Source: Vicinamibacterales bacterium
GTDB taxonomy: Bacteria; Acidobacteriota; Vicinamibacteria; Vicinamibacterales; UBA2999
NCBI GenBank assembly: GCA_030680175.1
Contig: JAUXWO010000010.1
Coordinates: forward strand, 1 to 64,000
Reading direction: 5' to 3'
Length of the DNA: 64,000 nucleotides
Position numbers and translations under genes: made by a program. A model generated the notes under the pieces. It was given only the letters and a program-made list of their open reading frames with translations. It was not told where the DNA came from and ran no database searches. Below are positions 1 to 64,000 of this stretch, in pieces; the stretch's first letter is position 1; every line of letters begins with the position of its first letter.

Positions 1-48
1 CGGGCCGACAACGCAGGCTCACGTCTGCACCCACGCACGCGCGTCCAG

Positions 49-71
49 GCTGCCGGTCGATGACCGGCAGC
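49..71. terminator. Perfect short hairpin, possible terminator of an upstream gene
   Basis: A perfect 10-bp inverted repeat (GCTGCCGGTC, loop GAT, GACCGGCAGC). No T-tract follows, so it is not a classic intrinsic terminator. It could end transcription entering from the left of the window. No coding gene is convincing in bases 1-168. Confidence 0.35.
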
Positions 72-94
72 TGCGGAACCCTGGCTGTCACCAT

Positions 95-118
95 CCGCGT
101 CATCTGCGTCATCTGCGG
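95..118. repeat. Short 9-bp tandem repeat
   Basis: Two and a half copies of the 9-mer CGTCATCTG precede the first gene. This is the smallest member of the short-unit intergenic repeats seen throughout the window. No function can be read from it. Confidence 0.5.
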
Positions 119-150
119 ATTGACCCATGTACTGGGCCGCCTCGATGCTG

Positions 151-159
151 TGGCATCAT
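151..159 (+). promoter_or_regulatory. Extended -10 promoter for the nitrilase-family gene
   Basis: TGG followed by CATCAT matches an extended -10 (TGn plus a TATAAT-like hexamer). It ends 9 nt before the ATG at 169, so transcription would begin almost at the start codon. No Shine-Dalgarno sequence is present. The same arrangement recurs at other first genes of the window. Confidence 0.4.
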
Positions 160-168
160 TGAGCGGAT

Positions 169-1005
169 ATGACCCTTACCGTCGCGCTGATATCAGATGT
201 GTTCTTCGACAACGACGCCGCGGCGCGGCTGCGGGCTCGGCTGGCGGAGGCGCGGACGGGCGGGGCCTCGCTCGCGGTGCTGCCCGAAATCCCGCTCAAT
301 CCGTGGTCACCAGCCACCACCACGGCGCGGGATGACGATGCGGAGCCGGTCGGGGGAGCACGGCATCAGCTGATGGCGGCGGCCGCGCGCGAGGCGGGGA
401 TCGGCCTCGTCGGCGGCGCCATCGTGATCGACCCCGTCACGGGCCGGCGCCACAACACGGCGCTGCTCTTCGACGCGAGCGGCGCGCTCGTCGTGTCGTA
501 CCGCAAGGTCATCCTGCCCGAGGAAGAGGGGTTCTGGGAGACCAGCCACTACGAGCCGGGGGATGCACTGTCGCCCGTCATCGACGGGTTCGGCCTGCGC
601 CTCGGGCTGCAGATCTGCTCGGACATGAACCGGCCGGAGGGGGCGCACCTGCTGGGCGCGCAGGGCGCGGAGGCGATCCTGAACCCGCGCGCCTCCCAGG
701 CCGCGACGTTCGACCGGTGGCGGCCGGTGTTCATCGCCAACGCGCTGACGTCGTGTGCCTACGTCCTGTCGGTGAACCGCCCGTGCGCGGAGCAGGGCGT
801 CGAGCTTGGCGGCCCGACGTTCGCCGTGGCGCCGACCGGCGAGATCCTCTGCGAGACGACGGATCCGGTGGCCGTTGTGACGCTGGACCCCGCCGTGGTC
901 GCGCGGGCGCGCACCCGCTACCCCGGCTATCTGGCTACGCGCGCGGACTTGTACGCCTCGGCCTGGGCCTCGCTCCGCGCCACGACCCACCCCAACCAGG
1001 CGTAG
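169..1005 (+). CDS. Carbon-nitrogen hydrolase (nitrilase superfamily)
   Basis: A 278-residue cytoplasmic amidohydrolase of the nitrilase superfamily, which hydrolyses non-peptide C-N bonds of small amides or nitriles through a Glu-Lys-Cys triad. All three residues are visible: Glu40 in LPEIPLN, Lys113 in SYRKVILPEE and Cys150 in LQICSDM. The length is typical for a single-domain member and no signal peptide is seen. The ATG at 169 sits just after an extended -10 hexamer and starts with the expected first strand (TLTVALIS). It is apparently monocistronic, with a hairpin at its stop codon. Which branch it belongs to (omega-amidase, carbamoylputrescine hydrolase, aliphatic amidase) cannot be decided from the motifs. 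Confidence 0.88.
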   Translation: MTLTVALISDVFFDNDAAARLRARLAEARTGGASLAVLPEIPLNPWSPATTTARDDDAEPVGGARHQLMAAAAREAGIGLVGGAIVIDPVTGRRHNTALLFDASGALVVSYRKVILPEEEGFWETSHYEPGDALSPVIDGFGLRLGLQICSDMNRPEGAHLLGAQGAEAILNPRASQAATFDRWRPVFIANALTSCAYVLSVNRPCAEQGVELGGPTFAVAPTGEILCETTDPVAVVTLDPAVVARARTRYPGYLATRADLYASAWASLRATTHPNQA

Positions 1006-1029
1006 ATCGGCCCTCGCGCGGGGCCGATC
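1005..1029 (+). terminator. Hairpin overlapping the stop codon
   Basis: A 9-bp perfect stem (GATCGGCCC, 7-nt loop, GGGCCGATC) begins at the last base of the TAG stop of the nitrilase-family gene. It lacks a T-run, so it may act as an mRNA-stabilising or Rho-assisted end rather than an intrinsic terminator. Confidence 0.45.
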
Positions 1030-1060
1030 CCGGCCCCGCCACCAGGCCGTCAAAAACCCG

Positions 1061-1088
1061 TTACATAAGCGTTCCGCGGGTGTAGTAT
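1061..1088 (+). promoter_or_regulatory. Possible promoter for the MalY-type gene
   Basis: TTACAT and TAGTAT lie 16 bp apart in the only moderately AT-rich patch upstream of the gene at 1175. The match to TTGACA/TATAAT is weak, so this is a suggestion only. Confidence 0.25.
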
Positions 1089-1174
1089 CCGCTGTTGATA
1101 TCGGTCGGCTGGACGTCGGGCACGTGCGCGGTCGTTGCGGACACACGTTTCAAAATCGTGGGGGACCAGGCGCC

Positions 1175-2545
1175 ATGGCACATCAGGCAGGGCTGAACCG
1201 TCGAGCGTTTCTCCGGAACGCGGGTATGACCGCCGTCGCGGGCGTGGTCGGCGGCGCCACCGCCGTCAGGCCGGCCGCGGCCGGGGCCTCCGTCCAGCGG
1301 CCCACCAACGGCCGGTACGATTTCGACACGCCGCTCAACCGCATCGGCACGATGTCGGTGAAGTACGACCAGCAGATCACGAAGTACGGCAAGGACAGCA
1401 TCAGCGTCGGCATGGGCGTCGCCGACATGGACTTCCGCGTCCCGCCAGCCATCACCAACGCGCTCGCCAAGCGCATCGAGCACGAGTGCTGGGGCTACCT
1501 CGACATGCCGCCGGCCTTCGCCGACAGCATCGTCGCCTGGAACAAGCGGCGCTACAACCAGACGATCGACCCGGCGCTCCTGCAGATCTCGTCGGGCGTC
1601 TACCCGGGCCTGATCGCCGCGATGCAGACCTTCTGCCCGCCCGGCAGCAAGGTGATCCTGCAGACGCCCACCTACAACGGCTTCTACGGGATGCTCGACT
1701 TCGCGAAGGTGACGCGCGAGGAGAGCCCGATGAAGATCGTCAACGGGCGTTACACCTTCGACTTCGAGGACCTCGAGCGCCGCATCACGCACGAGACGCA
1801 CGCGCTCATCCTGTGCAACCCGCAGAACCCGACGGGGAACGTGTGGACGGAGGCCGAGCTGACGCGCCTCGGCGAGATCTGCCTGCGCCGCCGTGTCATC
1901 GTCCTGTCGGACGAGATTCACTGCGACTTCGTGACGAAGGGGCAGGCCTATGTCCCGTTCGGCAACCTGCCCGACAAGGACATCGTGCGCAACAGCATGA
2001 CGTTCAAGGCGGCGAGCAAGTCGTTCGGCCTCGCCGCGCACAAGGTGGGCTGGTTCTTCTCGGACAACCCCGAGTTCATGGCGCGCGTCCGCGCCAACCA
2101 CCGCGCCGACATCAGCACGCTCGGCGTCGTCGCCAACCACGCGGCCCTGACCGAGGGTGGCGAGTGGCTCGACCAGCTCGTCGAGTATCTTGACGCCAAC
2201 CACGACTTCACGCTCGACTTCATCAGCACGAAGATGCCGTCGATCAAGGCCTACAAGCCGGAGTCCACGTACCTGTCGTGGATCGACGTCACGGAGGTCG
2301 CCGAGCGGATTGGCGCCGCGCGGCTGGCCGCCGAGGCCAACCGCACGAAGGCGCCCGGGGCGGCCGACCTCACGCCGGAACAGATGGTCGAGCGCTTCTT
2401 CGTGAGGGAAGCCAGGGTGCAGCTCAATCAGGGCGCGTCATACGGCCCCGGCGGCGCGAACCACATGCGCATGAACCTCGGTACGTCCCGTCAGATGCTC
2501 GAGGAGGGCCTGACGAACATGGCCAACGCGGTCAGGCGGTTGTAG
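1175..2545 (+). CDS. Tat-exported PLP enzyme, MalY/PatB cystathionine beta-lyase type
   Basis: A 456-residue fold-type I PLP enzyme of the MalY/PatB group (C-S beta-lyase or aminotransferase). Family marks are the aromatic N-terminal substrate segment, CNPQNPTGN, the cofactor Asp in SDEIHCDF, and the Schiff-base Lys282 in KAASKSFGLAAH. The first 40 residues carry a twin-arginine signal (NRRAFLRNAGMTAVAGVVGG), so the holoenzyme is probably folded with PLP and exported. The ATG at 1175 is preferred over the upstream GTG at 1124 because it places the RR motif near the N-terminus. Tat export is unusual, since MalY and PatB are normally cytoplasmic. The gene is convergent with the asparaginase-like gene across an inverted repeat. 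Confidence 0.82.
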   Translation: MAHQAGLNRRAFLRNAGMTAVAGVVGGATAVRPAAAGASVQRPTNGRYDFDTPLNRIGTMSVKYDQQITKYGKDSISVGMGVADMDFRVPPAITNALAKRIEHECWGYLDMPPAFADSIVAWNKRRYNQTIDPALLQISSGVYPGLIAAMQTFCPPGSKVILQTPTYNGFYGMLDFAKVTREESPMKIVNGRYTFDFEDLERRITHETHALILCNPQNPTGNVWTEAELTRLGEICLRRRVIVLSDEIHCDFVTKGQAYVPFGNLPDKDIVRNSMTFKAASKSFGLAAHKVGWFFSDNPEFMARVRANHRADISTLGVVANHAALTEGGEWLDQLVEYLDANHDFTLDFISTKMPSIKAYKPESTYLSWIDVTEVAERIGAARLAAEANRTKAPGAADLTPEQMVERFFVREARVQLNQGASYGPGGANHMRMNLGTSRQMLEEGLTNMANAVRRL

Positions 2546-2690
2546 CAGGGAACGGGGAACGGGGATCGGGGACCAGGGATCGGGGATCGGAACGGCGGAA
2601 CGAGGGAGGGCGCCGCGCTCGGCCCCCGCTCTGTCGCCCCTGCCAGCTCTCTGATCTCCGGTCCCTGATCCCTGGTCCCCGGTCCCTTAG
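2546..2690. repeat. Convergent-junction inverted repeat built from 7-bp units
   Basis: The left part (about 2549-2597) is heptamers of the type GGGAACG/GGGATCG. The right part (about 2652-2690) is heptamers of the type CCCTGATC/CCCGGTC. The arms are reverse complements over roughly 40 bp with a few mismatches, so the single strand can form a long hairpin from either direction. The right arm runs into the TAA stop of the minus-strand gene. It could serve as a shared bidirectional 3' end. Confidence 0.75.
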
Positions 2691-3175
2691 TCCACCCCCT
2701 CGAAGTACCCCGTCTCGCGGTTCTTCCGCACCTCGTCCCACCGGAAGTGCGTGCCGTTCATCGCGATGTACACCCCGTGCGGCAGCACCCCGGCGAATGA
2801 CAGGGCGCTCCCCAGATTGAACAGTCCGTCCGAGCTCCCGAAGGCGTAGGGCACCATCGCGCCGGTCAGGACGATGGTCCGCGGGAGCGCGGCGGCGGCC
2901 AGCACGCGCGCGGTCTCGACCATCGTGTCCGTCCCGTGCGTGATGACGATGCGCTCGTGGGGGCCGGCGGCGCAGGCGGCGGCGATGGCGTCGCGGTCGG
3001 CGGCCGTCATCTCCAGGCTGTCGACCATCATCACGGGGCGGATCTCGACCTCCACCCGCGACCGGCCGAGCCGGAGCATCTCGGGCACGTGCGTGTCCTT
3101 GAAGGACAGCCGGCCGTGGATCTCGTCATATTCCTTGTCGAATGTGCCGCCCGTGACGAGAATGAGGATACCCAT
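2687..3175 (-). CDS. Short (half-length) asparaginase-domain protein
   Basis: A 162-residue protein resembling only the N-terminal domain of L-asparaginases. It has the first Thr loop (LVTGGTFDKEYDE), the second loop (THGTDTM) and an SSDG segment. Full asparaginases are about 330 residues and complete their active site with the C-terminal domain. Short single-domain members form a recognised group whose substrate is not certain. The ATG at 3175 is chosen because it begins exactly at the conserved first strand (MGILILVTGG). This start codon abuts the ATG of the divergent YCII gene with no base between. Asparagine hydrolysis is therefore uncertain. Confidence 0.75.
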   Translation of the reverse strand: MGILILVTGGTFDKEYDEIHGRLSFKDTHVPEMLRLGRSRVEVEIRPVMMVDSLEMTAADRDAIAAACAAGPHERIVITHGTDTMVETARVLAAAALPRTIVLTGAMVPYAFGSSDGLFNLGSALSFAGVLPHGVYIAMNGTHFRWDEVRKNRETGYFEGVD

Positions 3176-3478
3176 ATGTATGCCATTGCCATTGTCCGCT
3201 ACCGCCGCCCGCTCGAGGAAGTCATTGTTCACCAGGAGCCGCACCGCGCCTACCTGCGCGAGCTGAAGGCGCAGGGCACGCTGCTCGCGTCGGGGCCGCA
3301 GGACCCCCGCTACGGCGGCATCTTCCTGCTCCGCGTCCCCGACGACAACGTCCAGGCCGCGCTCGACAAGGTGCGTGACGACGACCCGTTCTACCAGGCG
3401 GGGGTGGCACAGTACGAGCTGCTGCCCTGGAACGTGATCATCGGGAAGGACGACCTCGACACGATCATCGCGAGGTGA
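3176..3478 (+). CDS. YCII-related small protein
   Basis: A 100-residue protein of the YCII/YciI-like ferredoxin-fold family. It has the N-terminal strand MYAIAIVRYRRPLEE, a histidine (HRAYL) in the position of the conserved His, and the downstream segment LLASGPQDPRYGG. Members are small cytoplasmic alpha-beta dimers, some linked to dechlorination or stress, mostly without a defined reaction. The ATG at 3176 follows directly after the CAT of the divergent asparaginase-like gene, so any 5' leader must be transcribed from inside that gene, or the mRNA is leaderless. It ends 55 bp before the beta-CASP gene. Confidence 0.82.
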   Translation: MYAIAIVRYRRPLEEVIVHQEPHRAYLRELKAQGTLLASGPQDPRYGGIFLLRVPDDNVQAALDKVRDDDPFYQAGVAQYELLPWNVIIGKDDLDTIIAR

Positions 3479-3518
3479 CGCCGGGGCCGGCGTTCACGGA
3501 GCGGCGCCGCGAGCTTTC

Positions 3519-3527
3519 TGATATGAG
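3519..3527 (+). promoter_or_regulatory. Extended -10 promoter for the beta-CASP gene
   Basis: TGA plus TATGAG fits an extended -10 and ends 6 nt before the GTG at 3534. The placement predicts a leaderless or nearly leaderless transcript and supports the GTG as the start. Confidence 0.35.
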
Positions 3528-3533
3528 TATGCA

Positions 3534-4919
3534 GTGGCGCATCTGACGTTTCTTGGCGCGGCCCGCACCGTCACCGGCTCGAAGTACCTGCTCGAGGTGG
3601 ACGGCAAGCGCATCCTGGTGGACTGCGGGCTCTTCCAGGGCCTGAAGGACCTGCGGCTTCGCAACTGGCAGCCGCTGCCCGATGCCGGGTCGATCGACGC
3701 GGTGGTGCTGACCCACGCGCACATCGATCACTCCGGCATGCTGCCGCGTCTGGTGGCCGAGGGCTTCAAGGGCCGCATCTTCTGCACCGCGGGCACCATG
3801 GACCTCTGCTCGCTGGTGCTGCCGGACGCCGGCCGCCTGCAGGAAGAGGAGGCGGACCGGGCCAATCGGGGCGGCTACTCGAAGCACCATCCCGCGAAGG
3901 CGCTCTTCACCGAAGCGGACGCCAACAACGCGCTGACGCAGCTGCAGCCGATTGGGTACAACCGCCCTGTGCCGATTGCGCCGGGCCTCGAGGTGGAGTT
4001 CATCCAGGCCGGCCACCTGCTCGGCTCGGCGTACGCCCGGCTGCGCCGCGCGAACGGCCAGGGCGGCTCCATCCTCTTCGGCGGCGATCTCGGGCGCTAC
4101 GGCCGGCCCGTGCTGCCCGATCCCGCGCCCGGCGTGGCGTGCGACACGCTGCTGGTCGAATCCACGTACGGCGATCGCGTCCACGCCCCCGACGACCACG
4201 GCGCGGCGCTCGCCGAGATCATCACCGACACCGCGGCGCGCGGCGGCAAGCTCATCATCCCGTCCTTCGCGGTCGGCCGCGTCGAGGAGGTCCTCTACTG
4301 GATCAAGCGGCTCGAAGACGCCGGCACGATCCGCCCGCTCAAGGTCTACGTGGACAGCCCGATGGCGCTCAAGGCCCTCGCGTACTACCAGAAGCACGCG
4401 CATGATCTGGACCCCGATGTCCGCCCGGCACGCGGCGAGGTCTGCAGCTTCTGCACCGAGCGGTTCATTCCGGTGGCCTCCGCCGAGGAGTCGAAGGACG
4501 TCGTGGCCGCGGACGGGCCGGCCATCATCATCTCGGCGAGCGGGATGGCCACGGGTGGCCGCGTGCTGCACCATCTGCAGCACGGGTTGCCCGATCCGAA
4601 GAACACCGTGCTGTTCGTGGGCTTCCAGGCGGCGGGGACGCGGGGGCGGCGCCTGATTGAAGGCGAGCCCACCGTGAAGATGTTCGGCCAGTGGGTGCCC
4701 GTGCAGGCGCGGATCGCCCGCCTGAACGGCATGTCCGCCCACGCCGACGCGAACGAAATCCTGCAGTGGCTGCGCACGTTCCCGACGCCACCGAAGGCCA
4801 CCTACATCGTGCACGGCGAGCCGAAGGCGCAGGACGCGCTCAAGGCGCGCATCACCGGCGAACTCGGCTGGCACGCCCACGCGCCCGTCCAGGATGAACG
4901 CGTCGAGATCGAGTTCTGA
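3534..4919 (+). CDS. MBL-fold beta-CASP RNA nuclease (CPSF/Ysh1-like)
   Basis: A 461-residue metallo-beta-lactamase/beta-CASP hydrolase related to the eukaryotic CPSF-73 nuclease and bacterial RNase J-like enzymes, expected to cleave RNA. The zinc motif is HAHIDH (His61, His63, Asp65, His66). GGDLGRYG supplies the next metal ligand, the beta-CASP insertion follows (about 200-330), SASGMATGGR is present, and the final ligand region is YIVHGEPKAQDALKARI. Full length for the KH-less family. The start is GTG; no clear Shine-Dalgarno site is present, but an extended -10 lies just upstream. Followed by a heptamer repeat and the M49 peptidase gene. Confidence 0.88.
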   Translation: MAHLTFLGAARTVTGSKYLLEVDGKRILVDCGLFQGLKDLRLRNWQPLPDAGSIDAVVLTHAHIDHSGMLPRLVAEGFKGRIFCTAGTMDLCSLVLPDAGRLQEEEADRANRGGYSKHHPAKALFTEADANNALTQLQPIGYNRPVPIAPGLEVEFIQAGHLLGSAYARLRRANGQGGSILFGGDLGRYGRPVLPDPAPGVACDTLLVESTYGDRVHAPDDHGAALAEIITDTAARGGKLIIPSFAVGRVEEVLYWIKRLEDAGTIRPLKVYVDSPMALKALAYYQKHAHDLDPDVRPARGEVCSFCTERFIPVASAEESKDVVAADGPAIIISASGMATGGRVLHHLQHGLPDPKNTVLFVGFQAAGTRGRRLIEGEPTVKMFGQWVPVQARIARLNGMSAHADANEILQWLRTFPTPPKATYIVHGEPKAQDALKARITGELGWHAHAPVQDERVEIEF

Positions 4920-5003
4920 CAGAATGCAAAATGCAAAATGCAGAAGCCGTAAGCTGAGAGCTGAAAGCCGATAGCCGATAGCCGAAAGCTGAAAGCCGAA
5001 GAC
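4920..5003. repeat. Heptamer tandem repeat between co-directional genes
   Basis: Immediately after the TGA come three copies of an AATGCAA-type unit. About eight heptamers of the AGCYGAW pattern follow (AGCTGAA, AGCCGAT, AGCCGAA). The AGCYGAW unit also appears at 40551-40618 and 55060-55155. It lies between the beta-CASP gene and the M49 peptidase gene and leaves only a few bases for a ribosome-binding site. Confidence 0.8.
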
Positions 5004-5005
5004 CT

Positions 5006-6994
5006 GTGATGTCACCCTCTGAACTGCCCGATCCTGCGCCGCGCCCCGCGGCCGTCTCCACTGACGCCGTCGACGAGCGTCCGTACCGCCTCGAGCAGAT
5101 CGACGAGGCGGCCGTCGTGCAGCTCTACGCGGACGGGTTCGTCGCGCTGCCATTGGATCAGAAGATCCTGATCTGGCATCTCTACCAGGCGGCGCTGGCC
5201 GGGCGCGACATCTACTACGACCAGCGTTATGCGCACAACCTCGCGATGCGCGCGATCCTCGAGGGGATCCTCACGCACCCGGACGGCATCCCGGCCGGCG
5301 TCCTCGCCGAGATCACGCGCTACACGAAGCTGTTCTGGATCAACACGGGGCCCTACAACAACCTGACCGCGCGGAAGTTCGTGCTCCGCCTCGACCCGGC
5401 GCAACTGGCGGTGGCGGCCACCGTCGCCGAGGCCAACGGCGCGCGCCTGCCGCTCGAGGACGGGGAGACGCCGGCGGCGCTCGTCGCACGCTACGCGCCG
5501 ATGTTCTTCGACCTCACCGTCGATCCGATGGTGACCAACAAGACGCCGGGCGAGGGCCGCGACATCCTCGAGGCGAGCGCGAACAACCTCTACGAGGGCG
5601 TCTCGATGGCCGACCTCGAGGGCGTCGAGGAGCGGTACCCGCTGAACTCGCGCGTGGTGAAGCGCGACGGCCAGGTCCATGAAGAGGTGTACCGCATCGG
5701 CGGGCGCTACGACGCCGAGATCACCCGCATCGTCTCGCACCTGCGTGCGGCGCTGCCGTACGCCACGCCGTCGTTCGCGCGCGCACTCACGGCGCTCATC
5801 CGGTGGTACGAGACGGGGGAGGAGGACGACCGGCAGGCGTTCGACATCGCCTGGGTCCAGGCCGGCGACACGCCGGTGGACACGATGAACGGCTTCATCG
5901 AGGTCTACATGGATGCGCGCGGCATCAAGGGCGCGTGGGAAGGGCTCGTCTACTTCGTGAATCCGGAGAAGACGCGCAAGATCCGCCAGCTGGCCGAGCA
6001 CGCGCAGTGGTTCGAGGACCATCTGCCGGTGGAGCCGCGGTTCCGCAAGCCGCAGGTGCAGGGCGTGACGGCGACGGCCATCGAGGTGGTCGTCGAGGCC
6101 GGCGACTCCGGGCCGATCACGCCCATCGGCGTGAACCTGCCGAACGATCAACGCATCCGCGAGGAGTACGGCAGCAAGTCCGTGTCGCTCACCAATGTCA
6201 CCGAGGCGTACGAGAAGTCGACGACCGACGACTTCCGGCACGAGTTCACGTGGGACGAGGCCGAGTTTGCCCGGGCGAAGCGGTGGGGCGCCTTCGCCGG
6301 CGAGCTGACGACTGAGATCCACGAGGTGCTCGGCCACGGCTCCGGCCGCATGGCCGCCGACGTGCGTGTCCCACCGCAGGACCTGCTGAAGGAGCAGTAC
6401 TCCGCCCTCGAGGAATCCCGCGCGGACCTCGTCGCCCTCTACTTCGTCGCCGACCCGTACCTGGCCGCCATTGGCCTCATACCGGCCGGGGATCAGGCCG
6501 AGATCGTGCAGACCGAGTACGAGGCCTATGCGCGCAACGCGCTGGTGCAGCTGCGGCGTGTGCGTGAGGGCACGCAGATCGAGGAGGACCACATGCGCAA
6601 CCGCCAGGCGATCGTCCACTGGCTGCTGGCGCAGACCTCCGCCATCGAGGTGCGGCGCCGCGAGGGGCGGACCTACTACGTGATGGTCGACGCCGCGGCG
6701 TTCCGGGACGGCGTGGCGCGCCTGCTGGCCGAGGTGCAGCGGATCAAGTCGACGGGCGACTACGCCGCGGCCCGTGCCTTGTTCGAGACCTACGGCGTCC
6801 ATTTCGACGCGGCCCTGCGCGACGAGGTGGTCTCGCGCGTCGATCGCCTCAACCTGCCGTCCTACACCGGCTTCGTCATGCCGAAGCTCACGCCCGTCCA
6901 CGATGCGGATGGCGTCGTCATCGACGTCGAGATCTCGTACCCCAGGGACCTCGCGACGCAGATGCTCGAGTACTCAGGCGCGGCACGACACTGA
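5006..6994 (+). CDS. M49 (dipeptidyl-peptidase III family) metallopeptidase
   Basis: A 662-residue zinc peptidase of family M49, which removes dipeptides from the N-termini of oligopeptides. The signature HEVLGH (His439, Glu440, His444) and the second motif EESRADLVAL (469 on), which supplies the third zinc ligand, are both present. Length is close to other bacterial M49 enzymes. No signal peptide is seen, so it is likely cytosolic and acts in peptide turnover. GTG (5006) and ATG (5009) are adjacent possible starts, and no good Shine-Dalgarno site precedes either because a heptamer repeat fills the leader. It is followed 63 bp later by the HEAT-cyclophilin gene. Confidence 0.88.
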   Translation: MMSPSELPDPAPRPAAVSTDAVDERPYRLEQIDEAAVVQLYADGFVALPLDQKILIWHLYQAALAGRDIYYDQRYAHNLAMRAILEGILTHPDGIPAGVLAEITRYTKLFWINTGPYNNLTARKFVLRLDPAQLAVAATVAEANGARLPLEDGETPAALVARYAPMFFDLTVDPMVTNKTPGEGRDILEASANNLYEGVSMADLEGVEERYPLNSRVVKRDGQVHEEVYRIGGRYDAEITRIVSHLRAALPYATPSFARALTALIRWYETGEEDDRQAFDIAWVQAGDTPVDTMNGFIEVYMDARGIKGAWEGLVYFVNPEKTRKIRQLAEHAQWFEDHLPVEPRFRKPQVQGVTATAIEVVVEAGDSGPITPIGVNLPNDQRIREEYGSKSVSLTNVTEAYEKSTTDDFRHEFTWDEAEFARAKRWGAFAGELTTEIHEVLGHGSGRMAADVRVPPQDLLKEQYSALEESRADLVALYFVADPYLAAIGLIPAGDQAEIVQTEYEAYARNALVQLRRVREGTQIEEDHMRNRQAIVHWLLAQTSAIEVRRREGRTYYVMVDAAAFRDGVARLLAEVQRIKSTGDYAAARALFETYGVHFDAALRDEVVSRVDRLNLPSYTGFVMPKLTPVHDADGVVIDVEISYPRDLATQMLEYSGAARH

Positions 6995-7057
6995 AGCGAT
7001 CGGCTTTCGGCTTCCGGCTCCCGGCGCATTCGAGCCCGTTTCGGTAAATACTTCCTG

Positions 7058-9184
7058 ATGCGCGCAGCCCCGTTCAGACGCCCCGCTACGGTCGCCCTCA
7101 CATTGGTCGCGCTCGGCTGCACGGTGCTCACCGCGCAGCCGCCGCTCCGTGACCGCCTGCTGACCGTCGAGGACGCGCGCGATGCGAGCAATGCGGGCAT
7201 GGCGGTGCTGCGGGAGGGGCTGGCGAGCCGGGACCCGGCGCTGCGGCGCAGGGCGGCACGCGCGGTGGGCCGGTTCGAGCGGCCCGACTTTCTGGCGTCG
7301 ATCGTGCCGCTGCTGGCCGACGCCGACGCGCGCGTCCGCCAGGAGGCCGCCAACGCCGCGGGCCAGCTCGCCACGACCCCCGAATCGATCCTCGACGTGC
7401 ACACGCGGTTGCGGCGGCGCCTGCAGGCCGAGCAGGACCCCGACACCTGGGGGGTCGTCGCCGCGACCCTCGGCCGTCTGCGGTATGAACGCAGCGAGCA
7501 CGTGAGCGCCGCCGAGGACGCGCTGCGCCGGGTGCTGCCGGTGGCGGACACGACGGATCCGGTGCGGGCCGGCGAGGCCGCCGCCGTCCAGCGCATCCAG
7601 CCTGGCGCCGTGACCGGGGCGGTCAAGGGGTTCGAGGCGCTGGTCCGCCAGTCACGGCGCCTTCTGCCCCCGGCCAGCGAGACGGTGGACCGGCTGCGAG
7701 CCGCTGCCCTGCTGGGCCGCGACGGGGCCGCCGACGATCGGATCATCCGCATCCGCCGGCTGGCCTGGACCACGCTCACGTCCGCGGGTGAGGTCGACGC
7801 CGGCCTTGTCGACGCGGCCTTCGACGATCCGGACGGCGAGGTGCGGCGGATCGCCATGGTGGCGGTCAGCGGTGAGGGCGAGTTCGCCGGACGGGCGCGG
7901 CTGCTCGCGCGCGGCCTCGCCGACCCGCATGCGCCCGTGCGCGACGAGGCGCTGCGCGGCTGGGGGCGGCACCTCCAGCGCTCCGACTGCCAGCCGGTAC
8001 TCCGCGCCATCGACGACCCCAATGGGCACGTGGCGCTGCAGGCGATCGATCTGGCGGGGAACGGCTGCCCCGACGCGGCGCCACAGACGCCGCGGCTGCG
8101 TACACTGGCCGACGGGCTGTCATCCGCCCCCGGCGCCTGGCACCGCGCCGCGCATGCGATCGTGGCGCTGGCGAGGACGGCCCCTGCCGAGGCGGCGCCC
8201 CTGCTGCCGCGCTTTGCGGCCCATGGCACATGGCAGGTGCGGATGTACGCGGCACGGGCCGCCGGGACGCTCGGCGACGGGGACGTCCTGCTCATGCTCG
8301 CGCGCGATGCGCACGACAACGTGCGCGAGGCCGCGCTCGGCCAGCTGGTCGAGATCAGGCATCCGGACGCGGTCCGGGTGGCCATCGACGCGCTGTCACG
8401 CCCCGACTACCAGCTCGTGCAGACCGCGGCGCGTGCGCTGCACGACCGCGCCCGCCGCGCCGAGACGCTGCCGGCGCTGCTGGCCGCCCTCGCCCGGCTC
8501 ACGGCCGAGCAGCGTGATACGTCACGGGATCCGCGTACGGCGATCCTCGAGGCGGTCAAGCAGCTCGGCTGGCCTGACGGCGCCGGCATCACGCCGGCGC
8601 AGATCGACACGATCCGCGCGTATGCGAGCGACGCCGATCGGGAGGTGGCCTCGCGTGCCGCCGATCTCGTGCAGACCTGGACGAAGGCGCCGCAGGCCTC
8701 GCAGCCGCGCCATCGCCCGATGCCCTACGTGCCGGTGGCCGAGATCGACGCCCTGGCCGGCGTACGCGCGCGGGTGACGATGGCGGGGCGCGGGGTGTTC
8801 GAGGTGCGGTTCCTCGTCGAGGAGGCGCCGTTCACGGTGCACCGTGTCGTCACGCTCGCGCGGCGCGGCTACTACGACGGGCTGACGTTCCACCGCGTCG
8901 TGCCGAACTTCGTCATTCAGGGCGGCAGCCCCGGCGCCAACGAGTACGTGGGCGACGGCCCCTACATGCGCGACGAAGTCGGCCTGCGCTCGCATCGTCG
9001 CGGGACGCTCGGCATCTCGACGCGGGGCCGCGATACGGGCGACGCCCAGATCTTCGTGAACCTGGTGGACCTGCCCCGTCTCGACCACGCCTACACCGTG
9101 TTCGCCGAGGTCACGAGCGGCATGGACGTCATCGATGCGATCCTCGAAGGCGACGTGATGGAGCGCTTCGAGATCCTGCCCTGA
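7058..9184 (+). CDS. Secreted HEAT-repeat protein fused to a cyclophilin-type PPIase
   Basis: A 708-residue exported protein. The N-terminus (MRAAPFRRPATVALTLVALG) is a signal peptide, and a Cys follows (ALGCTVL) that fits a lipobox imperfectly. Residues about 40-560 are HEAT/PBS-type helical repeats such as DPALRRRAARAVGRF. From about 570 to the end lies a cyclophilin domain with FHRVVPNFVIQGG, GDAQIFVNL and HAYTVFAEV, the peptidyl-prolyl isomerase core. The expected role is a periplasmic folding factor whose repeats form a docking scaffold. The usual cyclophilin GSQFFI is GDAQIFVN here, as in other small bacterial cyclophilins. It precedes an aminotransferase gene by 64 bp. Confidence 0.87.
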   Translation: MRAAPFRRPATVALTLVALGCTVLTAQPPLRDRLLTVEDARDASNAGMAVLREGLASRDPALRRRAARAVGRFERPDFLASIVPLLADADARVRQEAANAAGQLATTPESILDVHTRLRRRLQAEQDPDTWGVVAATLGRLRYERSEHVSAAEDALRRVLPVADTTDPVRAGEAAAVQRIQPGAVTGAVKGFEALVRQSRRLLPPASETVDRLRAAALLGRDGAADDRIIRIRRLAWTTLTSAGEVDAGLVDAAFDDPDGEVRRIAMVAVSGEGEFAGRARLLARGLADPHAPVRDEALRGWGRHLQRSDCQPVLRAIDDPNGHVALQAIDLAGNGCPDAAPQTPRLRTLADGLSSAPGAWHRAAHAIVALARTAPAEAAPLLPRFAAHGTWQVRMYAARAAGTLGDGDVLLMLARDAHDNVREAALGQLVEIRHPDAVRVAIDALSRPDYQLVQTAARALHDRARRAETLPALLAALARLTAEQRDTSRDPRTAILEAVKQLGWPDGAGITPAQIDTIRAYASDADREVASRAADLVQTWTKAPQASQPRHRPMPYVPVAEIDALAGVRARVTMAGRGVFEVRFLVEEAPFTVHRVVTLARRGYYDGLTFHRVVPNFVIQGGSPGANEYVGDGPYMRDEVGLRSHRRGTLGISTRGRDTGDAQIFVNLVDLPRLDHAYTVFAEVTSGMDVIDAILEGDVMERFEILP

Positions 9185-9248
9185 TCAGGGTTCTCTGTGC
9201 CAACCGCCGACGTTGAACTGTGAACGCTGATCCTTCAACTGAGTTGCC

Positions 9249-10430
9249 GTGCCGTCCCATTCGAGCCGTCTGCCCTCCAACCTGACGCCCTCCGTGGTCG
9301 CCGAGGCCGTCGCGGCCCGTCGCCGATCGGGCGCGCCGCTCTTCGACCTGACCGAGAGCAACCCGACGCGGGTGGGGCTGGCGTATCCGCCGGACCTGCT
9401 GGCGCCGCTGGCGGACCCGGCCGCGCTGGTCTACGACCCGCAGCCGCTCGGGCTGCGCACGGCGCGTGCCGCGGTGTCGGCCGACTTCGAACGGCGCGGG
9501 ATCCGCGTGCCGGACGACCGCGTGGCGATCACGGCCAGCACGAGCGAGGCGTACGCGCTGCTGTTCAAGCTCCTGTGTGGTCCCGGTGACCAGGTGCTGG
9601 TCCCGCGGCCGAGCTACCCCCTGTTCGAGCACCTGACCGCGCTCGAGGCCGTCGAGGCGGTGCCCTACGATCTCGAGTATCACGACGGGTGGCGTCTCGA
9701 CCTCGACAACGTGCGGGCGCAGGTGTCGTCGCGCACGCGCGCCATCCTCGTGGTGTCGCCGAACAACCCGACCGGGTCCTACCTGCATCAGGACGACCTC
9801 GCGGCCCTCGTCGGCATCGCCGCCGCGCGCGATCTCGCGATCATCGGCGACGAGGTGTTCTGGGACTACCCGTTGCAGCGGCCCGACACGGCGGTGTCGG
9901 TGCTCGCCCAGCAGGATGTCGTGGCCGTCGGCCTCGGGGGGTTGTCGAAGTCGGCGGGCCTGCCGCAGGTGAAGCTCGGATGGTTCGGGATGAGCGGCCC
10001 GGACGCCCAGGTGCGCGCGCTGCTCGACGCGTACGAGATCGTCGCGGACACGTACCTGTCGGTATCCACACCGGTGCAGGTGGCCGCACCGGCGCTGATC
10101 GAGGCCGGCGCGGGCATGCGCCGCGCGATCCAGGCGCGGCTCGATCGCAACCTCACCGCGCTCGGATCGCGCATCGAGTGGTACCCGTCGGTCACGCTCC
10201 TGCCTCCGGAAGGCGGCTGGTCGGCGGTGCTGCAGGTTCCCGCCTACGAGTCCGAGGAGGCCATGGTTGTCGGCCTCATCGAGCGGGAGGGCGTGCTCGT
10301 CCATCCCGGCTACTTCTTCGACTTCGCGCGCGAGGCGTTTCTGGTGGTCTCGCTCCTGCCGGAAGCGGGGGTGTTCGATCACGGCCTGGCGCGTGTGCTG
10401 GCGCGCATGAGCGGGGCGGTCGGCCGATGA
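9249..10430 (+). CDS. Class I/II PLP-dependent aminotransferase
   Basis: A 393-residue fold-type I aminotransferase. Visible marks are the N-terminal LTESNPTRVG, SPNNPTGSYLH around the cofactor Asn, GDEVFWDYP with the PLP-binding Asp, and the Schiff-base Lys in GGLSKSAGLPQVKLGW. It is likely an aspartate/tyrosine-type or DapL/AlaA-like transaminase; the amino-acid pair cannot be told from sequence. The start is GTG at 9249, with no strong ribosome-binding site. Its TGA overlaps the ATG of malQ (ATGA), so the two are translationally coupled. Confidence 0.85.
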   Translation: MPSHSSRLPSNLTPSVVAEAVAARRRSGAPLFDLTESNPTRVGLAYPPDLLAPLADPAALVYDPQPLGLRTARAAVSADFERRGIRVPDDRVAITASTSEAYALLFKLLCGPGDQVLVPRPSYPLFEHLTALEAVEAVPYDLEYHDGWRLDLDNVRAQVSSRTRAILVVSPNNPTGSYLHQDDLAALVGIAAARDLAIIGDEVFWDYPLQRPDTAVSVLAQQDVVAVGLGGLSKSAGLPQVKLGWFGMSGPDAQVRALLDAYEIVADTYLSVSTPVQVAAPALIEAGAGMRRAIQARLDRNLTALGSRIEWYPSVTLLPPEGGWSAVLQVPAYESEEAMVVGLIEREGVLVHPGYFFDFAREAFLVVSLLPEAGVFDHGLARVLARMSGAVGR

Positions 10431-11998
10431 TCCACTCCCGCCGCGCTGCCCTCATGGTCCCGCTCTTCGCCGTGCCGTCCTCCCAAAGCTGGGGCATCGG
10501 CGAGCTCACGGATCTGCCGCGCCTGGCGGCCTGGATGCGCGAGGCGGGCCTCCACGTGCTGCAGCTGCTGCCGCTGCACGAGATGTCGCCGGGCGAGACA
10601 TCGCCCTACTCGTCGATGACCGCGATGGCGCTCGACCCGCTCTACGTGCACGTGCCTGGCGTCGAGGACTTCGCGGCCCTGGGCGGCGAGGCCGGACTCG
10701 ATGCGGCCGCCGCGTCCACGCTCACGGCGGTTCGCGCCAGCCGCTCGGTGCGCTACGCGGAGGTGCGCGCGCTCAAGATGCACGCGCTGCGGGCCGCGTA
10801 CGGCCGGTTCGTGACGGCAGAGATCGACCACCGCACCGTCCGCGCACGGGCGTTCGCGCAGTTTGTCGAGACCGAAGCGTGGTGGCTCGAGGAGTATGCC
10901 GTCTTCCGCGCGCTGCACGCCGCGTTCGACGAGCAGGCCTGGTACGACTGGCCGGCGCCGCTGGCCGCGGGCGACCCGGCGGCCCTGGCCGCGGCGCGCG
11001 CCGAACTGGCCGGCGAGATTCGCTTCCGGCAGTACGTGCAGTGGATCGCGGACGGGCAGTGGGCCACGGCGCGTGCCGCGTGCGGCGACATCGCGCTCTA
11101 TGGTGACCTGACGTTCATGGTGTCGCGCGACAGCCCGGACGTGTGGGCGCGGCAGGACGAGTTCCGGTCTGACGCGACCGTCGGCGTCCCGCCGGACGCG
11201 TTCAGCGAAACGGGCCAGGACTGGGGCCTGCCCCCGTGGCGGCACGACGTCATGGCGCAGGGCGACTTCGCGTGGATGCGCGCCCGCGCCCGCCGCAGCG
11301 CCGCGCTCTATGCCGGTGCGCGGCTGGATCACCTGGTCGGTCTGTATCGCACCTACATCCGCCCGCTCGATCCAGACGCGCCGCGCGTGTTCGATCCGCC
11401 GGACGAGCCGGCGCAGCTGGCGCTCGGTGAATACCTCGTCGGCATCTACTGCGCGACGGGCGCCGAGGTGATCGCCGAGGATCTGGGCACGGTGCCGGAT
11501 TTCGTGCGCGAGTCGCTGGCCCGCCTCGATGTCCCGGGGTTCAAGGTGATGCGCTGGGAGCGCGACTGGCACGCGGACGGCCAGCCGTTCATCGATCCCG
11601 CCGGCTACCCGTCGCGCGCCGTGGCGATGACCGGCACGCACGACACCGAGACCCTCGCGGAGTGGTGGGACGAGGCGCCGGCGGAGGAGCGTGAGGCCAC
11701 CTGCCGCCTGCCCTCCGTGGCCCGCGTGCTTCGCGATGCGGGGGCCGACTCGCCCTGGGGCCCGGAGATTCGCGACGCGCTCCTCGAGGCGCTGATGCAC
11801 AGCGGTGCCGACCTGGTCGTGCTGCCCCTGCAGGACATCTTCGGCTGGCGCGATCGCATCAACGTCCCCGGCACCGTCGCGGAGACGAACTGGACGTGGC
11901 GGCTGCCGTGGACGCTCGAGGAGATGGCCACACGACCCGAGGCGCGCGAGCGCGCCGCCACGCTGGCGGCGTGGGGACGCACGACGGGGCGGCGTTGA
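10427..11998 (+). CDS. malQ: 4-alpha-glucanotransferase (amylomaltase)
   Basis: A 523-residue GH77 enzyme that transfers maltooligosaccharide units and releases glucose in glycogen/maltodextrin metabolism. The catalytic trio is visible: nucleophile Asp301 in ARLDHLVGLYRTY, acid/base Glu351 in IAEDLGTV and Asp406 in TGTHDTETLAEWW. The N-terminus (WGIGELTDL) and C-terminus (RINVPGTVAETNWTWRLPW) are typical and complete. The ATG at 10427 overlaps the stop of the upstream aminotransferase. It ends 8 bp from the convergent propeller-GGDEF gene, so no separate terminator fits. Confidence 0.93.
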   Translation: MIHSRRAALMVPLFAVPSSQSWGIGELTDLPRLAAWMREAGLHVLQLLPLHEMSPGETSPYSSMTAMALDPLYVHVPGVEDFAALGGEAGLDAAAASTLTAVRASRSVRYAEVRALKMHALRAAYGRFVTAEIDHRTVRARAFAQFVETEAWWLEEYAVFRALHAAFDEQAWYDWPAPLAAGDPAALAAARAELAGEIRFRQYVQWIADGQWATARAACGDIALYGDLTFMVSRDSPDVWARQDEFRSDATVGVPPDAFSETGQDWGLPPWRHDVMAQGDFAWMRARARRSAALYAGARLDHLVGLYRTYIRPLDPDAPRVFDPPDEPAQLALGEYLVGIYCATGAEVIAEDLGTVPDFVRESLARLDVPGFKVMRWERDWHADGQPFIDPAGYPSRAVAMTGTHDTETLAEWWDEAPAEEREATCRLPSVARVLRDAGADSPWGPEIRDALLEALMHSGADLVVLPLQDIFGWRDRINVPGTVAETNWTWRLPWTLEEMATRPEARERAATLAAWGRTTGRR

Positions 11999-12006
11999 CC
12001 GTCAGA

Positions 12007-14973
12007 TCAGGCGAGCGGCGCGGCTGACGCCCCGGCCTCGGGCAGCGCGCCCGCGATCGCCACGCGGTTCCGGCCGTCCTGCTTGGCCTGATAGAGCGCC
12101 CGGTCGGCGGCCGCGACGAGCGCCTCCGCCGACGCGTTCGATCCCGGGACGGCGCACACGAGCCCGACGCTGACCGTGACCACGGTGCCCGCCGTGGAGT
12201 CCGCGTGCGGGACCGCCAGCGCCTCGACGCGCTGCCGCAGCGTCTCGGCCATCGCGGCGGCCTCCGCTTCGGTTACGCCGGGCACGACCACGGCCAACTC
12301 CTCGCCGCCGTACCGGCCCACGATCTCGCCGGCGCGACGGTGGCCGCTCGCGATCTCGCCGCACACCGCGCGCAGGCACGCATCCCCGGCCTGATGGCCG
12401 TGCAGATCGTTGTAGGCCTTGAAGCAATCGATGTCGAGCAGCATGAGCGCGACCGGCGTGCGCTGACGCGCCGCGCGCCGGCACTCCTGCTCGAGGCTCT
12501 CGTCGAAGGCGCGCCGGTTGAGCAGGCCCGTCAGTCCATCCTCGCGCGCCAGCTGCGCGAGCCGTGCGTTGGCCGCCTCGAGCTCCGTGGTGCGCTCGGC
12601 CACCAGCCGCTCGAGCGCGGCCTTCTGGCGGGTCAGGTGGCGCACACGCACGCGATAGAAGACGGGACCGGCCAGCAGGAACACCAGGACGACGCCGCCG
12701 CGGAACCACCACGTCTCGTGGACCCGCGGGGCCACGGCGAAGTCGAGCGTCGCGCCCTCGTCGTTCCAGACGCCGTCGTTGTTGGCCGCAATCACGCGGA
12801 AGCGGTACTGCCCGGGCGGCAGCCTGGAGTAGTAGGCGGTCCGGCGGTTCTGCGCCTGGACCCACTCGGTCTCGAACCCCTCCAGCCGGTACCGAAAGCG
12901 GACGGCGTCCGGCGCCACGAGGCTGAGGGCCGTGAAGTGCACTTCCAGGCTCTGGGCGGTCGTCGGCAGGCGGAGGGTGCCGTCCGATGGCACGGCGACG
13001 CCATCGACGAGCACGTCCTCGATCGCCAGGGGAGGCGGCACGGTGTTGGCCGTGATGCGCGCCGGATCGATCACGACCGCGCCTTCGATCGTCGGAAACC
13101 AGATGCGGCCGTCGCGTGTCCTGGTGCCGGCACTGGCGCCGCCGTTGCACTCCGCGTTCCGCATGCCGTCGACCGTGCCGTAGACGATCGGCGAGACATG
13201 GCTGAGGGTGCCATCGGCGGCCTGGTGCAGCTCGCGCGTGAGGACCCGCGAGATGCCGCGGTTGCTGCTCATCCAGACGTAGCCCTCCGCGTCCTCGATC
13301 ACGCGATGCACCACATCGTCGAACAGGCCCTGCCGCTCGGTGACGGCGGTCAGGCGGCCGTCTTTCAGGCGGTTCAGGCCGCCACCATAGGTGCCGATCC
13401 ACAGGCTGCCGTCCGCGTCCTCGTGGAGGGCGAAGACGAGATCGTCGGTGAGCCCGTCGCGTGTGGTGAGGGCGGTGAGGCGCCCGTCCTCGAGCCGGTT
13501 GAGTCCGCCTCCGCGGGTGCCGATCCACAACACGCCGGCGCGATCCTCGTGGATCACGTTGACGGTGTCGTTCGTCAGGCCCTCCTTCGTGGTGAAGGCG
13601 GTGAAGCGGCCGTCCTTGTAGCGATTCAGGCCGCCCGCGTAGGTGCCGATCCAGAGGCTGCCATCGCGGCCCTCGTGCAGGGCCAGCACGCTGTCGTTCG
13701 ACAGGCCGCCGCGGCCCGCGTGGAAGACCTCGATGCGTCCGTTGCGCAGGCGCGTGAGGCCGTTGTCCGTCCCGAACCAGAGGCTCCCCTCGCGGTCCTC
13801 GATGATGGCGAACACGATGTCGTTCGACAGGCCCTCGCGTGTCGTGATGGCGGTGATCTGGCCGTCGCGAATGCGGTTGACGCCGCCGCCCTCCGTCCCA
13901 ATCCACAGGGTGCCGGCGCGGTCCTCGTAGATGGCGCGGAGGTGGTCGTTGGCCAGGCCTTCCCTGGTGGTGAGGGGCGTCATGCGGCCGTTCATCAGCC
14001 GGTTGAGTCCGCCGAGGTTCGTGCCGATCCAGAGGCTGCCCTCGCGATCCTCGAGCAGCGCGAACACGGAATCGTTCGAGAGCCCATGCCGGGAGGTGAA
14101 CGCCGAGAACGCGCCGTCGCGCCAGCGGTTGAGGCCGCCGCCATCGGTGCCGATCCAGAGATGGCCGTCGCGGTCCTCGTGCAGTGCGGCGATGACGTTG
14201 TGTGAGAGGCCGTCGCGCGTCGTGAAGACGGTGAACCGGCCGCCGGCGTACCGATGCAGCCCGAGGTCGGTGCCCACCCACAGCACCCCCTGGCGGTCGC
14301 GGAGCAGTGACCGGACGCTGAGGCGCGTGAGCCCCTCGGCCAGACCGAACGACCGCAACGGGCCCTCGAAGGCCAGGTGGGCAAGCCCGTCGTCGGTGCC
14401 GACCCAGAGGCCGTCCTCGTCCTCCGTGATCGCGCGGACGCTGAGGCCGAGCGCGTCGCGTGCCGGCTCCGTGGCGAAGGTGCGCCCGTCGAAGCGCGCC
14501 AGCCCGCCCCCGTCCGTGCCGACCCACAGCGTGCCGTGACGGTCTTCGAAGAGGGCTGAGACCATCTCGCTTGGCAGTCCGTCGGCCGCGGCAAAGCGCG
14601 TGAATGTGCCGTGCTCCATGCGGACCAGCCCGCCGCCGGACGTGCCAATCCACAGCCGGCCGGCGCGATCCGCCATCAGGCTCCGCACGAAGTTGTGGCC
14701 GAGGGCCGGCGTCGTGCGCGTCTCGAAGACGGTAAACCGGGCGCCATCGAAGCGGACGAGGCCCTCGCGGGTGCCCAGCCAGAGGTAGCCGTCCGGGGTC
14801 TGCACGACGGCGGTGATCGTGTTCTGCGGCAGGCCGTCCCGCGTCTGCCAGACGTGGTGCATGTACTGCGTGAGGGCCTTGTCTCCCGGCAGGGCCGCGG
14901 CCGGCGCGGGTGCCAGGGCCAACAGGCACGCTACGACGGCGGCACTCCATACGGGCCGAAGGGTGGGAGACAC
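12007..14973 (-). CDS. Two-component-type beta-propeller sensor fused to a diguanylate cyclase (GGDEF)
   Basis: A 988-residue membrane sensor with a signal peptide (PVWSAAVVACLLALAPAPAAA), about fourteen Reg_prop repeats of the type DGxLWIGTxGGGLNRL forming two seven-bladed propellers (about 35-630), a Y_Y_Y domain (about 660-745), one membrane helix (about 750-775), a short coiled coil and a GGDEF domain with GGEEL. GGEEL is an active-type site, so it probably makes cyclic di-GMP when the periplasmic propellers sense a ligand. The GTG at 14973 is preferred because it directly precedes the signal peptide; the longer reading frame runs into the divergent kinase gene. No histidine kinase module is present. 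Confidence 0.88.
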   Translation of the reverse strand: MSPTLRPVWSAAVVACLLALAPAPAAALPGDKALTQYMHHVWQTRDGLPQNTITAVVQTPDGYLWLGTREGLVRFDGARFTVFETRTTPALGHNFVRSLMADRAGRLWIGTSGGGLVRMEHGTFTRFAAADGLPSEMVSALFEDRHGTLWVGTDGGGLARFDGRTFATEPARDALGLSVRAITEDEDGLWVGTDDGLAHLAFEGPLRSFGLAEGLTRLSVRSLLRDRQGVLWVGTDLGLHRYAGGRFTVFTTRDGLSHNVIAALHEDRDGHLWIGTDGGGLNRWRDGAFSAFTSRHGLSNDSVFALLEDREGSLWIGTNLGGLNRLMNGRMTPLTTREGLANDHLRAIYEDRAGTLWIGTEGGGVNRIRDGQITAITTREGLSNDIVFAIIEDREGSLWFGTDNGLTRLRNGRIEVFHAGRGGLSNDSVLALHEGRDGSLWIGTYAGGLNRYKDGRFTAFTTKEGLTNDTVNVIHEDRAGVLWIGTRGGGLNRLEDGRLTALTTRDGLTDDLVFALHEDADGSLWIGTYGGGLNRLKDGRLTAVTERQGLFDDVVHRVIEDAEGYVWMSSNRGISRVLTRELHQAADGTLSHVSPIVYGTVDGMRNAECNGGASAGTRTRDGRIWFPTIEGAVVIDPARITANTVPPPLAIEDVLVDGVAVPSDGTLRLPTTAQSLEVHFTALSLVAPDAVRFRYRLEGFETEWVQAQNRRTAYYSRLPPGQYRFRVIAANNDGVWNDEGATLDFAVAPRVHETWWFRGGVVLVFLLAGPVFYRVRVRHLTRQKAALERLVAERTTELEAANARLAQLAREDGLTGLLNRRAFDESLEQECRRAARQRTPVALMLLDIDCFKAYNDLHGHQAGDACLRAVCGEIASGHRRAGEIVGRYGGEELAVVVPGVTEAEAAAMAETLRQRVEALAVPHADSTAGTVVTVSVGLVCAVPGSNASAEALVAAADRALYQAKQDGRNRVAIAGALPEAGASAAPLA

Positions 14974-15074
14974 GGTGAGCCTGAATTCTAGTCTGCAGGC
15001 ACGGCCTGACACGACAAAAGCACCGGACGGTTGACGGGGCTTCCGCTGCCGCCCTACGATTGCGGCCCTGCCCC

Positions 15075-17111
15075 GTGACGCCATCCCTCGTCGGTCAGAC
15101 CGTCGCGCACTACCGCGTCACCGGAGAACTTGGCGCCGGTGGGATGGGTGTGGTCTATCGCGCGCAGGACCTGAAGCTCGGCCGGCAGGTCGCGCTCAAG
15201 GTGCTCCCGGCCTCGGCGGCCGGCGACCCCGAGGCGATCGAGCGGTTCCGGCGCGAGGCCCGCACGGCCTCGGCGCTCAATCACCCGAACATCTGCACCA
15301 TCTACGCCTTCGAGGAGGTGGACGGCCAGCTCGTCCTTGCGATGGAGCTGCTCGATGGCGAGACGCTCGATCGCCGGTTCAATGGCCAGGCGCTCGACCT
15401 GCCGCAGCTGCTCGACATCGGGATCCAGATCGCCGATGCGCTGGACGCCGCGCACGTCGAAGGCATCCTGCACCGCGACATCAAGCCGGCGAACATCTTC
15501 GTGACGCGCCGCGGCCAGGTGATGGTGCTCGACTTCGGCCTCGCCAAGCTGGCGCCCAGCCACCGGCGCCGGGGCGGGCGCGCCGACGACCAGACGCAGC
15601 CGCCGGAGCACTTCTCGAGCATGGCGGGCACGACCGTCGGCACCATCGCCTACATGTCGCCCGAGCAGGCCCGCGCGCAGGAACTGGATCCCCGTACGGA
15701 CCTCTTCTCGTTCGGCGTCGTGCTGTACGAAGCAGCCACGGGGCGGCTGAGCTTCCCCGGCAATTCGACGGCGGTGATCTTCGACGGCATCCTGAACCGG
15801 GACCCGTCGCCGCCGAGCACGCTCAACCCGTCGTTGCCGCCCGACCTCGATCGCATCATCGCCAAGGCCCTCGAGAAGGATCGCGATCTGCGGTACCAGA
15901 CGGCCGCCGATATGCGGGCCGACCTGCAGCGCCTCCGTCGCGACTCCGGCGCACGCCGGATTGCCGTGCCTTCGGCGGCGCACGTGGACCCGTCGGCCCC
16001 GACGGTGGTCCTGCCGCCGGGCGCTCCGGCGGTGGGTCTCCCGGCCGACGCACCGGCCCCCGCCTCCGCGGCGCAAGCGCCAGCCGGGAGCGCGGCCCGC
16101 ATCGCCAGGCAGGCGTCCGCCGTGGTCCGTCAACACAAGGTACCGATCAGCCTGACGGCCGGCGCACTCGTGATCGCGGTGATCGCCGCCGTCGCCGGCG
16201 CGCTGATCGCGTCGCGCAGCAGCGCGACGCCAGACGAGACTCCGCCCGCCGAGTCCATCGAGGCAGCCGCCGAGCCGGGGGCCGGGGACACGTCCACGCC
16301 TGTCGACGCGCCGCCCTCGACGACGCCTCCGCCCGCCGCGGCCGCGCCGGCGCGGCCCGCCCAGAACACCGCCGCCATCGAGGCGGCACGGCGCCTCGAG
16401 GTCGCGCGCAACAAGGTCGAATCGAAGCTGCTCGATCAGGCGCTCGACGACCTGCGCCAGATCCAGGCGGACTACCCGGGCTCGCGCGCGGCCGCCGACG
16501 CCTCGCTGCTCTCGGCCGAGGTGCTCGAGAAGCTCGATCGCGTGGACGATGCCATGGCGGCGCGTGTGGAGTTCGCGACGCGGTTCGCGCGGGACCCGCG
16601 CGCGCCCGCCAGCCAGCTGCAACTGGCGCGCATGATGCTGCGCGGCGGTCGCAACCGCGAGCCCGCGGCCGTGGGCGTGATGACGGACATCATCGAGCAC
16701 CATCCACGGACGCCGGAGGCGCTCGAGGCACTCCAGATGCGGTCCCGGATCGAAGGCGAGCGCCGCGCCCCGCGCGTGCGCGACGCCGAGCTCGGCGTCG
16801 ACGTCCCGCCCATCGTCTTCACGCTGCGCACGCAGATCGCGCAGTTCCCCGGCGTGCCGCAGACGATGCTGGCGCTCAACCGTCTGGCGACGATCTACGT
16901 CGACCTCAACCAGCATGCGGCGGCGGCGTCCACGCTCGAGACGCTCGTCGAGCGCTTCCCGGCGAACCCGCATGAGGCCGCGTTCCGGCTCGGGGAGCTC
17001 TACGAACGGCGGCTGAACGATCGCGAGAAAGCCCGCGCGGCGTACGCGAAGGTGGCCGAGACGTCCCAGCGCTACGGCGAGGCGCAGCGCCGGCTCAAGC
17101 GGCTGTCCTAG
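15075..17111 (+). CDS. Transmembrane Ser/Thr protein kinase with C-terminal TPR region
   Basis: A 678-residue Hanks-type kinase. It has a P-loop ([12 protein letters not shown]), Lys42 in VALKVLP, catalytic Asp135 in [11 protein letters not shown] at 153-155 and the activation segment [11 protein letters not shown], so it should be active. A proline/alanine linker leads to one membrane helix (about 356-380). The extracytoplasmic part has TPR-like helices that could bind a protein partner. The GTG at 15075 is preferred over a TTG at 15060, because a -10-like TACGAT at 15055-15060 would overlap the TTG. It is divergent from the propeller-GGDEF gene, 101 bp apart. It ends 7 bp from the convergent Asp-box gene. 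Confidence 0.9.
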
Positions 17112-17118
17112 GCGGCCG

Positions 17119-18300
17119 CTACCGCACCCGTCCCCTCAGGACGTCGCCGCCTCTCGATCCGGTGCCAATCCAGATGGTGCCGTCCGGCGCCTGCGCGATC
17201 GCCCAGCAGACGATGTTCGCGCCCGTGTCCCCGGTGGCGTGCCACGTGTCTCCGTCGTCGGGGCTGAGGAAGAGATCCCCGGTGGTGTTGCCGGTGCCCA
17301 CGAGGATCGTGCCGTCCGGCAGCTCGTGAACGGCATAGACGCGCGTGGCGTCGAACTCCCTCGGCTGCGGGGGATCACCGAAGTTCTTGACGCCCTTCGG
17401 CACGTGCGTCGTCTTCGTCCAGGTCTGGCCGCGATCGCGCGACCGATAGAACTCGCCCCGGAGGCCGCTGCCGGCGAGCACCGTGCCATCGCGCTTGACG
17501 AGCAGCCGGTACACCTTGTTCGCGCCGTCCAGCCGGCCCGATTCGGTCCACGTCTGCCCGCCGTCGTCGCTGTAGTACACATGCCCCTGCCCGGCCGCGT
17601 CCGCATCATCGTGCTCGGCCGATTCGGCCGTGGCCGCGTACAGGCGCCCGTGGGCGTCGAGGGCCAGCGCGAGCGCGCCGAGCCCCGGCAGCGGCGCCAG
17701 TTCGTCGAGCGTGCGGCAGCCGTCCGTGGAGCGAAGGACCGCGGGGTTCGACCGGGCCGGGTCATGGCGCAGCGAGTCCACCGCCACGTAGACGACGCCG
17801 CTGTCGTCGAGCGCGAGGTCCCACACCGCGTCAGCGGTCACCGACGGCAGGCGCACGCTGCCTGCGGCGTCCCCGCACGTCTCCCACTGCGCCTCCCGTG
17901 TCACCGTGCCCGGATGCAGCCGGACCAGCGGCGATCGACCGGGATCGGAGGATCCGCCGAAGAGGACCGTCCCGTCGGGAAGCGCCAGCATGGATCGCAC
18001 CTGTCGCAGTCCCGGCACCGCGGTCGTTCTCCACGTCCGCCCCTCGTCGCTCGACGTCGCGAGCTGCGCGGTCTCGGCCTCGCCGTAGAACGCCGCCCAG
18101 ACGGTGCGACCGTCGTCGCGCAGGAGCAGATCGGTGACGTGCTCGACGTCGCCACCCACGCCACGCCAGAAGTCGACGCTGGACCAGGTGATTGCGGCCG
18201 GTGTCCGCGGCTGCGCCTCGCCGTCGCTGGTGAGGCCGAGCACGGCGAGGGCGAGGCCCGCCGCCGTGGCGGCGAGATGACGAGTGAGAGCGATGGTCAT
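17119..18300 (-). CDS. Secreted Asp-box (BNR/sialidase-like) beta-propeller protein
   Basis: A 393-residue protein with an N-terminal signal peptide (MTIALTRHLAATAAGLALAV) and at least four Asp-box motifs of the form S-x-D-x-G-x-T-W (SSDEGRTW, YSDDGGQTW, SRDRGQTW, SPDDGDTW). This indicates a BNR-type propeller like those of sialidases and photosystem assembly or xyloglucanase proteins. No sialidase FRIP arginine motif was seen, so enzymatic activity is doubtful. An ATG at 18300 preceded by ACAGGAC gives a reasonable ribosome-binding site. It is divergent from the TonB receptor, which suggests shared control. Confidence 0.78.
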   Translation of the reverse strand: MTIALTRHLAATAAGLALAVLGLTSDGEAQPRTPAAITWSSVDFWRGVGGDVEHVTDLLLRDDGRTVWAAFYGEAETAQLATSSDEGRTWRTTAVPGLRQVRSMLALPDGTVLFGGSSDPGRSPLVRLHPGTVTREAQWETCGDAAGSVRLPSVTADAVWDLALDDSGVVYVAVDSLRHDPARSNPAVLRSTDGCRTLDELAPLPGLGALALALDAHGRLYAATAESAEHDDADAAGQGHVYYSDDGGQTWTESGRLDGANKVYRLLVKRDGTVLAGSGLRGEFYRSRDRGQTWTKTTHVPKGVKNFGDPPQPREFDATRVYAVHELPDGTILVGTGNTTGDLFLSPDDGDTWHATGDTGANIVCWAIAQAPDGTIWIGTGSRGGDVLRGRVR

Positions 18301-18504
18301 GTCCTGTTGGACCGGACCGACGGCCGGAACGTGACATCGCACGTGCCGCGCGCTCGAGTGCCTCACTGTCTCATGGCAGCCGATTGCACGTGCGTCACAC
18401 ACGCAAACTCTCAGGTCGTTGTGCCGTCGTTGCTGAATGGTGACGCGACTGTTACCTGCCCGGGCATCAATAGCGTGACGGTCACTGATGACCGAGGAGG
18501 CGAC
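18301..18504 (+). promoter_or_regulatory. Divergent regulatory region upstream of the TonB receptor operon
   Basis: This 204-bp gap separates the Asp-box gene from the receptor operon. Near 18476-18486 is the palindrome GTGAC-G-GTCAC, overlapped by CGGTCA-CTGA-TGACCG, a possible operator. A canonical GAGGAGG ribosome-binding site lies 5 nt before the receptor ATG at 18505, the strongest in the window. No -35/-10 pair is convincing. Confidence 0.35.
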
Positions 18505-21399
18505 ATGAAGGTCTTGCGGGTACTGGCAGTTCTGGGAGTGGCCATCGGATCGTGGGCGGCACCTGGCCTCGCGCGCGCGCAGGGGCAGGCGATCGACGGC
18601 ATCATCGAAGGCGTGGTCCGGCAACAGGAGATGGGGGCCGCGGTGTCTGGGGCCACCGTGCGGGCGTTCAACGCCGGCAACGGGTACGAGCGGACCGTGC
18701 AGACGGATGCATCGGGCCGCTACGGGATGCCCCTGATGCCGCCTGGCGAATACATCGTCTTCGTCGAGGCCGCCACGTTTGCCTCGATGAGCCAGACCGG
18801 CCTGCAGCTCAGGGCCGGGCAGGTCATGCGGGTGGAGTTCGCGCTGCCGCTGGCGAGCTTCGCGGAGTCCGTGCAGGTGACCGCGGACCTGCCGGCCATC
18901 GAAGCCGGCCGGACGGTCCAGGCCAACACCTACGACGAGCGCACGGTGCGGGCCGTTCCCACCATCGGCCGCAGCATCCTGGATTTCTTCGTGCTCCAGC
19001 CTGGCGTGAACGCGCGTCCGCTGTCGACGGGCGGGTCCGGCACCGGCACGCCGACGACGGTGTACGGCGGGCTTGGCCTCCGGCAGATGAACGTGGACGG
19101 CGTGTCGAACAATCTGCAGGGCGGCGCGCGGAACCTGGTGATCAGCCAGGAGGCGATCCAGGAATTCCAGACCGTCACCAACTACTCTGCGGAGTTCGGC
19201 CGGGTCGCCGGCGGGCTCCAGAACGCCTTCACGAGGTCTGGCGGCAATACGCTGCGGGGCTCCGCGTATCTCTTCACGCGCCAGGACTGGCTCAGCGCGC
19301 GGCCGTTCCTGCTCGCGCCGACGGCGCCGAAGCCGGAGTTCCAGCGCTACAACTACGGCGGCACGGTCGGCGGGCCGCTCGTGCGCGACCAGTCGTTTTA
19401 CTTCGTGAGCTACGAGCGCTGGTCGCAGGACCTCCCGCAGATCCTGACGGTCACCCCGCAGAACGCGGCGCTGCTCGGCATCCCGTCGGACAGCATCGGC
19501 GCGCAGACGTCGACCTTTCGCGCGCACACCGTGACGGCACGCAACGACACGCAGCTCAGCCCGAATCACCGCCTGTCGTTCCGCTTCAACTACTACTACG
19601 ACCGCGAGTCGCCGCTCGGCGGCGGGCTCGTGTCGCGCGAGGTGCTCGCACGGTTCGATGAGAACCCGTACTCGTACACCGCCCAGCTCGTGTCCGTGCT
19701 GCGCCCCAACCTCGTCAACGAGGCGCGCTTCCTGTACGCCGCGCGCGGGATCGAGAATGGCGTCTCGGCGGACCCGAACGCCCCGAATATCAACATCAGC
19801 GGCGTGGCGAGCTTCAACGGCAACGCCAATGGCAACCGGGTGACCAACGAGCGGGGCATCCACATCATCAACAACCTCACGTGGACGACCGGGCGGCACC
19901 AGATCAAGGCGGGCATCGACCTGCTGCCCGTGAGCTTCAAGGAGCGCACGACCAACATCAATGGGTCGTTCGTGTTCGGCGGCCTGCCGGCAGTGGCGGG
20001 GGTGCGCGGCGCGGTGTCGGCCCTCGAGCAGTTCCAGTTCGCGGAACGCGGCCTCCTGGATCCATCCACCGGACGCCCGTACTCGTACTCGCGGTTCACG
20101 CAGTCGGTGGGTGCGGAGTTCTTCGAAGCGAGCACCTTCAACCAGGGCTACTTCGTGCAGGACGACTTCCGCGTGAGCGACCGGCTCAAGCTGAACCTCG
20201 GGCTGCGGTACGAGAACTTCGGCCGGCCCGAGGCCAACCTCAACCCGGACCTGCCCGCCACCGGCAGCTTCCCGGCGGACAACAACAACTGGGCGCCCCG
20301 CATCGGCCTCGCCTTCGACCCGAGTGGCGACGGGCGCACCGTGATCCGCGCCGGCGCCGGCGTCTACTACAACGTGGTCGTGTCGCAGACTTACAACAAC
20401 CTGCTGCGGAGCAATGGGCGCGACGTGATCAACGTCAACGTGACGCCGACCCAGCCTGGCGCGCCGGCCTTCACGCGCGGCCGGGTGACCCCCCCCACGG
20501 GCGTGTCGGTGATCTCCGATGTCCGCTACATGGCCGAGGATTTCCAGGACATCCGCGTGGCGAGCTGGTTCGCCACCGTCGAGCGCGAGGTCGCCCCCGC
20601 GCTGGCCGCGTCGGTCACGTACCAGGGCAACCAGGCGCGGAATCTGCCGGTGGCGCTCAACGTGAACCTGGCCGAGAATGGGACGCTTCCCGACGGACGG
20701 CGGCGCTGGTCCACGCAGAACCGGCCGGATCCGCGCTACGGCAACATCTTCGTCTCCAGCTCCGTCGGCGAGCAGGACTACCACGGGCTCGTGACGATGC
20801 TGACGAAGCGCTTCTCGCGGGGCTACTCGTTCCAGCTCTCGCACCACCTGTCGAAGGCCGAAGGGGCGGCGTTCGTGGACGACTTCATCGGCTTCGGCGT
20901 CTTCACCTCGCCGTCCGATCCGCTGGACGTCGAGGTGGACCGCGGCCCCTCCGACTTCGACATGCGCCAGCGGCTGACGCTGACGGCGGTGGCCGAGCCG
21001 CGCGTGCCTGGCCTGACCGGCGTCGCCGGGGCGATCGTCAATGGCTGGCAGCTCTCGTCGCGCCTGATCGCCTCCGACGGCTTCGCCTTCACCGCCACGA
21101 CGGGGCAGGACACCAACGGCGACACGGTCTTCAACGACCGCCCGTCGGGCCAGAGCCGCAACAGCTACGTGCTGCCGGGCTACCTGACGTTCGATCTGCG
21201 GTTGTCGCGGACGATCGACCTCGGCGCCGGGCGCCGGGCGGAGCTCATCGCCGAGGGCTTCAACATGACGAACCGGCTGAACCCGACGAACGTGAATCGT
21301 GTCTGGGGGCCGAACCCCGCCGCGAACGCGACGTTCGAGCAGGTGACCTCCGCGGAGAGCGCGCGCCAGTTCCAGCTGGCGCTGCGCGTGAGCTTCTAG
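18505..21399 (+). CDS. TonB-dependent outer-membrane receptor with carboxypeptidase regulatory-like domain
   Basis: A 964-residue outer-membrane protein of the Oar/carboxypeptidase-regulatory type common in Acidobacteriota. It has a signal peptide (MKVLRVLAVLGVAIGSWAAP), a regulatory-like beta domain (about 32-115, GIIEGVVRQQEMGAAVSGATV), a plug domain (about 120-260) and a large beta-barrel ending in the Phe-terminal signature FQLALRVSF. It probably imports a bulky substrate with TonB energy. The ATG at 18505 has a strong GAGGAGG site. The next two genes encode a phosphodiesterase and a phosphoesterase, pointing to phosphorus-containing or nucleotide-like substrates. A divergent regulatory gap separates it from the Asp-box gene. 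Confidence 0.9.
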   Translation: MKVLRVLAVLGVAIGSWAAPGLARAQGQAIDGIIEGVVRQQEMGAAVSGATVRAFNAGNGYERTVQTDASGRYGMPLMPPGEYIVFVEAATFASMSQTGLQLRAGQVMRVEFALPLASFAESVQVTADLPAIEAGRTVQANTYDERTVRAVPTIGRSILDFFVLQPGVNARPLSTGGSGTGTPTTVYGGLGLRQMNVDGVSNNLQGGARNLVISQEAIQEFQTVTNYSAEFGRVAGGLQNAFTRSGGNTLRGSAYLFTRQDWLSARPFLLAPTAPKPEFQRYNYGGTVGGPLVRDQSFYFVSYERWSQDLPQILTVTPQNAALLGIPSDSIGAQTSTFRAHTVTARNDTQLSPNHRLSFRFNYYYDRESPLGGGLVSREVLARFDENPYSYTAQLVSVLRPNLVNEARFLYAARGIENGVSADPNAPNINISGVASFNGNANGNRVTNERGIHIINNLTWTTGRHQIKAGIDLLPVSFKERTTNINGSFVFGGLPAVAGVRGAVSALEQFQFAERGLLDPSTGRPYSYSRFTQSVGAEFFEASTFNQGYFVQDDFRVSDRLKLNLGLRYENFGRPEANLNPDLPATGSFPADNNNWAPRIGLAFDPSGDGRTVIRAGAGVYYNVVVSQTYNNLLRSNGRDVINVNVTPTQPGAPAFTRGRVTPPTGVSVISDVRYMAEDFQDIRVASWFATVEREVAPALAASVTYQGNQARNLPVALNVNLAENGTLPDGRRRWSTQNRPDPRYGNIFVSSSVGEQDYHGLVTMLTKRFSRGYSFQLSHHLSKAEGAAFVDDFIGFGVFTSPSDPLDVEVDRGPSDFDMRQRLTLTAVAEPRVPGLTGVAGAIVNGWQLSSRLIASDGFAFTATTGQDTNGDTVFNDRPSGQSRNSYVLPGYLTFDLRLSRTIDLGAGRRAELIAEGFNMTNRLNPTNVNRVWGPNPAANATFEQVTSAESARQFQLALRVSF

Positions 21400-21401
21400 T
21401 C

Positions 21402-22778
21402 ATGGGCACCTGCATGCGCCGGCTGCTTGCGGCGTCACTGCTGCTCACGGCCTCGACGCTGGCCTTCGGGCCGGCCGCGGCTCAGGAGCGAGTGGAGCCG
21501 CGCGTCATCCTCATCTCGATCGACGGCCTCATGCCGTCGAGCTACACCGATCCGGCGCTCGCCCCGTACACGCCCCACCTGCGCGCGCTCGCGCAGGGGG
21601 GCGTCTGGGCGGACGGGCTGATCGGCGTCCTGCCGTCGGTGACGTATCCGTCACACACGACGCTCATCACCGGTGTGGAGCCCGCGCGGCACGGCATCTA
21701 CGACAACCGCATCCTCGATCCCGAGGGGCGGTCAAACGGCGGCTGGTACTCCTACGCCGAGGCCATCAAGGTGCCCACCCTGCCCATGGCGGCACGCGCG
21801 CGCGGCCTGCGGGCGGGGGCGGTCACCTGGCCCGTCACGATCGGCATGGACCTCGACTATCTGGCGCCGGAGTACCTGGGGCCGCGGCACGAACAGAGCC
21901 TGTCCATGCTCGGCGCCCTGTCGGCGCCGCGGGGGCTGCTCTCGGCGGCCGCCATCGCGCGCGGCGCGCCATTCAGCTGGCCGCAGACGGATCGCGACCG
22001 CACCGACATCAGCACCTTCATCCTGAAGACCTACGACCCGCACGTGTTCCTGCTGCATCTGATCGAACTCGACAGCACACAGCACACGTACGGGCCAGGG
22101 TCGCCGGAGGCGCTGAAGATGCTGGCGAAGGTGGACGGCCACCTGGGGGAGATCATCGAGGCGGTCCGGATGTCCGGCCGCGCCGGAGTGACGACCATCG
22201 CCGTGGCCTCAGACCACGGGTTCCTGCCGGTGACGCAGATGGTGCAGCCGAACGCCGCGCTCAAGCAGGCCGGGCTCCTTCAGGTGAGCGAGACGGGCGC
22301 CGTGACGGACTGGCGTGCGTACTATCACGCGAGCGGCGGTGCCGGCTTCGTCTACGTCAAGGAGGCACGCGACCTGCCGGCGGTCGAGGCGCTCTTGACG
22401 TCGATCAAGGCCGACCCCGCGAACGGGATCCGCGAGATCTGGAATCGTGAGCAACTGGCGGCACGCGGGGCCCACCCGGAGGCGGCCTTCGGCCTTGACG
22501 TCCTCGACGGGTTCTATACCGGCGCGGGGCATGACGTCCTGGTGAAGCCGACGACGACGAAGGGCGGGCATGGCTTCGCCCCGGACCGGCCGGCACTGCA
22601 CGGCTCGCTGGTGATCGCCGGGGCGGGGGTGGCCCGCCGAGGCACCCTCGGGGTGGTGCGGATGACGCAGGTGGCGCCGACGCTGGCCGCGGTTCTGGAC
22701 GTCTCCCTGGCGCCAGATGCGGCCCAGCCCCTGCACCTCGGCACCGACCACCTGTCGTCTGGAAAGGAACCGCGATGA
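21402..22778 (+). CDS. Exported nucleotide pyrophosphatase/phosphodiesterase (NPP, alkaline phosphatase superfamily)
   Basis: A 458-residue exported hydrolase of the NPP branch, which cleaves phosphodiester or pyrophosphate bonds of nucleotides and related molecules with two zinc ions. A signal peptide (RRLLAASLLLTASTLAFGP) is followed by the metal Asp in ISIDGL, nucleophile Thr81 in VTYPSHTTL, LIELDSTQHTYGP, VASDHGFLPV and KGGHGFAPD, which together supply the two-metal site. The start may be the ATG at 21402 or at 21414. It lies 2 bp after the TonB receptor stop and overlaps the next gene by ATGA, so it is the middle gene of an operon. Confidence 0.88.
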   Translation: MGTCMRRLLAASLLLTASTLAFGPAAAQERVEPRVILISIDGLMPSSYTDPALAPYTPHLRALAQGGVWADGLIGVLPSVTYPSHTTLITGVEPARHGIYDNRILDPEGRSNGGWYSYAEAIKVPTLPMAARARGLRAGAVTWPVTIGMDLDYLAPEYLGPRHEQSLSMLGALSAPRGLLSAAAIARGAPFSWPQTDRDRTDISTFILKTYDPHVFLLHLIELDSTQHTYGPGSPEALKMLAKVDGHLGEIIEAVRMSGRAGVTTIAVASDHGFLPVTQMVQPNAALKQAGLLQVSETGAVTDWRAYYHASGGAGFVYVKEARDLPAVEALLTSIKADPANGIREIWNREQLAARGAHPEAAFGLDVLDGFYTGAGHDVLVKPTTTKGGHGFAPDRPALHGSLVIAGAGVARRGTLGVVRMTQVAPTLAAVLDVSLAPDAAQPLHLGTDHLSSGKEPR

Positions 22779-24745
22779 GCCGGTATGAGATCACGCGCCG
22801 TCAGTTCGGGGCCGTCTGGGCGGGTGCGCTGGGGCCTGCCCTCGTGGGCCGCACAGCCGTCCGGGCGTTCGAGGCCGCGATCGATGTGCGGGAGGCGCAG
22901 GCCTCCGGCGCCGTGGTGCGGGGCGTCGTGTTCGAGGACGTCAACCGGGACGGCATCCACCAGTCCGGCGAGCCAGGGGTCGGCGGCGTCCTGGTGTCCA
23001 ACGGCCTTGACGTCGTGCGCACCGACTCACGCGGCGCGTACACCCTGCCGGTGCGTGACGACATGTCGGTGTTCGTGATCAAGCCGTCCGGCTGGCGCAC
23101 ACCGATGGACAGTCGCCGTGTGCCCCAGTTCGCCTATCAGCACAAGCCGGCCGGGTCGGCCAACCCGCTGCGGTTCGGCGGACTGCCGCCCACCGGCCCT
23201 CTGCCGGCCGCGATCAACTTTCCGCTGGTCCGCGCCGACGAGCGCGGGCCGCTCCGCTGCGCCATCATCGGCGACAGCCAGACGTACTCGGGCACGGAGA
23301 TCGGGTTCTTCCGCGACAGCACGGTCGCCGACCTGCTGTCCGATGGCCCGGGCGCGTACGACTGCGTGCTCTACCTCGGGGATGTCGTTGGTGACGACCT
23401 CGGCCTGCTGCCGCGCGTGCTGGAGGTGGCGAGCGTCCTCGACGCGCCGCAGTACCTGGTTCACGGCAACCACGACTACGACTTCGACGCCGTCACGGAC
23501 GCCGACTCAGCGGACACCTGGCGCCGCCTCTTTGGTCCCAACTACTACGCCTTCGAGATGGGCCAGGCGCTCTTCGTCGTGCTCGACAACGTCTTCTTCC
23601 CCTGTGGCCCCGTCGAGGCGTCCTCACCGGGACGCACGGGGTGTGTCGATGACGACAACCCCGGCTACAACGGGCGCGTGCACGAGACGCAGATGCGCTG
23701 GCTCGCGAACCTGCTGGCAGAGGTGCCCCGCGACCGGCTGATCGTGCTCGCGCATCACATGCCGCTCGTGTCGTTCGTGGACGCCACGTCCCCGATCCAC
23801 CAGACCGACAACCTTCCGGAGATCCACCGGCTGCTCGAGGGCCGGCCGGCGCTGTCGCTGTCGGGCCACACCCACACGACCGAGAACCTGTCGCCGGGCG
23901 AGACGTACGCCGGCTGGCAGGAGGCGGTCGGCTGCGGTCCGCTGCCCTTCAGGCACATCGTCGCCGGCGCGGCATCAGGGTCGTGGTATCAGGGGGACCT
24001 TGGCCTGGATGGCACTCCCCTGGCGCTGCAGCGCCAGGGCGCGCCGAAGGGCTACCTCGTGGTCGATCTGGAAGGGGCGAACTACCGCGAGACCTACTAC
24101 GGAGCGAACGTCGGCCGGCAGAAGCAGATGTGGGTGTCGCTCTCCACGCCGGGCTTCCGCGCGTGGTATGACGCCATCGTCGGATGGAAGCACAGCGATC
24201 CGGCCCGGCGTGACCGCGTGCCCCCGGTCAACCAGAACGACCTGCCCGACATGAAGCTGCTGACCCCGGCGGATCTGGCCGGGGGGACGTTCCTGACGGT
24301 CAACGTGTGGCTGGGATCGCGCGAGACGCAGGTGACGGCCACGCTCGGGGGGACCCGGTTGACGCTCCAGCGCACACAGGAGGGCGACGGCGAGGCGGCG
24401 CGGGCGGGCGTGGACTACGCCGACCCGTTCTCGGCGCCGCGGCAGCTGCAGGTGGGACGCTTCGCGCTCGAGAGCCGATCGGGCGAGGCCCGGAACCAGG
24501 GCTTCGAGATCTTCCGCGGCCGGCAGAACGGCCCGGCGCCGCCGCAGCCGACGCCGGTCCTGTCCGATCGCTCGATGCATCTGTGGCGTGTGCGCCTGCC
24601 GGACACGCTGCCCGAAGGCGCGCACGTGGCGGCCGTGACCGTGGTGGACCGCCACGGCCGGACGTGGGTGGAGCGGCTGGCGTTCGAGGTGCGGGTGACG
24701 CGGCCGGCGCCGCACTGGCGTCACGAGCCCTGGCAGACCCGGTGA
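22775..24745 (+). CDS. Tat-exported calcineurin-like metallophosphoesterase
   Basis: A 656-residue phosphoesterase with a twin-arginine signal ([16 protein letters not shown]). An N-terminal Ig-like domain of the Cna-B/SdrD kind (about 45-115, [16 protein letters not shown]) precedes the calcineurin fold. Metal motifs are [27 protein letters not shown] and SGHTHT. A C-terminal beta-rich domain follows (about 420-650). It likely hydrolyses phosphomonoesters or cyclic phosphodiesters outside the cytoplasm. It is translationally coupled to the NPP gene (ATGA overlap), suggesting sequential attack on a phosphodiester. Substrate unknown. Confidence 0.87.
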
Positions 24746-24789
24746 GCACGTCGGCCCCCGGTCCGGCCTTCACGCCGGACCGGGACCGC

Positions 24790-24942
24790 GTGCACTCTGT
24801 GCACCCCGTGCACCCCGTGCACCCCGTGCACCCCGTGCACCCCGTGCACCCCGTGCACCCCGTGCACCTTGTGCACCTTGTGCACCTTGTGCACCTTGTG
24901 CACCTTGTGCACCTTGTGCACCTTGTGCACAGGGTGCATCCT
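24790..24942. repeat. Array of seventeen 9-bp units (GTGCACNNN)
   Basis: Seventeen contiguous 9-mers lie between convergent genes: one GTGCACTCT, seven GTGCACCCC, seven GTGCACCTT, one GTGCACAGG and one GTGCATCCT. Each unit contains the palindrome GTGCAC, so the array can self-pair in many registers. It begins about 45 bp after the phosphoesterase stop and ends just before the stop of the minus-strand TPR gene. There are no spacers, so it is not a CRISPR. Confidence 0.9.
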
Positions 24943-24947
24943 GGCGC

Positions 24948-25892
24948 CTACCGCATCCGCGCCAGATCCGCTTCGGCGGCGATGTAGCCGAACGCGGACC
25001 ACGACCGGCCGGCCACGACGCGCTCGAAGATCTCGCGCGCCTTCGCCTGGTCGCCCGTCACGAGATACCAGTTGCCCACGCCGTAGCCCTGCGTCGCGAT
25101 CGTCAGGTCATCGGCCGTGGTCGTGTCGAGCAGGGCCTCCGGCGTCTCGATGCCCTTGTACATCAGCAGGCGGCGGTGGTACGACCCGTTCTCGACGATG
25201 TTCATCTCGGGCGTGATGCGCGCGAGGATCGCGTTGGCCTCGGCCTTGCGATCCAGGCGCATCAGCGTCATCCAGTACCAGTCGGCCGTGGCGACCAGCA
25301 GGTCGTCGTTGGTCGAGACCTTCATGCATTCCTCATACGCCCGCGCCGCCTGCTCGAAGTCTCCGTTCAGATAGTGCGCGAGGGCGAGGTGGTACCAGAC
25401 GTTGAACTGCAGCGTGCTGAGCGGCTGGTTGAGGGCGTTCGGCTGGCCGTCGGGCTCGATCTCGTCGGGCTGGCCCGCGAAGAGCGACGCCGCCTTCTCG
25501 AAGTCGGCGACGGCCGCGTCGAAGTTCCGCAGCGTGATGTGACGGTGGCCGCGATGGCGATAGACACGCGGGTCCTCGGGGAAGCGCGCCACGCCCTGGC
25601 TGAACGTCTCGAGCGCGTCGCGGTAGCGCCACAGGTACGCCTGCCGGCGGCCCAGCCAGATCAGCGCATCGACGCTGTCGGGGTTGGCCGCGTACTCGGC
25701 GTCGGCGGCCGCGAGATTGGCGTCGAGCTGATCCCGGTTCGGGAAGTCCGTCATGCGCACGAGCGGCGTCCCGAGCAGCGAGGTGGCTTCGACCTCGGTG
25801 GCGGGGGCCGCCTCCGGGGGGGCGGCGGGCTCGCTGCCACCACAGGCGGCCGTGGTGAACGCGAACAGCAGGACGGGAATCAGTCGGCGCAT
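24948..25892 (-). CDS. TPR lipoprotein
   Basis: A 314-residue predicted lipoprotein ([20 protein letters not shown], lipobox TAAC) with tetratricopeptide-like helical repeats from about 50 to 300 ([22 protein letters not shown], then further helices). It likely serves as a scaffold on the periplasmic face. Two adjacent ATGs occur at 25895 and 25892. The second is preferred because the AAAGGAG site is 5 nt before it but only 2 nt before the first. It is convergent with the phosphoesterase and separated from it by the 9-bp array. RmuC lies 48 bp upstream on the same strand. Confidence 0.8.
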
Positions 25893-25940
25893 CATCGCTC
25901 CTTTGTCTGGTGAGTACACGGGCCGGGCGCGGCCGCCCGG

Positions 25941-27368
25941 CTAGTCCCCGGGCGTCTCGCCCGCCTCGTCGTCCTCGTCCGCCTCGTCCGGCAGGCCGAG
26001 CAGGTTGGCCGTCTGCAGCACGCGCGGCACGGCGTCGAGCGCCTGCAGCGGCGTGATGTCCTCGGCGGACGTCGCGCCCAGCTCCTTGAAGCGGCGCGCG
26101 GTCACGAGCACCCGCGTCTCGTACGAGCCGACCGTGTCGTTGAACGCGCGCACCGTGCCATCGAGCCGGGTCCGCAGCGTGTCGAGGTGGCCGGTCATCC
26201 TGGTCACGCGCTCGTACAGCTCCTTGCCGAGCGTGCTCACCTCCTCGGCGTTCTTCGCGAGACGCTCCTCGCGCCAGCCGTGCGCGACCGCGCGCAGCAG
26301 CGCGATGAGCGTGATCGGACTCGCCGGGAACACCCGCTGGCCGACGCCGAAGTCGATGAGGCCCACATCCTGCTGCAGCGCGGCCTGGAAGATCGCCTCG
26401 CCGGGCAGGAACATGATGACGAACTCGGGCGAGGGCTGGAACTGCTCCCAGTAGCCCTTGGCGCTCAACTTCTGCATGTGCTCGCGCACCTGCCGTGCGT
26501 GCGCCTGCAGGCACTGCTGCCGCGTCACGTCGTCCTGCGCCTCCTGCAGATCGAGGTACGCCTCGAGGGGCACCTTGGCGTCGATCACCACCGTGCGATC
26601 GCCCGGCAGCGTGACGATCAGGTCCGGACGGAGCCGGCCCGTCTCGGTCGCGGCGGACGGCTGCTCCTGGAAGTCGCAGTGGTGCAGCATCCCCGCCATT
26701 TCGACGACGCGGCGGAGCTGAATCTCGCCCCAGCGGCCGCGGACCTGCGGCGCGCGGAGGGCGCGCACGAGCTGCTGCGTCTCCATGCGGAGCTGATGCT
26801 GCGACTGGCCGACGGCCTTGAGCAGCGTCTGAAGCTCCGTCCCGGTCTGCACGCGATTGTGCTCGACCTCGCCGAGCTTCTTGTCCACGCTCGCGAGCGC
26901 CTCGCGAATGGGCCGGACGAGCTCATCGAAGGCCTGCTGCCGCTGGCCGAGCCGCTCCTGCGCGAGCTTCAGGAACTCCTCGTTGTTCTGGCGCAGCGTG
27001 GCGCCGGCCAGCGCGCTGAACGAGTCCTTGAGCTGGAGCTGCGCCTTCTCGAGCAGCGCCATCTGCGCCGGCACGGCCGCGCGCTGATGGTCGAGCTCGG
27101 TCGAGAGCTTGGCGTGCTGCTCGCGCAGGTACGAGGCCTCGCCGCGGGCCTGCTCCAGCTCGTCGCGCGTGCGCACGAGATCGTCCTGCACTTCGCCGAG
27201 CCGCTTGGCGGTCTCCTGAAAGAGGGTCTGCGCCGATGACACCGCCCCCTGGTGCACGGCGGCGGTGTCGGCCATGTCGCGCCGCATGAGCGCGCGCGCC
27301 ACCAGCCACGCGAGAAAGGCCCCCCCCGCCGCTCCGGCGGCCGCGGCGTAGACGATCGTCGTGTCCAT
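25941..27368 (-). CDS. rmuC: DNA recombination protein RmuC
   Basis: A 475-residue RmuC family protein, associated with limiting recombination at inverted repeats in E. coli. An N-terminal membrane helix (about 5-27) is followed by a coiled coil (about 40-190) and the RmuC nuclease-like domain (GRWGEIQLRRVVEMAGM, DLIVTLPGDRTVVIDAKVPLEAY, EFVIMFLPGEAIF). Complete, with an acidic C-terminal tail (DEADEDDEAGE). Its presence is notable because this chromosome is unusually rich in inverted repeats, though rmuC is widespread. It lies between the TPR lipoprotein and the M28 peptidase, all on the minus strand. Confidence 0.93.
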   Translation of the reverse strand: MDTTIVYAAAAGAAGGAFLAWLVARALMRRDMADTAAVHQGAVSSAQTLFQETAKRLGEVQDDLVRTRDELEQARGEASYLREQHAKLSTELDHQRAAVPAQMALLEKAQLQLKDSFSALAGATLRQNNEEFLKLAQERLGQRQQAFDELVRPIREALASVDKKLGEVEHNRVQTGTELQTLLKAVGQSQHQLRMETQQLVRALRAPQVRGRWGEIQLRRVVEMAGMLHHCDFQEQPSAATETGRLRPDLIVTLPGDRTVVIDAKVPLEAYLDLQEAQDDVTRQQCLQAHARQVREHMQKLSAKGYWEQFQPSPEFVIMFLPGEAIFQAALQQDVGLIDFGVGQRVFPASPITLIALLRAVAHGWREERLAKNAEEVSTLGKELYERVTRMTGHLDTLRTRLDGTVRAFNDTVGSYETRVLVTARRFKELGATSAEDITPLQALDAVPRVLQTANLLGLPDEADEDDEAGETPGD

Positions 27369-27413
27369 CAGTTCCTGAGGTCCAGTTGTTCCAGCATGGG
27401 CGCGGCGGCGGGC

Positions 27414-28991
27414 CTACGGCCGGCCGCCGGCTGAGGGTGTCGGCGCGCGCGGCAGTGTCTTCCGCGGCAGCAGCGCGTCGCGGTTGGCGGCGTGATACAC
27501 GAAGGCCGCGGTGATGACGGCGTTCTTCATCAGGTCGGCCGCGATGAGCTGGTCATACAGGTCGAGGTTCGAGTGGTGGGTGCGGCTGCCGTACTGGATC
27601 GGGTCCTGAATGAACTGGAAGCCCGGCAGGCCCACGGCGTCGTACGCGAGATGATCGGTGCCGCCCGTGTTGCGGATGGTGAGGTGCGTCATCCCGAGGT
27701 TGGCAAACGGCGCCATCCAGGCACGGAAGATGGGCGCGATGGCCTCGTTCCCCTGCAGGTGGACGCCGCGGTACTGGCCCGTCCCGTTGTCCATGTTGAA
27801 GTACGCCGACAGGGTGGCATGGGCCGGCTTCAGGGCCATGGTGGCCGGATCGGCGAAGTGCTGCCGCACGTAGGCGCGTGACCCGAGCAGGCCCTGCTCC
27901 TCGCCGGTCCAGAGCGCCATGCGGACGGTGCGCCGCATCGGCAGGCCCGTGGCCTTCAGAATGCGCATCGCCTCGAGCATCACGGCCGAGCCCGAGGCGT
28001 TGTCGACGCTGCCGGTGCCCGCGTGCCAGGAGTCGAAGTGCGCACCGAGCATCACCAGCTCATTGGCCTTGTCCGTCCCCGGAATCTCGGCGATGACGTT
28101 GTGCGCGGTGAGGTCCTCGTCATGGAACGTGTTGCGGACATCCACCTCGAGCGTCACGGGCACGCCGTTCTCGACGAGCCGCACCAGCCGGTTGTAATGC
28201 TCGGTCGCCACGGCGAGCTGGGGCGGCACGGGCGGATCCGCGGGGTTGCGCGGTCCGCCGGCGGCGACGAGCACGCTGCCGCTGTCGCCCCGGTTGAACC
28301 CGGGTTCGAGCACGGCGACAACGCCCTCCGACAGCAGGAACGCGTGGCGCCTGGCCTGGAAGGCCTGCGCCTGCGCGAACCCGCCGCCCGGACCGCCGCC
28401 CCCTGGTGCGACGACCTGCAGCGTCATCGCGTCGAGCGCGTCCGTGGTGAGGCGCTGCGCTGGCGCCTCGAAGAGCGGTGCGACGGGGCGCGCGGGCTGG
28501 AGGAGGACGACCCGATCCTTGAGCGTGCCGCGGTACTTCTCGAAGTCCGCGTCCTCGGTGATCACGGCCACAACCGCGCCGGCCGTCACCGCCCGGCCCG
28601 TGCCCGGCGTCCAGGCCCTGGCGTACGCGAGCACGGGCCAGGGCGTCGGCTCCACGACGTGCACCACCGTGCGCGTGTTGCTCCAGCCGCGACCGAACTC
28701 GCCCCACGGCTCGATCGCGACGTTGCTCAGGCCGAGCTCGCGCGCCTTCGTCGCGGCCCACTCAGACGCGCGCCGCTGTTGCGGCGAGTTGGTCAGCCGG
28801 GGGCCGTGGACTTCGGTCATCCACCAGGCCAGGTTCATGACCTGGGAGCGTTCCAGGCCCTCTTCCTTGATCTTGTAGATCGCGTCCAGGTCGACCGGTT
28901 CGTGGAGCTGGGCCGTCACGCCCAGGCCCCCCGCCAGGAGGAGAGCAACGCAGAGAGCAGAGCGCAGCGTCAGGGGGTGGCGTCTCGTCAC
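27414..28991 (-). CDS. Secreted M28 family zinc aminopeptidase
   Basis: A 525-residue exported peptidase with a signal peptide (LTLRSALCVALLLAGGLGVTA). The catalytic domain has LGAHFDSWHAGTGSVDNASG, the Glu in WTGEEQGLLG, the Asp in FNMDNGTG and the His in SNTGGTDHL-like/THHSNLDLY segments, which fit the two-zinc M28 site. The middle of the protein (about 120-290) looks like a PA-type insert. The GTG at 28991 is preferred over the upstream start at 29189 because GGAGG lies 8 nt before it and the signal peptide begins there. It likely releases N-terminal amino acids from peptides outside the cytoplasm. Confidence 0.88.
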   Translation of the reverse strand: MTRRHPLTLRSALCVALLLAGGLGVTAQLHEPVDLDAIYKIKEEGLERSQVMNLAWWMTEVHGPRLTNSPQQRRASEWAATKARELGLSNVAIEPWGEFGRGWSNTRTVVHVVEPTPWPVLAYARAWTPGTGRAVTAGAVVAVITEDADFEKYRGTLKDRVVLLQPARPVAPLFEAPAQRLTTDALDAMTLQVVAPGGGGPGGGFAQAQAFQARRHAFLLSEGVVAVLEPGFNRGDSGSVLVAAGGPRNPADPPVPPQLAVATEHYNRLVRLVENGVPVTLEVDVRNTFHDEDLTAHNVIAEIPGTDKANELVMLGAHFDSWHAGTGSVDNASGSAVMLEAMRILKATGLPMRRTVRMALWTGEEQGLLGSRAYVRQHFADPATMALKPAHATLSAYFNMDNGTGQYRGVHLQGNEAIAPIFRAWMAPFANLGMTHLTIRNTGGTDHLAYDAVGLPGFQFIQDPIQYGSRTHHSNLDLYDQLIAADLMKNAVITAAFVYHAANRDALLPRKTLPRAPTPSAGGRP

Positions 28992-29300
28992 GGTCGTATC
29001 CTCCACGCGTGGGGTGTCTCGACTGAATGAGGGGACGACCCCGGTCCTCGGCCCGAAGGCGATGTTGCGGGCCGCCAGGCGGATGGCCCGGTCGCAGGTC
29101 GTCAGCGACACTCTGCGAGACCCCCGCAGTTTAGCGCACCACGCCGCTGACGGTTTCCGCTCGTGGGGTGCCAGTACTGTAACGCCCACCGGTCCGCACG
29201 AGGCCCGTGCCCTGAGCGTGGTACCGCGAGCGAACAGGATGGCGGGCGATCCGAGGCCGGCCCGAGCTGGATCGCCTGTTGCAACCCGGGTTTTGTTCCG
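28992..29300. other. Divergent intergenic region between M28 peptidase and PEGA pseudokinase
   Basis: This 309-bp region lies between divergent starts. It contains the M28 ribosome-binding site (GGAGG on the minus strand, near 29000-29005) and a 10-bp palindrome AACCCGGGTT at 29283-29292, just before the ATG at 29301. No clear promoter pair, RNA gene or small ORF was seen. Confidence 0.4.
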
Positions 29301-30998
29301 ATGAGTACGTCAGTGGCTGCCCCCCCCCAGGTGTTCGTCGACGGCCTCGGCGCCAGGCAGGTCGTGCGCGACGAGGGGAGCGGCGCCCTGCATGAACACC
29401 TGATCCTCGACCGCGAGCTGGTGGAGACCCCGGGGTTCCTGGTGGCGCTCGGCGAGCGAGTGGCGCGCCTCGGCGCGTTCCGGAACGCCTGCTATGCCCG
29501 CGTTGGACACGTCGAGGCCCTGCCCGACGGGGGCGCGGCGCTCGTCTCCGAGTTCACCCATGGATGGCGGCTCTCGCAGATCCTGTCGCACGCGGACGCC
29601 GCGGGCGTGGCCATCGCCCCACCCGCCGTCTTCGGGCTCGTGCGGCAGCTGCTGCCAGCCGTGGCGCTCCTGTCGCAGCACGCACGCGAGGTGGCCCACG
29701 GCGCCCTGGCGCCGGAGCGGCTGATCGTCACGCCCCAGGGCCGGCTCGTCGTGACCGAGCATGTGCTGGCGAGCGCCATCGAAGCCCTCCAGTACGGGCG
29801 CGAGCGGTTGTGGCGCGAGTTCCGCGTGGCGACGCCGCCCGCGGCGGGCCTGCCGCGCATGGGGCCGCGCACCGACGTGATGCAGGCCGGCCTCGTCACG
29901 ATCGCGCTGGTGCTGGGCCGGCCGCTCGGTGACGCGGATCTCCCGGACGGCCTGCCCGCGCTCGTCGAGGAGGCGCGCGCGTGCCTCGAGCGCCACGGCT
30001 CCGGCGTGGTTGCCGGCCCGGTGTGCGAGTGGTTGAGCCGCGCGCTGCAGCTCGATGCGCGCGCCTCGTTCCAGTCGCTCTTCGACGCGCAGGCATCGCT
30101 CGAGCGTGTGCTGGCCGGCGACCGGGGTGCGCTCACGGCGCCGGCCTCGATCGAGTCCCTGCTGGCGCGGCTGGCGCTTCCGCCGGTCGTCCCGCCCGAA
30201 GCCGCACCGCCCATCCCGCACGAGGGGATCGAACCCGAGTCCGCACTGATGGCCGTCATGGTGGATGAGGCCGGTGGCGCGGCCGCCGCGGCGTTCGCGA
30301 CGCGGGAGGGACGGGAGGCAGGCGAGGCCGCGGAAGCGGTGGCGTCCGTGTCGCAGCCGGCGATCGACGTGGCGGCCACGACGGTGATCGACGTGGCGGA
30401 GGCGGCGGTGCCTGACGCGGTGGCCGCGGTTGTGCCGCCGGCGCCTGCGAGTCCGGACCTGCGTGCGCCGTCGTCGCGACGCCTGGTGCAGGCGCTCGCC
30501 GCCGTCGCGATCATCGCGCTTGTCGAGGCGGCGCTCATCGTGGGCCTGTGGAACCGCGCCCCCGCACCGAGCCAGGCGACCGAGGGGGAACTCGTCGTGC
30601 AGTCCCGTCCGATCGCGGCTCGAGTGATCGTCGACGGGGAAGACCGGGGCGCGACCCCGCTGACGATGACGCTGCCGGCCGGATCCCATGTGCTGCAGGT
30701 GGCGGTGAGCGGTTCGGAACCGCGTGTCATCCCGCTGATGATTCAGCCGGGTGTGCAGACGGCGCAGTACGTGGAGTTGCTGAACGTGCCGACGACCGGC
30801 GTGCTCGAGATCCGGAGCGACCCGGCGCGCGCGCGGGTGTTCGTGGACGGCCGCGACCACGGTCTGACCCCGCTGACGATCCGTGACCTGCCACCAGGCG
30901 AGCGCGAGGTGATCCTCGAGCATGGATCCCGCCGCGTGACCCAGCGCGTCCGCGTCGAACCCGGCACAACCGCCCAACTGGTGGTCCCTCTCCCCTAG
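29301..30998 (+). CDS. Membrane pseudokinase with two PEGA domains
   Basis: A 565-residue protein. Residues about 30-290 look like a protein-kinase fold without catalytic residues: the HRDxxPxN loop is HGALAPERLIV (133-143) and the DFG site is TEH (152-154). GPRTDVMQAGLVTIALVLGRPL matches the DVYxLGVVLYELLTGRPP helix. After an Ala/Val-rich linker comes one membrane helix (395-417). Two PEGA domains follow (VIVDGEDRGATPLTM and VFVDGRDHGLTPLTI). It is probably a scaffold that binds a partner inside and the cell wall or a surface ligand outside. The ATG at 29301 is chosen because upstream sequence does not look coding. Confidence 0.78.
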   Translation: MSTSVAAPPQVFVDGLGARQVVRDEGSGALHEHLILDRELVETPGFLVALGERVARLGAFRNACYARVGHVEALPDGGAALVSEFTHGWRLSQILSHADAAGVAIAPPAVFGLVRQLLPAVALLSQHAREVAHGALAPERLIVTPQGRLVVTEHVLASAIEALQYGRERLWREFRVATPPAAGLPRMGPRTDVMQAGLVTIALVLGRPLGDADLPDGLPALVEEARACLERHGSGVVAGPVCEWLSRALQLDARASFQSLFDAQASLERVLAGDRGALTAPASIESLLARLALPPVVPPEAAPPIPHEGIEPESALMAVMVDEAGGAAAAAFATREGREAGEAAEAVASVSQPAIDVAATTVIDVAEAAVPDAVAAVVPPAPASPDLRAPSSRRLVQALAAVAIIALVEAALIVGLWNRAPAPSQATEGELVVQSRPIAARVIVDGEDRGATPLTMTLPAGSHVLQVAVSGSEPRVIPLMIQPGVQTAQYVELLNVPTTGVLEIRSDPARARVFVDGRDHGLTPLTIRDLPPGEREVILEHGSRRVTQRVRVEPGTTAQLVVPLP

Positions 30999-31000
30999 AA

Positions 31001-31029
31001 GCACCCCGGCACCCCGGCACCCCGCACCT
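31001..31029. repeat. Short GGCACCCC tandem repeat
   Basis: Three copies of an 8-bp GGCACCCC unit follow three bases after the TAG stop at 30996-30998. It resembles the longer GGGCACC array at 57583-57766 and is the smallest of the post-stop arrays. Confidence 0.6.
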
Positions 31030-31041
31030 GTTTTCTATATC

Positions 31042-31070
31042 TTGCAATCCCGCTAAACCATTGTTATCAT
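31042..31070 (+). promoter_or_regulatory. Sigma-70-like promoter for the M23 peptidase gene
   Basis: TTGCAA and TATCAT are 17 bp apart in an AT-rich patch that stands out from its surroundings. It lies about 90 bp upstream of the TTG start at 31159, so the mRNA would have a leader containing a GC-rich hairpin. This is the best -35/-10 pair seen in the window. Confidence 0.55.
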
Positions 31071-31158
31071 TCGGCGTTCTCGCGGCGGGGCCCATCGGGC
31101 GGGTCCCAGTCGTCCAGTCTGGGGCGAACGATCTAACCAAAGGCCACCTGGTACTGTT

Positions 31159-32439
31159 TTGCGACGAACCGCCATCCTCTTCGCTGCCGCCCTGATGCTC
31201 GCACTGCCGCTCGCCTTCGCGATGGGGTGCCGCCTCGTCGATGTCGATGAGTTGCCGAGCCCCGCCCGCGCCGGCGCGGACATCCTGCTGGCGCCCGATT
31301 CCGAATTGATCGCCGCCCTCGTGCCGCCGCGCACGACGCTGGCCGCCGTGCTGCACGGGCATGAGCTGGCGCAGCAGGAGGTCGTGTCGCTCATTCGCAC
31401 CATCGGCGCGCACTTCGACCTGCGACGCCTGCGCGCGGGCCGGCCCTACCGGCTCGATCGCCTGCATGACGGGCGCGTGCGGCAGTTCGAGTACGAGATT
31501 GACGGCGACCAGATCCTGCAGGTGCAGCGCGCCGACGAGGGCGACGCCTTCGAGGCGTCCATCGTGCCCATCCCGAAGCACATCGAGGTGGCGACGTTCG
31601 AGGGCCGCATCGACCGGCAGACCTCATCGCTCTATGCCGCGATCGTGGGCGGGGGCGAGCATGTGGAGCTCGCGCTGGCGCTGGCCGAGGTGTACAGCGG
31701 CGAGATCGACTTCAACGGCGACGTGCATCCCGGCGACGAGTTCCGCCTGGTCTTCGAGAAGGCCACGCGCGAGGACGGGCAGCATGCCGGCTACGGGCCG
31801 GTGCTCGCGGCCGAGTTCGTCAACGCGGGCCGGCGGCTGCGCGCGGTGCGGTTCACCGACGCCGACGGCAGGGCCGGCTACTACGATGAGCAGGGCCGCT
31901 CGCTGCGGCGCATGTTCCTCAAGTCCCCGTTGAAGTTCGAGCCGCGCATCACCTCCAGCTTCTCGAACGCGCGGCGTCATCCGGTGCTGAACTACGTCCG
32001 CGCGCATCGCGGCGTGGACTACGGCGCGCCGGCCGGCGCCCCCGTCGTCGCGGTGTCGAGCGGGGTCGTGGTGATGGCCGGGTGGAACGGCGGGGCGGGT
32101 CGCATGGTGCGCATCCGCCACACGAGCGGCTACCAGAGCGAGTACTTCCACCTCTCGGCGATCGCACCCGGCGTGCGCGTCGGCGCGCGTGTCAGTCAGG
32201 GCGACACGATCGGGCGTGTGGGCGCCACGGGACTGGCGTCCGGGCCGCACCTGCACTACGGGCTCATCAAGAACGGGACGCACGTGAACCCCGTCACCGC
32301 GCACCGCAACATGCCCCCGGGCGAACCCGTCGCCGCCGTGCGCCTGGCCGCCTTCGAAGCCGAGCGCGACCGCCTCTTCGGTCGCCTCTCGATCACCACC
32401 CCGCTCCGCGCCGCCGACGCCGACGCCACCGACGAATAG
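31159..32439 (+). CDS. M23 family peptidoglycan metallopeptidase
   Basis: A 426-residue exported endopeptidase that cuts peptidoglycan cross-bridges. It has a signal peptide (RRTAILFAAALMLALPLAFA) with a following Cys, an OapA-like/LysM-like central region (about 70-240), and a C-terminal M23 domain with zinc motifs HRGVDYGAP and HLHYGLIKNG plus KNGTHVNPV. The TTG at 31159 is used because the signal peptide starts there. The well-formed promoter 90 bp upstream suggests independent transcription. Full length for an OapA-M23 protein. It is convergent with the VWA gene across a 467-bp repeat region. Confidence 0.9.
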   Translation: MRRTAILFAAALMLALPLAFAMGCRLVDVDELPSPARAGADILLAPDSELIAALVPPRTTLAAVLHGHELAQQEVVSLIRTIGAHFDLRRLRAGRPYRLDRLHDGRVRQFEYEIDGDQILQVQRADEGDAFEASIVPIPKHIEVATFEGRIDRQTSSLYAAIVGGGEHVELALALAEVYSGEIDFNGDVHPGDEFRLVFEKATREDGQHAGYGPVLAAEFVNAGRRLRAVRFTDADGRAGYYDEQGRSLRRMFLKSPLKFEPRITSSFSNARRHPVLNYVRAHRGVDYGAPAGAPVVAVSSGVVVMAGWNGGAGRMVRIRHTSGYQSEYFHLSAIAPGVRVGARVSQGDTIGRVGATGLASGPHLHYGLIKNGTHVNPVTAHRNMPPGEPVAAVRLAAFEAERDRLFGRLSITTPLRAADADATDE

Positions 32440-32454
32440 CGCCCTCGGCGACCA

Positions 32455-32906
32455 CGTACAAACACGAAGGTCACGAAGGACGCTCTTCTCAGCGACTCCG
32501 GTATCGAAGACCGGATCGTCTTGAAGAGAATGCGTGGTTCTTCTTCGTGGCCTTCGTGTCCTTCGTGTTTTGTACGTAGTTCACCCGGCCAGTGGTGAAC
32601 GAGAAGGATTCGCCTCCTCGTGCGTCCTTCATTTCCTCGTGTGCTTCGTGCTTGTCCGTGATCCACCCGGCCAGTGGAACGGCAGGGCGGGGATCACGTA
32701 CAAACACGAAGGACACGTCTGCCTCCGCGGCCGGAGGCCGCTACGGCGTGACCTCGCCGAAGCTCGCCTGAGACTGAGGCGAGCGGAGGCGGGAAGGTCA
32801 CGAAGGACGCTCTTCTCAGCGACTCCGGTATCGAAGACCGGATCGTCTTGAAGAGAATGCGCGGTTCTTCTTCGTGGCCTTCGTGTCCTTCGTGTTTGTC
32901 CGTGAT
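32455..32906. repeat. Composite long-hairpin repeats of 9-bp units at a convergent junction
   Basis: Bases 32440-32906 hold no gene. A block at 32468-32571 is repeated at 32794-32897, about 103 bp with only one or two differences. Each block starts with CACGAAGGW-type 9-mers, has an inner hairpin (CCGGT-ATCGAAG-ACCGG flanked by CTCTTC and GAAGAG) and ends with CTTCGTGNC 9-mers that are complementary to the first. Between the blocks lies the dispersed palindromic element at 32715-32797. ACCCGGCCAG occurs at about 32584 and 32668, and again at 32911 inside the VWA gene end. Confidence 0.8.
32715..32797 (+). repeat. Dispersed 85-bp palindromic element, copy A
   Basis: Copy A of an element with two further copies (inverted at 50171-50253, forward at 54959-55047). 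It has a GC-rich hairpin GCGGCC/GGCCGC and a second perfect stem GCTCGCCT-GAGACTG-AGGCGAGC. Copy B has the same stem but a different loop (CAATATC), so the pairing is conserved while the loop varies. This suggests selection on structure. Confidence 0.7.
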
Positions 32907-34004
32907 CTACCCGGCCAGCCGTGAGAGCGCGATGGCCGTGAGGTCGAGGCCGGCGGCCTGGAGCCACAGCTCGCCGTGGTCGCGCACGAGCAGGAGGCCG
33001 AGGCCGAGAAAGGCCGCGGCGGCCGCGAGCGCCCACCAGTAGAGCTCGGTGAAGCCTTCCTCGACGCCGCGGGACCCGGCGCGGCGGCGCGCGGCATCGA
33101 TGATCGTCGTGGCAATCTCGCGGTCGGTCTCGCGGCCGATCTCCAGGTAGCGCCCGCCGCCCGCCGTCGCCACGTCCATGAGCGACGCGCGGTCGAGCAC
33201 CGACGAGACCGGCGCGGCCGCGCGGACCGCGCCGCCGGGAGGCACGGGCTCGGGGATGATGCCGCCCGCGGTGGTGCCGACACCGACGACGAAGACGGGG
33301 ATGCCGCGGGCGTTGGCCAGGTCGAGCGAGGTGGCGACCTCGCCGCTCCAGGCCTGTCCATCCGAGATCAGCACGAAGGCCTTCGCGTTGGCCGACACGC
33401 CGTTCATCTCCTCGTCGCGCTCCACCAGGCGCAGCCCCCAGTAGATGCCGCGCTCGATGTTGGTGTCCCAGGTCGAGTCGTCCTCGAGGCGGAACGGCGG
33501 CTCGCGCAGGTGGTCGAGGAAGAAGAAGACCGTGTTGGGATCGGTCGTCAGCCGCACCTGCGGCGCCGCGATGCGCGCGAAGACGGCGAGCGCCATCCGA
33601 TCCTCCCGCCAGCTGAGCGCCTCGGCCAGCCGCCGCGAGAACGCCATCGACCGCTGCCACCGGTTGCCCGGGACGTCCTCGACATGCATCGAGGCGGACC
33701 CGTCCTGCAGGACGACGAGATCGACGCCGGCCGTGCGGACCATCGAGATCAGGAGCCGGGGCTGCGACACGGCGACGATGGTGCTGGCGGTGGCGAGGAT
33801 GAGGCACAGCCAGAACAGCAGCCCGCCGAACGGGCCATAGTGCTCGCGCACCGGCGTATGGCGCCGCCGCGTGAGCAGGCGGACGGCCTGCGCGCGCCGG
33901 GCCACCTGCCACACCCACAGCGCGACGAGGACCGCCGGCAGCAGGAGCAGCCAGAGGTACTGCGGCGCACCGAAGCGAAGCGTGGCGAGGTCGAACTCAG
34001 GCAT
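32907..34004 (-). CDS. VWA-domain membrane protein (BatB-like), last gene of the MoxR operon
   Basis: A 365-residue membrane protein with two N-terminal helices (WLLLLPAVLVALWVWQVA and LLFWLCLILATASTIVAV), a VWA domain whose metal-ion site starts DGSAS and ends LISDG, and one C-terminal helix. It is the distal VWA member of a minus-strand cluster headed by MoxR, equivalent to BatA/BatB of the aerotolerance type operon. Such proteins are thought to assemble complexes under MoxR ATPase control. The ATG at 34004 lies 29 bp after the preceding gene. Its stop lies inside the repeat region. Confidence 0.83.
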   Translation of the reverse strand: MPEFDLATLRFGAPQYLWLLLLPAVLVALWVWQVARRAQAVRLLTRRRHTPVREHYGPFGGLLFWLCLILATASTIVAVSQPRLLISMVRTAGVDLVVLQDGSASMHVEDVPGNRWQRSMAFSRRLAEALSWREDRMALAVFARIAAPQVRLTTDPNTVFFFLDHLREPPFRLEDDSTWDTNIERGIYWGLRLVERDEEMNGVSANAKAFVLISDGQAWSGEVATSLDLANARGIPVFVVGVGTTAGGIIPEPVPPGGAVRAAAPVSSVLDRASLMDVATAGGGRYLEIGRETDREIATTIIDAARRRAGSRGVEEGFTELYWWALAAAAAFLGLGLLLVRDHGELWLQAAGLDLTAIALSRLAG

Positions 34005-34033
34005 CTCGTGGGGTGTGGTTGACTACACGCCGC

Positions 34034-34756
34034 TTAACCTCGCCGCCGCGGCCGTTCGCCTTCGCCCGACCGCTCCGGCACCGCGCGCCGTTCGTCGGGG
34101 CTCATCGGGATCACCATCTGGAACTGGCGCATGTCGGTGCCGGCCGGCGGCGCCCCCGGCCGCCCATGCAGCGTCGGCCCGTCGGGCAGGTCGCTCGGCG
34201 TCGCCGGCGCGGCGTCGTCGTCGGCGCGGCGGATGTCGGTCGCCCGGTCGCCGGACATCGCCGCGCGCAGCCGCGCCGCGAACTCGTAGTTGTAGGCCGC
34301 ATCGGTGTGCCCGGGCGCGGCCCGCAGCACGTCGGCGTACTGGCGCATCGCCTCGTCGAGTCCGGCCAGCGTGATCGCCCGCGTCTCCGAGCCGGTCGCA
34401 CGCCGGTAGGCCGCGTTGGCCTTCACGAGCAGCATCTCGACGTCGGTCTCGATGACGGCGCCTGTCTCGTCGCGCTCGGGCTGCAGGCCCTCGTACTGAC
34501 CGCGCCAGTAGCGCGCGGCGAGCACCTGCCGGTCGAGGTCCGCGCGCTGCCGCGCGGTGATGCCGGGCAGCGGCCAGGCCGCGTCGAGTGCCGCCGCCAC
34601 GCGGGCGTGCGTTTCGTCGATCGCGCCGTAGCGCAGCGACGCCAGCTCCCGATGCGCGTCGGCCAGCTGCCCTTCAAGATTGCCCGCGGACCACAGCGCC
34701 ATCCCGACAAGCAGCCCCGCTACCGCTCCCACCGCCGCACCCATGCCTGTTCTCAT
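34034..34756 (-). CDS. Membrane-anchored hypothetical protein in the MoxR/VWA operon
   Basis: A 240-residue protein with one N-terminal membrane helix (AAVGAVAGLLVGMALWSAG), a helical central region that looks TPR-like (about 100-165, LDEAMRQYADVLRAAPGHTDAAYNYEF), and a low-complexity Pro/Arg-rich tail. No family was recognised. Its position between two VWA genes, co-oriented in a tight operon, suggests a structural part of the same complex (TPR proteins occur there in Bat operons as BatC/BatE). A heptamer array fills the 80 bp before its ATG at 34756. Confidence 0.7.
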   Translation of the reverse strand: MRTGMGAAVGAVAGLLVGMALWSAGNLEGQLADAHRELASLRYGAIDETHARVAAALDAAWPLPGITARQRADLDRQVLAARYWRGQYEGLQPERDETGAVIETDVEMLLVKANAAYRRATGSETRAITLAGLDEAMRQYADVLRAAPGHTDAAYNYEFAARLRAAMSGDRATDIRRADDDAAPATPSDLPDGPTLHGRPGAPPAGTDMRQFQMVIPMSPDERRAVPERSGEGERPRRRG

Positions 34757-34757
34757 C

Positions 34758-34837
34758 GTCTGCTCGCTATTCGCTATTCGCTGTTCGCAATTCGCAATTC
34801 GCCGTTCGCCGTTCGCCGTTCGCCGTTCGCAATTCGC
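34758..34837. repeat. Heptamer array (TCGCNNT) inside the MoxR/VWA operon
   Basis: About eleven consecutive 7-mers of the pattern TCGCTAT/TCGCAAT/TCGCCGT lie between the stop of the first VWA gene and the start of the hypothetical gene. The array would be transcribed as the 5' leader of that gene. No canonical ribosome-binding site is visible on the minus strand. Confidence 0.85.
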
Positions 34838-35941
34838 TCACGGGAAGCGGCTGAACCAGGGCACCGTGAGCTTCAGCCCGAGGGCCAGGGACCACAGCCC
34901 AGCCGCGACGATCGCGAACGGAGGGAAGCGTGGCTCTCGTGTGCTGTACTGCCGGATGGAGATCGCGCCTGCCGAGGCGAGGTCGATCTCCTCGATGGCG
35001 CGGATGATCGTGGCCTCGTCGGCCGCGGCGTAGAACCGGCCGCCGGTCCGTTCGACCGCCGCGCGCCACAGCGCATCCGGCAGCACCCGCCCCGCGCCGG
35101 GATTCGTGTTCGTGCGGATGAAGTAGACGGGGATGCTGGACGCACGCGCGCCGTCGAGCACCTCAGTGATCGTGCGCCCGCCGGCGGCCACCTGCGCGTC
35201 TTCCCCGTCGCTGAAGACCACCATCAGGTTGCCGGCGGCATCGAGGAAGTCGAAGGCCTTGTAGAGCTGCACGCTCTGGTCGATCGCACGGGCGATGGTG
35301 GTCCCCTGGTCGGGGAAGCTCATCCACTCCGTCCAGTCGCCGATGAGCGACAGGCTCAGCAGGATGTTGTTGTGATCGCTCGTGAACGGCGTGATGACGT
35401 AGGCCTCGTCGCCGAACTCGATGAGCGCCATCAGGTCGCGATACGGGCCGTCCATGCGGCGCCGGACGAAGCTCTCCGCCGCCGCCACCGTGGCGAAGAA
35501 CGTCGCATCGATCGGCGCGTTCATCGTCAGCGTGCGCGCCGTGAAGGGGGCGATCATGCTCGACGAGGCGTCGATGAGCAGGCTGATGCGCCGGCCCGGG
35601 TGCGTGACCTCCTCGCGCGTGAGCGTCGACTGCGGGTCCGCGAGCGCCACGGCGAAGAACGGGACGCCGGCGACGAAGAGCGCAAGCGCGCCATGCCGCA
35701 CCATCGAGAAGGGCGAGGGGCGCGCCCAGGCGAGCAGGGCCGGCAGCGCGACGCCCGAACGCCCGCCGACGGCGGCCAGCAGCCGCCGGGCGATCGCCAT
35801 GGCGAGCGCGAGGCCGGCGAGCGCCGACACGATGAGCAGCGCGCGGTCGCGCATCGGCAGGACGAGCCCGTCGATCCGGAGGCCGCGCCACGTCTCCCCG
35901 GCCGCCACGCCAATCGCCGCCGCGATGGCTACCGGGTCCAC
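34838..35941 (-). CDS. VWA-domain membrane protein (BatA-like)
   Basis: A 367-residue protein with N-terminal helices, a VWA domain with the metal-ion-dependent adhesion site DASSS, a Thr in FTSD and VVFSDGED, and a hydrophobic C-terminal segment. It would display its VWA domain at the membrane face. The GTG at 35941 is chosen because the upstream gene ends at 35929 and the two overlap by 13 bp; the longer ATG at 36001 would extend far into that gene. It is a component of the MoxR-DUF58-BatD-VWA cluster. Confidence 0.8.
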   Translation of the reverse strand: MDPVAIAAAIGVAAGETWRGLRIDGLVLPMRDRALLIVSALAGLALAMAIARRLLAAVGGRSGVALPALLAWARPSPFSMVRHGALALFVAGVPFFAVALADPQSTLTREEVTHPGRRISLLIDASSSMIAPFTARTLTMNAPIDATFFATVAAAESFVRRRMDGPYRDLMALIEFGDEAYVITPFTSDHNNILLSLSLIGDWTEWMSFPDQGTTIARAIDQSVQLYKAFDFLDAAGNLMVVFSDGEDAQVAAGGRTITEVLDGARASSIPVYFIRTNTNPGAGRVLPDALWRAAVERTGGRFYAAADEATIIRAIEEIDLASAGAISIRQYSTREPRFPPFAIVAAGLWSLALGLKLTVPWFSRFP

Positions 35942-37155
35942 ACCCTCGCTCCGAAGGCCGCGATCTGATCCTTCGCGGCGCGCTGCTGGCGCGCGATCCA
36001 CGACTGCTCGCGCGCGAGATCCCCGGCCAGACCGAGGGCGAGGCCGATCGACCCGTCGAGCGCGGCCGCGTCGTCCCCGGCGTCGGTCCCGTAGCGCCGG
36101 GCCGTGAGCCGCGTCAGGGCGTCGGCCAGTGCCTCGAGCTTCAGGCGTTCGGAGGCGGCGTCGCCCGGCAGCCGCGCGAGGTGCGCCCGCACGGCCGCGC
36201 CGGTGGTCGAGGCGGACACCAGCGCGTGACGGCCGCCCAGCCAGCCGCTCCTGACCGCGATCTGGCCAGGCTCGGCGGCCGTACCGTGCTCGCCGACCAT
36301 CTGCGTCGCGACCCCGCCCAGGGCGTACACGCCAATCACGCGCAGGGCCTCGAGCGCACGTCCGGCGGCGGCCTCATCCCGGGCGTCGCGCTGCAGGGCG
36401 GCGCGCGCCTCGGCGAGCCTGCCGGCGGCGCTGGTGATCACGGCCCGTTCCGGCAGGCGCGGCGCCGCCTGCGTGGCCGCCTGCGACCCCGCGAACGCCC
36501 GGCGGAACGCCATCACGGCGAGCAGCGCCGCCACGGCGAAGGCGACGAGCGCCCCCAGGCGCAGCAGCCGTGCCCGCAGGGCGCGCGCCTCGATGGCCTC
36601 GAAGCCGCCGTGCGCCACCTCGCGGATGTCGGTCGCGTCGGTGGCGACGAGCGAGATCAGGCGCAGCGGAATCGCGGGCAGCTCGTAGGTCTGGTCGCGC
36701 CCCTCGAGGGCGCCCGTGCCCGCGGTCCGGCTTTCGATCCGGTAGCTCAGGGGCAGCTCCGGCACGAGCAGGTCGCGGCCGATCGCGTTGTCGTTGATCA
36801 AGGTGAGGACGTACGCGTACTGGAAGAAGCGGCGCGAGCCGGTCACCGTGTCGGCCGGCTGCGTCCCGCCGGTCACGTCGAAGGGGGGCAGGGTCAGCAC
36901 CGACGGGTCCAGCCGGGACCGGTCCACGACGACCCGGGCCGCCTCGGTTTCGACCACCGCGCAGGTCAGCGTCAGCGTGACGTGTTCGCCCACCTGGATT
37001 GCCCCGCGATCCGCATACCACCAGCACCGGATGGGATCGGCGTCGATGTCCACGAGCGGCGGGCTGTCCGGTTGCGCCTGTGCGGGGCTCGCCCAGACGC
37101 CCGCCATCAGCAGGCCCGCCACCACCGCGCGTGTCACGAGTCGCGCCATCCTCAT
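35929..37155 (-). CDS. BatD-like exported membrane protein
   Basis: A 408-residue protein with a signal peptide (LVTRAVVAGLLMAGVWASPA), a beta-rich region containing the QVGEHVTLTLTC segment typical of BatD/oxygen-tolerance N-terminal Ig-like domains (about 45-120), and one membrane helix (LGALVAFAVAALLAVMAF, about 225-243) leading to a helical cytoplasmic tail. The ATG at 37155 overlaps the TGA of the upstream DUF58 gene (ATGA), so it is translated with it. The BatD assignment is based on context and the N-terminal segment, not on a full domain match. Confidence 0.68.
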   Translation of the reverse strand: MRMARLVTRAVVAGLLMAGVWASPAQAQPDSPPLVDIDADPIRCWWYADRGAIQVGEHVTLTLTCAVVETEAARVVVDRSRLDPSVLTLPPFDVTGGTQPADTVTGSRRFFQYAYVLTLINDNAIGRDLLVPELPLSYRIESRTAGTGALEGRDQTYELPAIPLRLISLVATDATDIREVAHGGFEAIEARALRARLLRLGALVAFAVAALLAVMAFRRAFAGSQAATQAAPRLPERAVITSAAGRLAEARAALQRDARDEAAAGRALEALRVIGVYALGGVATQMVGEHGTAAEPGQIAVRSGWLGGRHALVSASTTGAAVRAHLARLPGDAASERLKLEALADALTRLTARRYGTDAGDDAAALDGSIGLALGLAGDLAREQSWIARQQRAAKDQIAAFGARVWTR

Positions 37156-38093
37156 CGCACCTTCCTCAACCGCCGCTCGACGGCAAACTCCGTGAGCGCG
37201 AGATCCGCCTGTGCCTGATCGCGCCCCAGCCGCACCACATCCAGATCCTGGTCGCGCGCCAGCCGCGCCACCTCGTCCTGCCACGCGGCCACCCGCGCGG
37301 CCATCCGCCGCAGCGTCCCGCGCGACATCAGCCGCGACCGCCCGCTCTCCACGTCGAACGCCTCGACCCATCCGGCGCTGATGGGCGGCATCTCGTACGC
37401 GAACGTCGCATCGACGATCACCAGAAAGACGTCGTGCGTGGTGTCGAGCGCCGCCAGCTCCCGCAGCAGCGCCGCCGGCTCGTCGATCAGGAAGTCCGAG
37501 ATCACCGGCAGCATCGACGTCTTCCGCAGGAACCCCGACAGCGTCTGGCTGATCGAGCCGCTTCGCGGGATCTCCTGCCCCGCCCCTGGATACTGATAGG
37601 CGTCCAGACAGTGCGTCACCTGGCCCTTGCCGATCCGCGGCCGCACCGCCTCGAAATGGCCGAAGCCCTCGTCGACGGTGATCAGCCCGAACGTGTCCTG
37701 GAAGAACACGGCCGACATGCCGATCGTCGCAATGGCGCGGGCAATCGCGGCCGCGATCGGCAGGCCGTCGACCCCGCACCGCGTCGAGAGCGATCCGTCC
37801 GCCACCGCGACCACGCTGGCCGTCGAGGGCTGATCGAAGTCCCGGACGATGAGCGGGGCGAAGTTGTTGATGGAGGACTGGGCCCAGTCGATCGACGAGA
37901 AGCGGTCGCCCGCCTCCCACTCGCGCAGCCCGACGAAGTCGAACCCCGACCCATGCACGCTGCTGCGGTGCTCGCCCATCGTGAGGGCGCGCATCCGCTT
38001 CACGATCACCAGCTCGATCTCACTGATGTCCGACAGCGACACGAGCGGCGCCTCGCTGGCGCGGCCGGCCCAGGCCTCCGCCCGCGTCCTCAT
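37152..38093 (-). CDS. DUF58 protein
   Basis: A 313-residue DUF58 protein (VWA-related). The characteristic segment FDFVGLREWEAGDRFSSIDW and the D-x-S-like VVAVADGSLS are visible. DUF58 proteins accompany MoxR ATPases in nearly all known clusters and are thought to be its partner or client. The ATG at 38093 overlaps the TGA of moxR (ATGA), and its own TGA overlaps the next ATG, so three genes are translationally linked. Confidence 0.88.
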   Translation of the reverse strand: MRTRAEAWAGRASEAPLVSLSDISEIELVIVKRMRALTMGEHRSSVHGSGFDFVGLREWEAGDRFSSIDWAQSSINNFAPLIVRDFDQPSTASVVAVADGSLSTRCGVDGLPIAAAIARAIATIGMSAVFFQDTFGLITVDEGFGHFEAVRPRIGKGQVTHCLDAYQYPGAGQEIPRSGSISQTLSGFLRKTSMLPVISDFLIDEPAALLRELAALDTTHDVFLVIVDATFAYEMPPISAGWVEAFDVESGRSRLMSRGTLRRMAARVAAWQDEVARLARDQDLDVVRLGRDQAQADLALTEFAVERRLRKVR

Positions 38094-39130
38094 GGGACCG
38101 GCACGCGCTCCACGACGTCCCGAATCACCATCTCGGTGGTGAGTCCGTGGCTGGCCGCGTGCGGACCGAGCCAGATGCGGTGCCCGAGGACGTACGGCGC
38201 CAGCTCCTGGATGTCTTCGGGATACACCTCGGTCCGGTGATGGATCAGCAGCGCCCACACCTTCGCCAGCCGCCCCCAGCAGATGATCGCGCGCGGCGAC
38301 CCGCCGAGGTCCACCCCGCGCTCGACGAGCGGCGACGGCGAGTGGTGGTGCCAGTCGGTGTCGGGGTTGTAGGGCCGCGTCGCGGCGACCAGCCGCTGGA
38401 TGTAGGTGGCCAGCCGCTCGTGCAGGTGCACGCGCTCGCCGATCACCCCGCGCAGCGCGATGATCCGCTCCTTCGGCATCAGCTGGTTCAGCCGCACCTT
38501 CTTGAAGTCGAAGTTCACGAGCCGCGCCTCTTCCTCGGGCGGCAGGTAGCCGATGTTCACCATCACCGCGAAGCGGTCCGTCGCCGCCTCCGAGAGCGGG
38601 AACGTGCCCTGCCCGAGCTCCACCGGGTTCATCGTCGCGATCGCGAAGCTGAACGCCGGCAGGTCGTAGGTGGTCTTGCCGACGGTGACCGTGCGGTCCT
38701 GCAGGCCTTCGAGGAAGGCGCTCTGCGACTTGAGCGGGATGCGGTTGATCTCGTCGAGGAGGATCACCTCCGCCGAGGCCAGCGGCCCGAACTCCGTGAC
38801 CAGCTCGCCCGTGGCGGGGTTGATCATCTGGAAGCCGACGACCTCGGTCGGCTGCAGGTCGGCGCGGCCCTGCAGACGCGCGAACTTGGCGTTGCTGATG
38901 GCAGCCAGGATGACGCCGAAGAACGTCTTGCCGACGCCCGGCACCCCGCGCAGCAGCAGGTTCCCCGCGTTCACCTGCCGCTTGTCGTCCTTGTCGTACG
39001 TCGTCGGAATCTCCGACAGCAGGACGATGTTCGCCAGGGCCTTGGCGGTTTCGTAGCCGACGAGCGCCTTGCCGCCCTCGGCGATGATGGCGTCGTGAAA
39101 GTCGATGGCTTCCTGAAGGTCTGGGTGCAC
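38090..39130 (-). CDS. MoxR-type AAA+ ATPase
   Basis: A 346-residue AAA+ ATPase with Walker A GVPGVGKT, Walker B ILLDEINR, and sensor region ATMNPVELGQGTFPLSEAATDRF, typical of MoxR chaperone-like ATPases that activate or assemble VWA-containing complexes. The start is GTG at 39130. A TACAAT hexamer near 39155-39150 on the minus strand may be its -10, and GAGGAG sits close to the GTG. It is the first gene of the six-gene minus-strand operon and is divergent from the DUF1015-serA-serC genes. Confidence 0.9.
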   Translation of the reverse strand: MHPDLQEAIDFHDAIIAEGGKALVGYETAKALANIVLLSEIPTTYDKDDKRQVNAGNLLLRGVPGVGKTFFGVILAAISNAKFARLQGRADLQPTEVVGFQMINPATGELVTEFGPLASAEVILLDEINRIPLKSQSAFLEGLQDRTVTVGKTTYDLPAFSFAIATMNPVELGQGTFPLSEAATDRFAVMVNIGYLPPEEEARLVNFDFKKVRLNQLMPKERIIALRGVIGERVHLHERLATYIQRLVAATRPYNPDTDWHHHSPSPLVERGVDLGGSPRAIICWGRLAKVWALLIHHRTEVYPEDIQELAPYVLGHRIWLGPHAASHGLTTEMVIRDVVERVPVP

Positions 39131-39279
39131 GGCTCCTCGCGAGACAAGCGATTGTAGTGCATTCGGGACCGTAAGCCCGGCGCGTCTCCCGGTCAGAATG
39201 ACGCGGCGGCCCCAGCGGCCCGCGTGAGGTGGGACGGTCTAGGTGACGAAGGGGAGGGGACATGCGCATGCGCGCTATC

Positions 39280-39288
39280 TGACATAAT
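39280..39288 (+). promoter_or_regulatory. Extended -10 promoter for the DUF1015 gene
   Basis: TGA plus CATAAT (five of six positions match TATAAT) is an extended -10. It ends 9 nt before the ATG at 39298. The placement predicts a leaderless mRNA. The palindrome GCGCATGCGC lies just upstream at about 39264-39273. Confidence 0.5.
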
Positions 39289-39297
39289 TGAGAGCCG

Positions 39298-40512
39298 ATG
39301 GCCCTCATCTTCCCGTTCCGTGCCCTTCGCCCCGAGCCTGCCGCCGCTGATCGCGTCGCCGCCGTCCCCTATGACGTCGTCAATGCCGAGGAGGCGCGGG
39401 CGCTGGCCGCCGGCAATCCGCTCAGCTTCCTCCACGTCTCGCGGGCGGAGATCGACCTGCCGGCCGGGACCAATCCCTACGCCGACGAGGTCTACGCCCG
39501 TGCAAAGGCCAATTTCGCGGCGTTGCGGGCCGGGGCGCCGATGGTCGAGGAGGCCGCCCCGAGCCTCTACGTCTACCAGCTGCATATGGGCGCGCACGTG
39601 CAGACCGGTATCGCGGCGTGCTTCGCCGTGGACGAGTACAACCGCGACCTGATCAAGAAACACGAGAAGACGCGGCCCGACAAGGAAGACGATCGCACGC
39701 GGCACATCCTCACGATCCGCGCGCAGACCGGCCCGGTGTTCCTGACGTACGCGGCCGCACCGGCCGTCGACGCCGTTGTCGCCCGGGTCGTGACGGGCGC
39801 GCCGCTCTATGACCTGACCGCGTCCGACGGCGTGCGACACGTGATCTGGCGCGTGGCCGAGGCGGAGGCCCCGGCGATCGAGGCCGCGTTTGGCGCGGTG
39901 CCGGCGCTCTACATTGCCGACGGGCACCACCGGGCGGCCAGCGCGGCGCGCGCCCATCAGCAGCTGGCCTCGGAGGGGCCGGGGGAGCACGCGCGCTTCC
40001 TCGCGGTCGCGTTCCCCGACAACCAGATGCAGATCCTGCCCTACAACCGCGTGGTGCGGGACCTGCAGGGGATGACGCCCGAGGCGTTCGCCGCGCGCGT
40101 GGCCGAGCGGTTCACGGTCACGGCCGGCGCCCCCGCCACGCCGCCGCGGCGGGGTGAGGTCGGGATGTACCTGGCGGGGCAGTGGTCGACGATCGACCTC
40201 GGCACGCCCGGCGCCGGCCTGGCGCCCGATGCCGCGCTCGACGTGAGCCGGCTGCAGGACGGCGTGCTGGCGCCGCTGCTCGGGATCGCCGACGTGCGCA
40301 CCGACAAGCGCATCGATTTCGTCGGCGGCATCCGCGGCACGGCGGAGCTCACGCGGCTGGTCGACGCCGGCCAGTGGGCGGTCGCCTTCTCGCTCGCGCC
40401 GGTGTCCATTGACGACCTGATGACGATTGCCGACGCGGGCGGCATCATGCCCCCGAAGTCCACCTGGTTCGAGCCCAAGCTGCGAGACGGCCTGCTCTCG
40501 CACCTCATTTAG
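39298..40512 (+). CDS. DUF1015 protein, first gene of the serine cluster
   Basis: A 404-residue DUF1015 protein, with the family starting pattern PFRALRP and segments VAAVPYDVVNAEEAR, IADGHHRAASAAR and PYNRVVRDL. The family is of unconfirmed reaction but is repeatedly found next to serA and serC, as here. The ATG is set by an extended -10 that leaves virtually no leader. A 13-bp hairpin follows the stop. Together with serA and serC it suggests a serine pathway. No serB-type phosphatase was seen in the window, so this protein is a candidate partner, but that is inference. Confidence 0.83.
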   Translation: MALIFPFRALRPEPAAADRVAAVPYDVVNAEEARALAAGNPLSFLHVSRAEIDLPAGTNPYADEVYARAKANFAALRAGAPMVEEAAPSLYVYQLHMGAHVQTGIAACFAVDEYNRDLIKKHEKTRPDKEDDRTRHILTIRAQTGPVFLTYAAAPAVDAVVARVVTGAPLYDLTASDGVRHVIWRVAEAEAPAIEAAFGAVPALYIADGHHRAASAARAHQQLASEGPGEHARFLAVAFPDNQMQILPYNRVVRDLQGMTPEAFAARVAERFTVTAGAPATPPRRGEVGMYLAGQWSTIDLGTPGAGLAPDAALDVSRLQDGVLAPLLGIADVRTDKRIDFVGGIRGTAELTRLVDAGQWAVAFSLAPVSIDDLMTIADAGGIMPPKSTWFEPKLRDGLLSHLI

Positions 40513-40515
40513 CCA

Positions 40516-40543
40516 GGAGCTCGCCGCGGTCGCGGCGAGCTCC
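40516..40543 (+). terminator. Perfect 13-bp hairpin after the DUF1015 gene
   Basis: GGAGCTCGCCGCG and CGCGGCGAGCTCC flank a 2-nt spacer, making the strongest hairpin in the window, 4 bp after the TAG stop. There is no T-tract. It may limit read-through into serA or protect the upstream mRNA. Confidence 0.5.
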
Positions 40544-40550
40544 GCGACGG

Positions 40551-40618
40551 CTCTCAGCTTTCAGCTTTCGGCTTCCGGCGCTGATCGCTGACCGCCGATA
40601 GCCGATAGCCTCAAGGAT
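40551..40618. repeat. Heptamer repeat upstream of serA
   Basis: About nine imperfect 7-mers (TTCAGCT, TTCGGCT, CCGATAG types) precede serA. They are the reverse-complement or same-family sequence as those at 4920-5003 and 55060-55155. The repeat ends immediately before the AAGGA ribosome-binding site of serA. Confidence 0.75.
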
Positions 40619-40622
40619 CACG

Positions 40623-41846
40623 ATGAAGATTCTGATTGCCGACAAGTTCGAACAGAGCGGGATTGACGGGCTGAAGGCGGCCGGGTGCGAGGTGATCTTC
40701 GAGCCGGACGCCAAGGACGAGGCCCTCGTCGAGGCGATTCGGACGACGGGGGCGCCGGTGCTGGTGGTGCGGTCGACGAAGGTCACCGCCGCGATGCTTG
40801 ACGCCGGCCAGCTCTCGCTCATCGTCCGGGCCGGCGCCGGCGTGAACACGATCGACGTGGCGGGCGCCTCCGCGCGTGGCATCTACGTGTCGAACTGCCC
40901 CGGCAAGAACGCGGTCGCCGTGGCGGAACTCGCCTTCGGCCTGATGCTGGCGCTCGATCGCCGCATCCCCGACAACGTGGCCGATCTGCGCGCGGGCACG
41001 TGGAACAAGAAGGAGTATTCGAAGGCACGGGGGCTGTACGGCCGGCGGCTGGGCCTCATCGGCTTCGGCAGCATCGGCCAGGAGGTGGCGACGCGCGCCC
41101 GGGCGTTCGGGATGCCGGTGTCGGTCTGGAGCCGGCGTTTCGCCGCCGATGCCGAGGCGCGCGCCCGCGCGGGCGAGGCGTTCGGGATCACCGTCCGCGA
41201 CGAGGCCGCGGCCGTCGTCGCCGAGTCCGACGTGATCAGCATCCACCTGGCGCTGACGGGAGAGACGCGCGGCTTCGTCAACGCGGGCCTGCTGGCCCAC
41301 GCGCGGCCCGGCGCGTTCCTGATCAACACGGCGCGCGGCGAGGTGATGGACTACGCGGCGGTCGAGGCGGCGGTGAAGGCCAAGGGCCTGCGCCTTGGCC
41401 TCGACGTGTTCGCGAACGAGCCGGCCGGCGCCACCGGCGCCTTCACGGATGCGATCGTCGGCCTGCCGAACGTCTACGGCACGCACCACATCGGCGCCTC
41501 CACCGACCAGGCGCAGGAGGCGATCGCCGGCGAGACGGTCCGGATTATCCGTACGTTCGTGGAGACCGGGCGCGTGCCGAATGTCGTGAACCTGGCGCGC
41601 AAGACGCCGGCCACGCACATGCTCGTCGTGCGCCATCGGGACCGCCCCGGTGTGCTGGCGCATGTCTTCGAGTCGCTGCGCGTCGCGCACCTGAACGTGC
41701 AGGAGACCGAGAACATCATCTTCGAGGGCGCCGCGGCTGCCGTGGCCCGGATCAATCTGGACGGCCCGCCCGGCGAGGCGACCTGCGAGGCGATTCGCCA
41801 GGGGCACGACGACATCCTGGATCTGCAGCTCGTGACGCTCCGCTGA
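40623..41846 (+). CDS. serA: D-3-phosphoglycerate dehydrogenase with C-terminal ACT domain
   Basis: A 407-residue enzyme that oxidises 3-phosphoglycerate to 3-phosphohydroxypyruvate, the first step of serine synthesis. The NAD-binding fold has GLIGFGSIGQEVATRA, and the catalytic regions INTARGEVMDY and THHIGASTDQAQE are present. The C-terminal ACT domain (about 330-407, VVRHRDRPGVLAHVFESLRV) suggests allosteric control by serine. The length is that of the shorter class with ACT but without the extra intervening domain. The ATG at 40623 is preceded by AAGGA 6 nt upstream. It is followed by serC. Confidence 0.93.
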   Translation: MKILIADKFEQSGIDGLKAAGCEVIFEPDAKDEALVEAIRTTGAPVLVVRSTKVTAAMLDAGQLSLIVRAGAGVNTIDVAGASARGIYVSNCPGKNAVAVAELAFGLMLALDRRIPDNVADLRAGTWNKKEYSKARGLYGRRLGLIGFGSIGQEVATRARAFGMPVSVWSRRFAADAEARARAGEAFGITVRDEAAAVVAESDVISIHLALTGETRGFVNAGLLAHARPGAFLINTARGEVMDYAAVEAAVKAKGLRLGLDVFANEPAGATGAFTDAIVGLPNVYGTHHIGASTDQAQEAIAGETVRIIRTFVETGRVPNVVNLARKTPATHMLVVRHRDRPGVLAHVFESLRVAHLNVQETENIIFEGAAAAVARINLDGPPGEATCEAIRQGHDDILDLQLVTLR

Positions 41847-41860
41847 GCTGGCGCTACAAT
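41832..41860 (+). promoter_or_regulatory. Possible internal promoter for serC
   Basis: GTGACG and TACAAT are 17 bp apart at the end of serA, with the -10 36 bp before the serC ATG. It could give serC expression independent of serA. Confidence 0.4.
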
Positions 41861-41895
41861 CGATCGGTCACGTCATTCATTACGAAGGGTCATCC

Positions 41896-42984
41896 ATGTC
41901 TACCCAGCGTCTCTTCAACTTCTCGGCGGGGCCCGCGGTGCTGCCGCCGTCGGTGCTCGAGCAGGCGCAGCGCGAACTGCTCGCGCTGCCCGGCGTCGGC
42001 ATGTCGATCCTCGAGATCAGCCATCGTTCCAAGGCCTTCGAGGCGATCCTGGCGAAGACCGAGGCCGACGTGCGCACGCTTGGCGGCGTGCCGGACGGCT
42101 ACAAGGTGCTGTTCCTGCAGGGAGGCGCCTCGCTCCAGTTCTCGATGGTGCCGATGAACCTGCTGGCCGCCGGCACCACGGCCGACTACATCGTCACGGG
42201 CGCCTGGTCGCAGAAGGCGGTGAAGGAAGCGCAGCGTGTGGGCACGGTGCACGTGGCGGGGTCGACGGAGGCCGAGGCGTTCGTGCGCGTGCCGCGCCAG
42301 GACGAGCTGTCGCTGACCGCCGGTGCGTCGTACGTGCATTTCACGACGAACAACACGATCTTCGGCACGCAGTGGACCGTCGAACCCGAGGTCGGGGAGG
42401 CGCCGCTCGTGGCCGACACCTCGTCGGACATGTTCAGCCGTCCGATCGACGTGTCGAAGTACGGCCTCATCTACGCCGGGGCGCAGAAGAATCTCGGTCC
42501 GTCCGGCGTCACCCTCGTCATCATCCGCGAGGACCTGCTGGCGCGGTCGCAGAAGTCGATGCACTCGATGCTGAGCTATGCGACGCATGCCGGCAACCAG
42601 TCGATGTACAACACGCCGCCGTGCTTCGGGATCTACCTGATGGGCCTGGTGATGCAGTGGGCGCTGGCGCAGGGCGGCCTCACGGCCATCGGCGCGGTGA
42701 ACGACCGGAAGGCCGCCACGCTCTACGCCGAGATCGACCGCACGGGGTTCTATCGCGGCACGGCACAGAAGGACTCACGCTCGAAGATGAACATCACGTT
42801 CCGGCTGCCCAGCGAGGAACTCGAAGCGAAGTTCGCGAAGGAGTCCACGGCGGCCGGCTTCGACGGCTTGAAAGGCCACCGCTCAGTGGGCGGGATGCGC
42901 GCGTCGGTCTACAACGCGTTCCCCGAAGAGGGCGTCGAGGCGCTCGTGCAGTTCATGAAGGAATTTGAACGACAGAACGGGTAG
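41896..42984 (+). CDS. serC: Phosphoserine aminotransferase
   Basis: A 362-residue class V PLP aminotransferase that converts 3-phosphohydroxypyruvate and glutamate to phosphoserine, the second step of serine synthesis. It starts with FNFSAGPAVLPPSVLEQAQ, has FLQGGASLQFSMVPMN, the Schiff-base Lys in YAGAQKNLGPSG and the substrate segment GHRSVGGMRASVYNA. Full length. It is preceded by serA (gap of about 50 bp with its own possible promoter). Its TAG stop opens a short tandem-repeat array between it and pcnB. Confidence 0.95.
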   Translation: MSTQRLFNFSAGPAVLPPSVLEQAQRELLALPGVGMSILEISHRSKAFEAILAKTEADVRTLGGVPDGYKVLFLQGGASLQFSMVPMNLLAAGTTADYIVTGAWSQKAVKEAQRVGTVHVAGSTEAEAFVRVPRQDELSLTAGASYVHFTTNNTIFGTQWTVEPEVGEAPLVADTSSDMFSRPIDVSKYGLIYAGAQKNLGPSGVTLVIIREDLLARSQKSMHSMLSYATHAGNQSMYNTPPCFGIYLMGLVMQWALAQGGLTAIGAVNDRKAATLYAEIDRTGFYRGTAQKDSRSKMNITFRLPSEELEAKFAKESTAAGFDGLKGHRSVGGMRASVYNAFPEEGVEALVQFMKEFERQNG

Positions 42985-43190
42985 ATAGATATCTTGCGAT
43001 GTGGTGATGTGATGATGTGGTGATCGAATCTTCGATGTGAAGATCTGCGGCGCCTGCCGGAGGCCATCTATCTGTTGATCGCCAGGCGCGCGCGCCGGAT
43101 CAGAAGATAGATACGGCGCCGAGAGGCGCGCCGAGATCGTGGCATCGGCACATCAGATCACCGCATCACCACGTCACGAGGTCGCCAGAT
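42982..43190. repeat. 8-bp-unit inverted repeat between serC and pcnB
   Basis: The TAG stop of serC is the first unit of TAGATAGATAT. Then come 8-mers of the type TGGTGATG (42997-43025). Just before the pcnB stop is the reverse-complement set (ATCACCGCATCACCAC, near 43157-43181). Over 29 aligned bases about 22 match, so a long imperfect hairpin is possible. The middle part is GC-rich. A related copy sits at 45523-45848. Confidence 0.75.
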
Positions 43191-44621
43191 TCATCTGCCG
43201 CGCCGCCGGCGTCCGCCGCGGCGGCGCCGGCTCCGCGGCACGTCCCCCGCCCCCTCGCCTTCGGCCGGGGCCAGGTCGCCCGAGGCGCCGAGCGCTTCGA
43301 TGAAGCCGCGCCAGTGCTCCAGCACCTCGGGTTCGTGCCCGTGGATCTCGAGCCACGTGAGCGCCTCGGTGAAGGGCCCGCGCTGCACGAGCGTCCGCTT
43401 CACGCGCGCCGGTGAGTCCAGATCGAGCAGGCGCCGCTGCAGCGCCAGCACCTGGCGCAGCCGGTCCACGTCGCGACGGGCGATGGGCAGCAGGCCCACC
43501 ATCAACTGCGGTTCCTTGGGCGGCTTGCGCCGGCCGCGCCACCGGCCCGACTGCCGCGCCACGTCCTCGAGCGCCTCGCCGGCCGCCGCCTCGTCCGCCG
43601 CGCTGGCCTCGGCTTCCGCCGCGGCCGCGTCGGCCGCCCACCGGTCCACGGCCGGCAGATCGTCCTGGAGGTGATGGGGCTGGCGTGCCGGCATCAAGCC
43701 GATCGGCACGAGCATCGTGCCGAGCAGGATGGCGTTGGTCAGCGTCGGCGGCGCGGTCTCGAACCGCTGGCGGTAGCTGTCGAGCGCATCGAGCGCATCG
43801 CGCCAGGCTTCGTCCTTCGCCGCGCGCTGCAGGTCCGGCGTCACCGGCTCCAGCAGCCCGTGATCCGCGAGCCCCTGGAACGTCCGCTCGGCGTAGCCGG
43901 ACCGCAGGATCTTGTAGTACTCCTCGATGAGCCGCGCGGGCGCCGCCATGGCGATCAGCCCGCGGTGCCGCTTGATCGCGTCGATGATGGGCTTCTCGAT
44001 CGTGAAGTCGAGGCGGGCCGCGATGGCCACGGCACGCCACATGCGGACGGGGTCTTCCTGGAACCGCTCGTTGGGATCGCCGATCGACCGCACGATGCGA
44101 TCCCGGATGTCCTGCAGGCCGCCGACGTAGTCGATGATCGAGAACGTCGCGATGTCGTAGATGAGGGCGTTGATCGTGAAGTCGCGGCGCAGCGCGTCTT
44201 CCTCGGGCGTGCCGAAGGTGTTGTCGCGCTTGATGAGCAGGTCCGCCGGATCGGCCGCGGCCTGTGCGGCCTCGCCTTCGGCGTCGAGCGCGCCCTCGTT
44301 CTCGGTGCCCGGCAGCACATGCTTGCGGAACGTCGCGACTTCGATCGTCTTGGTGCCGAAGCGCACGTGCGCGAGGCGGAAGCGGCGCCCGATGATCCAG
44401 CAGTTCCGGAAGAGCTTCTTGATCTGGTAGGGATGCGCCGACGTGCCGATATCGAAATCCTTCGGCGCACGGCCGAGCAGCATGTCGCGGACGCTCCCGC
44501 CGACGAGGTACGCGGTGTAGTTGAATTGATTGAGGCGGTAGAGCACCTTGAGCGCGTCGGGGTCGATCATCCCGCGCGAAATGGGGTGGTCCGCCCGGGG
44601 TACGACGACCGGCTCAGACAT
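43191..44621 (-). CDS. pcnB: Poly(A) polymerase / CCA-type nucleotidyltransferase (PcnB family)
   Basis: A 476-residue class II nucleotidyltransferase, with LVGGSVRDMLLGRAPKDFDIG holding the two catalytic Asp residues and RRFRLAHVRFG of the RNA-binding core. The length and the basic Arg-rich tail (RSRRRRGGRRRRGR) favour PcnB-type poly(A) polymerase rather than a CCA-adding enzyme, although separation from CCA enzymes needs phylogeny. The ATG at 44621 is preferred because TGCTACAAT, an extended -10, ends 8 nt upstream. It is divergent from the small exported protein gene. Confidence 0.85.
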   Translation of the reverse strand: MSEPVVVPRADHPISRGMIDPDALKVLYRLNQFNYTAYLVGGSVRDMLLGRAPKDFDIGTSAHPYQIKKLFRNCWIIGRRFRLAHVRFGTKTIEVATFRKHVLPGTENEGALDAEGEAAQAAADPADLLIKRDNTFGTPEEDALRRDFTINALIYDIATFSIIDYVGGLQDIRDRIVRSIGDPNERFQEDPVRMWRAVAIAARLDFTIEKPIIDAIKRHRGLIAMAAPARLIEEYYKILRSGYAERTFQGLADHGLLEPVTPDLQRAAKDEAWRDALDALDSYRQRFETAPPTLTNAILLGTMLVPIGLMPARQPHHLQDDLPAVDRWAADAAAAEAEASAADEAAAGEALEDVARQSGRWRGRRKPPKEPQLMVGLLPIARRDVDRLRQVLALQRRLLDLDSPARVKRTLVQRGPFTEALTWLEIHGHEPEVLEHWRGFIEALGASGDLAPAEGEGAGDVPRSRRRRGGRRRRGR

Positions 44622-44629
44622 CGCCCGCC

Positions 44630-44638
44630 ATTGTAGCA
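44630..44638 (-). promoter_or_regulatory. Extended -10 promoter for pcnB
   Basis: On the minus strand, TGC plus TACAAT (plus-strand ATTGTAGCA) ends 8 nt before the pcnB ATG. It predicts a leaderless transcript. TACAAT also occurs upstream of moxR and serC. Confidence 0.5.
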
Positions 44639-44708
44639 AAAGGCTGGGGCGGCTCGCGAACAAAGGTCAATTCGCTCAATAAGTTACGGTAATCAGTTCG
44701 ATTCCGCG

Positions 44709-44717
44709 TGTTACCAT
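44709..44717 (+). promoter_or_regulatory. Extended -10 promoter for the small exported protein
   Basis: TGT plus TACCAT ends 7 nt before the ATG at 44725. It is the divergent counterpart of the pcnB promoter about 70 bp away. Confidence 0.4.
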
Positions 44718-44724
44718 CGGCCGC

Positions 44725-45531
44725 ATGCCGAGACTCGGGGTGATCACGATCCTGTGGCTCCTGGCGGGCGTTTGGGCCCCCGTCTGGGCGGATCCGGCGC
44801 AGCTGGCCCGGGCGCGCGAGCTCTACAACGCCCGTCAATTCGATGACGCCATCGCCGCCGCCACCCTTGCGCGTGCCGATGCGGCGGTGTCCGACGCGGC
44901 CGCCGTCGTGCTGGCGCGGGCCCACCTGGAGCGCTACCGGCTGGCCGCCGATCCGACCGACCTCGGCGCCGCGCGCGACGCGCTGGCCGCCGTCCGCGCG
45001 GACCAGCTGAGCGCGAGCGACCGTCTCGACTTCCTGATCGCGCTCGGGGCCTCGCTCTTCCTCGAGGACGATTTCGGCGCCGCCGCGGAGCTCTTCGACA
45101 GCGCGGCCGTCCATGCCGGGCGCGTGCGTCCGGACGTCCGCGAGACGGTGCTCGACTGGCTGGGCAGCGCCATCGAACGCCGGGCCTCGACGCTCGGACC
45201 CGAGGCGCGGGTCGATCTCTTCGCGCGGCTGACGACGCGGATGGAGGCGGAGCTGGCCGAGGCGCCGGGGTCGCGGGCGGCGGCCTACTGGATGGTGGCG
45301 TCGCTGCGGGGCCAGGGCGCGCTCGATCGCGCGTGGGACGCGGCGGTGGCCGGCTGGGTACGCGCGCGGCTGGCGGGCGCCGCGTCCGCCGCGCTCCGCG
45401 CGGATCTGGACACGCTGGTGCTCGACGGGCTCCTGCCCGACATGGCCCGGCGGGCCCCGTCAAGCGAACGCGAGGCGCGCATGTCCGAACTCCGCGCCGA
45501 ATGGGAGCTCGTGAAGCAGAAATGGAGATAG
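44725..45531 (+). CDS. Exported helical-repeat protein of unknown function
   Basis: A 268-residue protein with a signal peptide (GVITILWLLAGVWAPVWA) and an all-helical mature region with TPR-like pairs (ARARELYNARQFDDAIAAATLA, LFLEDDFGAAAELFDSAAV). No known family was recognised. It ends in a basic helix (AEWELVKQKWR). It is divergent from pcnB and convergent with polA. Its TAG stop is the first unit of the TAGATAGATAGATC repeat, so the repeat begins at the last codon. Confidence 0.75.
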   Translation: MPRLGVITILWLLAGVWAPVWADPAQLARARELYNARQFDDAIAAATLARADAAVSDAAAVVLARAHLERYRLAADPTDLGAARDALAAVRADQLSASDRLDFLIALGASLFLEDDFGAAAELFDSAAVHAGRVRPDVRETVLDWLGSAIERRASTLGPEARVDLFARLTTRMEAELAEAPGSRAAAYWMVASLRGQGALDRAWDAAVAGWVRARLAGAASAALRADLDTLVLDGLLPDMARRAPSSEREARMSELRAEWELVKQKWR

Positions 45532-45848
45532 ATAGATAGATCCTGAAGATCTGGTGATGTCGTGATGTGGTGATCTCTTGATGGATGCTCCGATGCGCCG
45601 ATCTCGCGGCGCCTTCGGCCTGCATGTATCTTCTGATCTTCTGATCTTCACCCTCGAGCGACCTTTGTCCCCGCCGGCCCGCATCGACCTGCCGCGCACA
45701 TCCGCCCTGAGCCGACCTGGTGACTGTCGGCCGCCCGCGATCAGGAGATAGATTCCGCCGCGAGGCGCCTGAAGATTCTCACATCGGAGCATCCATCACC
45801 AGATCACCACGTCACGACGTCACCAGATATCTCGATCTATCTATCTAC
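45523..45848. repeat. Long inverted repeat of 4- and 8-bp units between convergent genes
   Basis: The left arm (45523-45595) starts with GATA repeats containing the stop codon, then 8-mers TGGTGATG-type. The right arm (45782-45848) is its reverse complement and includes the polA stop. About 50 bp of the arms match closely, ending at the shared GGATGCTCCGATG. The 186-bp middle is GC-rich, with smaller hairpins and TTCTGATC repeats. It forms a very large potential cruciform. No gene is seen in the 313-bp gap. Confidence 0.85.
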
Positions 45849-48529
45849 GGCTTGGCGTCCTTCCAGCTGGCCCCGATTCCCACGTCCACGTCGAGCGGCA
45901 CCGCGAGGGGGACGGCGGATGACATCTGCTCGCGGACGACGGCGGCCACGTCCTGCGCCTGATCCTCGGGCGCTTCGAACAGCAGTTCGTCGTGCACCGT
46001 CAGGATCATCCGCGCGCGGGGGTGGCGGGCGGCGAGGGCGGCATCCACATCGATCATCGCCCGCTTCAGGATGTCGGCCGCCGTGCCCTGGATCGGCATG
46101 TTCACGGCCACGCGCTCGGCGGCGGCGCGGATCTGCCCGTTGCGGCTCGTGAGTTCGGGGACGAGCCGCCGCCGGCCGAAGAGCGTCGTGACGACCCCCG
46201 ACGCGCGCGCCTCCTCGAGCGTCCGGTCGATGAACGCGCGCACGCGCGGGAAGCCGGCGAAGTACGCGTCGATGAACTGCTGGGCCGCCTGCTGCGTGAC
46301 GCCGATGTCGCGCGCCAGCGTGAACGCGGTCTTGCCGTAGAGCAGCGCGTAGTTGACGATCTTCGCGCGGCGGCGCAGCTCGTGCGGGTCGAGCGTCGAT
46401 CCGGGGCCGAAGACCTTCAGCGCCGTCTGGTCGTGGATGTCGTCGCCGCGCGCGAAGGCGGCGATGAGCGTCTCGTCGCCGGAGAGGTGGGCCAGCACGC
46501 GCAGCTCGATCTGCGAGTAGTCGGCCGAGATGAGCACGGCCCCGGGCTCGGCGACGAAGGCCCGCCGGATCTCGCGGCCGATCTCCGTCCGGATCGGGAT
46601 GTTCTGCAGGTTCGGATCGCTGCTGCTCAGCCGCCCCGTTGCGGCGATCGCCTGGTTGAACGAGGTGTGGACGCGCCCCGTCACCGGATGGATCAGCAGC
46701 GGCAGCGCGTCGATGTAGGTGCCCTTCAGCTTCGCCAGCGCGCGCCAGTCGAGGATGAGGCGGGGCAGGTCGTGCGTGAGCGCGAGCTCTTCGAGCACCT
46801 CGACCGAAGTCGACGCGCTCTTCGTCTTGCCCGTCTTGCGCAGCGCCGGCAGCTGCAGCTTCTCGAAGAGGATCTCGCCGAGTTGCTTCGGGGAGTTGAT
46901 GTTGAACGTCTCGCCCGCGGCCGCGAAGATGGCGGTGCTGAGCGTCTCCATCTCGCGGTCCACGCGCGCGGCCTGTTCGCCGAGCACGCGCCCGTCGATC
47001 CGCACCCCGGCCTGCTCGAGTCCGGCGAGGATCGGCACCAGCGGCAGCTCGAGGTCGCGGTAGAGGGCCTCGAGGCCCTCGCGGGCCAGGGCCGGCATCA
47101 TCCCGGCCGCGAGCTGGAGCGGCAGGTCGGCGCGCTCGCCCGCGTAGTCGACGAGGCTTTCGACCGGCACGTCGCCGATCGGCGTGGCCTTCGCCCCCTT
47201 CCCGCAGACCTCGTCGACCGTCATCGCGCGGTAGCCGAGCTGTTCGAGCGCCATCGGCTCGAGCGCCTGGCTCGATCGCGTGGCGTCGAGCAGGTAGCCC
47301 GCGATCATCGTGTCGCTCGACAACCCCGCCAGGCGAATGCCCGCGCGCGCCAGCAGGATCAGCGACCGCTTCAGGTCGTGTCCGACCTTCGCGATCGCGG
47401 GATCCTCCAGCACCGGCCGGAGCGCCTCGAGCGCGGCCTCCCGGTCGACGCCGGGGCCGCTCACCAGGCTGGCGCGTTCGAGCGGCACGTACCGCGCGCG
47501 CCGCGGCGCGGTCGAGAACACCAGCCCCGCCATCTGCGCGCGCATGGCGCTCTCGTCGCCCGCGACGACGTGGAGCGCCACCTGCCCGGCCGCGCGGATC
47601 TCGGCGGCGAGCGCGGCGACCTCGGCGACGGTCGAGAGCGCCGTGTAGTCCGTGTCGACCGAGTCAGCCGTGGGCGCGAACTCGGTGACGAGCGACCGGA
47701 AGCCGAGCGTCGAGAAGAGCGCGTAGCAGCGCTCGCGGGACGCGCCCCGGTACCGCAGCGCCTCGAGGTCGAGCGGCACGGGCACGTCGGTGCGGATGCG
47801 CACCATCTCGCGGCTGTGCCGCGCCGCGTCCGCGTGCGCCAGCAGGGCCTCGCGGTACTTCTTCTGCGGCACCTCGGCGGCCCTCTCGAGGAGCGCGTCG
47901 AGCGACCCATACGTCGTGATGAGGTCGCGCGCGCCCTTCTCGCCGATCCCCGGCACGCCCTTCACGTTGTCGGTGGCATCGCCCATCAGCGCGAGCACGT
48001 CCACCACCTGCGCCGGCGGCACGCCGAACTTCCCGGCCACGCCGGCCGGATCGAACCAGAGGCCCTCGTCACGCGGGTTGTAGACGCGGATCGGGCCGCC
48101 GACGAGCTGAAAGAAGTCCTTGTCACCGGTGACGATCCCCACCGCCAGCCCCTGCGCCGCGGCCTGCTCGGCCAGCGTCCCGATCACATCGTCGGCCTCG
48201 AAGCCCACGGAGGTGAGGATGGGGACCCCGAGCGCCTCGCACGCCTCGTGCACCCACGGGATCTGCTCGGCGAGGTCCCCCGGCATCGGCGCGCGGTGGG
48301 CCTTGTAGTCGGCGGCGAGCTGGTCGCGGAACGTCTCGCCGGGCAGGTCGAACGACGCCGCGATGTACGTGGGCTGGTGATCGACGATGAGCTTGCGCAG
48401 CATCGTGACGAAGCCGTACACCGCGTTGGTGGAGCGGCCATCGGGTCCGGTCAGCCCCCGAATCGCGTGATACGCGCGATACATCTGGTTGCTGCCGTCG
48501 ATCAGGAAGAGCATCGGCGCGTCGGCCAT
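45845..48529 (-). CDS. polA: DNA polymerase I with inactive proofreading domain
   Basis: An 894-residue Pol I. Residues 1-290 are the 5' nuclease (LFLIDGSNQMYRAYHA, VTGDKDFFQLV). Residues about 300-470 are the 3' exonuclease fold, but its metal ligands are lost: the first motif reads VALHVVAGDES, Asn/Asp of the second motif are Asp385/Ser389 and the third-motif Asp is Arg466 (YAGERAD). The polymerase has Asp670 (SADYSQIELR), Asn726-Tyr727 in motif B and His846-Asp847 (VHDELLFE). It replaces RNA primers and repairs gaps. Its promoter overlaps that of the divergent lipoprotein. The ATG at 48529 is close to that promoter. Confidence 0.96.
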   Translation of the reverse strand: MADAPMLFLIDGSNQMYRAYHAIRGLTGPDGRSTNAVYGFVTMLRKLIVDHQPTYIAASFDLPGETFRDQLAADYKAHRAPMPGDLAEQIPWVHEACEALGVPILTSVGFEADDVIGTLAEQAAAQGLAVGIVTGDKDFFQLVGGPIRVYNPRDEGLWFDPAGVAGKFGVPPAQVVDVLALMGDATDNVKGVPGIGEKGARDLITTYGSLDALLERAAEVPQKKYREALLAHADAARHSREMVRIRTDVPVPLDLEALRYRGASRERCYALFSTLGFRSLVTEFAPTADSVDTDYTALSTVAEVAALAAEIRAAGQVALHVVAGDESAMRAQMAGLVFSTAPRRARYVPLERASLVSGPGVDREAALEALRPVLEDPAIAKVGHDLKRSLILLARAGIRLAGLSSDTMIAGYLLDATRSSQALEPMALEQLGYRAMTVDEVCGKGAKATPIGDVPVESLVDYAGERADLPLQLAAGMMPALAREGLEALYRDLELPLVPILAGLEQAGVRIDGRVLGEQAARVDREMETLSTAIFAAAGETFNINSPKQLGEILFEKLQLPALRKTGKTKSASTSVEVLEELALTHDLPRLILDWRALAKLKGTYIDALPLLIHPVTGRVHTSFNQAIAATGRLSSSDPNLQNIPIRTEIGREIRRAFVAEPGAVLISADYSQIELRVLAHLSGDETLIAAFARGDDIHDQTALKVFGPGSTLDPHELRRRAKIVNYALLYGKTAFTLARDIGVTQQAAQQFIDAYFAGFPRVRAFIDRTLEEARASGVVTTLFGRRRLVPELTSRNGQIRAAAERVAVNMPIQGTAADILKRAMIDVDAALAARHPRARMILTVHDELLFEAPEDQAQDVAAVVREQMSSAVPLAVPLDVDVGIGASWKDAKP

Positions 48530-48541
48530 GGAAGGGCGGCC

Positions 48542-48551
48542 AGTATATCAT
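48542..48551. promoter_or_regulatory. Overlapping bidirectional -10 for polA and the lipoprotein gene
   Basis: On the minus strand, TGA plus TATACT (48547-48542) is an extended -10, 12 nt before the polA ATG. On the plus strand, TATCAT (48546-48551) lies 14 nt before the ATG at 48566. The two hexamers share two bases, so the polymerases probably compete. The same core, ATGATATA[C/G]T, is found at 55729-55738. Confidence 0.5.
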
Positions 48552-48565
48552 TGCGATCGGTGGCC

Positions 48566-49381
48566 ATGCGGCGTGCGCAAGGACGGAGTGACAGGAAGCA
48601 GGTGGCGGTCGTGGCGCTCGTCGGCGCCCTGGCGCTCACCGCGGTGTCGTGCCGCGAGATCCTGTCTCGTGAGTACGAGTACGAGGAGGAGATCTACCTC
48701 GCGCTCGACGGGTCGGCGACGGTGTACGTGAACGCGTCCGTGCCGGCGCTCGTCGCGCTGCGCGGCGTGGACCTGCCGCTCGATCCCCGCGCGCGGCTGG
48801 ACCGCCGCGACGTCGAGGCCTTCTACGAGACGCCGGTCACCCGCGTCACGCGGGTCAGCACGTCCCGCCGCGACAACCGGCGCTACGTCCACGTGCGCCT
48901 CGAGGTCGAGGACATCCGCCGGATGTCCGAGGCGCCGCCGTTCGCCTGGGCACGCTATCGATTCGAGGAGCGGGACGGCCTCTTCGTCTATCGGCAGGAC
49001 CTGGCGGAGGCCGCCGCGCGCGATGCCGGCGACGCCGGGTGGCGCGGGGACGAGCGCGTGGCCGTCCGGATGCACCTGCCGAGCCGCGTGCCATTTCACA
49101 ACCAGGTGCACGGCACGATCGAGCGCGGCAACATCCTCGCGTGGGAGCAGCCGCTCCGCGACCGGCTGGCCGGCGCGCCGCTCGCGATCGAGGCGCACAT
49201 GGAAACGCAGTCGATTCTGCGTCGCACCTTGACGCTCTTTGCCGGCATCATCGGCCTCGTCGGGCTCACCTTTGCCGGCGTCATCTGGTTTGTCCTGCGG
49301 CGTGCACCGGGCCTGCCCGGCGCGCCCGCCCCGTCGCCGGGGGCCTCGCCTCCGGGGGCCGTGCCCTTGTCACGCGACTGA
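48566..49381 (+). CDS. Conserved-looking lipoprotein with C-terminal membrane helix
   Basis: A 271-residue protein with an N-terminal signal (VAVVALVGALALTAVSCREI), a lipobox-like AVSC, a beta-rich extracytoplasmic part (about 40-215), one strong C-terminal helix (LTLFAGIIGLVGLTFAGVIWFVL) and a Pro-rich tail. No family was recognised. The ATG at 48566 sits 14 nt after a TATCAT -10 shared with polA. It is followed by the acetyltransferase gene after 2 bp, making a two-gene operon. Confidence 0.7.
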   Translation: MRRAQGRSDRKQVAVVALVGALALTAVSCREILSREYEYEEEIYLALDGSATVYVNASVPALVALRGVDLPLDPRARLDRRDVEAFYETPVTRVTRVSTSRRDNRRYVHVRLEVEDIRRMSEAPPFAWARYRFEERDGLFVYRQDLAEAAARDAGDAGWRGDERVAVRMHLPSRVPFHNQVHGTIERGNILAWEQPLRDRLAGAPLAIEAHMETQSILRRTLTLFAGIIGLVGLTFAGVIWFVLRRAPGLPGAPAPSPGASPPGAVPLSRD

Positions 49382-49383
49382 AT

Positions 49384-49983
49384 ATGAATACGCTCGCCTT
49401 CGGCGCCAAACCCACCGTGCTCCGCTGCTCGCGCTGCGGGAAGTTCGTCGACTGGGAGGATGCGCGGCTGCAGGTCGTCTGCGGCTGCCGCCCCCACCTG
49501 GACCTGCCGCCCGTGCGCGTGCGTCCCGCCGAGGACCGCGACCGCCGGGCCGTGAACGAGCTCTTCAACCGCGACTTCGGCCGCACGCGGCTCATCATCT
49601 TCGGCGAGGAGCTGCACCTCGACACGGCCGACGTCGTGGTGGCGGAGATGGAGGGCGACATCGCGGGCGCCCTGGCGCACCGCGTGCGCGACGACGCGCT
49701 GCAGATCCTCGCCCTGGCGACCGATCCGATGTGGCAGCGTTCCGGGGTGGGCGCGTATCTCGTGGCCGAGGCCGAGCAGATGGCGCGCGCCGAGCAGAAG
49801 CCGAACGTGCTCGTGGCCACGACGAACGACAACCTGCCGTCGTTGTACTTCTACCAGCGCCGCGGCTACCGCATCAGCGAGGTGCTGGCCGGCGCCGTCG
49901 CGCGCCACTTCAACGACCAGCCCTCGGTCGGCTTCGCCGGCATCCCGATTCGCGACGAGATCCACCTGGTGAAAGCCGTCTAG
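49384..49983 (+). CDS. GNAT N-acetyltransferase with N-terminal zinc-finger-like segment
   Basis: A 199-residue GNAT protein with the acetyl-CoA motif QRSGVGAYLVAEAEQMARA and the final YFYQRRGYRI. The first 45 residues hold CSRCGKFVDWED and CGCRPHL, a four-cysteine cluster that could bind zinc and act as a substrate-recognition knuckle. The start ATG lies 2 bp after the lipoprotein stop, so they are probably co-transcribed. The acetylated substrate is unknown. Confidence 0.83.
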   Translation: MNTLAFGAKPTVLRCSRCGKFVDWEDARLQVVCGCRPHLDLPPVRVRPAEDRDRRAVNELFNRDFGRTRLIIFGEELHLDTADVVVAEMEGDIAGALAHRVRDDALQILALATDPMWQRSGVGAYLVAEAEQMARAEQKPNVLVATTNDNLPSLYFYQRRGYRISEVLAGAVARHFNDQPSVGFAGIPIRDEIHLVKAV

Positions 49984-50010
49984 ACCCTCTAGCTAGCCGG
50001 GGAGTCACGG

Positions 50011-50280
50011 ACAAACACGAAGGACACGAAGGACACGAAGGACACGAAGACACGCACGAAACCACGACTTCCTCGCGCCTCTTCCCGTCACTTCGCCTTC
50101 GCTCGAGGGGGACACAGGGCTGTAACTCGGTGAAGCCCCGAGGAGCTTTCTCCTCTGGGCGTCTTCGTGGCCTTCCCGCCTCCGCTCGCCTCAATATCAG
50201 GCGAGCTTCGGCGAGGTCACGCCGTAGCGGCCTCCGGCCGCAGAGGCGGACGTGTCCTTCGTGTTTTGTACGTCCTTCGT
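50011..50280. repeat. Inverted 9-bp repeats with a copy of the dispersed element
   Basis: The 296-bp gap between convergent genes begins with GGACACGAA 9-mers (50014-50058) and ends with their reverse complement (CTTCGTGTC types, 50254-50280) up to the BON gene stop. In the middle is a GC-rich stretch and the dispersed palindromic element in reverse orientation (50171-50253). No gene is seen. Confidence 0.8.
50171..50253 (-). repeat. Dispersed 85-bp palindromic element, copy B
   Basis: Reverse-oriented copy of the element at 32715-32797, identical at most positions. The stem GCTCGCCT/AGGCGAGC is preserved with a changed loop (CAATATC). Confidence 0.75.
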
Positions 50281-50825
50281 TACGACGTCTCGAGCGCGCG
50301 CCGGACCTCCGCGTCCGTCTTGAGCGCGTTGGTCACGTCGAACTCCCCGACGCCCGAGGCCAGCGACCGCGCCAGCAGCCGGTCCACGTCGCCCAGCACC
50401 ACGCCGGCCAGCGTCACCCGGCCGCGGTCCACGATGATGTGAATCGGGGGCTGCGCCATCGAGGCGTAGTGCCAGAACGCCGAGTGGCTGTAGATCGCCC
50501 GCGCGATGCGGAAGCGCAGCGCATCGTCAGACGGCGAGGCGGGCAGCACCTCGATGTCGTTGCGCACCGCGCGCACGCCGTCCACGCGTGCCACGCGCCG
50601 CTCGATGTCCTGCTTCTTGTACGGCATCGTGACCCATCCGGTGAGCCGCACCTCGCCCTGGACCACGGAGGCGGACACGCTGTCGAAGATCGTGAACTGC
50701 GTGTAGCTGGTGACCTGGTCGGAGATGTCGCGGAAGACCTGCAGGTCCTTGCGCGCCTCGGCCCCGGCGCCGGATGCCGACACGAGCGCGATCACGAACG
50801 TGAAGATGGTGAGCCGCGTGCGCAT
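50280..50825 (-). CDS. BON-domain exported protein
   Basis: A 181-residue exported protein with a signal peptide (RTRLTIFTFVIALVSASGAG) and two BON domains (SVSASVVQGEVRLTGWVT and IIVDRGRVTLAGVVLGDV), each the typical alpha-beta lipid- or surface-binding module of OsmY-like proteins. The ATG at 50825 has an AGGAGG site 8 nt upstream, which fixes the start and excludes the longer ATG at 50990. It is likely a periplasmic stress protein. It is convergent with the acetyltransferase gene. Confidence 0.85.
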   Translation of the reverse strand: MRTRLTIFTFVIALVSASGAGAEARKDLQVFRDISDQVTSYTQFTIFDSVSASVVQGEVRLTGWVTMPYKKQDIERRVARVDGVRAVRNDIEVLPASPSDDALRFRIARAIYSHSAFWHYASMAQPPIHIIVDRGRVTLAGVVLGDVDRLLARSLASGVGEFDVTNALKTDAEVRRALETS

Positions 50826-50963
50826 GAGAGGAACCTCCTGCCCTCTCCTATTGCGACTCGCGTGCCAACGCCGTTCGGCCCGTAACTCGTAGCGCGATGG
50901 CGTGTCCGTCCCCTGGAGCGGACGCGCGCGCGCGTGCCGGGGGACAGCGGGCGCCGGCGTGGC

Positions 50964-51127
50964 TAGTGTCCTGGAACCGTGATTCGTCACACAATTCCCG
51001 GGCGGGGCATCCCGGCTGGCGGCGTTGCTTCTCCCTCAAATACGCCCAGTATTCTCGGTCGTCGCGCCTTGCCAGCCGGGCGCCGCGCTCCGGGACTTAT
51101 GCAACGAATCACGGTTCCAGGACACTA
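50964..51127. mobile_element. 164-bp MITE with perfect 24-bp terminal inverted repeats
   Basis: The ends TAGTGTCCTGGA and TCCAGGACACTA begin perfect 24-bp inverted repeats, and the arms continue imperfectly for about 55 bp (CCCGGCTGGC against GCCAGCCGGG). No reading frame is inside. The outer TA pair could be a TA target duplication, as made by IS630/Tc1-mariner elements. Insertion lies at the 3' end of the VWFA gene, whose TAG stop (51125-51127) uses the TA of this border plus one element base. No parent transposase is in the window. Confidence 0.75.
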
Positions 51128-52198
51128 CGGCGCCGCGACGTAGCCGCGACGCGCGCGGACGCGGAGCGAGGGGTTCGTCACGCTGACGTCGATGGTGTGC
51201 CACCGGTTGTCCCGGTGGCCGGGGCTCGGGTAGCCCAGATAGTACTGCTGGCTCAACTCGTCGGCGATGCCGCGCGTCGCGGGATCGAGATCGCGCGGCG
51301 CGCGGATGATCTCGGTGCGGCCGCCGCTGTCGTCCGTGATCGCGCGCAGCGCCGACACGTTGACGCGATCCCCGGTCCCGCCGCCGCCGGAGGGCGGCAT
51401 CATGGGTGGTTGGGGCGGGGGCAGCGGGCTGCCGCGCCGCCCGCCGCCGCCGGGAATCGGGAACGGGTTCGGGATGGGCGGCCGGAAGATCGGCGGCTGT
51501 CGCGGCGGGTTCCGCGTGACGGTGGTCTCGCCGCGCGCATCGATGCCGATCGCGTAGACCAGCACTTCCGTCTCGCGAATCAACCGCGCCAGCTCGCCGG
51601 CCGTCGTGCGGCTGTTGGTGTCGTTGCCGTCGGAGATGACGAGCAGCGCCTTCTTGCGATGACGGCCCGACTGCGCCATCGGGGCGGCCTCGGCCACCGC
51701 GTCGTAGAGCGCCGTGCCGCCCGCGGCGGACAGCCGGCCCAGCCGCCGGCTCACTTCCCGGCGATCGGTCGTCCACTCCTGCACGAGCTCGGCGTGCGTG
51801 CTGAACCGGTAGACGAACACCTCGTCGTCGGGGCGCAGCAGATCGAGAAGGAACCGGTCGAGCGCATCCCGCGCCGCCGCCATGCGGTCGCCCGCCATGC
51901 TGCCGCTCGTGTCGAGCACGATCCCGAGGCTCACCGGCACGCGCTCGCTGTTGAAGTGCGTCACCTCCTGCGGTTCGCCATCGTCGCGCACGACGAAGTC
52001 GGTGAGACGAAGGCCGCTGACGAACCGGCCCGCGCGGTCGGTGACCGTGGCCGTGACGTTCACGAGCTCCACGCCGCTGCGGAAGCGGAAGCCTTCCTGG
52101 CCGGCGAGGCCGGCCGTGCCGAGGAGCACGAGCGCCGCCGTGGCGGAGGCGAGCGGGCGCCTCCAGCGGAGGGCGGCCGGACGATCGTGCCGGGTCAT
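51125..52198 (-). CDS. VWFA-related acidobacterial-type secreted protein
   Basis: A 357-residue protein with a signal peptide (RPLASATAALVLLGTAGLAG) and the ordinary acidobacterial VWFA layout: an initial NVTATVTDRAGRFV beta segment, a VWA domain with the metal site LDTSGSM and VISDGNDTNS, a Pro/Gly-rich insert (about 240-285) and the C-terminal SQQYYLGY and RARRGYVAAP. The ATG at 52198 overlaps the upstream gene by ATGA. The stop is at the border of a MITE, so a few natural C-terminal residues may be missing or altered. It probably works in the envelope with the next genes. Confidence 0.87.
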   Translation of the reverse strand: MTRHDRPAALRWRRPLASATAALVLLGTAGLAGQEGFRFRSGVELVNVTATVTDRAGRFVSGLRLTDFVVRDDGEPQEVTHFNSERVPVSLGIVLDTSGSMAGDRMAAARDALDRFLLDLLRPDDEVFVYRFSTHAELVQEWTTDRREVSRRLGRLSAAGGTALYDAVAEAAPMAQSGRHRKKALLVISDGNDTNSRTTAGELARLIRETEVLVYAIGIDARGETTVTRNPPRQPPIFRPPIPNPFPIPGGGGRRGSPLPPPQPPMMPPSGGGGTGDRVNVSALRAITDDSGGRTEIIRAPRDLDPATRGIADELSQQYYLGYPSPGHRDNRWHTIDVSVTNPSLRVRARRGYVAAP

Positions 52199-52899
52199 CG
52201 CGCCACCGGCGTGGCGTCCGCGGCGGCCACCGGAGCGCGTCGATCGATGTGCGCCACGATGCCCGCGTCCGTCCGGAAGCTGACGCGATACCGCGCGGCA
52301 TTCGGCGCCGCCGGCAGCGCGACGACGAACGGCGTGTCGTCGCCGGGCGCGAGCCGCAGGAAGTCCACGGGGGCCCGCGCGCTCGTCAGGAACGCGCCGG
52401 TATCGTCGAAGAGAAACACGACGGCCGTGAGCCGATCCACCTGCGAGGCGCCGGCGGGGTTGCGGACGAGGCCGGACACCTGGACCGTGGCGCCCGCCCG
52501 CTCGTGCCGCAACGTGAGCAGCTCGAGCGGCGTGGTGGTGGCGGTCGCGCCGGGGGGCGCCGGCCCGGAGTACATCGAGACACCCGCACCGGCCAGCACG
52601 ACGAGGAGCGCGCCGGCGGCCCACGCCAGCCCGCGCTGACGGGACGCCGGCGCCGGCGTCGCGGCCGCGGCGAACAGATCCGTGCCCGGCGCGGGGACGG
52701 GCGGCTCGGCGCGGAGCGGCAGTTCGTCCGCGAGCTGAGAGGCGGTGAGGAACGCCTCGCGCTCCGCGGCGGCCCGGAGCGCCGCCACCCGCGCGGCACG
52801 ACGCAGCTGGCCGTCACGCGCCCCGCGCCAGGCGACGACGCCCATCACGAGCGCGATCGTCAGCGAGACGATGGTGGTGGCGAGGAGGATGGTCTCCAT
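52195..52899 (-). CDS. Two-helix membrane protein of unknown function
   Basis: A 234-residue protein with an N-terminal helix (METILLATTIVSLTIALVMGVV), a short cytosolic linker rich in Arg/Ala, a second helix (AWAAGALLVVLAGAGVSMY), and an extracytoplasmic beta-rich domain with VQVSGLVRNPAG and LRLAPGDDTPFVVALP, which looks like a FxLYD/DUF-type Ig-like domain. No enzyme motif is seen. It lies between the TonB-like gene and the VWFA gene in one operon, with an ATGA overlap downstream. Confidence 0.68.
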   Translation of the reverse strand: METILLATTIVSLTIALVMGVVAWRGARDGQLRRAARVAALRAAAEREAFLTASQLADELPLRAEPPVPAPGTDLFAAAATPAPASRQRGLAWAAGALLVVLAGAGVSMYSGPAPPGATATTTPLELLTLRHERAGATVQVSGLVRNPAGASQVDRLTAVVFLFDDTGAFLTSARAPVDFLRLAPGDDTPFVVALPAAPNAARYRVSFRTDAGIVAHIDRRAPVAAADATPVAR

Positions 52900-52916
52900 G
52901 TCTCTGCCTCTCGTGT

Positions 52917-54002
52917 CTACCGAAGCCGGAACTCGACGGCAACCTCGACGATCACATCGACGTTCGTGCCGTGCAGTTGCGAGGGCGCGAAGCGCCACTG
53001 GCGCACCGCGGCCACGGCGCGTTCGTCGAGGCCGGCGCCGAGTCCCTGCAGCAGGCGGACATCCCCAACCGTGCCGTCGCGACGCACGGTGATCTCGAGG
53101 ACGACGTCGCCCGCAATGCCCGCGCGTCGCGCCTGCTCCGTGTAGTCGGCGCGCACTTCGCGCAGCAGCCGTGGGGGGGTGACGCCACTGCCGGGCCGAT
53201 ACGGGCCACCGCCCGTGCCGCCTCCGGAGCCGTCGCCAATCCCCGTGCCCTGGCCGGCGCCCGCGCCCGTGCCTTCGCCCGTGCCCACGCCGCCGCCGGT
53301 GCCGGGACCCGCGGTCTCGACCTCGATGGCCGGCACCGATTCGACCACGCCTTCGCGGTCCCGCGTGTCGGCGGGCACGGCCGCCACCGGCGCCGGCAGC
53401 GACCGGGCCACGAGCGGGGGCGGCTCGACGGGACGCGGGGGCGGCCGCATCGGCGGCGTCAGCGGCCGCGCGGGGACGGGGCTGCTCAGGCGCCGGGTCC
53501 CCTGGCGCTCGGCCCGCGGGGGCGGGGTCGGCTGACGAAGCCCTCCGCCGCCGCCACCGCCCCCGGGTCCCGGCATCGAGAGGAACACCAGGCGCACTTC
53601 GGGACGATCGATCTTGAGTGGCTCGGTGCGTTCGCTGGCCGTGGCCGTCCACCCGAGGCTGGCGACCACCGCGAGGATGGCGACGGCGGCGTGCGCGCCG
53701 CCCGAGAGGGCCACCGTCATCGCGGGGGACCGCCGTGCGGCCGGCGGGGGGGTGAACAGCGCGACGCCCGCGGTCCCGGCGGCCGGTCGGAGGTCGCCCC
53801 GCTGGAGCGCGACGACGACCCGCACCGCTTCGTCAAAGGCCACCAGCCGCGCGAACGCCTCGGGGACGCTTCCGCGCGACGCGGCCTCCACCGTGCACAC
53901 CGCGCCTCGTGCGGCGAGCGCCTCGACCTCCGCGGCCGGGACGCCGGCCGCTTCGGCGATCTCCTCGAGGGAGACGACGTCGGCGAGTGGCGAGGCGGGC
54001 AT
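52917..54002 (-). CDS. HTH-TonB fusion protein
   Basis: A 361-residue protein. Residues about 8-40 (VVSLEEIAEAAGVPAAEVEALAARGAV, quoted in parts: VVSLEEIAEAAGVPAAEVEA) look like a MerR-type helix-turn-helix. A membrane helix follows (AAVAILAVVASLGW, about 105-120), then a Pro/Gly-rich spacer (about 150-275) and a TonB C-terminal domain (YTEQARRAGIAGDVVLEITV, VRQWRFAP). TonB carries proton-motive energy to outer-membrane receptors. The cytosolic HTH at the N-terminus is unexpected and may sense or control. The ATG at 54002 is the start of this composite reading frame. It is the first gene of a three-gene operon and probably of a fourth. Confidence 0.8.
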   Translation of the reverse strand: MPASPLADVVSLEEIAEAAGVPAAEVEALAARGAVCTVEAASRGSVPEAFARLVAFDEAVRVVVALQRGDLRPAAGTAGVALFTPPPAARRSPAMTVALSGGAHAAVAILAVVASLGWTATASERTEPLKIDRPEVRLVFLSMPGPGGGGGGGGLRQPTPPPRAERQGTRRLSSPVPARPLTPPMRPPPRPVEPPPLVARSLPAPVAAVPADTRDREGVVESVPAIEVETAGPGTGGGVGTGEGTGAGAGQGTGIGDGSGGGTGGGPYRPGSGVTPPRLLREVRADYTEQARRAGIAGDVVLEITVRRDGTVGDVRLLQGLGAGLDERAVAAVRQWRFAPSQLHGTNVDVIVEVAVEFRLR

Positions 54003-54173
54003 GAGAGGGTCCGAGGCAAATCCCTTGCCGCGTGCGCGGGGCGGCGGTCGGGACTCGACCGGTCGCTTTTCGCCCCGAAACACGCGAAATCTGCGTCCGT
54101 TCGTCCCCACCCGCTGGCCGAGGTGTCCCCGTCGGACGGCCGGGTGTCCTCCGTGGAGTCCGGATCCACCTCG

Positions 54174-54179
54174 TATACT
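54174..54179 (+). promoter_or_regulatory. -10 hexamer for the SDR gene
   Basis: TATACT (five of six match TATAAT) ends 6 nt before the ATG at 54186. It is not preceded by TG. It fits a leaderless transcript. Confidence 0.45.
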
Positions 54180-54185
54180 CAGCGC

Positions 54186-54956
54186 ATGGCGAATCTCTTT
54201 GCGGGCAAGGTTGGCGTGGTCACGGGGGCGTCGAGCGGCATCGGACAGGCCACGGCGCTGGCGCTCGGACGGGCCGGCGCGGGCGTCGTGCTGGTGGGGC
54301 GGAACGAGGCGTCGCTCGGCGAGGTGGCGCGGACGCTGGCGGCGGACGGCGCCACGGCGGTGGTCGTCGTGGCGGACGTCACCGCGGTCGACGCGCCCTC
54401 GCGGATCGTCGCGGCGGCGGCGGGCCTGGGCGGCCTTGATGTGCTGGTGAATGCCGCCGGCATCATCGCGGGCGCCGCCACCGAGGCGACCGACGATGCC
54501 CTGTGGGACCGGATGATGGACATCAACGTGCGCGCGCCCTTCCGCCTGATGCGCGAGGCCCTGCCGCACCTCCTTGCGCGCAAGGGCGCCGTCGTCAACG
54601 TGTCGAGCGTGACGGGGCTGCGTGCGTTTCCGGGCCTGGCCGCGTACTGCGCGAGCAAGGCCGCCGTCGACCAGCTCACGCGGTGTGCCGCGCTCGACTG
54701 GGCCCCGCACGGCGTGCGCGTCAACGCGGTGAACCCGGGCGTCGTCGTGACGAACCTGCACCGGCGCGGGGGCATGGACGAGGAGAAGTACGCCGCCTTC
54801 CTCGAGCGGTCGCGCGAGACGCATCCGCTCGGGCGTCCCGGCACTGTCGACGAAGTGGCCGAGCTGATCCTGTTCCTGGCGTCGGACCGCGCCGCGTGGA
54901 TCACGGGCGAGACCATCTCGATCGATGGCGGACGTCACCTCACGTGTGCGAGGTAG
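54186..54956 (+). CDS. Short-chain dehydrogenase/reductase
   Basis: A 256-residue classical SDR, with VTGASSGIGQATALALGRAG for NAD(P) binding, NAAG, catalytic Ser in VVNVSSVTG, Tyr-Lys in YCASKAAVDQ and the C-terminal IDGGRHL. Complete. The ATG follows a TATACT -10 by 6 nt. The substrate is unknown; the sequence is in the group with FabG-like and sugar/steroid dehydrogenases. It is divergent from the HTH-TonB gene and convergent with the methyltransferase. Confidence 0.9.
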   Translation: MANLFAGKVGVVTGASSGIGQATALALGRAGAGVVLVGRNEASLGEVARTLAADGATAVVVVADVTAVDAPSRIVAAAAGLGGLDVLVNAAGIIAGAATEATDDALWDRMMDINVRAPFRLMREALPHLLARKGAVVNVSSVTGLRAFPGLAAYCASKAAVDQLTRCAALDWAPHGVRVNAVNPGVVVTNLHRRGGMDEEKYAAFLERSRETHPLGRPGTVDEVAELILFLASDRAAWITGETISIDGGRHLTCAR

Positions 54957-54958
54957 GG

Positions 54959-55047
54959 CGGCGTCCGCCCTCCGCGGCCGCAGGCCGCTTCGGCGAGACC
55001 CGCCGAAGTTCGCGCGCACTTGACAGGCGAGCGAAGGCGGGGGCGGT
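54959..55047 (+). repeat. Dispersed 85-bp palindromic element, copy C
   Basis: Third copy, forward orientation, more diverged than A and B. It keeps CTCCGCGGCCG, GGCCGC, CGCCGAAG and GGCGAGCGAAGGCGG, but the second stem is partly lost (GCGCACTTGACAGGCGAGC). Confidence 0.65.
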
Positions 55048-55059
55048 GAACGGCGCCGA

Positions 55060-55155
55060 CAGCTGATCGCTGATCGCTGATCGCCGAGAGCCGAGAGCTG
55101 AAAGCTGAAAGCCGACAGCTTAGAGCCGAAGGCTGATCGCCGGTCGCTGATCGCC
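55060..55155. repeat. Heptamer array upstream of the methyltransferase stop
   Basis: About thirteen 7-mers (GCTGATC, GCCGAGA, AGCTGAA, AGCCGAC types) separate the SDR gene from the methyltransferase. It belongs to the same AGCYGAW group as 4920-5003 and 40551-40618. Confidence 0.8.
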
Positions 55156-55167
55156 GCCAGCGAAGTT

Positions 55168-55722
55168 CTACCGGGCCGGTCTCAGGCCCTCGTAGAACCG
55201 GTACATCGTGCGTTCGGCGAGCAGGCGTACCGGGCGGAAGCCGGCTTCGGTGAGGAGCGCGTCTCCGGCGTAGCCGCTTCTGCGCGCGATCGGCTTGCTG
55301 CGGAGGCCGCCGGTGCCGAGGCCCTCCACGATCTCGATGCGGCCGCCCGCGCGCAGCACGCGCAGGGCGTCTCCGAGCGCGGCCACCTGTTCCTCGTGCG
55401 CGCGCGCCGCGAACGTCCCGGCGGTGTCATCGACGACGATGAGGTCGAAGGCGGCGGCGTCGAAGGGGAGCGTGGCGAGGGGCGTCTGCTGCACATCGAG
55501 CAGGGCGCCCGCGTCGGCGCCGGCGCGCTCGGCGCGCGCGGCGTCGGCGCCGCTCGTGACGATGCACGCGGCCGTGCCGCTCAGGCCCACCTTGAGCGAG
55601 ACGCCGCCGAGCAGGGTGGGGTCGTCACAGCCAATCTGCAGGACGCGCTCGCCCATCCGGACGCCCATCATCGAGACGTGCAGGGGGTCGGTGGGCTGGC
55701 GCCGCAGAAACCGCAGGAACAT
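55168..55722 (-). CDS. SAM-dependent methyltransferase
   Basis: A 184-residue class I methyltransferase with motif I VLQIGCDDP, an acidic motif in ALLDVQQT, motif IV FDLIVVDDTAG and VLRAGGRIEIVEGLG. The short length is normal for a stand-alone methyltransferase; the substrate is unknown. The ATG at 55722 lies 6 nt after a TATCAT -10 on the minus strand that overlaps the ino1 promoter. It is divergent from ino1. Confidence 0.82.
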   Translation of the reverse strand: MFLRFLRRQPTDPLHVSMMGVRMGERVLQIGCDDPTLLGGVSLKVGLSGTAACIVTSGADAARAERAGADAGALLDVQQTPLATLPFDAAAFDLIVVDDTAGTFAARAHEEQVAALGDALRVLRAGGRIEIVEGLGTGGLRSKPIARRSGYAGDALLTEAGFRPVRLLAERTMYRFYEGLRPAR

Positions 55723-55728
55723 GGCGAC

Positions 55729-55738
55729 ATGATATAGT
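55729..55738. promoter_or_regulatory. Overlapping bidirectional -10 for ino1 and the methyltransferase
   Basis: Plus strand: TGA plus TATAGT (55733-55738) is an extended -10, 8 nt before the GTG at 55747. Minus strand: TATCAT (55734-55729) lies 6 nt before the ATG at 55722. The shared core ATGATATAGT resembles the polA region core. Confidence 0.5.
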
Positions 55739-55746
55739 TTTCGGTT

Positions 55747-57060
<1,314 letters not shown>

Positions 57061-57072
57061 GGACGTACAACG

Positions 57073-57579
57073 GTGCTGCAGCCCGCGCTCCTCGGTGGTG
57101 TGACGATCGGCGTGCTGTCGGCATTGCCGATCGTCAACCTCGTGAACCTGTGCTGCTGCGCGTGGATCGTGGCGGGCGGGAGCGTGTCGTCCTACCTGCT
57201 GCAGCAGCAGCGTCCCACGCCGATCACGGCGGGGGACGGGGCGCTCGTGGGCGTGATGGCGGGCGCGGTTGGCGCGGTGGTGTGGCTCGTCATCGAGATT
57301 CCGCTCAGCTTCGCGCTGGCGCCGCTGCAGCAGAGCCTCGTGGAGTCGATGCTGCAGAACTCGGCGGACCTGCCGCCGGGGATGCAGGCCTGGATGGAGG
57401 GCCTCCGTTCGGGCGCCGCGCGCGGCGCGGGGATCGTCTTCCAGTTTCTCCTGATGCTGATCGTCGGGAGCCTGTTCGCGATGGCCGGCGGCATCATCGG
57501 CGCCCTGGCGTTCCGCAAGTCCACCCCCCCACCGGTCCCGGCCGAGTGGACCCCGCCCCCGCCGCTCCCGCCCCAGTAG
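57073..57579 (+). CDS. Small multi-helix membrane protein
   Basis: A 168-residue membrane protein with four likely helices (VTIGVLSALPIVNLVNLCCC, VGVMAGAVGAVVWLVIEIPL, FQFLLMLIVGSLFAMAGG and one more) and a Pro-rich C-terminal tail. No family was named. The start is GTG. It is 12 bp after ino1 and likely in its operon, which may link it to a phospholipid pathway. This is inference. Confidence 0.68.
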   Translation: MLQPALLGGVTIGVLSALPIVNLVNLCCCAWIVAGGSVSSYLLQQQRPTPITAGDGALVGVMAGAVGAVVWLVIEIPLSFALAPLQQSLVESMLQNSADLPPGMQAWMEGLRSGAARGAGIVFQFLLMLIVGSLFAMAGGIIGALAFRKSTPPPVPAEWTPPPPLPPQ

Positions 57580-57582
57580 TCG

Positions 57583-57766
57583 GAGCACCCCGGGCACCCG
57601 GGCCGGGCACTTTGGGCACCCTGGGCACCTGGGCACCCCGGGCACCTGGGCACCCTGGGCACCTGGGCACCTTGGGCACCTGGGCACCCTGGGCACCTGG
57701 GCACCCTGGGCACCTGGGCACCCTGGGCACCCGGGCACTTTGGGCACCTGGGCACCTCGGCACCTG
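57583..57766. repeat. GGGCACC array of alternating 8- and 9-bp spacings
   Basis: About twenty GGGCACC cores alternate with one- and two-base separators (CT, T, CC), giving a 17-bp super-period. It starts 4 bp after the membrane-protein stop and ends 44 bp before the ExeA-like gene. There is no ORF worth annotating in it, though translations contain GHLGTLGTW runs. Confidence 0.88.
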
Positions 57767-57809
57767 AAGTTCTCCCCCCTTCGATCCGAAATACCCCTCG
57801 GACGAGCCG

Positions 57810-58688
57810 ATGGACACCCTGCAAAGCTACGAGCGCGCCTACGACCTCGTTGAAAGGCCGTTCAGCCTGACCCCCGACGAGAAGTACCACTTCCGGAGCG
57901 GCGCCCACCGGCGCGCCCTGGAAATGGTGGCGGTGGCGCAGCGGCGCGGCGAGCGTTTTCTCATGATCACCGGGGATCTGGGCTCGGGGAAGACCACGCT
58001 GTGCCGCACGCTGGTCACGCAGCTCACCCGCCAGGGCCCGGCGTCGTTCGTCGCCAACCCGTTGCTCCGGCCGGAAGACCTGCTCCGGCTGCTGCTCCAG
58101 GACTTCGGGGCGGTGTCGGTCGACGAGGTGCGGCGCGGCCGGCTGGCCGGCGCCACGCGCAACGAACTCGAAGACCTCCTGCACCACTTCCTCCTCGGCC
58201 TCCAGTCCCGCTCCGCCGTCGTCGTCATCGACGAGGCGCAGCTGATGCCGCAGGCGATCGTCGAGCAGGTGGTGCAGCTGTCGACGCTCGAGCGTGGCGG
58301 CACGCCGATGCTGCGCTTCGTCCTGGTGGGGCAGTCCTCCGGCTATCTGCAATCGCTCACCGAGCAACGGCTCGATCAGCACATCGCCTCCCGCGCGCGG
58401 CTCACGCCGCTCGAGCGCGATGAGTGCGGCGCGTACATCACGCACCGGCTGATGATTGCCGGCGGCGGCTCCGAGGTCTTCTCGCCGCGCGCCATCGAGG
58501 CGATCTACGACCTGTCCGGCGGGCTGCCGCGCCTCGTGAACCTGCTGTGCGAGCGCGCGCTCCAGGACGGCGCCTCGCTCGGCGCGCGCCGCATCGAACC
58601 CGCGCTGATCGAGCAGGGCGCCTCGGCCCTGGAGCTGCTGCGCGCCCGCCCGAAGCGCTTCCGCTGGTTCGGATCCCGCGTCTCCTGA
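57810..58688 (+). CDS. ExeA/MshM-like AAA ATPase
   Basis: A 292-residue AAA protein with Walker [11 protein letters not shown], Walker [12 protein letters not shown] and sensor regions ([11 protein letters not shown]). It resembles the ATPase module of ExeA/GspA that helps assemble the type II secretion or pilus machinery, but without its peptidoglycan-binding tail. The ATG at 57810 follows the GGGCACC array. PilB/GspE, a possible functional partner, lies 3.2 kb downstream. Membership of the secretion group is an inference. Confidence 0.83.
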
Positions 58689-58717
58689 TCCCGCCTCTTT
58701 GAACCGCTCGCGGATCC

Positions 58718-58726
58718 TGATACCTT
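58718..58726 (+). promoter_or_regulatory. Extended -10 promoter for acs
   Basis: TGA plus TACCTT ends 8 nt before the ATG at 58735. The match to the -10 is moderate, but the spacing follows the recurring pattern. Confidence 0.4.
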
Positions 58727-58734
58727 CTCGCTCC

Positions 58735-60702
58735 ATGAGCGAGACGCCGCCCGTGTCCCCCGAGATCGACGCCCTGCTCCAGGAGCATCGCGTCTTCCCC
58801 CCGTCCGAGGCGTTCCGCGCGCAGGCGGCCGTCAACGACCCCGAGGTGTACGCGCGCGCGGCGGCGGATCCGGAAGCGTTCTGGGAGGGCTTCGCGCGCG
58901 AACTCGAGTGGATGCGCCCGTGGACGCGCGTGCTCGAGTGGACGCCGCCCGACGCCAAGTGGTTCACCGGCGGCACGCTCAATGCGAGCGTGAACTGCGT
59001 CGATCGCCACGCCCGCAGCGCGCGCCGCAACAAGGCCGCGCTGATCTGGGAAGGCGAGCCCGGCGACCGCCGCACGCTCACCTACTTCGATCTGTTCCGC
59101 CAGGTCTCGCAGTTTGCCAACGTCCTGAAATCGCTCGGCGTCACCAAGGGTGACCGCGTCGCGCTCTACCTCCCGCTCATCCCGGAACTGGCGATCGCGA
59201 TGCTGGCCTGCGCCCGGATCGGCGCCGTGCACAGCGTCGTGTTCGGCGGCTTCAGCGCCGAGTCCCTTCGCGACCGCATCAACGACTCCCAGTGCCGCCT
59301 CCTCGTCACGGCCGATGGCGGCTTCCGGCGCGGCCACGTCGTCGCGCTGAAGCAGGTGGCCGACGAGGCGGTCGCCGACACGCCCTCCATCGAGACCGTC
59401 ATCGTCGTGCAGCGCGGGCAGCAGGACATCCCGGTCGTGATGAAGGACGGGCGCGACCGCTGGTATCACGACCTCATGCGCGAGGCGAGCCACGACTGCC
59501 CGCCCGAGGAGATGGACGCGGAGGACATGCTCTACATCCTCTACACGTCCGGCACGACCGGGAAGCCCAAGGGCATCGTCCACACCACCGGCGGCTACCT
59601 CGTGGGCACCTACGCGACGGCCAAGTGGGTGTTCGACCTCAAGGAGGACGACGTCTACTGGTGCACGGCGGATATCGGCTGGGTCACCGGGCACAGCTAC
59701 GTCGTGTACGGCCCGCTCGCCAACGGCGCCACCGTCGTGATGTACGAAGGCGCGCCGGACTGGCCCGAGAAGGATCGCTTCTGGGAGATCGTCGAACGCC
59801 ATGGCGTCACGATCTTCTATACCGCGCCGACGGCGATCCGCGCGTTCATGCGCTGGGGCACCGACTGGCCGAGGCGCCGCGACCTCTCGTCGCTGCGCCT
59901 GCTCGGGTCCGTGGGCGAGCCGATCAACCCCGAGGCCTGGATCTGGTACCACCTCCACATCGGCGCCGAGCGGTGCCCGATCGTGGACACATGGTGGCAG
60001 ACCGAGACGGGCGGGATGATGATCACGCCGCTGCCCGGCCTCACCGCCACGAAGCCAGGGTCGGCCACGCACACGTTTCCCGGCATCTCCGCCGAGATCC
60101 TGAACGACGCCGGCGAGCCCGTGCCCGTCGGCGGCGGCCTGCTCGCGCTGACGAAGCCCTGGCCCGCGATGCTCCGGGGCATCTACGGCGATCGCGACCG
60201 CTTCATCAAGCAGTACTTCAGCCGCTGGCCCGGCGGCATCTACTTCACGGGCGATGGCGCCAAACGAGACGAGGAGGGCTACTTCTGGCTCCTCGGCCGC
60301 GTCGACGACGTGATCAACGTGGCGGGGCACCGGCTGGGCACGATGGAGGTCGAGAGCGCGCTCGTCGACCACCCGCACGTGGCCGAGGCCGCCGTCGTCG
60401 GCCGGTCGCACGAGATCAAGGGCCAGGCGATCGCCGCGTTCGTCACCGTGAAGGAGGGGGTGGCGATCTCGGAGGCGCTCGGCGAGGAGTTGAAGAAGCA
60501 CGTCGCGCACAAGATCGGCGCCATTGCGCGCCCCGACGACATCATCTTCGCCGCGGATCTGCCCAAGACGCGGTCCGGCAAGATCATGCGGCGGCTGCTG
60601 CGGGACATCGCCGAGGGGAAGGCCATCGGCGACACGACCACACTGGCGGATCCGGCGGTCGTGGCCCGGCTGAAGGAGCAGTACCTGGCGATTGAAGGGT
60701 AG
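58735..60702 (+). CDS. acs: Acetyl-CoA synthetase
   Basis: A 655-residue AMP-forming acetate-CoA ligase, which makes acetyl-CoA from acetate, ATP and CoA. The adenylation motif [44 protein letters not shown] and the C-terminal hinge/lysine motif [15 protein letters not shown] (acetylation-regulated Lys) are all present. Full length. The ATG at 58735 is preferred over an ATG at 58699, because an extended -10 ends 8 nt before it. It is convergent with the degenerate GGDEF gene. Confidence 0.95.
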
Positions 60703-60732
60703 GCGCGACACGCGCGCCGCCGGCGCCTGCGA

Positions 60733-61722
60733 CTACGCCAGCGGCCGATGCACGACGATGCTGCGGCCGCGCGCCTTGGCCGTGCGGCTGGTGTCTTCGG
60801 CGATGGCGAGCACGCGCGCGGGATCCACCGGCACGCCCTCGATCCCCGCCACCGTGACGACGGCCACGCTCACGGTGACGACGACCCGCTGCTCGGTCCG
60901 GTAGTCCCGGAAGGCGAGCCGCTCCTCGATCGTGCTCCGCGCGCGCTCCGCCAGCGTCGCGGCATCCGCCGCGGTCGTCTCCGGCAGGAGCACCGCGAAG
61001 GCATCCTCCTCGTAGCGCGCCACCCAGTCGTGCTGCCTGAAGAAGGTGCGGAGCAGGATGCCCAGCCGCTCGAGCACGCGGTCCCCCACGCCGTAGCCAT
61101 GGGCGAGGTTCACCTCGCCGAGCGCGTCCACATCAATCACGAACACGGCAAAGGGGTGCGCGAAGCGCTCCGCCCGGTGGCACTCCTTGCCGACCGCCGC
61201 CTCGAACACCGCGCGCGTGTGCAGGGTGGTCAGCGCGTCGGTGAGCGCCCCGGCCGAGGGCGTATGCACGGCACGGGTCGTCCACGCGGCGAGCAGGCGC
61301 AGGGAGGCCTCGCGGATGCGCTGCGAGACGAGCGGCCACGGCTCGGTGGTCGCGCCGAACCCGGGGTCGAGCGACAGTTCATCAATCGTCGTCCGCTCGG
61401 CGATGTGCACGAAGGCGAACAGCTGCTCCGGGCTCAGGGCGCGTTCCGCGACCACCGTCGCGAGATCGCCCACGGCGCGGCTGCGGTAGTCGAGCGCGTC
61501 GTGTTCGACGGCCTCGGCCAGCGCGACGACGGCGAGGGCGCCGAGGCGCAGGCAGTAGTCGGTGTCGAGGCGCTGCGGTCCGTGGGACGGGAAGATCGCC
61601 ACCACGTCGGCGGTGATCACCTCCTGGCGGTGCCGCATGGCCTCGGCCACCCGCACCGGCAGGGGCGCGGCGGGGGCGTCCTGGCGCGGCGGGCCGGGCG
61701 GGATCCCGTAATCCGACATCAT
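60733..61722 (-). CDS. Degenerate GGDEF-domain protein
   Basis: A 329-residue protein with a helical N-terminal region (about 30-160) and a C-terminal GGDEF-like domain (about 170-325). The active-site segment is RYEEDAFAVLLPE, where the GGDEF signature is EEDAF, so it probably cannot make cyclic di-GMP. The rest of the fold (FAVFVIDVDALGEVN, GVGDRVLERLGILLR) is intact, so it may bind c-di-GMP or be a regulator of another cyclase. The ATGs at 61722 and 61719 are adjacent. It is divergent from pilB, so a link to pilus control is plausible. Confidence 0.82.
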   Translation of the reverse strand: MMSDYGIPPGPPRQDAPAAPLPVRVAEAMRHRQEVITADVVAIFPSHGPQRLDTDYCLRLGALAVVALAEAVEHDALDYRSRAVGDLATVVAERALSPEQLFAFVHIAERTTIDELSLDPGFGATTEPWPLVSQRIREASLRLLAAWTTRAVHTPSAGALTDALTTLHTRAVFEAAVGKECHRAERFAHPFAVFVIDVDALGEVNLAHGYGVGDRVLERLGILLRTFFRQHDWVARYEEDAFAVLLPETTAADAATLAERARSTIEERLAFRDYRTEQRVVVTVSVAVVTVAGIEGVPVDPARVLAIAEDTSRTAKARGRSIVVHRPLA

Positions 61723-61798
61723 GCCGCCAGATCTACCTGAAGCTGGGCTATGGCTGCAACCTGTTCTGACCGAAATAGTTACGGGGTGGAGCCCCTCC

Positions 61799-61872
61799 CG
61801 TCACGGGATTGCCCGGGATTGCACTCCGTGACGAAACCATGATTGTGTCGGGCGAGTGGCCTTCTCTATGAT
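61799..61872 (+). promoter_or_regulatory. Promoter and inverted repeat upstream of pilB
   Basis: TTGTGT (61843-61848) and TATGAT (61867-61872) with 18-bp spacing look like a promoter, 28 bp before the GTG of pilB. Just upstream is an inverted repeat CGTCACGG/CCGTGACG (61799-61806 and 61826-61833) around the direct repeat GGGATTGC, a possible operator. Confidence 0.45.
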
Positions 61873-61899
61873 GATCGTTCGCTCCGGGGACTGGAGAAC

Positions 61900-63885
61900 G
61901 TGCGCAAGAAGCTCGGCGAGTGCCTGATCCAGGCCGGCCTCATCACTGAGGACGATCTCCGAGCCGCGCTGGCCGAGCACAAACGGACCGGCGAGCGGCT
62001 CGGCGCGGTACTCGTGCGCATGAATCTGGCCACGGAGCGCCAGATCGCCAAGGCGCTGGCCTACCAGCTCGGGTTCCCGTACCAGAACCTCACCGAGAAT
62101 CCGCCCGACACCACCGCCGTCATCCTGATCCCGAAGGACGTGGCGCTCAAGCGGTCGTGCATCGCCGTGCGCCTCGAGAAGAACCTGCTGACGGTGGCGA
62201 TGGCCGACCCGCTGCTTTTCAGCCTGGTGCAGGACCTCGAGTTCCAGACGGGCTACCGCATCCGCCAGGTCGTCGCCACCCGCGCCGACATCGTCGAGGC
62301 CATCGGGGTCGGGTATCCCGACAAGGCGCTGGCGCGTCCGCTCCACGTCTCGCACGTGCCGGTCGCGCGTGCGCAGCCGCGGGACCCGCTGGCGGGCGGC
62401 GACCGCAGCCTCATGCGCCGGTCCGACGACGAGGGCTTCGAACCGCTCGGGGGGCTGCGCGAGAGCAGCGAGGCGGCGCCGATCATCGACCTCGTGGACC
62501 TGCTGATCAAGAGCGCCGTCAAGAGCGGCGCGAGCGACGTCCACATCGAGCCGCTCGAGAAGGGCGTGCTGATCCGTCACCGGCTCGACGGCCTGCTGAA
62601 GGAGGTCATGGACCTGCCGAAGTGGGTGCACGAGGGGCTGATCGCGCGGCTCAAGATCATGGCGGGGATGGACATCGCCGAGAAGCGGCTGCCGCAGGAC
62701 GGCCGCCTGCGGTCGGCGACCGACGAGGGCCGCGACATCGACTTCCGCGCCTCGACGCTGCGCACGGTGCACGGCGAGAAGATGGTGCTCCGCGTCCTGG
62801 ACCAGTCGCGCGGCGTGCCGCCGCTCGAGGAGCTGGGCATGTCGGCGGCCTCGCTCACCGAGTTGCGCCACTTCCTGCGCTTCCAGCACGGCATGATCCT
62901 CGTGGTCGGGCCGACCGGATCGGGCAAGACGACGACGCTGTCATCGGCGCTGATGTCGCTCAAGTCGGAGCGCACGAACATCATCACCATCGAGGATCCG
63001 GTCGAGTACCAGCTGCCCGGCATCAACCAGACGCAGATCAACGACAAGATCAAGCTCACGTTTGCCGGGGCGCTCCGGTCGATCCTCCGGCAGGATCCCG
63101 ACGTCATCCTCGTCGGCGAAATCCGCGACGAGGAGACGGCGCGCATCGCGATGCAGGCGGCGCAGACCGGCCACCTCGTGCTGTCCACCCTCCACACCGA
63201 CGACGCGCCGTCGACGATGACGCGCCTGATGGACATCGGCGTGGAGCCGTACATCATCGCGTCGGCGACGATCGGCGTGGTGGCGCAGCGGCTCGTCCGG
63301 CGGCTCTGTGCGTGCCGGCGCCAGTACACGCCCGAGGCGGACGTGCTGCGCGCGCTCAACATCACCGAGAGCGACGCCGCGTCGCTGCCGTTCTACAAGG
63401 CGGCGGGGTGCGAGCAGTGCCACCACACCGGGTACCGCGGCCGGATCGGCATTTACGAGGTGATGCGGATCACCGATCGACTGCGCCGCATGATCGCCCA
63501 GCGCGCGTCCGAGGACGCGGTGCGCGAGGTGGCGCAGGGATCCGGCATGATCACGCTCGGCGAGGACGCGCTGGCGAAGGTGAAGAGCGGCGTGACCACG
63601 CCCGAGGAACTGCTGCGGGTGGTCACCGAGGTGCGCGAGATTCGCAGCGCGTGCCCGGGCTGCGGATCGGCCGTGGCGATCGACTTCCTGGCGTGCCCGT
63701 CGTGCGGCCGGCGCCTGGGCGGGGGCTGCCCCGGGTGCGGCCGATCGATGCAGACGGGCTGGTCGTACTGTCCCTACTGCGCGCGGAGCAACGAGCCGCG
63801 CCGCGAGCGCCGGTTGCGCGAGGCGACCGAGCGTCGCGAGCTGCCGCCGGCCAACATCGCCGAGTTCAAGAAAGGGCCATTGTAG
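61900..63885 (+). CDS. Type IV pilus / type II secretion ATPase with C-terminal zinc ribbons (PilB/GspE)
   Basis: A 661-residue secretion ATPase. N-terminal MshE/GspE-N domain (about 1-140, KLGECLIQAGLITEDDL), then the ATPase: Walker A GPTGSGKTT (337-345), Asp box RQDPDVILVGEIRDEE, His box and the four-cysteine zinc loop (CACRRQYTP ... GCEQC). From residue 585 to the end there is an extra tail with CPGCG, CPSCG, CPGCG and CPYC pairs, a double zinc-ribbon not normally found in PilB. The GTG at 61900 follows GGAG by 3 nt. It powers pilus extension. Overlaps nothing; DnaJ gene starts at the next base. Confidence 0.9.
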   Translation: MRKKLGECLIQAGLITEDDLRAALAEHKRTGERLGAVLVRMNLATERQIAKALAYQLGFPYQNLTENPPDTTAVILIPKDVALKRSCIAVRLEKNLLTVAMADPLLFSLVQDLEFQTGYRIRQVVATRADIVEAIGVGYPDKALARPLHVSHVPVARAQPRDPLAGGDRSLMRRSDDEGFEPLGGLRESSEAAPIIDLVDLLIKSAVKSGASDVHIEPLEKGVLIRHRLDGLLKEVMDLPKWVHEGLIARLKIMAGMDIAEKRLPQDGRLRSATDEGRDIDFRASTLRTVHGEKMVLRVLDQSRGVPPLEELGMSAASLTELRHFLRFQHGMILVVGPTGSGKTTTLSSALMSLKSERTNIITIEDPVEYQLPGINQTQINDKIKLTFAGALRSILRQDPDVILVGEIRDEETARIAMQAAQTGHLVLSTLHTDDAPSTMTRLMDIGVEPYIIASATIGVVAQRLVRRLCACRRQYTPEADVLRALNITESDAASLPFYKAAGCEQCHHTGYRGRIGIYEVMRITDRLRRMIAQRASEDAVREVAQGSGMITLGEDALAKVKSGVTTPEELLRVVTEVREIRSACPGCGSAVAIDFLACPSCGRRLGGGCPGCGRSMQTGWSYCPYCARSNEPRRERRLREATERRELPPANIAEFKKGPL

Positions 63886-64000
63886 GTGGCCTCCTATTAC
63901 GAACTGCTCGACGTCGCCCCCACCGCCGACCTCGACACCATCAAGCACGCCTTCCGGCGCGAAATCGCCCGCTATCATCCGGACAAGGTGCAGCACCTCG
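63886..64000 (+). CDS. DnaJ-domain protein (5' end only)
   Basis: The first 38 codons of a J-domain protein: YYELLDVAPTADLDTIKHAF and the HPD motif in RYHPDKVQ. The start is GTG directly after the PilB stop with no base between, so it is in the same operon. It is cut by the window end. J-domains stimulate DnaK; fused partner domains are unknown. Confidence 0.85.
   Translation, partial: MASYYELLDVAPTADLDTIKHAFRREIARYHPDKVQHL

Follow-up and report, generated by a model that had tools for sequence, protein, structure and literature searches.

A gene for a VWFA protein in the window (the whole stretch of 64,000 nucleotides of a Vicinamibacterales genome analysed here) ends exactly where a short element with inverted ends begins. 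This arrangement raises the question of whether the element created the end of the gene or landed on one that already existed, and of what kind of element it is. The features concerned are the following.

50964..51127, no strand assigned: whole MITE including the putative TA duplications, 164 bp, a full-length hairpin
50964..50965, no strand assigned: left putative TA target duplication, within the CTAG at 50963-50966
50964..50987, plus strand: left terminal inverted repeat with TA, a perfect match to the right end and an IS630-like end (L212, L214, L216)
50999..51093, no strand assigned: conserved core of the MITE family, common to copies with differing inverted repeats
51104..51127, minus strand: right terminal inverted repeat with TA, the reverse complement of the left end
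51126..51127, no strand assigned: right putative TA target duplication, equal to the first two bases of the minus-strand VWFA stop codon
51125..51127, minus strand: VWFA stop codon TAG, with TA from the putatively duplicated target and G from the terminal base of the element
51125..52198, minus strand: VWFA gene, TIGR03436 (acidobact_VWFA), about 357 aa, C-terminus RRGYVAAP, start predicted

The element is a near-palindrome of 164 bp whose perfect 24-bp ends are bordered by TA and whose arms continue to pair inward as one long hairpin, and the exact coordinates agree on this point with the preliminary description. Its left end, TAGTGTCCTGGAACCGTGATTCGT, occupies 50964-50987 on the plus strand and recurs as a perfect reverse complement at 51104-51127; these are the only two matches in the window at up to three mismatches, where 0 would be expected by chance. 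A segment of 191 nt containing the MITE folds into a hairpin of -75.4 kcal/mol, compared with -39.2 +/- 3.6 for shuffled sequences (z -10.1), and none of 200 shuffles folds as well. Gene prediction places no gene inside the 164 bp, a short, non-coding stretch bounded by inverted repeats. Should TA be the target duplication, what remains as the strict element is the 160 bp between the two TAs (50966-51125), given also as 161-162 bp minus a TA copy.

Its earlier identification as a MITE is supported by the many copies at unrelated loci, with precise borders and TA on either side; the repeat is a mobile family. The suggested search for identical ends elsewhere in this genome (G000) yields 10 dispersed copies with precise borders at unrelated loci, four with identities of 96-100% (the window copy included), three of 84-85% and one of 77%, the remainder being one 104-bp short form and one core-only match with other ends. 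Of 59 relatives from the same family and order, 31 also carry copies, and weaker matches to the core extend to a small number of genomes farther away in the phylum (overall, 25 of 396). Short forms that retain both ends and lack a large part of the core occur in G020 at C1:127469-127551 (about 82 bp) and C50:99683-99741 (about 58 bp), and the short form of this genome, at C11:197853-197956 (about 104 bp), likewise has intact ends and a largely missing core. An autonomous copy was sought in G020, whose copies have identical 18-bp ends, and only MITE-sized copies and the 82- and 58-bp forms were found. Repeated, mostly intergenic palindromes also recall repetitive extragenic palindromes of the REP/RAYT type, an origin that is extremely improbable here: the element measures 164 bp against 20-40 bp, and it has identical, TA-flanked ends against a tag at one end (REP features as given in PMC3733652), and its ends match those of IS630 elements.

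The VWFA stop codon reads as the complement of 51127-51125: the border TA comes first, and the G is the complement of the terminal C of the element, so that the TAG does start exactly with the border TA, as first described. The match of the encoded protein to TIGR03436 extends to position 323 of the 324 in the model, and, like the window protein, 33 of 39 orthologs stop exactly four residues past R(R/K)GY, which confirms that RRGYVAAP lies at the family-typical place. Stop codons among the 39 orthologs are TGA in 16, TAG in 20 and TAA in 3; nearly all VWFA homologue records are named Acidobacteria or Vicinamibacterales, names that together with the TIGR03436 match point to an acidobacterial host, and the MITE is absent 3' of the gene in all 11 orthologs with downstream sequence displayed. 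As judged from these sequences, the C-terminus is natural and the protein is not truncated by the element. Since the end is a natural one, the insertion most likely struck a pre-existing stop codon and would have rebuilt it; between the two alternatives offered at first, namely that the insertion hit the natural end or created it, the orthologs argue for the former. An empty site from a close strain was not found, the nearest genomes searched belonging to other genera, and the nearest VWFA homologues, at about 60-69% identity, have flanks too diverged for alignment.

The proposed source of mobility was an IS630/Tc1-mariner-type transposase not present here. Its absence holds for this draft genome assembly, in which neither a search with the IS630 domain DDE_3 nor a comparison with a related IS630 transposase gave a match; the full-length insertion sequence with the same inverted repeats that might have been expected in the genome is likewise missing from this assembly. 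The proposed type is supported by IS630 elements of the order, whose ends are of this kind and are flanked by CTAG. In G051, a DDE_3 match lies inside a 1158-bp element with the ends TAGTGTCCCGTCCCAG...CTGTGACAGGACACTA and CTAG on both sides. Two reading frames at L143 in G051 carry HTH_32/HTH_29 and DDE_3, the frame being broken in this copy, and close relatives of the L143 transposase are single open frames of about 366-389 aa. The two frames, at L143:899-2052, meet around 'LDRT' and are either broken or read by frameshift. When the N-terminal part of the G051 transposase was searched in 162 genomes of the order, relatives were found in 52. Both ends could be placed for 20 fetched IS630-type elements of 1.1-1.2 kb, and all are TAGT...ACTA and flanked by CTAG (20/20). 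In addition, elements of about 1.4 kb at IS630-type transposase matches in L139 (G006) and L227 (G158) have TAGTACC or TAGTACTAC ends and CTAG-like borders.

Both major end types of the copies in this genome occur among the insertion sequences of the order: TAGTGTCCTG/TAGTGTCCCG on L212, L214, L216, L217, L218 and L225, and TAGTCCCCTGGA on L221, L222, L226 and L228. The TAGCAGCCCGTGG end type, seen in the L010 copy and in many relatives, was found on no insertion sequence. Over its first 28-31 bp, the MITE matches the ends of L214, L212 and L216 at 77-82%, similar and not identical, and the core gives only short, chance-level matches to the IS630 elements tested. G051 houses both an IS630 element (L143/L212, end TAGTGTCCCGTCCCAGTAG) and a MITE (L027, end AGTGTCCCGTCCCAGTGG). 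The MITE would have been moved in trans by the transposase of an IS630 element whose TAGTGTCC/TAGTCCCC ends match its own. The copies and their borders, the matching CTAG-flanked IS630 ends, the scarcity of CTAG, the coincidence with stops and the natural C-terminus are observed; the act of transposition, the duplication of TA and the identity of the transposase responsible for this copy are what we infer. The best explanation is that the window element very probably belongs to the non-autonomous MITEs of the IS630/Tc1-mariner type and landed in the TAG of the VWFA gene itself.

Among the 65 copies with clear ends, TA is present on both sides of 51 and CTAG on both sides of 38. Beyond what was described at first, the preferred target is therefore CTAG and not merely TA, a target at which duplications of 2 bp (TA) and of 4 bp (CTAG) are difficult to separate. 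The base outside TA is other than C on 23 of 130 sides and the base inside is other than G on only 2 of 130. Because the outer base varies and the inner G hardly does, these sequences fit a duplicated TA, a terminal G that is part of the element, and a target that reads CTAG in most cases, though not in all. The flanks of the window copy are C-TA and TA-C on the plus strand, and the simplest empty site is GGC TA CGG; the reconstructed site on the minus strand would read GCG CCG TAG CC. The element would have been pasted into the TA of a CTAG-like site, here the TAG of the VWFA gene itself, with duplication of the TA. With an element proper that begins with G and ends with C, TAG would be remade at both borders and the protein left unchanged. 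Alternatively, CTAG may have been duplicated in the window copy and a synonymous change from CCC to CCG may have followed. In G038, three copies (L037, L038 and L113, in each case near position 1460-1630) carry CTAAG in place of CTAG at both borders, which suggests a 3- to 5-bp duplication in that lineage.

The CTAG flanks also bear on a different origin, in which a transposase of the IS481 or IS5 type would have duplicated the 4-bp CTAG and would act on ends that open with TGTCC. The targets of IS481 and IS5 contain CTAG, and the presence of CTAG on both sides of 38 of the 65 copies is in line with such an origin. MITEPsy1, which is possibly derived from IS5, duplicates CTAG or YTAA (PMC3189936). 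This origin is nevertheless very unlikely, because IS630 elements with the same ends are present in the order and the base outside TA varies when the inner G does not. An IS481 source, suggested by the CTAG flanks and the TGTCC ends, was rejected, as the three rve_3 genes of this genome lack the ends of the MITE family.

The preference of the IS630-type MITE for CTAG explains much of its position at a stop codon. In 861 kb of contig stretches of this genome, which include the window and some stretches picked for carrying copies, CTAG is seen 159 times where base composition predicts 2356, a depletion of about 15-fold. Of the 147 CTAGs outside elements, stop codons account for 79 (54%), intergenic sequence for 55 and gene interiors for 13. 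Comparable deficits are found in G020 (74 seen against 675 expected), G005 (35 against 248) and G046 (16 against 174). Since CTAG is depleted and just over half of the remainder are stop codons, an element that seeks CTAG mostly meets stop codons; with the site almost gone from coding sequence, insertions would fall on stops. Gene ends being taken from the calls of a simple self-trained gene finder, a predicted gene ends at the border TAG in 9 of the 10 copies of this genome, the tenth, L004, having lost TA on both sides (CCAG...CTGG). Genes ended by copies encode ordinary proteins, namely an FGE-sulfatase, MurB, a zinc alcohol dehydrogenase, PAP2, a response regulator and a solute-binding protein, and several of these run to the C-terminal end of their family (FGE-sulfatase to 255/255, MurB_C to 98/99, the alcohol dehydrogenase to the end of its PDB homologues). 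Insertion at a stop codon, which the preliminary description had missed, is thus the usual outcome for this MITE family in this genome, and no report of recurrent stop-codon insertion by a bacterial MITE appeared in the literature searched, as far as titles and abstracts tell.

The coincidence of 9 in 10 is barely higher than the 59% that CTAGs outside genes would give (p ~0.04), and 33 of all 65 clear-ended copies lie at stops. A separate recognition of stop codons is needless, since the CTAG background gives most of the coincidence; selection against non-stop sites may add to the bias. In four relatives' copies (L043, L078, L124, L125), each border coincides with the stop of one of two convergent genes, as if the two stop codons had once shared one palindromic CTAG. 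For a high-GC genome, a simple rule emerges, in which site-specific targeting and depletion of the site from genes together lead to harmless stop-codon insertions, and annotators of such genomes should expect mobile elements fused to gene ends.

Retention at gene ends for the benefit of the host, as a bidirectional terminator or an mRNA-protecting hairpin, would also place copies at stops, and a long hairpin with compensatory changes, a core better conserved than the ends and the copies between convergent genes are in line with it. So is a slight excess of stop matches over the CTAG expectation in four genomes (19 of 30 copies against 12.8, p 0.013). Such a function is rather unlikely, given that many copies lie between co-directional or divergent genes, that the CTAG background alone yields most of the stop coincidence, and that a palindrome of IS630 type could keep its arms paired without any use to the host. 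Readings as a terminator or an RNA family were discarded, there being no terminator-like site with a T-run and no Rfam match.

The IS630-type MITEs also differ from one another in an uneven way. Within each of 61 full-length copies, the left and right ends agree at 0.91 on average; from one copy to another, agreement is 0.61 for the ends and 0.79 for the core. By column, conservation reaches 0.86 in the core of about 95 bp versus 0.64 and 0.61 in the ends, values biased to some degree towards core conservation, since the similarity search that collected the copies used a query containing the core. Among pairs with core identity of at least 0.80, 274 of 766 have end identity below 0.6, and no pair combines end identity of at least 0.85 with core identity below 0.6. 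Compensatory changes affect 18 of the 22 end pairs and 14 of the 23 pairs in the core. MITEs typically retain their ends and lose their middle, and a conserved core with differing ends is the reverse of this usual pattern. Three causes are conceivable: IS630 lineages may have traded ends, long palindromes may undergo arm-to-arm correction, or the core may have a function. A modular MITE superfamily can be put forward only tentatively, one in which a selected core of about 95 bp swaps ends to ride on IS630 lineages and uses stop codons as safe harbours; in such a superfamily, insertion at gene ends would be harmless because of the scarcity of CTAG and the terminal G and C bases that remake TAG at both borders.

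Among known systems, the IS630/Tc1-mariner insertion sequences (IS630, ISY100) resemble the MITE in their TA borders and in the kind of ends found on the 20 elements of the order, which were identified by their IS630-type transposase. A preference of IS630 for TA within CTAG is stated in the title of Tenzen and Ohtsubo 1991, as quoted in PMC2170065, and is shared by the MITE. Unlike these elements, the MITE encodes no transposase, and nothing convincingly like its core occurs in the insertion sequences compared. RUP, a pneumococcal repeat unit of 107 bp with 108 copies that has been proposed to be mobilised by IS630-Spn1, is likewise short and non-coding, with ends like those of the IS630 family and TA targets (PMC2229807); however, RUP favours insertion into IS elements, whereas the MITE described here concentrates on stop codons and has a core conserved across end types. 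Correia/NEMIS elements of Neisseria are MITEs of about 107-155 bp (PMC2229807), but belong to another host group. MITEPsy1 of Pseudomonas syringae, a MITE of about 100 bp, also inserts at CTAG or YTAA, and differs in its 4-bp duplication, its GGAAGGTCTG... ends and its supposed derivation from ISPsy2 (PMC3189936).

A further observation concerns the borders of L004 and L118, which both read CCAG...CTGG: the two TA sites are altered and the arms still pair, as though the sequence of one had served to correct the other.
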